DNA of 39,433 nt from positions 1 to 39,433 of the forward strand of contig JAPPIK010000060.1 in NCBI GenBank assembly GCA_028820655.1, read 5' to 3'. Of this stretch, positions 1-39,433 are shown piece by piece. Each line of letters starts with the position of its first letter. The first letter of the stretch is position 1. The translations under genes were made by a program, and so were the position numbers. Source of the stretch: Candidatus Poribacteria bacterium. GTDB lineage: Bacteria; Poribacteria; WGA-4E; JAJDTR01. Below the pieces are notes generated by a model, which had not been told where the DNA came from, did not search any database, and saw only the letters and a program-made list of their open reading frames with translations.

Positions 1-217
1 TACTGGCGGTCAACTCTAAGAAATCTACACCGGGGACATCAATAGTCTCAAATGTATGGTTGGTGCCGTCGTTCGCAACAACGAGTTGACTGTCGACCTG
101 TGCATCAGCGCTCCCTAGGAAGAAGGTGTTGAAACATACGACTATTATAAACGTGTAAAACCATGTCTCATTCCCACGTGTTGTTTTCATCATGCGAAAC
201 TTTCTCTTTTGTTTCAT
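1..217 (-). CDS. Secreted protein, 5' part only (cut by window edge)
   Basis: This frame runs off the left edge, so only about 72 N-terminal residues are visible. The ATG at 217 gives a basic n-region (MKQKRKFRMMK) before a hydrophobic segment (FYTFIIVVCFNTFFLG) ending in SADAQ, a typical signal peptide. GAGG lies nine bases upstream of that ATG. A second in-frame ATG pair at 193/190 is possible but has a weaker ribosome site. The mature part begins VDSQLVVANDGTNHTFETID and continues into VPGVDF. The phrase F-x-TIDVPG resembles the start of HAF-type extracellular repeats, but too little is present to assign a family. Export is well supported; function is unknown. Confidence 0.55.
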   Translation of the reverse strand, partial: MKQKRKFRMMKTTRGNETWFYTFIIVVCFNTFFLGSADAQVDSQLVVANDGTNHTFETIDVPGVDFLELTAS

Positions 218-261
218 CTCTATTATCCTCGCAGATAATTCTGTGTGTGAACTTACCCCCA

Positions 262-335
262 TTTTAAGGTACAACGGCTTCCCAATCCGGTTACGCTGGA
301 TCCCCTGATGTTGTTGAAAATACGATTCGTGATCA
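262..335. repeat. Dispersed intergenic repeat, copy A
   Basis: About 75 bases that recur, diverged, at 962-1035 and 35806-35879. Shared words include AAGGT, CCTGATGTTGTTG (CATGATGTCGTTG in copy B), AAATAC and TCGTGA. Copies A and C are preceded by CTTACCCCCA; B and C are preceded by GTTTAGACAGT(C/T)ATGAACG. All three lie at gene boundaries. No coding potential is apparent. Confidence 0.55.
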
Positions 336-349
336 TTTGCTCCCTTTAT

Positions 350-463
350 CGTTTCACCTTCAACCTTGACATTTAAATCATCAACATGCATTGCCTCGCC
401 ATCTTCGCTCTCTCCGCATGCGACAAGCAGCAAAGCCGGGATATCGAGAAACTGCTAAATCAT
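350..463 (-). pseudogene. Decayed 5' end of an acidic lipoprotein gene (duplicate of 7225-7770)
   Basis: Read on the minus strand from the ATG at 463, the third codon is TAG (457-455). The frame after it gives QFLDIPALLLVACGESEDG and then EAMHVDD, matching the lipobox region of the intact lipoprotein (LLIACGEGEDDE, then HADADG). Similarity ends within about 40 codons and the sequence passes into dispersed repeat A. The fragment has a premature stop, has lost most of the gene and keeps only a weak ribosome site. It sits downstream of a small membrane protein gene exactly as the intact copy does, so it looks like the remnant of a segmental duplication. Confidence 0.6.
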
Positions 464-615
464 GTTGTCCCACGGATAGAGATAGATTGTTCTCCCGGCA
501 TAAAGACTAATCAAAAAGTAGACACAGTAAGACTGCCATTATGTCGACCTGAGATTCACGGGGAAATAGGCAGAAATAACTTGGGGGAAACTAAAGTGCG
601 GATAAATCTTGCGGA

Positions 616-924
616 TTAAGCAGCGTAGACCGGCGGGGCGCGACTGCGGATATTGTCAAGAGGCGCTGTGAATTTGACAGCTAGGTCGAAAGGGGAATGA
701 ACTGAAGAGCAAGAACCAAGATTGGGAAGGTTTTCAGCGTGGAGCGCAACACCAATGTGGTTCGCAATGAAAATACAAGTAGAACAATCGTGCGATTCGG
801 AATGGCAGTGCTCGCAATCGTGTTCGTGTACGATTTCGACAAGGGCAACCGCTATTAGATAGTAACAGACACCCATCGCCATCACGCAACCGGCAGATAT
901 AGTGCGGATTCGATTGTACCGCAT
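616..924 (-). CDS. Small His/Cys-rich membrane protein, copy 1
   Basis: This 102-residue protein has one hydrophobic segment (about residues 8-30). A metal-ligand-rich stretch follows (HEHDCEHCHSESHDCSTC, about 33-50), then a second moderately hydrophobic part and a conserved end RSRAPPVYAA. The ATG is preceded by AAGGGA with a six-base spacer. A diverged paralogue lies at 7924-8226 with the same layout (HDHEHDHSESHDCSTC and RSRAPPASAA). The family is not one I can name. Clustered His and Cys beside metal-transport genes suggests metal binding or sensing at the membrane, which is inference. The retained frame and conserved ligands in both copies argue that it is a real gene. Confidence 0.6.
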   Translation of the reverse strand: MRYNRIRTISAGCVMAMGVCYYLIAVALVEIVHEHDCEHCHSESHDCSTCIFIANHIGVALHAENLPNLGSCSSVHSPFDLAVKFTAPLDNIRSRAPPVYAA

Positions 925-961
925 GAACTTTCCCTTATTGTTTAGACAGTCATGAACGGAA

Positions 962-1035
962 TTTCAAGGTATAATGGCTACTCAATTCGGCTGCGCTTCA
1001 ACGCATGATGTCGTTGGAAATACGCCTCGTGAGAA
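962..1035. repeat. Dispersed intergenic repeat, copy B
   Basis: Diverged copy of the roughly 75-base sequence at 262-335 and 35806-35879. It lies about 40 bases upstream of the small membrane protein start and directly before the hairpin island. Confidence 0.5.
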
Positions 1036-1045
1036 TTTCTCAAGA

Positions 1046-1230
1046 AACACTCGACATTGCACTCCGCTGGAGTGCAGACGCGGGGAGGATTCATGTTCTA
1101 TTGACATCTCACTCCGCTGGAGTGAAAACCAGACCACGAAGGAACACTCTTCACGGCTAGTCATTGGGCGAAAAAGCCAGTGTTACTTACAGAATGAATT
1201 ATCCCGACAGGGATAATAGCGTGCTATCAA
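1046..1230. repeat. 185-bp repeat unit, copy 1 (second copy at 8598-8780)
   Basis: This block starts AACACTCGACATTGCACTCC, carries two hairpins (1059-1075 and 1109-1125, loops GCT) and the phrase CACGAAGGAACACT, and ends in the first arm of a nested palindrome. It is mostly identical by eye, in the same order, to 8598-8780. Both copies follow a small His/Cys-rich membrane protein gene, so they appear to belong to one larger duplicated segment. Confidence 0.7.
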
Positions 1231-1237
1231 GTAACAC
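1180..1237. repeat. Nested palindromic element P1
   Basis: Outer arms GTGTTACTT and AAGTAACAC enclose an inner perfect stem ATTATCCC/GGGATAAT with loop GACA (1198-1217) and a GCGTGC stretch. The 58-base element is the best preserved copy of the family. Confidence 0.75.
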
Positions 1238-1459
1238 TCGACATTGAAGATCCACATCGTGCTCCTTATTCAGTCGCTTGATCTCCGCTGGAGCGAATAA
1301 AGCGCGAGCACCTGTCGCCCCTCTGGGGCTTTGGAGTGCGGTGACTCCACGACCCTATAAACCTTCAAGATCTCTATCGCACTCGCTATCCACTCGCTTG
1401 ATCCCCTCTGGGGCTATTCGACAGCAGTTTTCAGAGCCTGTCGTAGATTCAAGACGAAA

Positions 1460-1514
1460 TGTTACTCGCTGAATGAATTATCCCTAAAGGATAATGGGGC
1501 GCTACCAAGTAGCA
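1460..1514. repeat. Nested palindromic element P2
   Basis: Same layout as P1. The outer arms are partly eroded (TGTTACT and AGTAGCAC). The inner stem is ATTATCC/GGATAAT with loop CTAAA, followed by GGGGCGC. Confidence 0.65.
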
Positions 1515-1879
1515 CTCCACATTGCGCTCCGCTGGAGCGCGGAGATTGGACGCATCACGATTCTGTTGACATTGCGCACCGCTGAAATGCAAGATGTGGA
1601 GAATCTGTATCGCGGTCATTAATCGCATGACTGTCATCAGTCCATTTGCCTGACCGGCGGCGGCGTTTTCAAAGGATGGTGCGAATAGGATTTCTATCGC
1701 ACTCCCTATCCACTCGCTTGATCGCACCCTACAACTATCAAATTATCCTATTTTACATGGCGCGCCTCCGGAGCGCGGAGAGTGGGGGCATCGCTATTCT
1801 ATTGACATTGCACTCCGCTGGAGTGAAAGCACTCTACGAAGGAACGCTCGTTCAAAACCTGCCATAGAGCGAAAAACGA

Positions 1880-1937
1880 GTGTTACTCGCTGAAAGAATT
1901 ATTCCGATCGGGATAATGGCACGCTCTCAAGTAACAC
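1880..1937. repeat. Nested palindromic element P3
   Basis: Outer arms GTGTTACT and AGTAACAC are intact. The inner stem is ATTATTCC/GGGATAAT with loop GATC, one pair being a T-G wobble. The spacer GGCACGCTCTC is shared with P5. Confidence 0.75.
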
Positions 1938-2016
1938 TTTCTCCAAAGTATGTGATAGAGCGAAAAACGAGTTGCGAAATGAGAGAATCGTATCGTCACG
2001 CATAATGGCGCGCTCT

Positions 2017-2065
2017 GTACCACAATCTGTTAGATTGTGATCCGCAAACTAACAGTTTGCGGTAC
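2017..2065. repeat. Two-hairpin cruciform closed by GTAC/GTAC
   Basis: CACAATCT-GTT-AGATTGTG (2021-2039) is followed directly by CCGCAAACT-AAC-AGTTTGCGG (2042-2062). The pair is bracketed by GTAC at 2017-2020 and 2062-2065, so it can fold as a three-way junction. The loops GTT and AAC are themselves complementary. No poly-T follows on either strand, so a simple terminator is unlikely. Confidence 0.65.
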
Positions 2066-2069
2066 GAGA

Positions 2070-2115
2070 GTGTTACCTGCTGAAAGAATTGTCGCGACAG
2101 GGACAATGGCACGCT
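2070..2115. repeat. Nested palindromic element P4 (right arm lost)
   Basis: GTGTTACC and GAAAGAATT are followed by inner stem ATTGTCGC/GGGACAAT with loop GACA, then GGCACGC. The A-T pair seen in the other copies is a G-C pair here, a compensatory change; one pair nearer the loop is mismatched. The distal AGTAACAC arm is missing. Confidence 0.6.
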
Positions 2116-2268
2116 AAAAAGCTTTATTATGGGAGTTCGAGCGTCGTGGGATCTTTGTCGTGGCGGGAACTCTATTGCGCTCACTATTCCTTCGCTTGCT
2201 CCTCGCTTCGGAGAAAGTGACCGATAAATTCAACACATCACAGGCATTATTACGCAATCGAATTAACA

Positions 2269-3048
2269 TCAGAATCTACCCAGCTTGAGTGCAACCGTCT
2301 CTAGGCGGTCGAGTTCAAGGTGGTAGATACCGTTAAGCATGCCGTCCTCGAACTCTGCTCCGACCCGCAGTGTTCCGTAGAGCATTATCAGTTCATCTTG
2401 ATGACTTCGGATTCTCTTCCTTTTCGGTACTCTGACGTATATCCACTCATTTAGGAGTGGAATGGCACCGAAACAGCACGCCAATTGGTTTTCAAGCAAT
2501 ACGAAAGATTCAAGGTTGTCATCTTCACCGACAAGCGGCAACATAAATCCCTCAACTTCAATTTTCTCCCCGCTCAACGCTTTGATTTTCGGCGGAATAT
2601 CCTCGTCAAGATTCAGTGCGGCAATGTATGCGGGATCCTCTAATTTGTCCCAATCCGGTTCTCTGATATCGAAGCTACTGAGTGTCTCGAAGGTCAGTGA
2701 CTGATATTCCCCTGTGCGTTTGGCGCTCTTTTCGCTTCCAATCTTTGGTATCGGTGAAACAGATGCGGGAGAAGGCGTCGCATTTGTTTGGTTTTCCGGT
2801 TTGGGGTTTGTCTCGTTGTCCGAATTGGCATCATCGGATATTGCCCCCGCGACCGCTAACGGAGCGCCTTGAACTTCAATGGACTTGGAGGCTGAATCTG
2901 CGCCCCCGTCCAATTTCCTAAGCGCGCGAAGCGGATGAGATTTCGGCAGCATCTGAGATACGCTGATCGACAGCACGACGAGAACTATGCCGGTAATTGC
3001 AAAGTACAGCCAAGAGCTACGGGGTTTCTTCGCTTTGAATTGTTTCAT
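2269..3048 (-). CDS. DUF3299 membrane-anchored protein of a metal-uptake locus
   Basis: The start at 3048 (MKQFKAKKPR) is chosen over an ATG 87 bases upstream because GGGAGG lies eight bases before it and it avoids overlap with the gene upstream. The 259-residue product has one N-terminal membrane segment (about 12-31), a low-complexity Asn/Pro/Ser linker (about 70-110) and a C-terminal domain from about 155. That domain contains VEGFMLPLVG and NQLACCFGAIPLLNEWIYV, the DUF3299 pattern in which a Cys precedes a proline and an Asn. Members of this family are found beside ABC transporters and metal-binding proteins in zinc-responsive clusters such as Vibrio Zrg. Here it follows a His-rich lipoprotein by 16 bases, so the two are probably co-transcribed. 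The biochemical role is unknown. Confidence 0.75.
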   Translation of the reverse strand: MKQFKAKKPRSSWLYFAITGIVLVVLSISVSQMLPKSHPLRALRKLDGGADSASKSIEVQGAPLAVAGAISDDANSDNETNPKPENQTNATPSPASVSPIPKIGSEKSAKRTGEYQSLTFETLSSFDIREPDWDKLEDPAYIAALNLDEDIPPKIKALSGEKIEVEGFMLPLVGEDDNLESFVLLENQLACCFGAIPLLNEWIYVRVPKRKRIRSHQDELIMLYGTLRVGAEFEDGMLNGIYHLELDRLETVALKLGRF

Positions 3049-3064
3049 CTCATGCGCCTCCCTA

Positions 3065-3610
3065 CTAATGTTCGTGATGCTCCTCGTGTTCCTCGTGCTG
3101 TCCTTCGTTGCCTTCGGGAAAGTTGAAATCAACATGGGTAAAGGTCTGACCTTTGACTACAATCGACGCGATTTCCGCATGAAATTCGGTTACTCCAGCA
3201 AGTTCGTCCGATTGTCCTTCAAATTGAGATGTGTCGCCTTCGGTCTCTCCTGTCAAGACGTTCGCAACGGCTTTAAGTTGCAAAGTACGTGCCTTTTCCG
3301 AATTCAACCGCTTTACATTAAGCCCGATGGTTTTTTCGGTGAGTCGTATCGGTTTTTCCGCCTCGCCATCAAGGACGTAGGCGGTTAGTTTTCCGGTTGT
3401 TTCCTCCAGCACGAACTCGACGTGGGCGAACTCTTCGCCCAATACAACCAGCGTTCCGCCATGCGGCGCCGTATGTTCATGATGAGTGTGCCTTTCATGA
3501 GTACTCTCTTGCTCGCTGCGATTTGCACCTTTTTTCTCACAACCGGATTGGACAAAGATAACAGTAAGAATTGCAGCCCACATCACGAAAGTGTTTTGAA
3601 GTTTCATCAT
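3065..3610 (-). CDS. His-rich metal-binding lipoprotein
   Basis: A 181-residue lipoprotein: the signal peptide ends VQSGC with the lipidated Cys at about 24. It is followed by a His-rich segment (HERHTHHEHTAPHGG, about 39-53), a beta-rich domain starting GGTLVVLGEEFAHVEFVLEE, and a second His/Glu-rich end (GQHEEHEEHHEH). AGGGA lies five bases before the first ATG; the adjacent second Met could also be used. Proteins with an N-terminal HGG motif and this domain are common near metal transporters in other phyla. I infer periplasmic or outer-membrane capture of zinc or a similar ion for the adjacent transporter. It is the first gene after the inserted toxin-antitoxin pair and is followed closely by the DUF3299 gene. 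Confidence 0.75.
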   Translation of the reverse strand: MMKLQNTFVMWAAILTVIFVQSGCEKKGANRSEQESTHERHTHHEHTAPHGGTLVVLGEEFAHVEFVLEETTGKLTAYVLDGEAEKPIRLTEKTIGLNVKRLNSEKARTLQLKAVANVLTGETEGDTSQFEGQSDELAGVTEFHAEIASIVVKGQTFTHVDFNFPEGNEGQHEEHEEHHEH

Positions 3611-3691
3611 ATTTGTCCCTACCTCAAATTGAGTTTTAGTAGAAAATCACACTCTTCTTGATAATTTAGACGTTTCAACACACTTGTATGG

Positions 3692-3697
3692 TATAAT
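3692..3697 (+). promoter_or_regulatory. Probable -10 box of the toxin-antitoxin pair
   Basis: A perfect TATAAT lies 21 bases before the first ATG of the PIN gene. No good -35 hexamer is seen at 16-18 bases; the nearest candidate, TTAGAC at 3666, gives a 20-base spacer. Confidence 0.4.
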
Positions 3698-3717
3698 TCA
3701 CACATAAAAGCGGAAAA

Positions 3718-4203
3718 ATGCATATGACCCCGAAAGTGTACGTTGAATCATCTGTTATCAGTGCTTACTTTGACGAAAGGGTTGATGTTGTTTCTGTCGC
3801 TCAACGCCACTGGTCACGAATTTGGTGGGATCAAATTCGAGCAGAATATGATGTAGTGATTAGCGACGCCGTTACAGATGAACTATCGCATCCGAGTTTT
3901 CCTCACGCGCCTTATACGCTTGCTTTAGTCGTTGATATTCCTCGTGTTGGGTTTCCCGATGAAATCCGGGACATTGTGAATGCTTACATCACCAGAAATC
4001 TTATGCCACAGAATCCTGTAGGGGATGGTCTTCACTTGGCGCTTGCTTCATACTACAAATGTGATTGTTTACTGACATGGAATTGTAAACACTTAGCGAA
4101 TCCAAATAAGTTTCAGCATCTTCGTATTGTTAATACGTTGTTAGGTCTACACATTCCTACACTTGTTACGCCAAATCAGTTGATAGGAGAACCCAATGAT
4201 TAA
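3718..4203 (+). CDS. PIN-domain ribonuclease toxin (VapC-like)
   Basis: The 161-residue protein fits a PIN-domain subfamily with the start KVYVESSVISAYF (acidic residue at the first catalytic position). It continues with VTDELSHP, GDGLHLALA, LLTWNCKHLAN and the end PTLVTPNQLIGEP. In that subfamily these motifs carry the acidic residues that bind metal for RNA cleavage. Two start codons, ATGCATATG, lie together; either is possible. The stop region overlaps the next gene by eight bases (ATGATTAA), the usual translational coupling of a toxin-antitoxin operon. It is on the opposite strand to all neighbouring metal genes and breaks up their order, so it is probably a later insertion. Confidence 0.8.
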   Translation: MHMTPKVYVESSVISAYFDERVDVVSVAQRHWSRIWWDQIRAEYDVVISDAVTDELSHPSFPHAPYTLALVVDIPRVGFPDEIRDIVNAYITRNLMPQNPVGDGLHLALASYYKCDCLLTWNCKHLANPNKFQHLRIVNTLLGLHIPTLVTPNQLIGEPND

Positions 4204-4390
4204 AGACTCCCCAATTGTTGAAGATATCCGTCGAATCAGGAGCGCTCTCTCGGAGCAATTCGACCATGATGTGGATAAATATATCGACTACTTGAAAAGC
4301 AAGAGTGAGTCATCGAATCAAGCGGATATTGCAGACCCGCCACCGGATTCGTCACCCGACGCAACGAACCGCAACCGCCGCGAGGACTAG
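4196..4390 (+). CDS. Putative antitoxin of the PIN toxin
   Basis: The 64-residue protein begins MIKDSPIVEDIRRIRSALSE, then a mixed-charge helix QFDHDVDKYIDYLKSK, and ends in a disordered Pro/Ser/Asp/Asn tail. Small proteins opening with (I/V)VEEIRR-R often sit next to PIN toxins of this subfamily. It overlaps the toxin gene by eight bases, and its TAG stop shares CTAG with the stop of the convergent permease gene at 4387. No DNA-binding fold is obvious; neutralisation of the toxin is inferred from position. Confidence 0.7.
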   Translation: MIKDSPIVEDIRRIRSALSEQFDHDVDKYIDYLKSKSESSNQADIADPPPDSSPDATNRNRRED

Positions 4391-5652
4391 CTAATAGGCG
4401 TTAGGTTCGTTGCAACATCCGTCCGGTACGCTTTGACGGCGGGGACAACCCCGGCAATTGTACCTAAGAGAATTACACAAACTGGCGCTATTACGAATAC
4501 GGGATGAAGTTTTAACAGGTCCAATACGATGCCAGTTTGTGCACGAACAATCGCCGAGGCCGCCGTGAAGATTGCGCCGTAGACAATGAATCCCATGATG
4601 ACGCCCAGTGCGGCGATGGAGGCGGCTTCCAACACAATTACAGCAAACACCGTCTTACGGCGCGCGCCGAGTGACCGCAAAATGGCAAACTCACGCCGCC
4701 GCTCGTTGATTGAGTTATAGATACTTGCCAGAATCGAACCTCCCGCCACCACAATGACGAGATAGGAAACCAGCGCCAGAATCTGATTCATCCAACCAAT
4801 CTTATCAAACAGCCTCGCCATCACCGCTCCTATGGGCCATGCCAGTGTTGCCACTTTGCCCTGTTTGTTTATAGTCGCGTCCATAATGAAGCCGATCTGC
4901 GGATTTCGAAACTTCAGCATTACGGCGCTGACCTCTTTGTGTTCGTCGGGAATCTCTTGTCCGGGTTGAGCGACATAGTCCTCTCCATCTCCTCGCAACA
5001 CATGCCCTTCCATTCGATAAATCCCTTCTATCGGAATCCAGATGACGCGATCGGATGGTGAGTTGGTCGGTTCAAGCACCCCAACCACGGTATATTGCTC
5101 GTCGTGCCGCATCGACTCGTCAAATACCAACCCGTGGTAGGGGGTGAAGTTGTCGCCTAGCCGCAAGCCCAACTTCCTCGCGGCATAATTTCCCAGGACC
5201 GCTTCTTGCCGAGTCGGGTCGAAAAAACGCCCACCTCCTTGTGCCTGAAACCGAACGCCGTCACGGTACTCAAACTTCGTGAACAACGTCCCCGTCGTGC
5301 CGACAATGCGGAAACCGTGAAAGTTGTCTCCGAGCGCGTAAGGCACGGCGAGTTCGACGCGCGGGTCGTCTTTCATCGTCTGATACATCGCCCACGGGAT
5401 ATTTCCGGGTGAGGTTTCGAGATGAAAGACGGTGTTCAGCACCAACTGCAACGGACTGCCGCGCGCTCCGAGTACCGCATCAAAGCCGATCCGACCGCCG
5501 GTGAACGCGGCTACGGATTGTGATTTGATGCCGATGACCGCCATGACAAGCCCGGTGCCGAGGGCTATCGACAGCGTAGTGATGAGTGTCGATAGCGCGT
5601 GTTGTCGAAGACTGCGCCGAACGATAAATAGCAAGCTTATGCGCTTTTTCAT
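4387..5652 (-). CDS. FtsX/MacB-type ABC transporter permease of the metal locus
   Basis: A 421-residue protein with the MacB/FtsX layout. One N-terminal membrane helix (about 18-42, LSTLITTLSIALGTGLVMAV) is followed by a large periplasmic domain (about 45-285) and three C-terminal helices near 290-312, 340-365 and 385-410. A cytoplasmic coupling segment INERRREFAILRSLGARRKT lies between. This permease class does not usually form a nutrient channel; MacB, LolCE and FtsX act mechanically on periplasmic partners. Related permeases occur with DUF3299 and His-rich proteins in zinc-regulated clusters, so a role in metal uptake or metal-protein handling is inferred. The partner ATPase is 283 bases upstream, with a palindromic repeat in the gap. 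The toxin-antitoxin pair follows convergently. Confidence 0.8.
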   Translation of the reverse strand: MKKRISLLFIVRRSLRQHALSTLITTLSIALGTGLVMAVIGIKSQSVAAFTGGRIGFDAVLGARGSPLQLVLNTVFHLETSPGNIPWAMYQTMKDDPRVELAVPYALGDNFHGFRIVGTTGTLFTKFEYRDGVRFQAQGGGRFFDPTRQEAVLGNYAARKLGLRLGDNFTPYHGLVFDESMRHDEQYTVVGVLEPTNSPSDRVIWIPIEGIYRMEGHVLRGDGEDYVAQPGQEIPDEHKEVSAVMLKFRNPQIGFIMDATINKQGKVATLAWPIGAVMARLFDKIGWMNQILALVSYLVIVVAGGSILASIYNSINERRREFAILRSLGARRKTVFAVIVLEAASIAALGVIMGFIVYGAIFTAASAIVRAQTGIVLDLLKLHPVFVIAPVCVILLGTIAGVVPAVKAYRTDVATNLTPIS

Positions 5653-5862
5653 TCTTCAGTATGAAATGGGGGTTGCGAGATGTTTAGTTCAATGCCATCG
5701 TCCGTCAAAACATGCTACATCTTCGCGCTTCATACAAAATTTGGCAGTTGTACTATACACAACTCATATTGCAGTCTAAAGGCAAGTAACGATTAGTCGA
5801 TCTCGAAACGAAAAAAACGGAGACGGTCGATCAGCTAATCAAAGATTGGTACGGCAAACTAG

Positions 5863-5920
5863 CTGTAAGAGCGAGTCTCGCTCACGACAGGAAATCGCGA
5901 TCGGGAGATCGCTCCTACAG
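5863..5920. repeat. REP-like palindrome between ATPase and permease genes
   Basis: CTGTAAGAGCGA at the left pairs with TCGCTCCTACAG at the right, with one mismatch. Inside lies a perfect GAGCGAG-T-CTCGCTC stem (5869-5883), then a GCGATC-rich stretch. No T-run follows. It separates two genes expected to be co-transcribed and could adjust their relative expression. Confidence 0.6.
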
Positions 5921-5935
5921 AAGACGTGTAACAAT

Positions 5936-6598
5936 TTATGCCCGATTCACTTGTGCGAAATCGGTTGCTTCCTCAAACTGTCCCAAGATTTCCTCATCGT
6001 GGCTAACAGTGAGCAACCCGGCGTTGTTTTCGGCACAAATCTCGCGGATAAGCGCTATGGCTTCGTTAGCGTGATGACGATCCAGATTTCCTGTCGGCTC
6101 ATCGGCAAGCACCAGGTGTGGTCGGTTGGCGACGGCGCGGGCAACCGCGACACGTTGCTGCTGCCCGACGGATAACTGCGATGGTCGATATCCCATCCGG
6201 TCCCCAAGCCCCACCCGCTCCAGCAGATGCTGCGCGAATCCTGCATCAATTCCCTTCCCAAACATCATTCCGAGCATGACGTTTTCCAACGCGGTGTAAC
6301 CGGCGAACAGATTAAAGGTTTGGAAGATGTAGCCGATGTGGATGGCACGCAACCTGTCACGCCCGGACTCGGAGAGGGCGGTCATTTCCTCGTCGGCAAT
6401 AATGATGCGTCCACTATCGGCACCCAGAATACCGGCGATGAGATTGAGAAATGTCGTCTTCCCAACCCCGCTGGTACCCCTGAGCGCAATCTGCGACCCT
6501 TCCTCCATCTCGAAATGGGGAATGTCAATAATGTGTGTTTGTGATCCTTCGGGCGAAACGTAAGCCTTTTGAAGGTCAGTGATTGTCAAGAGCGGCAT
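5936..6598 (-). CDS. LolD/MacB-type ABC transporter ATPase of the metal locus
   Basis: A 220-residue ATPase with Walker A GTSGVGKTT (about 40-48), Q-loop FQTFNLFAGYTALENVMLG, signature LSVGQQQRVAVARA (about 142-155), Walker B LVLADEPTGNLD and the switch His in LLTVSHDEE. Length and the TALENV/ADEPTGNLD wording place it in the LolD/FtsE/MacB group that pairs with FtsX-type permeases, not in the metal-importer ATPase group. Its partner is the downstream permease. The MerC-domain gene ends 12 bases upstream, implying one transcript. Energising the Zrg-like system is inferred from context. Confidence 0.85.
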   Translation of the reverse strand: MPLLTITDLQKAYVSPEGSQTHIIDIPHFEMEEGSQIALRGTSGVGKTTFLNLIAGILGADSGRIIIADEEMTALSESGRDRLRAIHIGYIFQTFNLFAGYTALENVMLGMMFGKGIDAGFAQHLLERVGLGDRMGYRPSQLSVGQQQRVAVARAVANRPHLVLADEPTGNLDRHHANEAIALIREICAENNAGLLTVSHDEEILGQFEEATDFAQVNRA

Positions 6599-6610
6599 AA
6601 CAACCCGTGA

Positions 6611-7009
6611 TCAGTTGTCAACGGTTTCGCAGGGCTGACAGGTACGGCAAAGGTGACGATTGACGAGGTGGGCGCCCATAAGCAGGAGGCCACCAAGAAC
6701 CGTGAAGACGACTTCGGCGTTTTCCGAAACGCCCAATCGCGCGATAACGATGAGCATCAAGGCGCCGCCCAGTATCAAAAACACACGCCGTTTTCGATGG
6801 CTTCGAAAGCCCCATGTGAGACTGCCTACCGCGATTGCGCCGGCTGAAGCAACCATCACTAGTTCGGTGGACTCTGCCAGAATGAATCCAAGTCCCATGA
6901 GCGGCAGCACAGTTATCAACAAGGGGGCAGCCATGCAGTGGGCGGCACAAGCAAACGAGAGGCATGCACCGATGTTATCTATAGTCGAATGACTCAGATG
7001 TCCCTTCAT
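6611..7009 (-). CDS. MerC-domain membrane protein
   Basis: The start at 7009 (MKGHLSHSTI) is preferred because AGGGAG lies six bases upstream; a longer in-frame ATG at 7099 has no support. The 132-residue product has about four membrane helices and the MerC pattern DNIGACLSFACAAHCMAAPL (Cys at 16, 21 and 25). It ends in a Cys cluster, HLCRTCQPCE. MerC proteins were first known as mercury carriers, but chromosomal copies near zinc genes are common and probably handle other soft or transition metals. It lies upstream of the ATPase by 12 bases, which supports a single operon. Confidence 0.75.
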   Translation of the reverse strand: MKGHLSHSTIDNIGACLSFACAAHCMAAPLLITVLPLMGLGFILAESTELVMVASAGAIAVGSLTWGFRSHRKRRVFLILGGALMLIVIARLGVSENAEVVFTVLGGLLLMGAHLVNRHLCRTCQPCETVDN

Positions 7010-7161
7010 TTTTTCTCCCTGTGTTACGCAGTTTTGTCGACTGCGTTGTATTCGGCATGTCTTAAGGATGCGCAAAACGTAAAGATGAACCGCTATCACG
7101 TCCTGCGCATCCGGATTATTGCCTTTGGCTCATGTCAAAAGAAAGTGCAAAGAGGGTTTGA

Positions 7162-7193
7162 GAAACCAAGTTTTCAAGAAAAAACTCGGTTTC
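7162..7193. repeat. Hairpin repeat (copy of the core of the MITE at 15220)
   Basis: GAAACC-AAGTTTT and AAAAACT-CGGTTTC form a near-perfect stem. The same 32 bases recur at 15286-15317 inside a MITE-like element. Here no terminal repeats are seen. It lies between the acidic lipoprotein and MerC genes. Confidence 0.65.
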
Positions 7194-7224
7194 TAGCACA
7201 TATTCTTAACATGAGCGTTGCCCT

Positions 7225-7770
7225 TTATGGGCTTACCGTCACCGGAATCGGCAGCGCCGCCGTGAAGTCGGCATGGCCCCCGTGCAACAGTTGGAGTTTG
7301 ATTCCGGTTTGTCCGGCTCGAAGTCCTATTACCTCAAAGGTGAGTTCTTCATCGTGGTGCTCTTCTTCGCCTTCGTCCTCGTCTTCGTGATCTTCGGGAA
7401 GGTGAATTTCAATAATCGACGAATCGTACTCGGAAAGCGCCAAGCCGAATCCCTCGTCCTCATCATGGCCTTGGTCATCATCTTCCTCCTCGCCGTGGTC
7501 ATCCTCGCCTACCAGAGCCTCAAAGGATATTTCATTGCTATCGTGATCTATGAACACGACGTGGACATCAAGTTCATCTCCGACCTTCAGGGAGATTCCG
7601 CCGGTTTCCGTCCCCTGGAATTGACGGTAGATCTCCTCGTCGTCAACCATGAGAATAAAACCATCGGCATCGGCGTGTATTATCTCGTCATCCTCGCCCT
7701 CTCCGCACGCGATTAGTAGCACGAAAAGAGCAAGTAGCAATACAGGTAGCATAAAAAGCTGCTTAATCAT
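7225..7770 (-). CDS. Acidic/His-rich lipoprotein, probable metal binding
   Basis: A 181-residue protein. The signal peptide ends LLIAC with the lipidated Cys at 22. A domain with DADGFILMVDDEEIYRQFQG and VGDELDVHVVFIDHD follows, then long Asp/Glu/His runs (GEEEDDDQGHDEDEG and PEDHEDEDEGEEEHHDEE), and the C-terminus is beta-rich. GGAGG sits five bases before the ATG, the strongest ribosome site of the locus. The domain resembles an uncharacterised lipoprotein family near metal genes in other phyla, but I cannot name it. A low-affinity reservoir or chaperone for zinc or a similar cation is inferred from the ligands. The start of this gene is duplicated as a pseudogene at 350-463. Confidence 0.7.
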   Translation of the reverse strand: MIKQLFMLPVLLLALFVLLIACGEGEDDEIIHADADGFILMVDDEEIYRQFQGTETGGISLKVGDELDVHVVFIDHDSNEISFEALVGEDDHGEEEDDDQGHDEDEGFGLALSEYDSSIIEIHLPEDHEDEDEGEEEHHDEELTFEVIGLRAGQTGIKLQLLHGGHADFTAALPIPVTVSP

Positions 7771-7923
7771 GTTTTCCTCCGGATAGAAATAGATTCTTTT
7801 CCCGGCTTAAAGACTGAAGTGAAAGTAGATGCAGTCAGACTATCATTAAGACAACCTAACATTTACCGGGAGATAGGTAGAATTAACTTGGGAAAATTCC
7901 AAAATTCAGATAATACTGGTGGA

Positions 7924-8226
7924 TTAAGCGGCGGAGGCTGGCGGGGCACGGCTACGGACATTGCTAACAACACCCTTGCACATAAAAGCCGGGACGTATA
8001 GGAAATGTACTGGAGTGCAATCCTCGACATTTTGAAACTCTTGAGCGCGGAGCGAAATGCCGATGTGATTCGCAATGAAAAAACAGGTGGAACAATCGTG
8101 CGATTCGGAATGGTCGTGCTCGTGATCGTGCACGATTCCGGCAAGGGCAACCGTTATCAGATAATAACAGATACCCGACGCAATCACACAGCCGGTAAGA
8201 TTGATGTAGATTCGATTGTTCCGCAA
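7924..8226 (-). CDS. Small His/Cys-rich membrane protein, copy 2 (TTG start)
   Basis: A 100-residue paralogue of the protein at 616-924. It has a hydrophobic segment (about 8-30), the ligand stretch HDHEHDHSESHDCSTC, a second hydrophobic part FFIANHIGISL, and the end RSRAPPASAA. The only in-frame start is TTG at 8226, because a TAA lies three codons upstream. The other copy has ATG at the same place, so this copy may be weakly translated. It precedes the acidic lipoprotein gene by 153 bases. That interval is also similar in the duplicated copy, which suggests a retained leader function. Family unknown. Confidence 0.55.
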   Translation of the reverse strand: MRNNRIYINLTGCVIASGICYYLITVALAGIVHDHEHDHSESHDCSTCFFIANHIGISLRAQEFQNVEDCTPVHFLYVPAFMCKGVVSNVRSRAPPASAA

Positions 8227-8410
8227 TGCCGTTTACCCGATAAGTAATGCACTGTTTCAGAATTAGGTATATTATTCTAGCACCAACAGACAAGCTTTGT
8301 CCAATTTATTGGATAGGGCTCACGCAACGCATTCATGGGTCCCCTGAAAAGGGGATTTAGGGGTTTAATATCAAAAACCTACCCTGTGTGCCAGATTTAC
8401 GTAAGTTTTG

Positions 8411-8426
8411 TTATGTTATAACATAA
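8411..8426. promoter_or_regulatory. Perfect 16-bp palindrome, candidate operator
   Basis: TTATGTTATAACATAA is a perfect palindrome about 185 bases upstream of the small membrane protein start. It contains TGTTATAACA, which resembles the half-sites of proteobacterial Zur boxes (TGTTATA-N-TATAACA), but the spacing is not that of a 7-1-7 Zur box. No Zur gene is in the window. Confidence 0.35.
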
Positions 8427-8546
8427 ATAATACAGAAGTCAAGTCAAAAATGGAATCTTCTAGGGCCATTTAATTCTCCCGTAACTTCGATCTCCCGGTC
8501 GAGGCTACGGCGGGGCAAGATGCCCTCCTACATGGAAATTCAAGGC

Positions 8547-8603
8547 AGTTACTTGCTGAAAGAATTATTCCGATAGGGATAATGGCACGCTCTCAAGTAA
8601 CAC
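8547..8603. repeat. Nested palindromic element P5
   Basis: Arms AGTTACTT and AAGTAAC enclose inner stem ATTATTCC/GGGATAAT with loop GATA; spacer GGCACGCTCTC as in P3. Confidence 0.7.
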
Positions 8604-8780
8604 TCGACATTGCACTCCTCTGGAGTGCAGACGCGGTGAGGAATCGCGCGTTCTATTGACATCTCACTCCTCTGGAGTGAAAACCAAACCACGAAGGAAC
8701 ACTTTTCACGACTAGTCATAGAGCGAAAAAGGAGTGTTACTTGCTGAAAAAATTATTCGGAAAGGGATAATGGCACGCCG
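8598..8780. repeat. 185-bp repeat unit, copy 2
   Basis: Same order of parts as 1046-1230 (CACTCGACATTGCACTCC, two hairpins, CACGAAGGAACACT, palindrome arm). Both hairpin loops here are TCT instead of GCT. Confidence 0.7.
8734..8779. repeat. Nested palindromic element P6 (right arm lost)
   Basis: GTGTTACTTGCTGAAA is followed by AATTATTCGG, loop, GGGATAATGGCACGC. One stem pair is lost and the distal arm is absent. Confidence 0.55.
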
Positions 8781-9091
8781 AAAACCTGCTAACAGAAATT
8801 GGCAAAAATCCGAAAACAGTGGTTGTCTCTTTTCGGAAAGATTGATGCTTGTCAAAACTGCAAAAGGTAACACATTTTAATTGATTGCGTAAGTCCTATT
8901 GGTACCAGAATTCGGACGATCCAAAGAATGAGATTGCGGTTTACGGGTAGTGGGAAAAATCCATCCGACAACCCTCTCAGGATTAGATTTGATTACCTTT
9001 GATGGCAGGTTTGAGTGCCTTGACAATCGGATGGCAATCGCTTATGCTAAATGCTATAGAATTCTATTACACGAAAGGACGGTACTGTATC

Positions 9092-9778
9092 GTGTATCGC
9101 CTGATTTCTGTTTTGATGTTCGTTTGTATGTTTGCAATCGTCAGTTTTTCGGTGCCAGAGGACAGCTATGCTGGTGAAGACGCCTCCGAAGAATCTCGCA
9201 TTCCGGGCTGGTTCCGAGTTGACACCGACGCTTTGGGAACGCATTTCCTGATTGGGGCAACCCATTCGGTAGGCGGCGTCGCGGTTGAGTCAAATATCTT
9301 CATTGACGATACTCTCGGAGAGTTTGACCTCGGTGTTTCCATACCCGCAGTCAAAAGCGATAGTTTCAGCCTCACACTATTACCCATGCTTGGCCTCGGG
9401 TTTGACTACAAAGCGCCGGATGGACCTTCCGCCGTCTTTCCACACCTGTTTGTGTTTCTAGCTGCGGGCAAATTCTTCTTCAAGTCGTGGACGATAGGAA
9501 CGCTCTATTCCGTATTCGATGATGAAAGGGACAACGAAGTCTACACACGCAATTACCTCACCTATTCCCTTAACAGGACTGTCGCGGTCGGACCGCAGTT
9601 TGAAACCGTCGTGGGATTAGGCGATGAGAGCATAGTATTCAGTCAGATTTTCGGTGCGCGGATCAATATCGGATACGGCGAAAATAACACTCTCGGAATC
9701 CTTGCCGGCTATGACACCAAGAAAACGGATGAGCAATCCGGGTTAACGGGACGGTTGAGTTTTACCCGCAGATGGTAG
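9092..9778 (+). CDS. Exported outer-membrane barrel-type protein
   Basis: Translation from GTG at 9092 gives a clean signal peptide (MYRLISVLMFVCMFAIVSFS followed by VPEDSYA) and a mature protein of about 200 residues. AAAGGA lies upstream at a rather long distance. Open frame extends up to 8999, with ATGs at 8999, 9002 and 9044. The mature sequence alternates hydrophobic and polar residues with many Gly and aromatics (LTLLPMLGLGFDY, AAGKFFFKSWTIGTLYSVF, RINIGYGENNTLGILAGYD). It ends GLTGRLSFTRRW, an aromatic C-terminus typical of outer-membrane beta-barrels. I do not recognise a specific family. It stands alone on the plus strand and converges on the propeller array. Confidence 0.6.
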   Translation: MYRLISVLMFVCMFAIVSFSVPEDSYAGEDASEESRIPGWFRVDTDALGTHFLIGATHSVGGVAVESNIFIDDTLGEFDLGVSIPAVKSDSFSLTLLPMLGLGFDYKAPDGPSAVFPHLFVFLAAGKFFFKSWTIGTLYSVFDDERDNEVYTRNYLTYSLNRTVAVGPQFETVVGLGDESIVFSQIFGARINIGYGENNTLGILAGYDTKKTDEQSGLTGRLSFTRRW

Positions 9779-9861
9779 TGTAATCCGTTCTCTTGATTTC
9801 CACGCCAGAGCAAACGGGAAGAAGCAGAATCCTGATGAAAGAACTCTTTTCAATCTCGACA

Positions 9862-11436
9862 CTATTTTGCAATCACCATCCGCCGCATCCCATCAAAGGT
9901 TGGAGTGGACAATTGATAGAAGTAGATTCCGCTTGAAACCCCCTCGCCCCGGCTATTGCGGCCACCCCAATAGGCGGCACGATCTGGCGTAGAATACTCA
10001 CCCGCAACTTTCTCACCCAGATCTAACCGCCGCATCAGTTGCCCTTGAACATCGTAGATGTGAAGCGAAACCTCGGCGTCGGCGCCCAACCGGTACGGAA
10101 TCCAAGTCTCCGGGTTAAACGGATTGGGAAAGTTTTGCAGCAAAGCTGTCCTCTTGACTCGAGCCAGTGTCGTAACCTTCAATCCAAACGGATCCACGGC
10201 AAACGGCGGGGTACCGAAATGCTCAATACTGCTGTAGACGTACGCGGCATGGCCATCACCGTTGGGCTTTCCGTCGTGGTTCAGAAATGGCCCACTATGG
10301 GAGGCGACGGCAACAGCGTTCTCGCTCATGGAGATTTCCGTGCCAAAGTGTATATCTTTGGCGCCATCCTCCGGTTCGACAGTAGCTTTTTGTTCCCACA
10401 CCCTGTCGGTGCGAACGAAAGAGAAAGCAGCCCCCGAACCTCTCGCCGGATCGTCATACCCGGGCGCTCCTACGATAACAATACCGCCGGTGGTGGCGAC
10501 GCCATATCCAAATTTCAGGTTTTTCTTTAATTTTTCAGGCACGAGTTTGGCTTGGAATTTCCACGATGCTCCGTCGAGCGCAAAAACATAGGCGGCTCCC
10601 GAATCCGTGCCGCCTTCAGAGTCACGAAACGGCGCTCCCACCACTAAGGTCTTTCCGCCCATGCTGACGGAACTTCCGAACCGGTCCGCTTTCGCGGCAT
10701 CGGCGGCCACCAGTTTGGCTTGTTCTGTCCACTGATCCCCCTTACGCACGAAAACGTAAGCCGCACCCGCAAACCTCGTGCCGCTATGGGTGTGTCCGTG
10801 CGCACCAACCACGGCGGTGTTTCCATGAATGAATACAGATTCGCCAAAGGTGTCTCCTCCCGCCAGATCCGACCCAACCAGCTTCGCCTGCTTCCTCCAC
10901 GCCACTCCCTCTCGGAAGAATATGTATGCGGATCCGGAGTCTCTACCCGCGTCATCGTCCCTTGGGACACCGACAATGGCAGTGTTCCTGTCAATCGCAA
11001 CCGAATATCCGAAATTGTCCGCATTAGTAGGATCATTCGCCCCCAGTTTCGCCCGCTGATCCCAGTTTTTTCCCTTCCGCACAAAGACAAAGGCTGAACC
11101 CGAGTTTTCTGCTCCGGCATCGTCATGAGGAACGCCGATGATCAGGCTGTCGCCGCTTGCGGCGACCGACCATCCGACACTGCCCCCAGGTCGAGGGGCT
11201 AGTTCCGCTTGTTTATCCCAGTTTTTTCCATCGAATGCAAAGACTGTCGCAATGTTTTGAGAAACTGATCCCACAATCACAGTGTTTTCGCTGATAGCAA
11301 CGGACAGTCGATCTCCGATGTCGTTGTCTTCGTCGGCAACCAGCTTGATTGCTTTTTGCGCCAGGGCGGTGTGTGTGAAGGTCCCCATTCCGAAGCCAAG
11401 GATTAGACCAATCAATATCAATTTAACGTGATTCAC
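9862..11436 (-). CDS. Secreted FG-GAP propeller protein with sorting tail, array member 1
   Basis: A 524-residue protein read from GTG at 11436, with TAGGAG six bases upstream. The signal peptide is about 26 residues (ending HTALA|QK). About seven FG-GAP-type blades follow, each with FG-xSVA, (A/I)VGxPxxDDxxxxxG(S/A)AY(I/V)F and Wxx(Q/K)AKL. The C-terminal 85 residues begin LLQNFPNPFNPETWIPYRL and end GMRRMVIAK, a FlgD/T9SS type A-like domain. The propeller is expected to be extracellular and may bind calcium, protein or glycan; the tail probably directs surface sorting. It lacks the PHEFASPxxAVIGA insert of members 2-7 and is closest to member 8 (shared SSIExFGTPPF(A/G)VDP). It is the last gene of the array in transcription order. 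Confidence 0.85.
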   Translation of the reverse strand: MNHVKLILIGLILGFGMGTFTHTALAQKAIKLVADEDNDIGDRLSVAISENTVIVGSVSQNIATVFAFDGKNWDKQAELAPRPGGSVGWSVAASGDSLIIGVPHDDAGAENSGSAFVFVRKGKNWDQRAKLGANDPTNADNFGYSVAIDRNTAIVGVPRDDDAGRDSGSAYIFFREGVAWRKQAKLVGSDLAGGDTFGESVFIHGNTAVVGAHGHTHSGTRFAGAAYVFVRKGDQWTEQAKLVAADAAKADRFGSSVSMGGKTLVVGAPFRDSEGGTDSGAAYVFALDGASWKFQAKLVPEKLKKNLKFGYGVATTGGIVIVGAPGYDDPARGSGAAFSFVRTDRVWEQKATVEPEDGAKDIHFGTEISMSENAVAVASHSGPFLNHDGKPNGDGHAAYVYSSIEHFGTPPFAVDPFGLKVTTLARVKRTALLQNFPNPFNPETWIPYRLGADAEVSLHIYDVQGQLMRRLDLGEKVAGEYSTPDRAAYWGGRNSRGEGVSSGIYFYQLSTPTFDGMRRMVIAK

Positions 11437-11546
11437 GGAAATCTCCTATTAGGTGTTTGTCAATATTTGGAAGATGCAGCGAATGTATGTTTTTGACCGC
11501 GAATAATTGGATGTATGGTGAGAAATCTGTGATTGCCCTCGATTCA

Positions 11547-11564
11547 ATGGTAGGTTGCTACCAT
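11547..11564. repeat. Hairpin in the gap between array members 1 and 2
   Basis: ATGGTAG-GTTG-CTACCAT is a perfect 7-bp stem. Some 70 bases on, the phrase CTCTATCGCCTTC followed by CTTCGTTCGGTTGATTCCCG echoes the phrase repeated in the island at 1.3-2.2 kb. The rest of this 278-base gap shows nothing else. Confidence 0.45.
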
Positions 11565-11714
11565 CCGGGTAGGATTCATCTTCCAGCAGCGGCAATCTGT
11601 GCGCGGCGGGCAAGGGGATCTCTATGGGAACTCTATCGCCTTCTCTCTTCGTTCGGTTGATTCCCGTCCACCGTACCGACAGTGTGTTTCGAAAAATTCC
11701 TTTACTATTTCATA

Positions 11715-13319
11715 CTATTTCACGATCGACATTCTCCGGGTGGCTTGGAACGAGCCGGCCCGCAATGTGTAATAATGGACGCCGCTCGACACCGTCTCCC
11801 CGAATAGGTTTCTACCGTCCCAATAGGCGGCTGCTTCTCGTGTCAGATAATCACCCGATCGCTGTATCCCGATATCCAAATCTCGCGTCAATCGTCCTTG
11901 AGCATCGTAGATGCGGATTCTGACATTGGCGTCGTTCGCCAAGCGGTACGGCAGCCAGGTTTCCGGGTTAAACGGATTGGGGAAGTTTTGAAACAGCGCC
12001 GTGCGCTTGACGTGTCCCAGCGTTGTGGCGCTCAAATCGGAAGCCTCGACGGCGTACGGCGGGGTGTCGAAATCTTTCACGCTATCGTACACGTACACCG
12101 CAACACCGTGGGCTGATTCGGGTCCGGCATTGCCCGCGTTATGCGAGGAAATTACGACGGTGTTCCCGCTCATCGAGACCGACTCCCCGTAGTTGATTTT
12201 TTGCTCCGCATCGTTAGGCAGGTTCTTTTCTCGTTCCTCCCAGCGACCGTTAACCCGCACGAAGGCATAGGCGGCTCCCGACCCGGGAGCGCCTTCCTCT
12301 CGAGTTTTGGCGCCAACGATGGCGATACTGCCGCTAACGGCAACATCGGACCCAAACTGATCGGCTTTTTTTGCGTCCTTGGGACCGAATTTTGCCTGTT
12401 GCCGCCATCCCGCACCGTCGCGGACGAACACGTAGGCGGCGCCAGAATCTTTTCCACGGTCAGAATCCGCTAACGGTGCCCCAACGATGATGGTGTTTCC
12501 GCCCATCGCCAGCGAACCCCCGAAATTGTCGCTCTTGGCAGCGTCGTCGGCTACGAGTTTGGCCTTTTGTATCCAGGTGTCCCCGTTCCGTTCAAATACG
12601 TAAGCCGCGCCGGTAAACCTAACCCCGCTATGCGTATGTTTCGGCGCCCCGACGACGACGGTGTTCCTATACACAAGAACGGCTGTCCCGAATGCGTCCG
12701 AGCGTTGTAGATCCGCAGGAGCGAGTTTAACCTGCTGTTTCCAAGCGGTCCCGTCCCGGACGAAGATATATGCCGAACCGGAGCCGCTGCCGGCGTCATC
12801 ATCGCCGGGCGACCCTATGACGGTGACGTCCCCTTCAATGGATACAGCATCTCCAAAACTGTCATTCGGCGCCACATCCGCGGCGACCAGCTTCGCCTGT
12901 TCGTTCCATTGATTGCGGTTGCGGGCAAAAATAAATGCGGCTCCGGCGAGCGACTCATCGGCTCCTGCCCTTGACGCTCCGATGACTGCATAATTGGGGC
13001 TGGCCAACTCATGAGGTCCGGTTAGATCGACCGCCACTCCGAAAGAGGGAATGGCTCTATTCATGTTTCCATGGACGGGCTTCACGGTAAGTTCAGCCTG
13101 CTCTTTCCACTTTGAGCCTCTCCCGACATAGATCCTTGCCATACCGAAACCCGCAGGTGCACCTACGATTATGGTGTCGCCGTTGACATCAGACGTTAGA
13201 CGGCCATTTCTTGTCCCCTCCTCAACGACAACCAGCTTGAATCCGGCGGCATTACCTATGGATGCAACCAAGACGAAGGATATCAGGCAAATGAGGATGG
13301 ATTGCAACATTTTTGTCAT
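11715..13319 (-). CDS. Secreted FG-GAP propeller protein with sorting tail, array member 2
   Basis: The start at 13319 (MTKMLQSILI) is chosen because AGGAGG lies nine bases upstream and a signal peptide follows at once (ending SIGNAA|GF). An upstream in-frame ATG at 13424 would bury that signal. The product is 534 residues. Blade 1 has the variant TSDVNGDTIIVGAPAGFG, the second blade carries the insert TGPHELASPNYAVIGASR, and five regular FG-GAP blades follow with DDDAGSGSGSAYIFV loops. The tail is LFQNFPNPFNPETWLPYRL to RRMSIVK. Closest to member 3 by blade wording. Presumed extracellular; ligand unknown. Confidence 0.85.
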   Translation of the reverse strand: MTKMLQSILICLISFVLVASIGNAAGFKLVVVEEGTRNGRLTSDVNGDTIIVGAPAGFGMARIYVGRGSKWKEQAELTVKPVHGNMNRAIPSFGVAVDLTGPHELASPNYAVIGASRAGADESLAGAAFIFARNRNQWNEQAKLVAADVAPNDSFGDAVSIEGDVTVIGSPGDDDAGSGSGSAYIFVRDGTAWKQQVKLAPADLQRSDAFGTAVLVYRNTVVVGAPKHTHSGVRFTGAAYVFERNGDTWIQKAKLVADDAAKSDNFGGSLAMGGNTIIVGAPLADSDRGKDSGAAYVFVRDGAGWRQQAKFGPKDAKKADQFGSDVAVSGSIAIVGAKTREEGAPGSGAAYAFVRVNGRWEEREKNLPNDAEQKINYGESVSMSGNTVVISSHNAGNAGPESAHGVAVYVYDSVKDFDTPPYAVEASDLSATTLGHVKRTALFQNFPNPFNPETWLPYRLANDANVRIRIYDAQGRLTRDLDIGIQRSGDYLTREAAAYWDGRNLFGETVSSGVHYYTLRAGSFQATRRMSIVK

Positions 13320-13526
13320 GCTGATAATCCTCCTATGTTGACACACGTTTTGAATAGCAGGCCGTTGATGGTCAGGAATAATCCATCCGGGCCGAGCAGG
13401 CAGGGAGCGTGCGGTGCAGTCCAATTTTCGGGTTCCCCGGATTCTTTATAGGATTTATGCAGACTGATGTCTGCTAATCTCTATCTCCCGGGACCTACTA
13501 TTGTGCTCAATGGTCACTCGCTCGAT

Positions 13527-15131
13527 CTATTTCGCAATGAGCATTCTTCGCGTGGCGCGAAATGTGTCCGCCTGTAAGCTGAAAAAATAGACGCCGCTTG
13601 AAACAGTTTGTCCGACCTCGTCTCGACCATCCCAATAGGCGGCGGCGTCTCGGCTTAGATAATCTCCCGCCTTTTGCACACCGAGATCGAGTTCTCTTAT
13701 CTGCTGCCCTCGGACATTGTATATGCGGAAGTTCACGGGAGCGTCAGCCGCCAATCGATATGGCAGCCAAGTTTCGGGGTTGAAGGGATTGGGGAAATTT
13801 TGAAGCAGTGCCGTACGCCTAACCTTTCCAAAGGTTGTCACCGCCAAACCGAACGGCTCGACCGAGTAGGGGATTGTGTCAAAATCATCTACGGCGCTAT
13901 AAATATGTACTGCTGCGCCTTTGCCCCATTCGGGTCCATCGTTCGGTGCATTATGAGCGGATACAATGACAGTGTTGTTGCTTATGGCGACCCAAGCGCC
14001 ATAGTTGATTTTCTGCCCGGGGTCATTGGGGGCGACTTTTTGTTTTTGCTCCCATACCCCGTTCGTACGCACAAATGAGTACGCGGCTCCCGAACCCGGT
14101 TCTTTTTCGTCGCGAGTTTTAGCGCCCACGATGATATTGTGTCCTTCAATAGCAACACTAAAACCGAACTGATCGGCTTTCTTCGAATCGGTGGAATTTA
14201 GTTTCGCCTCCTGTTTCCAACCGCCGCCGTCGCGAACGAAAACATAGGCGGCGCCGGCATCTTTTCCTCTTGCCGTGTCAGCCAATGGAGCACCTACAAC
14301 TACCGTCTCTCCGCTTATGGCGATTGAAGTACCGAAACCGTCGCTCTTATCCGCGTCTACAGCGCTGAGCGTACCGTCTTCCACCCACCTCTCACCGTCG
14401 CGCCGAAACACGAAGGCGACGCCGGTGAATCTGACGTTGTTATACGTTTGTTTGGGCGCTCCGACGATGATCGTATCCATCTGTACCAAGACAGAGGTTC
14501 CGAGGGCGGCTGATCTGTCCAAGTCCTTGGGTACGAGTTTCGCGGTTTCCCTCCATTTCAAACCTCTATATTCAAATACATAGGCCGAGCCCGATCCGCT
14601 CCCCGCATCGTCGTCGCCGGGTGCCCCAACGACTGCTATGTTTCTGTCGGCAGCCACCGCCCAGCCGAAATTGTCTTGTTCGGCGGTGTCTTTCCCGATA
14701 AGTTTCTCTTGCTGCTTCCATGTGTTACGATTGCGCTCAAAGACATAGGCTGAGCCGGATAAATCTCCCTTCTCATGATCCCTTGCCGCTCCGATAACCG
14801 CGATATCGGCACTAGCAAATTCATGGGGGGCGGTGAGGGCGACCGACCATCCGAATCCGGGGACGCCTTTGTTTTTGTCTCCGCCCCCTACCAATGCGGC
14901 GAGTTCTGCCTGCTCCTTCCATCTTTTTCCGCCGCCAACATAGATTTTCGCTAAACCAAACCCCTCGTGCACCCCGACAATCAGGGTATCACCGATAATG
15001 TCCGCGGTCATGTGGCTGTTTCTCGTGCCATCCACGGCAGCGATAAGTTTGAATTCGCCAGCATGACAAACCCCTGCCAACAACGCCGCAATCGCCAGAC
15101 CGGCACTTACACATCTTAGAGTTTTTTTCAT
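13527..15131 (-). CDS. Secreted FG-GAP propeller protein with sorting tail, array member 3
   Basis: A 534-residue protein with AGGAGGAG upstream of ATG and a short signal peptide (MKKTLRCVSAGLAIAALLAG, cleaved near CHAG|EF). Blade 2 contains the TAPHEFASADIAVIGAARDH insert. Regular blades carry APGDDDAGSGSGSAYVFEY, APKQTYNNVRFTG and APLADTARGKDAGAAYVF. The tail runs from LLQNFPNPFNPETWLPYRL to RRMLIAK. In the fourth blade the common THSG is replaced by TYNN, so ligand loops vary while the framework is kept. Separated from member 4 by 395 bases holding a MITE-like element. Confidence 0.85.
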   Translation of the reverse strand: MKKTLRCVSAGLAIAALLAGVCHAGEFKLIAAVDGTRNSHMTADIIGDTLIVGVHEGFGLAKIYVGGGKRWKEQAELAALVGGGDKNKGVPGFGWSVALTAPHEFASADIAVIGAARDHEKGDLSGSAYVFERNRNTWKQQEKLIGKDTAEQDNFGWAVAADRNIAVVGAPGDDDAGSGSGSAYVFEYRGLKWRETAKLVPKDLDRSAALGTSVLVQMDTIIVGAPKQTYNNVRFTGVAFVFRRDGERWVEDGTLSAVDADKSDGFGTSIAISGETVVVGAPLADTARGKDAGAAYVFVRDGGGWKQEAKLNSTDSKKADQFGFSVAIEGHNIIVGAKTRDEKEPGSGAAYSFVRTNGVWEQKQKVAPNDPGQKINYGAWVAISNNTVIVSAHNAPNDGPEWGKGAAVHIYSAVDDFDTIPYSVEPFGLAVTTFGKVRRTALLQNFPNPFNPETWLPYRLAADAPVNFRIYNVRGQQIRELDLGVQKAGDYLSRDAAAYWDGRDEVGQTVSSGVYFFSLQADTFRATRRMLIAK

Positions 15132-15219
15132 GACAATCTCCTCCTGATTTCAGAGCAACATCGCTGGTAAGAAAATCAGCGCCTTATTCTAAATCTTACA
15201 CAAGTTGGCGTTTTCATTA

Positions 15220-15360
15220 AGAGCCTGTTTGAAAAGTACGATTTGCGAGTAGCGCACTAAAAAATCTGCAGAATAGTGCTAGAAAGAAACCAAGTTTTCA
15301 AGAAAAAACTCGGTTTCGACACGCATGATTCTGCTCGAAATGACTTTTCAAACAGGTTCT
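15220..15360. mobile_element. 141-bp MITE-like element
   Basis: Terminal inverted repeats AGAGCCTGTTTGAAAAGT (15220-15237) and ACTTTTCAAACAGGTTCT (15343-15360) match at 17 of 18 positions. No coding frame lies between. The core has the GAAACC...GGTTTC hairpin (15286-15317) also seen at 7162-7193. The same terminal repeat starts at 39360. The flanks show at most a TA at each side, so the target duplication is uncertain. The transposase that would move it is not in this window. Confidence 0.7.
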
Positions 15361-15526
15361 ACGAAAAGAACACGCATGTAGAGTGATTCGTAATGCGTAA
15401 AACGTAAAAAAACCGTTTGCTTGTCGCGGGGAATCGAACCGACAAGGAAAGGACTCTTTATCGCACAGGGAGTCCTTCCGCAGTCGCTAATTTTCCCTTC
15501 GTTTGCTCCCTATTCAATCATTAGAT

Positions 15527-17155
15527 CTATTTCAAAATGAGCATTCGCCGCGTCGCGCGAAATGCGTCCGCCTGCATGGCGTAGAAATAAACTCCGCTGG
15601 ATACGGTCTGTCCGATCTGGTCTCGACCGTCCCAATAGACTGCGGTATCCCGGTTCAAATAGGATCCCGCTTTCTGTACCCCAACATTCAACTCACGTAT
15701 CAGTTGTCCTTGAACGTCATAGATGTGAAAGGCTACCGGGGAATCAGCCGCCAACCGGTAGGGCATCCATGTTTCCGGATTAAACGGATTGGGGAAATTC
15801 TGAAACAGCGCGGAACGCTTAATCCCGCCAATGGTGGTCACCGCCAATCCAAACGGTTCAACCGCAAATGGCGGTGTCCCGAAGTCATCCACGCTATTGT
15901 AAACATAGCCAGCCGTGCCGTTGCCCCAACCTGCGCCATCGTTGGTGTCGTTATGCGCCGAGACGACGACGGTGTTTCCACTCATAGCCACCCAGGTACC
16001 GAAATTGAGTTTTTGCCTTTCGTCGTCAAGGACAATCTTCTTCACGCTTTCCCAAGCCCCAATGACTCGCACAAAGGAGTAGGCGGCACCTGATGCCGGC
16101 GCGCGCTCATCACGCAGCGGCGCACCAACGACAGCGGCGCTGCCCGTAGTAGCAACTCCGAATCCGAACTGATCGCCGGGGCGCGAGTTCGCGCTAGTTA
16201 GTTTCGCCTGCTGTTTCCACCTGTTTCCATCTCGGACAAATACATAGGCGGCACCGGCATCTTTTCCTTTTTCAGTGTCGTTTAAGGGCGAACCGACAAT
16301 AATGGTTTCTCCAGCCATGTCGACAGAGTGACCGAACCGGTCCGCTTTGCCGGCATCATTGGCTGTCAGCTTAGCCTGCTGCTTCCATGTGTCCCCGCTG
16401 CGCACAAAGACGTACGCGGCACCGGCAAACCTGACTCCGCCATGAGTGTGCCCCGGCGCCCCAACGACGACGGTGTTCCCTCGAATGGCAGAACACTCAC
16501 CAAATGCGTCCAACCCACCCAAATCTTTCGGAACGATCGTTGCAGTCCGCTTCCATTCGTCTCCATCGCGCTCAAAGATGTAGCCTGCTCCCCCGTTCTT
16601 GGCTGCACCGTCTTCTCCCGGCGCGCCGATGAATATAGTGCTTCTTTCGACCGAGACGGAGGAACCGAACTGATCGTCTTCTTTCGGACTTGGAGCGATA
16701 ATCTTGGTCTGTTGTTTCCAAGCGCCCCGGATAGGGGCAAAGATATAAACGGCGCCGAAGCCTTGAGGTCCGAAAATCCCCTGGTCGTTATCACCGCCAT
16801 GGAGGTCCTTGGGCGCTCCAATGACGGCGAATGTCGGACTGGCGAGCTCATGGGGCGCCGAGAGGGCAACCGACCACGCAAATGCCGGCACAGCCGGATC
16901 TCGTTGGTTGGCGTCTTTCGCGATAAGTGTCCCTTCCAACTTCCATTTCTCGCCCCGGCCCGTATAGAGATTCGCAAGACCTGCTCCGCGCGCGCCGATG
17001 ATAATCGAGTCACCGATAACGTCAGCGGTCAGATGATTGTTGTTCGTGCCTTGCTCGACACCGATCAGCTTGACTTCCTTACCCGCCGCGTAACCCGTCG
17101 CTATGTACAGGAGACCCAGCAACAGGCTGATGACACTAAAGCGGACGACTTTCAT
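15527..17155 (-). CDS. Secreted FG-GAP propeller protein with sorting tail, array member 4
   Basis: A 542-residue protein with TAGGAGG six bases before ATG and a signal peptide of about 24 residues (YIATGYAAG|KEV). Blade 2 has an enlarged loop GAPKDLHGGDNDQGIFGPQG before the YIF strand, shared with members 5-7. Regular blades follow (APGEDGAAKNGGAGYIFERD, APGHTHGGVRFAGAAYVFVR, SPLNDTEKGKDAGAAYVFVR). The tail is LFQNFPNPFNPETWMPYRL to RRMLILK. The retained frame, export signal and tail argue it is functional. Confidence 0.85.
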   Translation of the reverse strand: MKVVRFSVISLLLGLLYIATGYAAGKEVKLIGVEQGTNNNHLTADVIGDSIIIGARGAGLANLYTGRGEKWKLEGTLIAKDANQRDPAVPAFAWSVALSAPHELASPTFAVIGAPKDLHGGDNDQGIFGPQGFGAVYIFAPIRGAWKQQTKIIAPSPKEDDQFGSSVSVERSTIFIGAPGEDGAAKNGGAGYIFERDGDEWKRTATIVPKDLGGLDAFGECSAIRGNTVVVGAPGHTHGGVRFAGAAYVFVRSGDTWKQQAKLTANDAGKADRFGHSVDMAGETIIVGSPLNDTEKGKDAGAAYVFVRDGNRWKQQAKLTSANSRPGDQFGFGVATTGSAAVVGAPLRDERAPASGAAYSFVRVIGAWESVKKIVLDDERQKLNFGTWVAMSGNTVVVSAHNDTNDGAGWGNGTAGYVYNSVDDFGTPPFAVEPFGLAVTTIGGIKRSALFQNFPNPFNPETWMPYRLAADSPVAFHIYDVQGQLIRELNVGVQKAGSYLNRDTAVYWDGRDQIGQTVSSGVYFYAMQADAFRATRRMLILK

Positions 17156-17266
17156 GATTGCCTCCTAATCATTGAGAGCAAATGCTTCGATTGGCCTCGG
17201 CTGAAGCAGCACGGGCAGCATTTCAGGGGTTAATTCATTATCCAAACGGGTTGGTTTATCCCCGTG

Positions 17267-18907
17267 CTACTTCAGAACGAGCATTCGTCGTGTGGTTTGA
17301 AATGCGCCAGCCTGCAAGGTGTAAAAATAGACGCCGCTCGAGACAGTTTCTCCAAGTTGGTCTTTTCCATCCCAATGAGCGGCGGTGTCTCGGGTCAGAT
17401 AGCTTCCGGCTTTTTGATCCCCGAGGTTGAGGTACCGGAGCAATTGTCCCTGAAGATTGAAAATCTGGATCGATACCGGGACATCCGATGCCAAGCGATA
17501 CGGCATCCAGGTTTCCGGATTGAACGGGTTGGGAAAATTTTGAAGCAGCGCTGTTCGTTTCACACTTCCCAGCGTTGTCAAGTTTAACCCAAACGGTTCC
17601 ACGGCGAAGGGTAAAACGCCGAAATCATCCACACTATTGTAGACGTATGCCGCAGTGCCAATCCCTTTCTCCGCCCCGCCTTCGTTCGGTGCGGCATAAG
17701 ACGAAACGATGACCATGTTGCCGCTCATGGCGACCCAAAGCCCGTAATTGATTTTTTGTCCCGCGTCGTCAGGCGTAATCTTCTCCTTCTCTTCCCATTT
17801 CCCGTCAACGCTAACAAAGGAATAGGCGGCACCCGAGCCCGGAGCGCCTTCAGGTCTAAACGGAGCGCCAACGATGGCGCTCTTGCCGGTGGTCGCAACA
17901 CCCGTACCGAATCGATCCCCGGCTTTCGTGTCTCGTGAAACCAATTTTGCCTGCTGTTTCCATCTGTCGCCGTTGCGAACGAAGATGTAGGCCGCTCCGG
18001 CATCTCTGCCACGCTCGGTGTCGTGCAGAGGGGCTCCAACAACCACCGTGTTGAAGGTGAGAGAAATATTACTCCCGAATTGCGACGCCTTGCCGGGATC
18101 TTCGGCAGTGAGTTTAGCTTGTTGTTTCCATTTGCCGCCCTCACGCACGTAGATATAGACGGCGCCGGCGAATCTTACTCCGCTATGCGTATGCCCCGGG
18201 GCTCCGACAGCAAGGGTGTTCTCATCTATAGATACCGCTTCTCCGAATGCATCCGACCCGGCCAGATCGTCGGGAACAATCTTTGCTTGCGGTTTCCACG
18301 TGGTCCCGTCAAGCACATAGACGAAGACAGATCCCGAGTTCTTGCCGTTATCGTCATCTTTCGACGATCCTACGACGGCTGTGGTCCGGTAGATGGAAAC
18401 AGACTCGCCGAACCGGTCTTCATCCGCCGGATCCGGGGCAAAAAGTCTGATTTGCTCTTTCCAGGTCTTTCCACTGCGGCGAAAGATATAGGCGGCGCCA
18501 AATCCTTGGGGACCGTCCAGCCCTTTGAGGTTGTCTCCCCCATGCAAGTGTTTTGGCGCCCCGATTATTGCGAAGTTCGGGGTGGCAAACTCGTGCGGCG
18601 CCCCGATAGCGACTGAATGGGCGTAGCCGGGAACAAACGGATCTCTAGCATTATGGTCGCGGGCTTGCAGGTCCTCCTGCTTTTTCCAGACTTTGCCGTC
18701 ATTGACGTAAATTGTGGCGGTTCCTGCGCCGCGTGACGCGATAATGACGGTGTCCCCGATTATGTCCGCGGTCAAATGCGTGTGATTGTTTCCTTCTTCG
18801 GCACCGATAAGCTTGACCTCCTTTTTTGCCAGCGCGGTATGGTTTACGGTTGCCGATACCATGCCCAGCGCGAGGCTGATGAGGATGAATCGTATCGCTT
18901 TTTCCAT
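17267..18907 (-). CDS. Secreted FG-GAP propeller protein with sorting tail, array member 5
   Basis: A 546-residue protein. ATG at 18907 has AAAGGAA upstream. The signal peptide is about 27 residues (MEKAIRFILISLALGMVS to HTALA|KKE). It has the enlarged blade-2 loop (APKHLHGGDNLKGLDGPQG), then SSKDDDNGKNSGSVFVYV, APGHTHSGVRFAGAVYIYV and APLHDTERGRDAGAAYIFV. The tail is LLQNFPNPFNPETWMPYRL to RRMLVLK. The stretch from about residue 330 to 430 is almost identical in protein to the same stretch of member 6, though their ends differ, suggesting recent gene conversion. Confidence 0.85.
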   Translation of the reverse strand: MEKAIRFILISLALGMVSATVNHTALAKKEVKLIGAEEGNNHTHLTADIIGDTVIIASRGAGTATIYVNDGKVWKKQEDLQARDHNARDPFVPGYAHSVAIGAPHEFATPNFAIIGAPKHLHGGDNLKGLDGPQGFGAAYIFRRSGKTWKEQIRLFAPDPADEDRFGESVSIYRTTAVVGSSKDDDNGKNSGSVFVYVLDGTTWKPQAKIVPDDLAGSDAFGEAVSIDENTLAVGAPGHTHSGVRFAGAVYIYVREGGKWKQQAKLTAEDPGKASQFGSNISLTFNTVVVGAPLHDTERGRDAGAAYIFVRNGDRWKQQAKLVSRDTKAGDRFGTGVATTGKSAIVGAPFRPEGAPGSGAAYSFVSVDGKWEEKEKITPDDAGQKINYGLWVAMSGNMVIVSSYAAPNEGGAEKGIGTAAYVYNSVDDFGVLPFAVEPFGLNLTTLGSVKRTALLQNFPNPFNPETWMPYRLASDVPVSIQIFNLQGQLLRYLNLGDQKAGSYLTRDTAAHWDGKDQLGETVSSGVYFYTLQAGAFQTTRRMLVLK

Positions 18908-19014
18908 GGCATGTTCCTTTCGATGATTTCTGATTAAAGACTGCTCAGAAATAGTATTTTTTCATAACTCTCGTGGCCGACACCGGTTCTGACCGCGCCT
19001 ACCGAAAGTTTGGG

Positions 19015-20649
19015 TTACTTCAAGATTAGCATGCGACGGGTGGCTTCGTAAGATCCGGCTTCCAGCGTGTAGAAATAGACGCCGCTGGACACCGTTTCTC
19101 CGAACCGGTTTCTGCCATCCCAATAGGCGGCGGTGTCTCGTGTCAGATAACTGCCCGCTTTCCGTTCACCGAGATTCAGTTCCCGCAGTAGTATGCCTTG
19201 GGCGTTGTAAATCTCAATGGACACGGGAACATCCGACGCCAGATGATACGGCAACCACGTTTCGGGATTAAACGGATTGGGGAAATTCTGAAGCAGCGCT
19301 GTTCGTTTTACCCTCCCCAGCGTCGTTAGGCTCATGCCGGACGATTCGACAGCGTAGGGCAAAACGCCAAAATCATCAACGCTATTGTAGACGTAAGCCG
19401 CGGTTCCAATTCCCTTTTCCGCGCCGCCTTCATTCGGTGCCGCATAAGACGAAACAATGACCATGTTACCGCTCATGGCTACCCAAAGCCCGTAATTGAT
19501 TTTCTGTCCCGCATCGTCGGGAGTGATTTTCTCCTTCTCTTCCCATTTCCCGTCAAGGCTTACAAAGGAATAGGCGGCACCCGATCCCGGAGCGCCTTCA
19601 GGTCTAAACGGAGCGCCAACGATGGCGCTTTTGCCGGTCGTGGCAACACCCGTACCGAATCGATCCGCGGCTTTGGTGTCTTTGGCAGTCAGTCGCGCCT
19701 GTTGTGTCCATCTGCCACCATTGCGCACGAAGATATAAGCTGCTCCGGCATCCTTGCCGCGCTCGGTATCGTGCAGCGGAGCTCCTACGACTACCGTGTT
19801 GAAGGTGAGCGATATACAACTCCCGAACTGAGCAGACTTCCCGGGGTCCTCGGCGGTTAGTTTAGCCTGCTGTCCCCATTAGCCGTCCTCGCGCACATAA
19901 ACATAGACGGCGCCGGCAAATCTCACGCCGCTATGCGTGTGCCCCGGCGCTCCGATGGCAAGGGTGTTTTCATCCAGCGACACCGCCTCTCCAAAAGCAT
20001 CCGACCCAACGAGATCATCGGGAACTATTTTTGCTTGCGGTTTCCACGATTCACCATCGAACGCATAAACGAAGACGGAACCGGAGTTTTTGCCGTTATC
20101 GTCGTCTTTTGACGCTCCAACCACGGCGGTGCTTCGGTAAATGGCAACCGCCTCGCCGAACCGGTCGTCGAGCATCGGGTCCGGCGCAGTGAGTTTTATC
20201 TGCTGTTTCCAGTTTTTTCCGCTGCGGCGGAAGATATAGGCGACGCCGTATCCCCCTTTGCCGGCAAGGGCCTGATCGCCCCCGTGCAGGTGCCGCGGCG
20301 CGCCGATTATGGCGAAGTTCGCGGCGGCGAACTCGTGCGGCGCACCGATAGCGACCGAATGGCTGTATGATGGCGTAGCTGCCCTGGCAGCATTGGGATC
20401 GCTGGCAAGCAGGTCCTGCTGTTTTTTCCAATTTTTTCCGTCATTGACATAGATGGTGGCGACACCCGCTCCGCGCGCCCCCATAATTACGGAGTCGCCT
20501 ATTATGTCAGAAGTCAAATGTTCGTTGTTGTTGCCTTCCTCTACACCGATAAGCTTGATTTCCTTTTTTGCCAGGGCGGTGTGATTCACGGTTACCGATG
20601 CTATACCGATCGCAAGCGTGATGAGGATAAATCGTATCGTTTTTTCCAT
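19015..20649 (-). pseudogene. FG-GAP propeller protein, array member 6, interrupted by one in-frame TAA
   Basis: The gene is collinear and in frame from ATG at 20649 to the stop at 19015 (545 codons), except for TAA at codon 257 (19881-19879). Member 5 has AAA at that codon (GGCAAATGG against GGCTAATGG), so a single A-to-T change explains it. Before the stop lie a signal peptide (MEKTIRFILITLAIGIASVT, HTALA) and three to four blades. After it come the remaining blades and the tail LLQNFPNPFNPETWLPYHL to RRMLILK. Both halves are otherwise undamaged, so the change is recent, is a sequence error, or is read through. A truncated product would be exported without its sorting tail. Confidence 0.8.
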
Positions 20650-20743
20650 GGCACGCTCCTTTCAACGTTATTTGAATATTTGATAGAAATAGGTTGATTT
20701 CATAGATTTTCCGGTACGCGCTGTTTGTAAGGGGCGACTTTCT

Positions 20744-20764
20744 GGTGCGGTTAGAAACCGCACC
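20744..20764. repeat. Hairpin just downstream of array member 7
   Basis: GGTGCGGTT-AGA-AACCGCACC is a perfect 9-bp stem 15 bases after the stop of the gene ending at 20780. It could stabilise the 3' end or help end transcription, but no T-run follows. A similar GGTTCGGTT/AACCGAACC stem lies at 35276-35297. Confidence 0.5.
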
Positions 20765-20779
20765 AACCAAGTGTTAGGA

Positions 20780-22432
20780 TTACTTCAATATTAGCATTCG
20801 TCGAGTGGCTTCGTAAGAACCGGCTTCGATGGTGTAGAAATAGACGCCACTGGACACGGTTTCCCCAACTTGGTTTTTACCATCCCAATAGGCGGCGGTT
20901 TCGCGCGTCAGGTAGTCTGCCGCCTTTTGTGCGCCGAGATCCAGTTCCCGCATCAACTGGCCTCCGGCATTGTAAATTCGGAAGGTCACCGGCGAGTCGG
21001 AGGCAAGGCGATACGGCAGCCACGTTTCCGGGTTAAACGGATTCGGGTAATTCTGAAACAGCGCCGTACGTTTTACATTGCCTAGAGAGGTAATTCTCAA
21101 TCCGGCTGGATTAACGGAGAAGGGCGGTGTGTCAAAGTCATTTATGCTGCTATAGACATGCACCGCCGTGCCTAAGCCAAATCCGGGGCCATCATTGCCT
21201 TTGTTGTGAGACGCGACAACGACAGTATTGCCGTTTATGGCAACTGAACCACCGAAATTGATTTTTTGTTCTTGGTCATCGGGCAGAACCTTTTTCTTCT
21301 CTTCCCAGCGTCCATCGGTACGCACAAAGGAATAGGCTGCCCCCGCGGCGGGCGCGCGTTCGCTGCGCCCCTTGGCTCCGACGATGATGATATTCCCGTT
21401 GGTGTCGACGTCAAACCCGAACTGGTCGTTCTTGTCTCCGGATTTGGGCGTCAGCTTCGTCTGCAATTTCCATCGATCCCCGTCTTGCGCGAACACATAC
21501 ACGGCGCCCGCATCCTTACCCGCGGTTGTGTCATGCGATGGTGCGCCGATGACTACGGTCCCACTGCCAATAGCGACGGAGGATCCGAAGCGGTCGGCTT
21601 TCGCACCATCGTTGGCGACGAGTTTGGCTTGTTGACGCCAGGTGTCCCCTTCGCGAACGTAGATATACGCAGCGCCGGCAAATCTGACACCGCCGGGCGT
21701 GTGCCCCGGCGCACCGATCACGGCTGTGCGTTCGCGGATGTCGACGGACTCACCGAAAGCGTCGGAACCGCCAAGGTCGTCGGCGACTATCTTGGTTTGT
21801 AGACGCCAATCTTCACCTTCGCGTACATAGAGGTAGGCAGAGCCCTCGTTTTTCTTGTTGTCATCGTCTTTCGACACACCGACAATTGCCGAGGTTCGGA
21901 ATATGGCAACAGATTCGCCGAACCGATCGTCATCCATCGGGTCGTCTGCAACCAACTTCACCTGTTGCCGCCAATCGTTTCCGGTGCGGCGGAAAATGTA
22001 GGCGGCGCCTTTCTCTCCCGCAGCGAAGATGCCGGCAATGCCGCCGCCTTCATTGACCACTTCGCCCTTCTCGGGATGCGTGTCCGTCGGTGCGCCGACG
22101 ATGGCGTAGTTCGCCGGCGCAATTTCGTGGACGCCCGTAAGGGAGACCGCCCATCCGAACGCGGGAATGCGCGCCTCTACATTTTCAACTCGTTCTTGGG
22201 CCGTGAGTTGCCATGTCTCTTTCCAATTCCCGCTTGCACTAGAGTAGATTTTCACGAAGCCGCCTCCGGAAGCGCCGATGGCGAGTGTATTCCCGCTGAC
22301 ATCGGCCGCCAGACGTTTGTTGTCAACCCCCTCTTCCATGCCTACGAGTTTATCGCCGCCGGCATAACACAGGGCAACGATACTAACTCCGAAGACCAGA
22401 GCGGCGAATTGAAACAGTATTGACTTGTTCAT
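20780..22432 (-). CDS. Secreted FG-GAP propeller protein with sorting tail, array member 7
   Basis: At 550 residues this is the longest member. AAAGGAT precedes the ATG; the signal peptide ends LCYAG|GDK. The blade-2 loop is extended further (GAPTDTHPEKGEVVNEGGGI, then AGIFAAGEKGAAYIF). Blades with VSKDDDNKKNEGSAYLYV, APGHTPGGVRFAGAAYIYV and APSHDTTAGKDAGAVYVFA follow. The tail is LFQNYPNPFNPETWLPYRL to RRMLILK. The last 27 residues (SSGVYFYTIEAGSYEATRR) are almost the same as in member 6, although its middle is less like member 6 than member 5 is. Confidence 0.85.
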   Translation of the reverse strand: MNKSILFQFAALVFGVSIVALCYAGGDKLVGMEEGVDNKRLAADVSGNTLAIGASGGGFVKIYSSASGNWKETWQLTAQERVENVEARIPAFGWAVSLTGVHEIAPANYAIVGAPTDTHPEKGEVVNEGGGIAGIFAAGEKGAAYIFRRTGNDWRQQVKLVADDPMDDDRFGESVAIFRTSAIVGVSKDDDNKKNEGSAYLYVREGEDWRLQTKIVADDLGGSDAFGESVDIRERTAVIGAPGHTPGGVRFAGAAYIYVREGDTWRQQAKLVANDGAKADRFGSSVAIGSGTVVIGAPSHDTTAGKDAGAVYVFAQDGDRWKLQTKLTPKSGDKNDQFGFDVDTNGNIIIVGAKGRSERAPAAGAAYSFVRTDGRWEEKKKVLPDDQEQKINFGGSVAINGNTVVVASHNKGNDGPGFGLGTAVHVYSSINDFDTPPFSVNPAGLRITSLGNVKRTALFQNYPNPFNPETWLPYRLASDSPVTFRIYNAGGQLMRELDLGAQKAADYLTRETAAYWDGKNQVGETVSSGVYFYTIEAGSYEATRRMLILK

Positions 22433-22560
22433 GATTCATCCTTTCTATACAATTGGCATTTGAGCAGTTGACATCAGAGTTCTTTCCGATCAGCGTTAGA
22501 CGGCTAGCGGGAAAGAGACAAAACGAACTTTCCCAAAACTCAAAGTTTGACCCTTCCGCC

Positions 22561-24150
22561 CTATTTCAGAACCAGCATCCGGCGTGTGGCTTGAAATGCA
22601 CCGGCTTGTATCGTATAAAAATACATTCCGCTGGAAACAACCTCGCCGAATTGATCTCTGCCGTCCCAATAGGCGGCGGATTCTTGTGTCCGATAGCTGC
22701 CGGCTTCTTGTATTCCGAAATTCAATTCTCGTACCAGTTTGCCTTGGACGTTGTAGATTCGAAGGTCTACCGGGGCGTCAACGGCTAGTCGATACGGCAC
22801 CCACGTCTCAGGATTAAACGGGTTCGGATAGTTTTGGAACAGCGCCGTGCGTTTGACGCTTCCCAGCGTGGTCACTTTCAACTCAATCGGATCGACCCCG
22901 AAGGGAGGCGTGCCGAAACTTTCAATGCTGCTATAGACAAAGGCGGAGGAGCCGTCGCCGTGCGGCCAGCCACAGTCGTCGCACTTGGTTTTGTGATGGG
23001 AAGCGATAGCCACCGTATTCTCGTTTATGCCTACGGAAGCGCCGAAGTGAAGGTCCTTGGCTCCATTCTTGGGCACGACCTTCTCCTTCGCCTGCCAAGC
23101 ACCGTCCACACGCGCATAGGCATAAGCGGCGCCCGAGCCGAATGCGTCTTCGTTTCGGATGGGCGCCCCGACAATCGCCACATTTCCATTGGTTGCTACG
23201 CTGGTTCCGAATTTGTCTCCTTTGCGCCCACCTTTCCCGGAAACTTTAGCGAGTTGTTTCCATGAGTTCCCATCACGCCCGAAAATGTAAGCGGCGCCCG
23301 CATCTTGTCCGCCCGCGGTATCTTTCAAAGGCGCACCGACGACTACCGTGTCCGCGGCGACGGCGACGGAAAACCCAAATCGGTCCGCCTTACCCGGATC
23401 GCTGGCAGCGAGTTTGGTTTTCTCCACCCATCTGTCTCCTTCGCGCTCATACACGTATGCCGCGCCGGCGAACTTCACGCCCTCATGCTCGGTTTGGGGT
23501 GCACCTATGATGGCGGTATTGCCAAGCAGCGCGACGGCTTCGCCGAATCCATCGGAACGTGCGGGATTTTTCGCCTTTAGTTTTGCCTGCTGGTTCCAGC
23601 GCGCGCCTTGGCGAACAAATACATAAACCGCCCCTGAATTGGCTGCACCTTCGTCATCTTTGGGCGCGCCGATAAGGGCGGTGTCCCCGTTAACTGATAC
23701 GGCGTGTCCGAAATTGTCGCCATCCTTCCCGTCTTTGGCGCGGATTCTCGACTGAATGTTCCAATCCCTTCCACTGAGCGCAAAAACATGAGCCTCACCG
23801 ACCCCGTTGTGGAATGGTGCGCCGACAATTGCAATTGCCGTATTGCTTCGCCCCCGGACATCGGTGATAGCGACGGCTTGCCCGAAACTGGCGCCGTCGC
23901 CCGTAAGTTGTGCCGTCTGTTTCCAACTGTCGCCTTCGCCCTCGAAAATCGTGGCAAAATCTTGACCACTCCCCGGTGTGCCGAGGATAATGTACTTCGT
24001 GCCGATTCCGATTGAGACCTCATCATTGTCGGTGCCGCCCGTATCGGCGGGAATCAGCCTGACATCTTTCTGGGCGAGGGCTGTAACATTGGCGGACGCG
24101 CATACAATGGCGACAGCCAGACTAATCCGTATTAGATTTGCAGTTTTCAA
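22561..24150 (-). CDS. Secreted FG-GAP propeller protein with sorting tail, array member 8 (TTG start)
   Basis: A 529-residue protein read from TTG at 24150, with GGGAGG five bases upstream, and a signal peptide ending VTALA|QKD. Blade 2 has TDVRGRSNTAIAIVGAPFHN in place of the long insert of members 2-7. Later blades read APKDDEGAANSGAVYVFVR, APQTEHEGVKFAGAAYVYE and APLKDTAGGQDAGAAYIFGR. Blade 7 has a Cys pair (KTKCDDCGWPHGDG), unusual in this family and possibly a disulphide. The tail is LFQNYPNPFNPETWVPYRL to RRMLVLK. It is closest to member 1 although they lie at opposite ends of the array. Confidence 0.85.
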   Translation of the reverse strand: MKTANLIRISLAVAIVCASANVTALAQKDVRLIPADTGGTDNDEVSIGIGTKYIILGTPGSGQDFATIFEGEGDSWKQTAQLTGDGASFGQAVAITDVRGRSNTAIAIVGAPFHNGVGEAHVFALSGRDWNIQSRIRAKDGKDGDNFGHAVSVNGDTALIGAPKDDEGAANSGAVYVFVRQGARWNQQAKLKAKNPARSDGFGEAVALLGNTAIIGAPQTEHEGVKFAGAAYVYEREGDRWVEKTKLAASDPGKADRFGFSVAVAADTVVVGAPLKDTAGGQDAGAAYIFGRDGNSWKQLAKVSGKGGRKGDKFGTSVATNGNVAIVGAPIRNEDAFGSGAAYAYARVDGAWQAKEKVVPKNGAKDLHFGASVGINENTVAIASHHKTKCDDCGWPHGDGSSAFVYSSIESFGTPPFGVDPIELKVTTLGSVKRTALFQNYPNPFNPETWVPYRLAVDAPVDLRIYNVQGKLVRELNFGIQEAGSYRTQESAAYWDGRDQFGEVVSSGMYFYTIQAGAFQATRRMLVLK

Positions 24151-24210
24151 GAATACCTCCCTTGGATCTTACTGTTTGATTCGTTTGCCACGGTGGGGAG
24201 TTTTGTTATC

Positions 24211-24225
24211 GGGGCAAGATGCCCC
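24211..24225. repeat. GGGGC/GCCCC hairpin downstream of array member 9
   Basis: GGGGC-AAGAT-GCCCC lies 36 bases after the stop of the gene ending at 24261. The same words (GGGGCAAGATGCCC) appear near 8513, so this is a dispersed motif and not a unique terminator. Confidence 0.4.
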
Positions 24226-24260
24226 TCCCACGATTGGGTTGCCTCTCCACAGTGTGATTT

Positions 24261-25835
24261 TTATTTTAATACAATCATTTTGCGCGTGGCTTGGAACGCG
24301 CCGGTTTCCAAGGTGTAAACGTACAAACCGCTGGACACCACTTCGCCGTGTTGGTCTCTGCCATCCCAATATGCGGCGGTTTCGGGTGTCAGGTAGTCCC
24401 CCGCCCTTCGATCGCCGAGATCCAATTTCCGCACGAGTATTCCCCCGGCATTGTAGATACGAAGCGTGACAGGCGCATCCGACGCCAACCGAAAAGGCAG
24501 CCATGTTTCCGGGTTGAATGGGTTCGGGAAGTTTTGATACAGCGCCGTGCGCTTGATTTGGCCAAGCATTGACACCGCCAAACCGGCTGAACTCACGGAA
24601 AAGGGAGGGGTTTCGAAATCTTCGATACTGCTGTAAACGTATGCAGCGGTGCCGTGCGCGAAACCGGGGCCCTCATTCACCGCGTTGTGAGACGATATGA
24701 CAACGGAGTTGTCGCTCATGCCGATTGAGGAACCGAACTTGAGATCTTTCGCCGCGTCTTTGGGCACAACTTTTTCCTTCTCCTCCCAAACGCCCTCGAC
24801 GCGCACAAACGCATACGCCGCTCCCGATGCCCTTGCCCCTTCATTTCGGGTCGGTGCGCCGATGATTGCGATGTTTCCCGTGGTTGCGACACCGAATCCG
24901 AGCTGATTGGAGGCTTCCGCCTTTGCCGGCATCAGCATTGCCTGCTGCTTCCATGTGTCCCCGTCGGGGACGAAGATATAGGCTACCCCTGCGTCTTTTC
25001 CGGCATTCGTGTCGTGCAGCGGCGCGCCGACGATAATGGTGTTGCCACTCATGGCAACCGAATGACCGAACCGGTCGCTTTTGGCGGCGTCGCTGGCGGT
25101 AAGTTTCGCTTTCTGTACCCAGTTATCAACTTCGCGCTCGAAGACATAAGCAGCACCGGGAAATCGAAGCCCGCTATGCGAATGCTGGGGCGCCCCGACG
25201 ACAACCGTGCCTCCGTAGACAAAGACATCCTCCCCGAACGCATCCGATCCCACCAGATCTTCCGGCAGCAATTTCGCCTGCTGATTCCATCGAGCGCCGT
25301 CGCGGACGAAGATATAGGCGGCTCCGGAGTTTTTGCCGGCATCGTCGCTCTTTGGCGAGCCAACGATGGCGGTATTTCCGTCAATGGAAACGGCATGCCC
25401 GAAATTGTTCGCAGCGGCGGCATCGTCGGCAGTGAGTTTCGCCTGCTGTTTCCATGCGCCGCCGCCCGGGGCGTAGACATAAGCGGCGCCCGCGCTGTCG
25501 CCCCGGTCGCTGTTATTCGGGGCTCCCACGATTGCGGCGTGCGGGTTACCCCGCAAATGGAGACTTCCGATGGCGACCGCCCATCCGAAACTCCCATCGG
25601 ATTCGCTGACCTGCGCACCCAGTTTCCACCGGTTGTTGTGCGAGACGTATATATTGGCGTAATTGTCGGCGTGCGCTCCAACGATGACCGTGCCTGCCAC
25701 GATATCGACGGCGAGTTGCCTATTTCCGGTTCCGCCCTTGGCGCCGACCAACTTGACTTCTTTGGCGTTCGCCACGGTAACCGATCCCATACCCAAGACA
25801 AGCGTTAGGGTCAAAATCAGCACGATTTTATTCAT
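24261..25835 (-). CDS. Secreted FG-GAP propeller protein with sorting tail, array member 9
   Basis: A 524-residue protein and the first gene of the array in transcription order. AAGG lies upstream of ATG; the signal peptide ends VANA|KEV. Seven blades can be counted: a divergent first (DIVAGTVIVGAHADN), then SFGWAVA, NFGHAVS, AFGEDVF, RFGHSVA, QLGFGVA and KFGSSIG, with loops such as SPKSDDAGKNSGAAYIFV and APLHDTNAGKDAGVAYIFV. The tail is LYQNFPNPFNPETWLPFRL to RKMIVLK. The promoter of the array may lie upstream in the gene-poor stretch beyond 25836; no clear -35/-10 was found. Confidence 0.85.
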   Translation of the reverse strand: MNKIVLILTLTLVLGMGSVTVANAKEVKLVGAKGGTGNRQLAVDIVAGTVIVGAHADNYANIYVSHNNRWKLGAQVSESDGSFGWAVAIGSLHLRGNPHAAIVGAPNNSDRGDSAGAAYVYAPGGGAWKQQAKLTADDAAAANNFGHAVSIDGNTAIVGSPKSDDAGKNSGAAYIFVRDGARWNQQAKLLPEDLVGSDAFGEDVFVYGGTVVVGAPQHSHSGLRFPGAAYVFEREVDNWVQKAKLTASDAAKSDRFGHSVAMSGNTIIVGAPLHDTNAGKDAGVAYIFVPDGDTWKQQAMLMPAKAEASNQLGFGVATTGNIAIIGAPTRNEGARASGAAYAFVRVEGVWEEKEKVVPKDAAKDLKFGSSIGMSDNSVVISSHNAVNEGPGFAHGTAAYVYSSIEDFETPPFSVSSAGLAVSMLGQIKRTALYQNFPNPFNPETWLPFRLASDAPVTLRIYNAGGILVRKLDLGDRRAGDYLTPETAAYWDGRDQHGEVVSSGLYVYTLETGAFQATRKMIVLK

Positions 25836-27303
25836 CGTGGTTGCCTTATTTCGTCCACCCGTAAACCACTACCAGCGCCTGCCGCGCTTAAACAGATGTA
25901 GCCTAGTTTATCCTATCATATTTTGCGGTGCGTGTCAACAGTGAACCGACATCGTTTAGCGTAGCGGCGGCCGCAGAAAAATTCATCACCGGACGATGAT
26001 CAGCTGAAAAAAATAGGCTGGGTTACGATACGAAACATTGCCTCACAACAAGGTAAACACAACGATGCCGTTTGGACCGAAATAGCTTGAAATCCGGCGG
26101 CAAATTGACAAAACTGATTCCGCGCAGATGATTCTACGGAGTGAGGTGTGGAGTTTGAAGTTGATTTGGGACTATTACAGGTCGAGCACTCAGATCCGCC
26201 GGTAGAAGACAATTACGCATCCTAACGGAAATTATAGCGCAGGATTGGCTCTCGCACGGGGATCTCGAACCCCCTTACTCATCCTCCGGTTGATCCATTC
26301 GCCGGAGCCCTCCCTCCACTAATTGTCGCAGGACAAGGTTTTCGCGTTGAAAAGGGCGCCGAGGCGTGTCGCAGCACGGCTTCGCGCGCGATTTTTTGGT
26401 CGTGATCGAGTATGCGATTTTATGCGATTTCATGCGAATACAGCTTCAGCTCCCTCGCCGGAGTGTTGAAACGAGCCCCCCAAAAACGGGGCGGGCGCAG
26501 CGTACGGATGCCGCCTTAATGCGCTCATTTGCGCGCAAAGCCGGCGCCCAAGAGGGGCAAGAAGAGTTGAATGGGACTGACAACTCATATTCAGATTCGA
26601 CATTTTATCCCGTAGATTTTGGCTTGTTTCACGTTGAGATTCCTTGCACATGGATGCCCCGGGTGTGCGCTCAGCGCAAGGCGCCATGAACGCGTCAACA
26701 TTTGCAGCGGCGGAAGCCTTCCGAAGCGCGGGCGCAGCGGACGCGCGGGTGAACCGAGTGCATTTGACACGCGTTGTATTATCCTCTCGTCGGCACATCG
26801 CCTGCATGAAGGCGCCCCGACTAGCGCTAACCGGCTAAAGTATACTATACATTTGTATAGTATTCAATCATAAAAATTCGGGAAACAACTCAATCAATTC
26901 GCAACTAAAGGGCAAGCGTACCTGCTTGCGGTACGATTCATTCCCACCCTTCGCTCGGAAGAATGGGCCAGATTCTCTAGTCATAGATCTCGCAACAGAG
27001 CCTGAAATTTTGCCGAATTGCTTACAAACAGAGCAGAATCTTAGTCCCGTACGGCGAAACCGCTTGACACCGGCGAATCGCCAACACTAAAATATGCACT
27101 CCGCGAAGTTGCGCATCGACGATATCCGCTCGATTTGACCGCAATAGTTCCGCCAAATATCCCGGTACCAACTTTGATATGGTTGGAACCAAATTCGAAT
27201 GTCGGGGTAACTAGGCTAGTACGGGCGAATTCCGGTTTTATGGGAATAATGATCTATTCTGTTAAGTCGTATCAAGTTTTTTATGAAGTCAGGGAGGATA
27301 ATT
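25836..27303. other. Gene-poor 1.5-kb stretch between array and cohesin gene
   Basis: No convincing gene. Open frames of up to 125 codons between 26366 and 26838 overlap one another on both strands and look like chance frames in a GC-rich patch (about 26340-26830) flanked by AT-rich DNA. It contains three ATGCGATTT/ATGCGAA repeats (about 26415-26438), a 22-base inverted repeat (26842-26863) and a GGTACCAAC/GTTGGAACC inverted repeat (about 27162-27188). A tRNA T-arm-like word at 26256-26278 has no tRNA around it. Confidence 0.55.
26842..26863. promoter_or_regulatory. 22-bp inverted repeat, candidate operator
   Basis: ATACTATACA and TGTATAGTAT are perfect 10-base arms around TT. No T-run follows, and it lies about 440 bases before the cohesin gene. 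It could be a regulator site or a remnant of a mobile element. Confidence 0.4.
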
Positions 27304-28413
27304 GTGAACAGTTTTTTCAGGATAGCTGCTAGCTTATTGGCAGCCGTATGCCTGAGTATCCCGTCTCTCGTGTATGGAGAGGCGCTTGTGTCGATTGATC
27401 CGGCGGACATCGACTCGCCGCCGGTCGGCGAAAAATTGGTAGTCGATGTGAACATATCGAACGCGGAAAATGTCTCCGCCTATCAACTCAATCTCAAATT
27501 CGACGTGTCCGCTCTCTCGTTTGTCGGTGTGGAGTTCAGCGATTATTTGCCTGGGAATCGCGATCCCGCAAACATTGCGAATCTCGAGATTTTTCTCATC
27601 GAACCCAACCGTGTAGAGACCGATTTGACAACGAACACGGCGACGCTCGTGCCGCCCATCGCGGCGGCATCGTTAGTTGGGGTCGGGGATAACGAGGGCA
27701 CCCTGTTGCGCGCCACCTTTGAAGTACTTGAATACAAAGACTCTACGATTGAACTCGTAGAGGTTGAATTATCGACGCCGGACGGTGTGCGGTTAGATGT
27801 TACAGCAGTCCCCGGTAAAATTAACGCACGCGAGGTTACCATCACCGAACACATCCCGGGTGACAAATTCCTCTTGTTGCAGGGGGATATTTTTAATACG
27901 AACGCGTTTGTCGAATGTTTCATCCCGATCTGGGAGAGCGAATTTACGGCAGAGGGAGGTACTTTTCTGGAATTTCAGTTGGCATTCCCGAAGGAGAGCG
28001 TGTATAGCATTGGCGGAGTATTTGTTCATACCGCAGAGGGAAATCGAATCGGCGAATCTATAATGGCGGATGATACGAACTGGATGCATTATCAGGTTCC
28101 ATTGGATGAGCTTGCGGGGCAGACCATCGTCGCAATCAGCCTCGGGACGGAAAAACCGGCGAATCGCGCAACATCGTTCGGAAAGTTCGGTATGATGGCC
28201 GACAACATTCAAATTACCAACGGCACGCACATGCTTGAGGCTATTTGGGTCGGTGAAGATTCAATAAACGGTCGGCAGCGCGTTGATGCTCCTCTCGGCG
28301 ACGTGTCTGGCATTGAGAATTGTGAAGTGTTTGCCGTTACAACGGAAGGGGTTTCTGTCGAGTCAAAAGGGAAACGCGTGACGACGTGGGGAAGTGTCAA
28401 GACGGCAAGATGA
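27304..28413 (+). CDS. Secreted cohesin-domain protein
   Basis: GTG at 27304 is chosen because AGGGAGG lies six bases upstream. The in-frame ATG at 27283 would put that ribosome site inside the gene. The product has 369 residues with a signal peptide (NSFFRIAASLLAAVCLSIPS, cleaved near VYGEA). A type I cohesin-like domain follows (VSIDPADIDSPPVGEKLVVD, then AYQLNLKFDVSALSFVG, to about residue 170). A second beta-rich region (about 185-320) resembles a carbohydrate-binding or jelly-roll fold, including GTFLEFQLAFPKESVYSIG and NWMHYQVPLDELAGQTIVAI. Cohesins bind dockerins; no dockerin motif is seen in this window. It has no sorting tail of the array type. Confidence 0.7.
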   Translation: MNSFFRIAASLLAAVCLSIPSLVYGEALVSIDPADIDSPPVGEKLVVDVNISNAENVSAYQLNLKFDVSALSFVGVEFSDYLPGNRDPANIANLEIFLIEPNRVETDLTTNTATLVPPIAAASLVGVGDNEGTLLRATFEVLEYKDSTIELVEVELSTPDGVRLDVTAVPGKINAREVTITEHIPGDKFLLLQGDIFNTNAFVECFIPIWESEFTAEGGTFLEFQLAFPKESVYSIGGVFVHTAEGNRIGESIMADDTNWMHYQVPLDELAGQTIVAISLGTEKPANRATSFGKFGMMADNIQITNGTHMLEAIWVGEDSINGRQRVDAPLGDVSGIENCEVFAVTTEGVSVESKGKRVTTWGSVKTAR

Positions 28414-28510
28414 AACGGGAGTGGAAAGCATATTTGGAAGGGCGGAAAAAGGACAATCCGGAAAGCAGTTGATAGAATACGTTTTACGACAATCAGAAGA
28501 GAGAGGGTGC

Positions 28511-29623
28511 CTATTTCACAAGAGCCAATTGTGCCATCTCCCGCCCCTGTTCGGTCAGATTTAAACGCCCCGACCGATTGCGAATGAATCCGCGGCGTTC
28601 CGCATTCCGCACGACCTGCTGCGCGAAATCCGGCTCCCAATGCAGATGGCTGCTGAGGTGATTGACGTGCGCCTCCCTTTCCGCTTCGGGCAACCCTTCG
28701 TGACTAAACAGGTGGATAGTGAGCATCGTCTGCGCAAATTCCCATCGTTGGCTTGCCCTGCGGCGAGCGATCGCGACAATACCGCGATTCGGGGCAAAGA
28801 GAAGAGCCAAGGCGAAAAATACTCCGGTCATTAACCCCATCGAACCCGCGATCGAAGCATCTTGATGATGCGCGAACCAGTACCCCGCAACGGCGCTGGC
28901 TACACCGATCAGACCACTTAGCCCAATCATCCGGGAAAGTCGATTGGTGAGTAGGTACGCCGTAACGGGAGGCGCGATCATCAAGGCAACCACCAAAATA
29001 GAACCCACCGCATCGAATGCGCCTACCGCTGTAATTGAAACCAGCGTCATCATGCCGTAGTGAACGAGCGCGGGAGAAAAACCCAGCGTTGCCGCAAGGT
29101 TCGCGTCGAATGTAACCAACTTTAACTCCTTATAGAAAAACGCTATAAAGACGACGTTGACGCATAGGATGACACCCATGACCCAGAGCGCACGAGGTCC
29201 AAGGTCGTATTCCAAAACCTCGAATCGATTAAAAGGAGCAAACGCCAGTTCTCCCAAGAGCACGGCGTCGGTGTCAAGGTGGACGTCTCCCGCGTAGCGG
29301 GCAATAAGTATGACGCCAACGCTAAACAGCGCCGGAAACGTGATTCCGATGGCGGCATCTTCACGTATCAGCCTCGTTTGATTCAGCAACTCCACCAGAC
29401 TTACGGTAAGCACTCCGGTAGCGGCCGCTGCAACGATTAGGAGCGGTGAGGTCAGGTCTTCCGTTACGAATATGGCAGCGGCAGCAATTCCAACGAGAAT
29501 GGCGTGGCTTATGGCGTCACTCATCATTGCCATGCGCCGCAAAACGAGGAACACCCCCGGTAGGGCGCACGCAACCGCTACCACGGCCGCTATCAACTGG
29601 ATTTCCAGTGTTTCGGATGACAT
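28511..29623 (-). CDS. Metal ABC transporter permease (TroD-like) with C-terminal winged-helix domain
   Basis: A 370-residue permease of the Mn/Zn/Fe chelate class. About eight to nine membrane helices fill residues 1-280, with the family motif MMSDAISHAILVG near 33-45. A basic segment (RRRASQRWE) and an added domain (about 290-370) with HVNHLSSHLHWEPDFAQQVV and GFIRNRSGRLNLTEQGREMA follow, which read as a winged helix. The usual family length is 260-300. AGGAAG lies seven bases before the ATG, and the other permease gene ends 11 bases upstream. It is the last gene of the operon and probably forms the channel together with that permease. Confidence 0.85.
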   Translation of the reverse strand: MSSETLEIQLIAAVVAVACALPGVFLVLRRMAMMSDAISHAILVGIAAAAIFVTEDLTSPLLIVAAAATGVLTVSLVELLNQTRLIREDAAIGITFPALFSVGVILIARYAGDVHLDTDAVLLGELAFAPFNRFEVLEYDLGPRALWVMGVILCVNVVFIAFFYKELKLVTFDANLAATLGFSPALVHYGMMTLVSITAVGAFDAVGSILVVALMIAPPVTAYLLTNRLSRMIGLSGLIGVASAVAGYWFAHHQDASIAGSMGLMTGVFFALALLFAPNRGIVAIARRRASQRWEFAQTMLTIHLFSHEGLPEAEREAHVNHLSSHLHWEPDFAQQVVRNAERRGFIRNRSGRLNLTEQGREMAQLALVK

Positions 29624-29634
29624 ACTGTCACTTC

Positions 29635-30762
29635 CTACTCTTGGCGTTCCGCGATATACCGCGCCTTAATCACACCTTCGGACGTTAACGCCCATTCGTC
29701 GGTGTTGACATTCTCAACCCAGCCGAGCGAAACCAACTCCCTGAGACTGTGCCGCACGTTACCTCGGTTTGCGCTCATTGCCAGCAAGACAGCCGTGGAA
29801 TGACTGTGTTGGAGGTCCGCGTGTTGCGAGGCAAGCGTGTACAGGTCATTCAGCACGACTTCGATTTGGAGTTTTTTGCGTTCACGCTGACTGCGAACCC
29901 AATTCCAAACGAGTCCGCGATTAGGGGCGAATGCGATTGAAAACACCACAATTGCGCTGATAGATAGCACGATAGTCGGACCTGTGGGTATTCGAACCGC
30001 GCTGCTGCTTATGACGGCTCCGCCGACACCGGCAATGGCACCAAAAAAAGCGGATAGAACAACCATTCCACCCAATCGATCCGTCCACTGCCGCGCCGCG
30101 GCGGCGGGCGCAACGACCATCGCGCTCATCAGCACGACACCTACCGTTTGAAGCCCCAGTACAATCGCAATCACGAGGAGTGTAATCAGTAAGACATCAA
30201 GAACAGCCATCGGGAATCCCAAGCTTGCGCCAAACGCCGAATCAAAACACAGCAACTTGAATTCTTTCCAGAAAAATAACATAATCATGAGAGTCATTCC
30301 GCCGAGCGAAGCCATTGTCACGACATCCCGCTCCAATAGAGCGGCAGCTTGCCCAAACAGGAAAGTATCCAGCCCCGATTGTTTGGCGGTGGGCATTTTC
30401 TGAATGACCGTGAGTAAAACCAAACCTACGCTAAAGAAGACCGATAAAACCAAGCCGAGCGCGCTGTCTTCCTTGATCCGCGTGTTGTTGACAATTCCGA
30501 TTACGAACAGCGTGGCGACCCATCCGGCTATCGCCGCACCGCACACAAGCACGAGCGGCGCTTTGCTCTGGGTAAAAAGGAATGCCAATGCAACGCCGGG
30601 CAATGCCGCGTGCGAAATTGCATCGCCGAGCAGGCTTTGTTTGCGCAGCACGGCATAGCAGCCGAGAGCCCCGCTTACAACCCCGAGCGTTGCCGATCCC
30701 AAAGCAACGGTTCGCAGCGTATAATCAAGGATTAGATCTTTCCCCAATTCCAGTAGCATCAT
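29635..30762 (-). CDS. Metal ABC transporter permease (TroC-like) with C-terminal winged-helix domain
   Basis: A 375-residue permease. Eight to nine helices occupy residues 10-280, with [20 protein letters not shown] near 44-63. It continues past the conserved end NRGLVWNW into a domain of about 80 residues ([52 protein letters not shown]) that looks like a winged helix-turn-helix. Chlamydial YtgCR is a known fusion of this permease with a DtxR-type repressor; here the extra domain is shorter and lacks obvious metal ligands. The gene overlaps the ATPase gene by 38 bases. GAAGG precedes the ATG pair. Confidence 0.85.
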
Positions 30763-31573
30763 TCTCGACCTTCGCCGGTTTGATTACGTGTGGGATGTTT
30801 TGCGTTTCGGCAGGTTGATCCTCGGTACGATTGAGAAAGGCTATACGTCCGCCGTAGGTTAGTCGAAGATTCGTCTCGGTAAACACCTCGTTGACCGGTC
30901 CGCTTGCAATGCGCCTCACATTGAGCAGGGTAACCGAGTCGAAGTAGTCCACAACCGTCTGAAGATCGTGGTGGACGACGACGAGCGTCTTTCCTTCTGC
31001 GCGTAGTTCTTGGAGCAATGCAACGATAGCGCGTTCTGTCGTCGCATCCACCCCCTGGAACGGTTCATCCATGAAGTAAATCTGTGCATCTTGAACGAGC
31101 GCGCGAGCAAGAAAAACCCGTTGCTGCTGCCCGCCGGAAAGTTGGCTGATTTGCCGGTGCGCCAGATCGCGCATCCCGACCTTATCCAACGCTTCAAGTG
31201 CCGATCTTCGTTCTCTGGATCCGGGGCGGCGTATCCAACCGAGAGCGCCGTATCGTCCCATCATTACGACATCCAGCACGCTAGTCGGGAAGTCCCAATC
31301 GACACTCCCCCGCTGCGGGACGTAACCGACAAGGCGGCGCTGATCGGAATAGGACTGGCCGTATATCGATACGCGTCCGGCTGCCGCGCGCACCAAACCC
31401 AAAATCACCTTTATAAGCGTGGTTTTGCCGGCGCCGTTGGGACCAACAATTGCCATCAGAACCCCGGCTGGAACATTGAGATCGACATCCCAGAGCACGG
31501 GCTGATCCCGGTAGGCAACGGTTAGGTCTTCTACCTCAATCGCGAACGTGTCAGAGTAGTTTTTCATTGTCAC
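30725..31573 (-). CDS. Metal ABC transporter ATPase (TroB/ZnuC-like)
   Basis: A 282-residue ATPase with Walker [10 protein letters not shown] (about 44-52), Q-loop [13 protein letters not shown] typical of Mn/Zn importers, signature [15 protein letters not shown], Walker [13 protein letters not shown] and switch LVVVHHDL. The C-terminal 30 residues ([20 protein letters not shown]) are extra and extend into the overlap with the next gene. It energises import of Mn, Zn or Fe through the two downstream permeases. The binding-protein gene lies 250 bases upstream, with palindromic DNA between. Confidence 0.9.
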
Positions 31574-31632
31574 TCCCGCCGGACGAAGACAAGCCGGCAG
31601 CAGAAATAACTATAAGCTTGCACAGAAAGGGG

Positions 31633-31648
31633 GAAAATCATGATTTTC
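31633..31648. promoter_or_regulatory. Perfect 16-bp palindrome upstream of the ATPase gene
   Basis: GAAAATCATGATTTTC is a perfect palindrome 60 bases before the ATPase start, in the gap between the binding-protein and ATPase genes. It could be a second operator or a cruciform. It does not resemble the DtxR-type box at 33731. Confidence 0.35.
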
Positions 31649-31675
31649 TTCAACTATCTCATGATGGGTGCATTC

Positions 31676-31740
31676 TGTAGGAATAAAGGATCCTTGATCC
31701 TTACATCGAATCACTTCGCGAGGGTTTGTCGCTTCCTACA
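31676..31740. repeat. REP-like inverted repeat in the metal operon
   Basis: TGTAGGAA and TTCCTACA bracket 49 bases that include AAGGATC-CTT-GATCCTT (31687-31703). The outer ends resemble those of the element at 5863-5920 (CTGTAAGAGC and GCTCCTACAG). No T-run. Confidence 0.5.
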
Positions 31741-31823
31741 AATCACGTCGCGGACGCCGATCCGTGTACGCTACAACGTGACGCCACACCAAATTTGAAG
31801 ATTGCGATTCTAGGAATCTCGCT

Positions 31824-32774
31824 CTACTTCAGCACTTGTTTATCGCCCTGCACGAGGGATTCTACAATTGTGTCTATGTTGTGGCGAACCATTCCGATGT
31901 AGGTGCCCTCAGGCGTCCCCGGATCGCCCATCGCATCTGAGAATAATTGGCCTCCGATTTCTACGCCGAACCCTTGCGATCGGACGGAAGCCTGTACCGC
32001 CTCGATATTTCGTGACGACACCGAGGTTTCAACGAACATCGCGGGAATTCGCCTTTGCACAATAAACTTTGCGAGTTCCTGTATGTCGGCGGTGCCGGCC
32101 TCCGTTACCGTGCTTATGCCCTGCAGACCCCGCACCTGAAAACCGTATGCACGTCCGAAATAGTTGAAGGCATCATGGGCAGTTACAAGCACACGCTGAT
32201 TTTCCGGCACACGTTCTGCTTGAGTCCGAACATATTCGTGAAGCTCATCAAGTTCTGCGAGATAAACCGCCGAATTCCGCCGGTAACTTTCCGAATGCCG
32301 AGCGTCGGTCTCGACAAGCGTATCGCGAACGATTTCGACTGCTCTCTTCCAAAGTGCCACATCAAACCAGACATGAGGATCGAAAGCGCCCTCAAACTCC
32401 GGGGGCGTAAGCAGTATTGATCGGTCGATCCCATCGGTGACGGCGACTGTTTTCACTTGAGTCGACATTCGTTCTAGCACTTCGGCCATCTTGGCTTCTA
32501 GATGCAACCCGTTATAAAAGATGACTTTTGCGCCAGACAGGCGGGACACGTCCCCCGCAGTCGCTTTGTAGAGATGCGGATCAATACCGGGGCCCATGAG
32601 CACCGTCACGTTGACATGACTGTCGCCTACAGCTTTTGTGATATCAGCTATCATGCCAATTGTGGCGACCACATCAAGTTTCTCGCCGCTGTGTTTCTTG
32701 CCTTTTTCCTGTTGGCTGCAGGTCAGGAAAAACACAGTTGAGTTGATTATCATGAAGATTTGAAGTATACGCAT
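31824..32774 (-). CDS. Metal-binding lipoprotein of the ABC importer (TroA/ZnuA-like)
   Basis: A 316-residue cluster A-I solute-binding protein. The short signal peptide ends FFLTC (lipidated Cys 19). The four metal ligands are clear: His67 (GIDPHLYKAT), His134 (FDPHVWFD), His200 (VTAHDAFNYFG) and Asp280 (GGQLFSDAMG). They line up one residue off the His68, His133, His199 and Asp279 of Treponema TroA. A third His in place of Glu is the pattern of Zn or mixed Zn/Mn binders. No His-rich loop is present, unlike classical ZnuA. It delivers metal to the permeases encoded downstream. Its first codons belong to a roughly 104-base unit repeated in tandem upstream. Confidence 0.9.
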   Translation of the reverse strand: MRILQIFMIINSTVFFLTCSQQEKGKKHSGEKLDVVATIGMIADITKAVGDSHVNVTVLMGPGIDPHLYKATAGDVSRLSGAKVIFYNGLHLEAKMAEVLERMSTQVKTVAVTDGIDRSILLTPPEFEGAFDPHVWFDVALWKRAVEIVRDTLVETDARHSESYRRNSAVYLAELDELHEYVRTQAERVPENQRVLVTAHDAFNYFGRAYGFQVRGLQGISTVTEAGTADIQELAKFIVQRRIPAMFVETSVSSRNIEAVQASVRSQGFGVEIGGQLFSDAMGDPGTPEGTYIGMVRHNIDTIVESLVQGDKQVLK

Positions 32775-33019
32775 AATGCAAAGGCTAGTGGGCGGTGCCC
32801 ACCCTACAAGACTGTTCGCTCATGAGAGACCATGAACACGGTGGAGATGGCTATTAGAAAAATTCCAAGTGTACGCATAAGCCAAAGACTGGTGGGCGGT
32901 GCCCACCCTACAAGACGGTTCGCTCATATGGGAGCATGAACACGGTTGAGATGGCTATTAGAAAATTCCAAGTGTACACATAAGTCAAAGACTGGCAGCA
33001 GTGCCCACCCTACAAGACA
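32763..33019. repeat. Tandem repeat (2.5 units of ~104 bp) covering the leader and start of the binding-protein gene
   Basis: Unit starts fall at 32763, 32867 and 32970 (periods 104 and 103). Each unit contains GTGGGCGGTGCCCACC or its remnant (GCAGTGCCCACC), then CTACAAGAC. On the minus strand it reads into ATG-CGT and a signal-peptide-like frame: MRILQIFMIINSTVFFLTC in the real gene, MRTLGIFLIAISTVFM in unit 2 and MCTLGIF-stop in unit 3. The repeats fill the gap between the regulator gene and the binding-protein gene. Confidence 0.75.
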
Positions 33020-33028
33020 AGATTATCT

Positions 33029-33682
33029 TCAGGTTAATCTCACGTAAATATATCCGGCAACTTCCGAGCCGAGAATCTTTTCAGAGTTTTCGCTTCGGAT
33101 GGTTATCGGACCATTGAAAGGTGCCACGTCAAGCACCGTGAACTCTGTTTCCGGGTATAGATTCATCGCCCCGAGATAACGCAGCAACTCCGAATCGTGA
33201 TCGCTCACTTCGACAATAATTCCTTTCTGTCCGGCTTCGAGATCTGTCAAGGTGCTCAGTGCAGGCATCGCGACGGTTCCATCTCGATCGGGTATTGGCG
33301 CACCGTGGGGATCGGCAGTTGGATGACCGAGTATCGCGTCAATCCGATCCTCGAGATCCTCGGATAGAACATGCTCCCATTTCTCGGCTTCCTCATGTAC
33401 CCTGTCCCACGGAACGTTGAGCGCTTCAGCCAGGTAAAGCTCAACCAAACGATGGTGACGTATCACCTCCAACGCAATCTTCTGGCCGGCTTCGGTCAAA
33501 CTTACTCCTTGATAGGGTTCGTAAGCAGCCAGGTTCATTTGCTTTAGCTTTTTCAGCATTCCAGTCGCCGAGGCTGGGGTCACGTCCAAGAATTCCGCCA
33601 AAAGGGAAGTCGTGACCTTATCTTCTCTTTCCGCCAACTTGTAAATTGCTTTGAGGTAATCCTCCACCGCCTGAGTATGCAT
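33029..33682 (-). CDS. DtxR-family metal-dependent repressor (MntR/TroR type)
   Basis: A 217-residue regulator. An N-terminal winged helix (about 1-70, AVEDYLKAIYKLAERE, VTPASATGMLKKLKQM) is followed by a dimerisation and metal domain. The ligand pattern is H77-x3-E81, H96-x3-E100, E103, H104, matching DtxR His79, Glu83, His98, Cys102, Glu105 and His106 with Glu in place of Cys. That substitution is typical of manganese-sensing members. Residues about 145-217 form a FeoA/SH3-like domain (VLDVAPFNGPITIRSE, SEVAGYIYVRL). It heads the importer operon and probably represses it, and itself, when metal is plentiful, using the palindrome at 33731-33752. Confidence 0.9.
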   Translation of the reverse strand: MHTQAVEDYLKAIYKLAEREDKVTTSLLAEFLDVTPASATGMLKKLKQMNLAAYEPYQGVSLTEAGQKIALEVIRHHRLVELYLAEALNVPWDRVHEEAEKWEHVLSEDLEDRIDAILGHPTADPHGAPIPDRDGTVAMPALSTLTDLEAGQKGIIVEVSDHDSELLRYLGAMNLYPETEFTVLDVAPFNGPITIRSENSEKILGSEVAGYIYVRLT

Positions 33683-33730
33683 TGTGCGCCTCCAGCATGT
33701 TTCAACGCCAGTTAGTCTAGCCTATTGATT

Positions 33731-33752
33731 TTATTTAGGCTTACCTAAATAA
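33731..33752. promoter_or_regulatory. DtxR/MntR-type operator
   Basis: Arms TTATTTAGG and CCTAAATAA are perfectly complementary around CTTA. This is close to the TTAGG...CCTAA core of DtxR, IdeR and TroR boxes. It overlaps the downstream edge of the -10 box of the regulator gene, 48 bases before its start, the usual position for repression. A half-site GGCCTAAA lies at 33765-33772. Confidence 0.8.
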
Positions 33753-33778
33753 TATATTATTGTGGGCCTAAATGTCAA
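33751..33778 (-). promoter_or_regulatory. Sigma-70-type promoter of the regulator/importer operon
   Basis: On the minus strand TTGACA (33778-33773) is followed after 16 bases by TATATT (33756-33751). A TATTAT at slightly longer spacing is an alternative. The operator overlaps the -10. Confidence 0.7.
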
Positions 33779-33870
33779 GGGAAAATTGTATTGGGTACGG
33801 CGGTCAAGATCGGCGGGAGGCGTAGAAGATTTCGGGTTGTGTTATCTTGATGAGTGTAGGTCGTGAACTC

Positions 33871-33898
33871 GTAGGGAATCACGATCGTTATTCCCTAC
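33871..33898. repeat. GTAGGGAAT/ATTCCCTAC inverted repeat
   Basis: Nine-base perfect arms around ten bases. It lies between mutY and the regulator gene. The remainder of 33683-34084, apart from the promoter and operator, shows nothing further. Confidence 0.5.
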
Positions 33899-34084
33899 AG
33901 TTGCATATCATAATGCAGAAAGTTTTCATGCATTGATTGGTTTGCGATGAAAGGGTGGAGGGGAAATCGGGGAGTTGATAATTAAGATTCTACAAAATTA
34001 GGGGTAGGGAAGAAATCGAAATTTGGGGAAAATACTCGTTTTTAGTGCCTTGGTCAAACAGTAGTGGAGGCTTTTGTCACGGCA

Positions 34085-35158
34085 TCAATTTGGTTTTAGC
34101 AACGGAATGAATTTATGATTGGCACGCGGGAAGGGGTATTGGTCAATCTCTTCAATTCGAATCCATCGATAGTCCGCGGGGCCTTTCAGAACCACCTCGC
34201 CTGCGCGGTAGTTGCAGCGAAAGACATCTACGACAATTTTGAAGTGTGAATAGGCGTGGTTGACACGCGTTAGGTAGTCTACGTTTCCAACGAAGAGGCC
34301 GACCTCCTCTCGAATCTCTCGAACACAGGCGGATTCGGCGGATTCGCCCGGTTTTAGCTTTCCTCCCGGGAATTCCCACAATCCGCCGAGCAAACCTTCT
34401 GCTTTGCGCCGGGTAATCAAAACACAATCCCGTTGATAAATGACACCTACGGCAATATGATATTCGGGTGTTGGCTTGGATTTCACTCGTACGGGAAACT
34501 CATCCTGGCGCGCCGTCCGGTTTGCATCACAGAAATCGTCTACCGGACAGATGACACAGAGCGGGGATTTCGGTCGGCAGATTTTAGACCCGAGTTCCAT
34601 TATCGCCTGATTGAAGCGTCCGGGAGCACTCGCATCGAGCAAAGAGTCCGCTTTAGCTTGGAGTATTTTCGCCGAGGCGGATCTATTCACGGGAGATTCA
34701 ATGAGAAACAGCCGGGCAATCACACGCTTCACGTTGCCGTCCACAACCGCGTAGGGTCGGTTAAACGCAATGCTTTGCACGGCGGCGGCGGTATAGTCCC
34801 CAATGCCGGGCAACGCTCGGAATGAGGCATAATCCGTCGGAACTTTCCCACACATCTGATCCACAAGTGTTTTTGCCGCTTTTTGAAGATTCCGCGCTCT
34901 GGCGTAGTATCCCAAACCCTCCCACTGCTTTAACACATCATCCAGTGTTGCCTCGGCAAGATGGTGGAGCGTGGGAAATCTATCGACAAATTTCTCATAG
35001 TATTCCACTACCTTTTTCGCCTGAGTTTGTTGGAGCATCACTTCGGAGACCCAGATATGGTATGGATTTTTCGTCTCGCGCCACGGAAGTTCGCGGCGGT
35101 GCGCCTTGAACCACTCCAATAGGTTAAGGCGGAATTGTAAAATGTCTTTGGATGTCAT
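34085..35158 (-). CDS. mutY: A/G-specific adenine DNA glycosylase MutY with intact Nudix box
   Basis: A 357-residue enzyme that removes adenine mispaired with 8-oxoguanine. Seen: catalytic Glu39 in WVSEVMLQQTQ, helix-hairpin-helix LPGIGDYTAAAVQSIAF (about 116-132), catalytic Asp140 in VVDGNVKR, and the iron-sulphur loop Cys194-x6-Cys201-x2-Cys204-x5-Cys210. The C-terminal domain (from about 225) is Nudix-like. Residues 266-288 fit the full Nudix box GX5EX7REUXEEXGU, which many MutY proteins have lost. It stands alone on the minus strand. Whether the Nudix part hydrolyses nucleotides cannot be told from sequence. Confidence 0.92.
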   Translation of the reverse strand: MTSKDILQFRLNLLEWFKAHRRELPWRETKNPYHIWVSEVMLQQTQAKKVVEYYEKFVDRFPTLHHLAEATLDDVLKQWEGLGYYARARNLQKAAKTLVDQMCGKVPTDYASFRALPGIGDYTAAAVQSIAFNRPYAVVDGNVKRVIARLFLIESPVNRSASAKILQAKADSLLDASAPGRFNQAIMELGSKICRPKSPLCVICPVDDFCDANRTARQDEFPVRVKSKPTPEYHIAVGVIYQRDCVLITRRKAEGLLGGLWEFPGGKLKPGESAESACVREIREEVGLFVGNVDYLTRVNHAYSHFKIVVDVFRCNYRAGEVVLKGPADYRWIRIEEIDQYPFPRANHKFIPLLKPN

Positions 35159-35240
35159 TTGTCAATTTAGGCAGCTAGACGCACGGTACATAACCATTAA
35201 TGCGAGGAGGAGGATAGTGATGCGTACCGGGAGGGAATTC

Positions 35241-35297
35241 CAGCAAATTCCGACAGTCACCGATTTGCTGCTATAGGTTCGGTTTCCTAACCGAACC
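35241..35297. repeat. Two hairpins upstream of mutY
   Basis: CAGCAAAT/ATTTGCTG (35241-35270, 14-base loop) is followed by GGTTCGGTT-TCCT-AACCGAACC (35276-35297, perfect 9-bp stem). The second resembles the stem at 20744. The rest of 35159-35483 shows no gene. Confidence 0.5.
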
Positions 35298-35483
35298 GAT
35301 GTTTGTCTCATTTCGTTTGATGCGGTTGGCTTCCACACCCAAAAATGTAGGCGACTAGTAGGATGCCGCTTGTTCGTTTGTAAGCCTATACATGCACTTT
35401 CGCTTGGTAATTGCTTGGATTTTATGCTATTGTTATGGTGGAAAGTCAACCTTGAGGAAGCCAAGCTTGTAAGGAGAAGCGTG

Positions 35484-35690
35484 ATGGAATGGGTTCAAAC
35501 TTTAATACCGCCAGCAGTTGTAATAACCGTTATGATTTACATCGATAAAAGAACGAATGATAAGTTTGACAAAAGAATTGATGATTTACGTAAGCAAATG
35601 AGTAGTGAACATAATACACTTTTGAGTCAAGTTAAAGAAACTAATCAATGGCTAAAAGAACACATCGTAGATAGAAATGCCCACCCTTAG
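35484..35690 (+). CDS. 68-residue membrane protein with coiled coil
   Basis: The ATG at 35484 follows AAGGAGA by six bases; longer frames upstream have no ribosome site. The product begins with a membrane segment (VQTLIPPAVVITVMIYI, about 4-20). A charged helix follows (DKRTNDKFDKRIDDLRKQMS, SEHNTLLSQVKETNQWLKEH) with heptad-like spacing, so one N-terminal anchor with a cytoplasmic coiled coil is likely. Proteins of this general form occur in many bacteria without a known function. Its base composition is more AT-rich than its neighbours. Reality is supported by the ribosome site and helical design, not by a recognised family. Confidence 0.6.
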   Translation: MEWVQTLIPPAVVITVMIYIDKRTNDKFDKRIDDLRKQMSSEHNTLLSQVKETNQWLKEHIVDRNAHP

Positions 35691-35805
35691 TAGTAGATCA
35701 TCGCCTGTATTTTAACGCCAATCGTATATAGTCCGTAGTAGCGTCCCCTAGCGGAGCGTGCTATGGACTACACTTACCCCCAATGTTTAGACAGTTATGA
35801 ACGAA

Positions 35806-35879
35806 AATCAAGGTGTAAGGGATATCCAAACCGGCTAGGTTTCAGCGCCTGATGTTGTTGGCAATTTACCTCGTGAGGT
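35806..35879. repeat. Dispersed intergenic repeat, copy C
   Basis: Diverged copy of 262-335 and 962-1035. It keeps both the CTTACCCCCA and the GTTTAGACAGT leader words and ends close to the stop of the FGE-like gene. Confidence 0.5.
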
Positions 35880-35903
35880 GTCTTTTTGTTGAGCGTCCCA
35901 TGA

Positions 35904-36641
35904 CTACGCCGAAACCGCAATCCGAATCCCGACATTGTGCACTCTCTCCGCCGGTTCATAGGCAGCTCGATTGGCACATCGCGCCGCAAACTCGCCGCGG
36001 GGTACCCATGAGCCTCCCCGAATCACTTTGCGTCTGCCATCCACAGCGCCGCCGGGATTGACAGCCGGTGAATATTTGTACGTTTCCGGGTGGAACCAAT
36101 CGTTACACCATTCGTAGACATTTCCGCCCATGTCGAGGCAACCGTACGGACTGGCGCCGCTTGGATAGCTGCCGACGGGTGTCGTCCGCTTGAGCCGAAC
36201 TTCGCCGAAGTTTCCGTTCGACACACCCCACACATCTCCCCAGGGATATATCCGCCCATCCGTTCCGCGGGCGGCTTTCTCCCATTCCGCTTCCGTCGGC
36301 AGGCGGAAGTAATTGTCGCAGAGTTCGTTGATCCACTTCAGAAGTTCCAACGCGTCGTACCAACTCACGCCCACGACGGGACAATCCGGTGCATTGAACC
36401 GCGGACTATCGTGAAACCGCGGCAAATTATGGCCTTTTGCCGCTAGAAACCGCCAATATTGCGCGTTGGATAGTGGAAGCATTCCGATGTAAAATGCGTC
36501 AAGCGTCACTTCGCGCTGTGGTTCTTCATGGTCGGTTTTCCGATAGGGCGTGGGTACCGTCCCCATGAGAAACGAACCCGCCGGAACATAGACCAACGGG
36601 TAACCGATTTCATCGATTGTGACAGCTTCGGATTGTGACAT
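35904..36641 (-). CDS. Formylglycine-generating-enzyme-like (SUMF1/FGE-sulfatase domain) protein
   Basis: A 245-residue single-domain protein with the family landmarks: VYVPAGSFLMG (about 14-24), DAFYIGMLPLSNAQYWRFL, CPVVGVSWYDALELLKWINE, FRLPTEAEWEKAARG, YPWGD, GGNVYEWCNDW and VIRGGSWVPRGEFAARCANR. True FGE needs a reactive Cys pair just after RGGS. Here that segment reads WVPRGEFAARC and the pair is absent, so activation of sulfatases is unlikely. Related domains act in ergothioneine-type chemistry or in binding. No signal peptide and no clear ribosome site precede the ATG. It is on the same strand as two Gfo/Idh/MocA genes upstream. Confidence 0.85.
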   Translation of the reverse strand: MSQSEAVTIDEIGYPLVYVPAGSFLMGTVPTPYRKTDHEEPQREVTLDAFYIGMLPLSNAQYWRFLAAKGHNLPRFHDSPRFNAPDCPVVGVSWYDALELLKWINELCDNYFRLPTEAEWEKAARGTDGRIYPWGDVWGVSNGNFGEVRLKRTTPVGSYPSGASPYGCLDMGGNVYEWCNDWFHPETYKYSPAVNPGGAVDGRRKVIRGGSWVPRGEFAARCANRAAYEPAERVHNVGIRIAVSA

Positions 36642-36837
36642 GGGAATTTTTCGCTATCGGTTCAGAACAGAGGGTGGCAAAGGAAATGCCGTCTACAGGC
36701 AGGCGGAATAACCGCATCTAATTTCGGATTGTGGAGCCATTCCTTGGTCTATCCAGTTAATCAATCGATACAGTGTCGACCACGAGTTGGATTTCACGGA
36801 ATTTTTATCGTGCTCTCTGTCCAACCGCTTGATCGTT

Positions 36838-36983
36838 CAACCCAACCTATGGGGCGGCGGGTTAACAGATTCAAGCGAGTGGATTTCTACCCTAGTCACT
36901 AGGGAATTGCTGCCGGTTTCGCTGTTCGTTCGTTTGATGGTCTGGATTTGCCAATCCAGACCGAGCAGCATAAGGTTGGGTTG
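36838..36983. repeat. Third palindrome-rich island bounded by an 11-bp inverted repeat
   Basis: CAACCCAACCT (36838-36848) and AGGTTGGGTTG (36973-36983) bracket two perfect hairpins: CCCTAG-TCA-CTAGGG (36890-36904) and GGTCTGGATT-TGCC-AATCCAGACC (36939-36962). Just before it is TATCGTGCTCTCTGTCCAAC then CGCTTGATC, the phrase seen in the first island. There is no gene in 36642-36994. Confidence 0.6.
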
Positions 36984-36994
36984 CACCGGGGCTT

Positions 36995-38029
36995 CTATGG
37001 GCGCGGGGCGGGTGTCCCCATCGGGTGAGGGCCGTTCGTCAAGGTTGACTTCCGAGCGAAGTCATAGACCGCGTCCTGGACTTCAAGCACGCGAACCGCA
37101 GTGAGTATGTTAGGTTCAAAGGCGCGGCGCCCTTCGCTTATCGCCGAAAGGGCTTCGTCGATGATGCCCTGCATCCCCGCGCGCGACACGTTTTTGGGGA
37201 CCGTCACACCCTCGGATGTGTGAATTTCGATAATTGCCTCGCCGGCGGTGTTGTACTGCTGAAACACGGATGCCTTCGTCCCAATGAATCGGAAGAAATG
37301 ATCGCCGGCGCGCGCGCCTGAAGGATAGCAATAGCCCGATTCGACAATCCCGGTCACACCATCGTCGGTCCTTAGTATCCCCATGGCGATATCTTCCACG
37401 CAACGCTGATGCGTCGCGTTGGACATAACCGCCCCCACCACGGTGATAGGTTTGTCACCTACGAACTGTAGAAAGGTATCGATTCCGTGGGCGGCTTCCA
37501 CACCCCAGCAACCGCCTCCGGAGATTTGCGGATCGTTGTGCCAAGATGACGGTGTCGGATCGTAGCGGGAGGGAGGGCCATTGTTCAGCCGGCTGTTATA
37601 CAGGACGAGATCGCCGAGCGATCCATTTTCGACCATTTCTTGAGCCACCCTCACAATGCCACTTGCGCGGTTGGGCAGCGTGAGGGCACTGAACACGCCA
37701 TGTTTCTCGGATGCCTCGGCGACTGGCCGCAGGCGTGAAGCACAATCCGCAAACGGTTTGTCTAGCAGGTAAGGGACGCGCCGATCCACGCATGCGCCGA
37801 CGAGAGACGGCATCTCGATATGCTTGCCCGCCACGAGCGCCGCATCCGGCTTGGTAGCGTCCAAGCAGGATGCGGCGGTATCGAATCCGGGGCATTGAAA
37901 GTCATCGACAAGCCGCTGCCGCGGCTCCTCCTCGGCATCCATGACGCCGACAATTTCGTGGCCAAATCTTTGCGCTGTGTGCGCCATGCCGCGTCCGTGG
38001 TGACTGAACGAAAGTAGCGCCAGTCTCAT
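36995..38029 (-). CDS. Gfo/Idh/MocA-family oxidoreductase
   Basis: A 344-residue protein with an N-terminal Rossmann fold and a C-terminal alpha/beta domain. The nucleotide-binding loop is unusual (LLSFSHHGRGMAHTAQRFG, not GxGxxG). The DKPFAD motif stands where most members have EKP. The CWGVEAAHGIDTFLQFVGD segment carries the His usual near the active site. Members reduce or oxidise sugars, inositols and similar compounds with NAD(P). GAGG lies close before the ATG. Substrate unknown. The second oxidoreductase ends 136 bases upstream, and both may act on one pathway. Confidence 0.85.
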   Translation of the reverse strand: MRLALLSFSHHGRGMAHTAQRFGHEIVGVMDAEEEPRQRLVDDFQCPGFDTAASCLDATKPDAALVAGKHIEMPSLVGACVDRRVPYLLDKPFADCASRLRPVAEASEKHGVFSALTLPNRASGIVRVAQEMVENGSLGDLVLYNSRLNNGPPSRYDPTPSSWHNDPQISGGGCWGVEAAHGIDTFLQFVGDKPITVVGAVMSNATHQRCVEDIAMGILRTDDGVTGIVESGYCYPSGARAGDHFFRFIGTKASVFQQYNTAGEAIIEIHTSEGVTVPKNVSRAGMQGIIDEALSAISEGRRAFEPNILTAVRVLEVQDAVYDFARKSTLTNGPHPMGTPAPRP

Positions 38030-38165
38030 TTTCCACCTCGTTCCGTATAGTAATGCGTTGCAGTCCGCCGAATTTCTGCGGAGTCATGTCTTATAGGTAA
38101 CGCGCCGAGGGATCGCTGTGCGCCGCCCGCAATACCCATGTTAAATCTCTATTGATAAAATAGGA

Positions 38166-39188
38166 CTAAGGAATATCAAAACCCAAACTCCGATCAGCCA
38201 CGGGAAGTTCGATTTTTTCCCCGCCACGCCGGTGCGATTCGCGCAATGCCACCGCGATTTCGAAGGCTTCTCGTCCGTATTCCCCCGGACAGAGCGGTTC
38301 CGTGCCTTCGTCGAGATTCTTAACAATTCCCTCGACGGCGGCTTGTTGGGAACTTCTGGGTCGTTTCGGGTTTGGAAACTGACGTCGGACCGGTTCGCGT
38401 GTATCCGGGTGACGAGTCCACATCTCAAAGTCGGCGTGCTCGTTTCTGCAACTGAACCACCCATCGCGCCCTATAAAGTCGATGTTTAGCCAACCGCCGT
38501 TGTTCAGGAATCCCCGAATTCCGTTCTCGTAGAGGATCATGCCCGTTCCGTGCAAGTCTTTCTCTCCCGCGGCCGCGTCGTCGCTGTTCATGTGTCCGAA
38601 AACCCATGTTGCGGGTGCATCCGCAAACTGGCGGAACAGTGCAAGAGTGTGGCTGTGTCCGCCGTTAAAGCTCCAACTGTAGTTGGCAACCATTGATGAG
38701 AATTCCCCGATATCTCCCCTCCTTATGGACTGCAAACACATCTGCAACCAAGGGCTCCAGTTCTTGTGGCACGCCATGGCGAAAATCACACCATGATTGC
38801 GGCATGTTTCAATCATTGCATCCGCTTCCGCCAGCGTTCGACTGATCGGTTTGGTCGCATAGATTGCTTTGACGCCCGACTCGGCAGCCGCCATAACCAC
38901 CTCCGCCCTCTCCGTGGTCTTGGTTGTGACACTGACAATATCCGGCTTCTCCTTGGCGAGCATCTCTTTGTAGTCGGTGTAAAGCGCGGTGACGTTCCAA
39001 CGCTGTTTGAAATCTTCAAGCTGGTCTCTCGAAAGGTCGGCGCCAGCTATCAAGTCCACACCCTTTGCTTCCACGTATGCCGGTGCGTGTGCCCACGGAT
39101 AGCGAAATTGCGGACGATTGACTTGCTCGTCGTCGATAGTGCTGCCAATCCGGCCGCAGCCGATTACAGCCGCACGATAGGATGCCAT
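38166..39188 (-). CDS. Gfo/Idh/MocA-family oxidoreductase
   Basis: A 340-residue protein with the dinucleotide loop AAVIGCGRIGSTIDDE (about 6-21). DIVSVTTKTTERAEVVMAAA and KAIYATKPISRTLAEADAMI (TKP in place of EKP) follow, then a C-terminal domain with MACHKNWSPWLQMCL and SFNGGHSHTLALFRQFAD. GGGAGG lies seven bases before the ATG. The presence of DDEQVNRPQFRYPWAHAPAY after the Rossmann loop is a variant seen in environmental members acting on unknown sugars. It probably forms a transcription unit with the next oxidoreductase. Confidence 0.85.
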   Translation of the reverse strand: MASYRAAVIGCGRIGSTIDDEQVNRPQFRYPWAHAPAYVEAKGVDLIAGADLSRDQLEDFKQRWNVTALYTDYKEMLAKEKPDIVSVTTKTTERAEVVMAAAESGVKAIYATKPISRTLAEADAMIETCRNHGVIFAMACHKNWSPWLQMCLQSIRRGDIGEFSSMVANYSWSFNGGHSHTLALFRQFADAPATWVFGHMNSDDAAAGEKDLHGTGMILYENGIRGFLNNGGWLNIDFIGRDGWFSCRNEHADFEMWTRHPDTREPVRRQFPNPKRPRSSQQAAVEGIVKNLDEGTEPLCPGEYGREAFEIAVALRESHRRGGEKIELPVADRSLGFDIP

Positions 39189-39211
39189 AGAATTTCCTCC
39201 CTATTGCGTAA

Positions 39212-39255
39212 TGCGTAATTCGTAATACGTAACCGATTTTCTTACGTGTTACGCA
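39212..39255. repeat. TGCGTAA-type hairpin repeat
   Basis: TGCGTAA-TT-CGTAA and TTACG-TG-TTACGCA can pair. Similar words (GTAATGCGTAAAACGTAA) follow the MITE near 15390, so this is a dispersed motif. Confidence 0.45.
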
Positions 39256-39359
39256 TCACTCTACTCTCTTGTCTTTTCTCATGGAAAATTGGAAAATTTC
39301 TTGGAAGTCTGAGAATCCTCTGAACGGTTCAATGAACTCTCGCCACGCTTAATACACTT

Positions 39360-39433
39360 AGAGCCTGTTTGAATAATCGGCAGCAAAGTCATTTTGGTCA
39401 TTTGTAGAAAGTCTTTTCGTGTTTTTATTGTCG
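39360..39433. mobile_element. Start of a MITE or IS element (cut by window edge)
   Basis: AGAGCCTGTTTGAA at 39360-39373 matches the terminal repeat of the element at 15220-15360. The sequence inside differs, so this may be a longer relative or the parent element. The far end is outside the window. Confidence 0.5.

Follow-up and report, generated by a model that had tools for sequence, protein, structure and literature searches.

A tandem array of GTAG-type palindromes and gene starts ahead of a metal-binding lipoprotein gene in a Candidatus Poribacteria bacterium

In bacterial leader peptides and upstream open reading frames (ORFs), a short frame precedes a second cistron and a hairpin separates them. 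Poribacteria are known symbionts of sponges, and we found no literature that treats them together with repetitive extragenic palindromes (REPs) and REP-associated tyrosine transposases (RAYTs), nor, judging by titles and the openings of abstracts, any description of the locus reported here. REPs of the GTAG type have been sorted into the families GTAG-1 to GTAG-24 by PMC3733652, a paper whose main text does not contain the word 'Poribacteria', and PMC2817692 states that RAYT genes always lie between two inverted REPs and that RAYT homologues are lacking from other major lineages. The hairpin at our locus is a GTAG-type REP of about 30 nt, which shares with the elements portrayed in PMC3733652 the GTAG head, the short stem, the 3-nt loop, complementary stem subtypes and high copy number, as well as the use of the head's TAG as the stop of flanking frames and tandem reiteration together with flanking DNA. 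It differs from that account in that the flanking DNA carried here is the start of a recognisable gene. Its head and stem are also nearly the same as those of the RAYT-associated REP GTAGGGTGGGCTTcAGCCCACC of Haemophilus influenzae given in PMC2817692, and RAYTs likewise occur in this genome.

We analysed a window of 39,433 nucleotides, which is the whole stretch of DNA presented above, from a Candidatus Poribacteria genome (G000), and compared it with the genomes of a second species of the same genus (G001) and of a member of the same order (G004). The first-pass annotation had placed two and a half units of about 104 bp before the binding-protein gene, and Tandem Repeats Finder returned an array of that description. 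The features of the locus are as follows.

31824-32774, minus strand: ZnuA-family metal-binding lipoprotein gene, 316 amino acids (Pfam ZnuA, 268 bits)
32763-33018, minus strand: the tandem array as a whole, scored 384 by Tandem Repeats Finder, with a period of 104, 2.5 copies and 88% matches
32787-32807, minus strand: copy-1 REP core GTAGGGTGGGCACCGCCCACT, which ends 12 nt 5' of the lipoprotein ATG
32804-32878, minus strand: copy-2 frame MRTLGIFLIAISTVFMVSHERTVL-stop, 24 codons (scripted check against the window)
32891-32911, minus strand: copy-2 REP core, exact GTAGGGTGGGCACCGCCCACC (motif search)
32958-32981, minus strand: copy-3 frame MCTLGIF-stop (direct sequence reading), in which a 1-nt deletion relative to copy 2 breaks the frame
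32994-33013, minus strand: copy-3 REP, degenerate, with a decayed 3' arm and no predicted REP hairpin
33029-33682, minus strand: DtxR/MntR-type metalloregulator gene directly upstream on the same strand (Pfam Fe_dep_repress, Fe_dep_repr_C and FeoA)
33734-33778, minus strand: promoter-like TTGACA-N16-TATATT and palindrome TTTAGGTAAGCCTAAA, the putative promoter/operator of a regulator and importer operon

On the minus strand, the order runs from the stop of the regulator gene through copy 3, copy 2 and copy 1 into the lipoprotein gene. Copy 1 consists of a REP and the true start of the lipoprotein (MRILQIFMIINSTVFFLTCSQQ...), which is backed by alignment from M1 with G001 and G004, and a separate repeat search of the window stretched this copy to 32731. 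The first ~22 codons of the lipoprotein gene are the source of the duplicated segment. The extra ATGs and signal-peptide-like frames noticed earlier in units 2 and 3 were both read in the sequence, and the TAG that stops the copy-2 frame lies inside the GTAG of the copy-1 REP, 29 nt ahead of the true lipoprotein ATG. A hairpin had also been assigned to both units, but the structure GGTGGGC-ACC-GCCCAC(C/T) is intact only in copies 2 and 1 and is degenerate in copy 3. RNA folding predicted the REP hairpin in copies 1 and 2 of G000 and in copy 1 of G001, but not in copy 3, and none of the four 75-76-nt stretches folded was notably more stable than its shuffles (z of -0.24, -0.90, +1.78 and +0.77). 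Nothing in the window scored above threshold for any Rfam family. The non-REP part of the unit matched nowhere but this locus in G000 and G001, and G001 has a two-copy array with 104-nt spacing at the orthologous place, which together indicate that the array is more than chance. We rejected misassembly, as the copies differ from one another (89% identity between copies 2 and 3) and G001 shows the array in a separate assembly.

The REP itself is not private to this locus and is dispersed through the genome. Searching G000 for GTAGGGTGGGCACCGCCCACC with at most 2 mismatches returned 103 places (51 forward and 52 reverse), compared with 0 for the reversed control, and the 103 aligned sites gave a consensus that runs from about 2 nt (TT) before GTAG to CTTT after the palindrome. 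When the 104-base unit served as the query, only its REP part (about positions 1-43 of the query) matched elsewhere in the two genomes. The IUPAC form GTAGGGTGNGCACNGCNCACC was found 144 times in G000 and 142 times in G001 among the 39 genomes searched, occurred 4 times in G014, 3 times in G019 and 7 times in G021, and was absent from the remaining 34. The element thus carries marks of a GTAG-type REP, namely a GTAG head with a short palindrome of 20-40 nt, about 100 or more copies per genome with a restricted distribution, and a stem whose pairing is kept through paired changes. At stem pair positions 9/17, for example, 210 distinct sites comprised 132 G-C, 55 C-G, 16 T-G and 1 T-A pairs, with 6 unpaired. 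GTAG-type REPs are mostly intergenic; those of G000 occur in both orientations, and their position was judged by crude ORF scans rather than gene models. In these scans, a frame of 100 codons or more started within 60 nt downstream of 10 of the 114 REPs sampled in G000 and 7 of the 100 sampled in G001. Among these, the window site lies closest to an ATG in the G000 sample, as does the orthologous site in the G001 sample, and two REPs per sample sit closer to an unverified TTG or GTG start. Some REPs form part of a larger dispersed repeat, a few hundred bases in length, that is shared within and between G000 and G001 (L167 and L191; L251, L255, L231 and L238). Further repeated, partly palindromic motifs (TGTAGGAGCGATCTCCAGGTCGCGATTCCC; CACTCCAGCGGAGTG; CAAGCGAGTGGATAGCGA), some of them in tandem, were seen beside REPs at L130, L134, L135 and L137.

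Comparison among relatives dates the array. At the corresponding position, G001 carries two units, again spaced by 104 nt, ahead of a lipoprotein that is 83% identical, and in G004 the lipoprotein is 74% identical and has the same N-terminus, with no REP. Across 30 orthologous loci, one per genome, a REP at up to 4 mismatches was present only in G000 and G001, and all 28 loci from other genera were without a REP or a repeat of about 104 bp. Unit number, which the first-pass annotation had singled out for comparison, is therefore three in G000 and two in G001, which share the array, and none in the other genera. That annotation had set its proposal against a single-unit arrangement in all relatives, and the repeat is indeed lacking at the 28 loci but not in G001. 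A copy tree, built on an alignment of about 110 columns from the two species of the genus and G004, separated the copy-2-type units (copies 2 and 3 of G000 and copy 2 of G001) from the copy-1 units with 100% bootstrap and paired copies 2 and 3 of G000 with 96% (91% when the tree was restricted to sequence following the REP). The G004 gene fell beside copy 1 of G000, not outside the genus, with low support (46% and 67%). Copy 2 of G000 and copy 2 of G001 are 83% identical, compared with 65-69% for copies 1 and 2 within a species. Because the copy-2-type units of both species group apart from the copy-1 units, the first duplication must have preceded the separation of G000 and G001; the second probably took place in the G000 lineage, unless a third copy was lost in G001. 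The locus is a known kind of element, a GTAG REP, with the known habit of forming tandem copies with flanking DNA, which here reaches the 5' end of a gene and has been kept across a species split. In two other genera, 63-bp tandem repeats unrelated to the REP occur close to the lipoprotein orthologue (L038 at 1348-1472 and L041 at 2035-2158), and the window contains a 24-nt repeat at 2783-2828 (1.9 copies, 77% matches).

Arrays of this kind recur elsewhere. We searched a 434-kb sample made up of stretches around 100 of the 103 G000 REP places and 95 of the 142 G001 places, together with the window, L198 and a control stretch (L197). Tandem Repeats Finder, at a period of at least 60 with a REP inside, gave 11 rows at 10 places (L123 and L196 are the same place), which leaves 9 places besides this locus, a count that, coming from a REP-centred sample, says nothing on enrichment over REP-free DNA. 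The orthologous array of G001 is more diverged and was missed by this program, but was detected by pattern, alignment and BLAST. What distinguishes the array in the window is that the duplicated flanking DNA is a gene's start. REPs of one subtype, GTAGGGTGTGCACCGCGCACC, are found singly or in arrays where contigs end or close to such ends (L123/L196 at the end of C48, L192 at the end of C41 and L136 at the start of C49), including an array of three copies with a period of 154 that reaches the end of C48. REP arrays at contig ends may break assembly.

With a probability of roughly 70%, we infer that the array arose by REP-anchored tandem duplication within the leader of the metal-binding gene and is mainly a by-product of REP biology. 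A GTAG-type REP lies between the regulator and lipoprotein genes and stops a few bases short of the start codon. A segment that begins at the REP head and extends to around codon 22 of the lipoprotein gene was duplicated in tandem before the genus's two known species diverged, with a further duplication in the G000 lineage or the loss of a third copy in G001. Each duplication brought an extra start and a frame running towards the next REP, and for copy 2 the TAG of that REP is the stop. Within the presumed operon mRNA, the array forms the leader to the lipoprotein cistron. The position of the G004 gene in the copy tree, beside copy 1 of G000, speaks against this reading.

We also searched for the transposases associated with REPs. 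Family NF047646 (RAYT) matched above its cut-off at 4 places in G000 (138.3, 134.2, 126.9 and 83 bits) and at 1 place in G001 (202 bits), so that, as in a RAYT-REP system, a RAYT transposase gene is present in the genome. A match over the cut-off was found in 28 of the 39 genomes searched, in contrast to the lineage limit given in PMC2817692. However, in a scan of 8 RAYT- or Y1-type places, no RAYT was closely flanked by two inverted copies of the array REP, unlike the arrangement described in PMC2817692, which counts against the by-product reading. Two REP-like copies with 3-4 mismatches lay in the same orientation on one side at L008, one REP copy was found at L179, and the other six places had none at up to 4 mismatches. 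At L179, the REP (1058) is about 310-330 nt away from an IS200/IS605-type transposase frame (1387-1713). The RAYT gene at L009 is accompanied by two inverted GTAG hairpins of another type (GTAGGT(G/T)CGGTTT..), at 57 (minus strand) and 3240 (plus strand), more than 1.3 kb off on each side.

We also considered whether copy 2 has become a conserved, translated leader peptide, such that ribosomes ending on the REP TAG would open the hairpin and reinitiate at the lipoprotein start 29 nt downstream, which would make the REP a translational gate. The layout is that of known leader peptides in having a short frame ahead of a cistron and a hairpin between, but it differs from them in that the frame was copied from the very gene that it precedes and the evidence for its conservation is weak. 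The 24-codon frame is open in both G000 and G001 and ends on the REP TAG in both, and the other two frames contain stops; however, 15 random substitutions leave the frame stop-free 72% of the time. Differences between the species fall 5/1/9 by codon position over 25 codons (chi-square p 0.04), and by NG86 there are 7 synonymous changes over 18.8 sites and 8 nonsynonymous changes over 53.2 sites (dN/dS 0.33, Fisher p 0.05, permutation p 0.049), a pattern that weakly suggests coding. In contrast, the amino-acid changes are no more conservative than random stop-free change (p 0.16). Of the short frames for which the first-pass annotation suggested a test for purifying selection, copy 2 may thus be under weak constraint, and copy 3, with its frame broken by one deletion and its REP stem decayed, looks unconstrained.

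The divergence of copy 2 gave a first impression of strong conservation, as 15 of 75 nt differ compared with 44% (397/897) at the 4-fold sites of six neighbouring genes (p about 1e-5), more constraint than expected if the array were nothing but a by-product; this impression was tempered by four other REP sites common to G000 and G001, whose 100-nt flanks, some of them coding, range from 55% to 98% identity. Since these flanks vary so widely, the 80% identity of copy 2 is not exceptional and the comparison with 4-fold sites overstates its constraint. The flanks on the two sides are 88% and 98% identical at L160/L245, 84% and 89% at L171/L211, 61% and 55% with many gaps at L182/L250, and 67% and 81% at L193/L246. 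A looser test had flagged 54 of 115 G000 sites, mostly through short matches to other dispersed repeats, and besides this locus we kept the four sites at which long flanks are colinear to either side of the REP; L148/L229 was set aside, as its flanks align and its REPs are not colinear. The 100 nt at one side of the REP of L160 (~955-1054; L245 ~911-1010) are 98% identical between the species, above the other shared flanks.

In favour of a leader peptide, the copy-1 hairpin has been preserved through a paired change (GGGC/GCCC in G000, GCGC/GCGC in G001), but across REPs in general both G-C and C-G occur often at that stem pair (132 and 55 of 210), so the change need not reflect selection at this site. 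In E. coli, REPs within 15 nt of a stop codon reportedly stall ribosomes (Liang et al., 2015, as cited in PMC12306157). By eye, no Shine-Dalgarno-like run precedes the start of copy 2. A leader-peptide function for copy 2 is possible on these comparisons, although we regard this account of the array as unlikely.

Slippage during replication, or unequal recombination, that had nothing to do with the REP and simply took it along within the unit would also produce plain head-to-tail copies of the kind seen here, and small tandem duplications are common. The first-pass annotation had offered simple slippage copies as one of its two options, which comes close, but each unit opens with a dispersed GTAG REP, tandem REP arrays recur (at 9 other places in the REP-centred sample), and the first duplication predates the species split. 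Furthermore, TCT precedes the REP head in four of five units (TCTTGTAG), the exception being copy 2 of G001, which fits a duplication junction there and argues against an origin independent of the REP, as does the description in PMC3733652 of GTAG REPs that reiterate in tandem with flanking DNA. We judge such an origin improbable.

The surroundings of the array bear on how it might act. The regulator matches the NCBIfam models MntR and DtxR below their cut-offs, and upstream of it lie first the promoter-like TTGACA-N16-TATATT and then the palindrome TTTAGGTAAGCCTAAA, which presumably resembles DtxR-family operators. Allowing one mismatch, TTTAGG-N4-CCTAAA has a single site in the window, at 33734-33749 (chance mean 0.05). 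A diverged promoter and palindrome stand at the same place before the regulator in G001, and a similar pair lies directly before the lipoprotein gene itself in G004. The repeated unit might be thought an operator array for the adjoining metalloregulator, given its position between regulator and importer, but when tested this was disfavoured, as the window's only such palindrome precedes the regulator gene and the palindrome that stands out in the unit is that of the REP, which is dispersed genome-wide, so that we hold it to be extremely unlikely.

All promoter-like sites between 32600 and 33800 sit at 33725-33778, upstream of the regulator, with none between the regulator and lipoprotein genes, and the same range contains no terminator-like (intrinsic) site. 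We infer that regulator and importer form one transcript, of which the array would be an internal leader for the lipoprotein cistron. The regulator ATG has GGAGG six bases 5' in both G000 and G001, and, by eye, no GGAGG-like ribosome-binding site precedes the lipoprotein ATG, where the REP ends. Based on the REP hairpin and the lack of a clear ribosome-binding site before the start, the effect of the array is likely to be a modest level of lipoprotein translation.

A bolder version of events, in which a dispersed palindrome captured the start of a gene and duplicated it, and a copy became a kept 24-codon leader that ends on the palindrome's TAG, would have termination at the hairpin gate lipoprotein translation and REP arrays give rise to new upstream ORFs; we consider this quite unlikely. 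If the by-product reading is true, then the locus is a clear example, in Poribacteria-related genomes, of a REP-containing tandem duplication that enters a coding region and persists across a species split. If copy 2 is instead a working leader, then palindromes of this kind could give rise to an upstream ORF and, by the same event, to control of translation.
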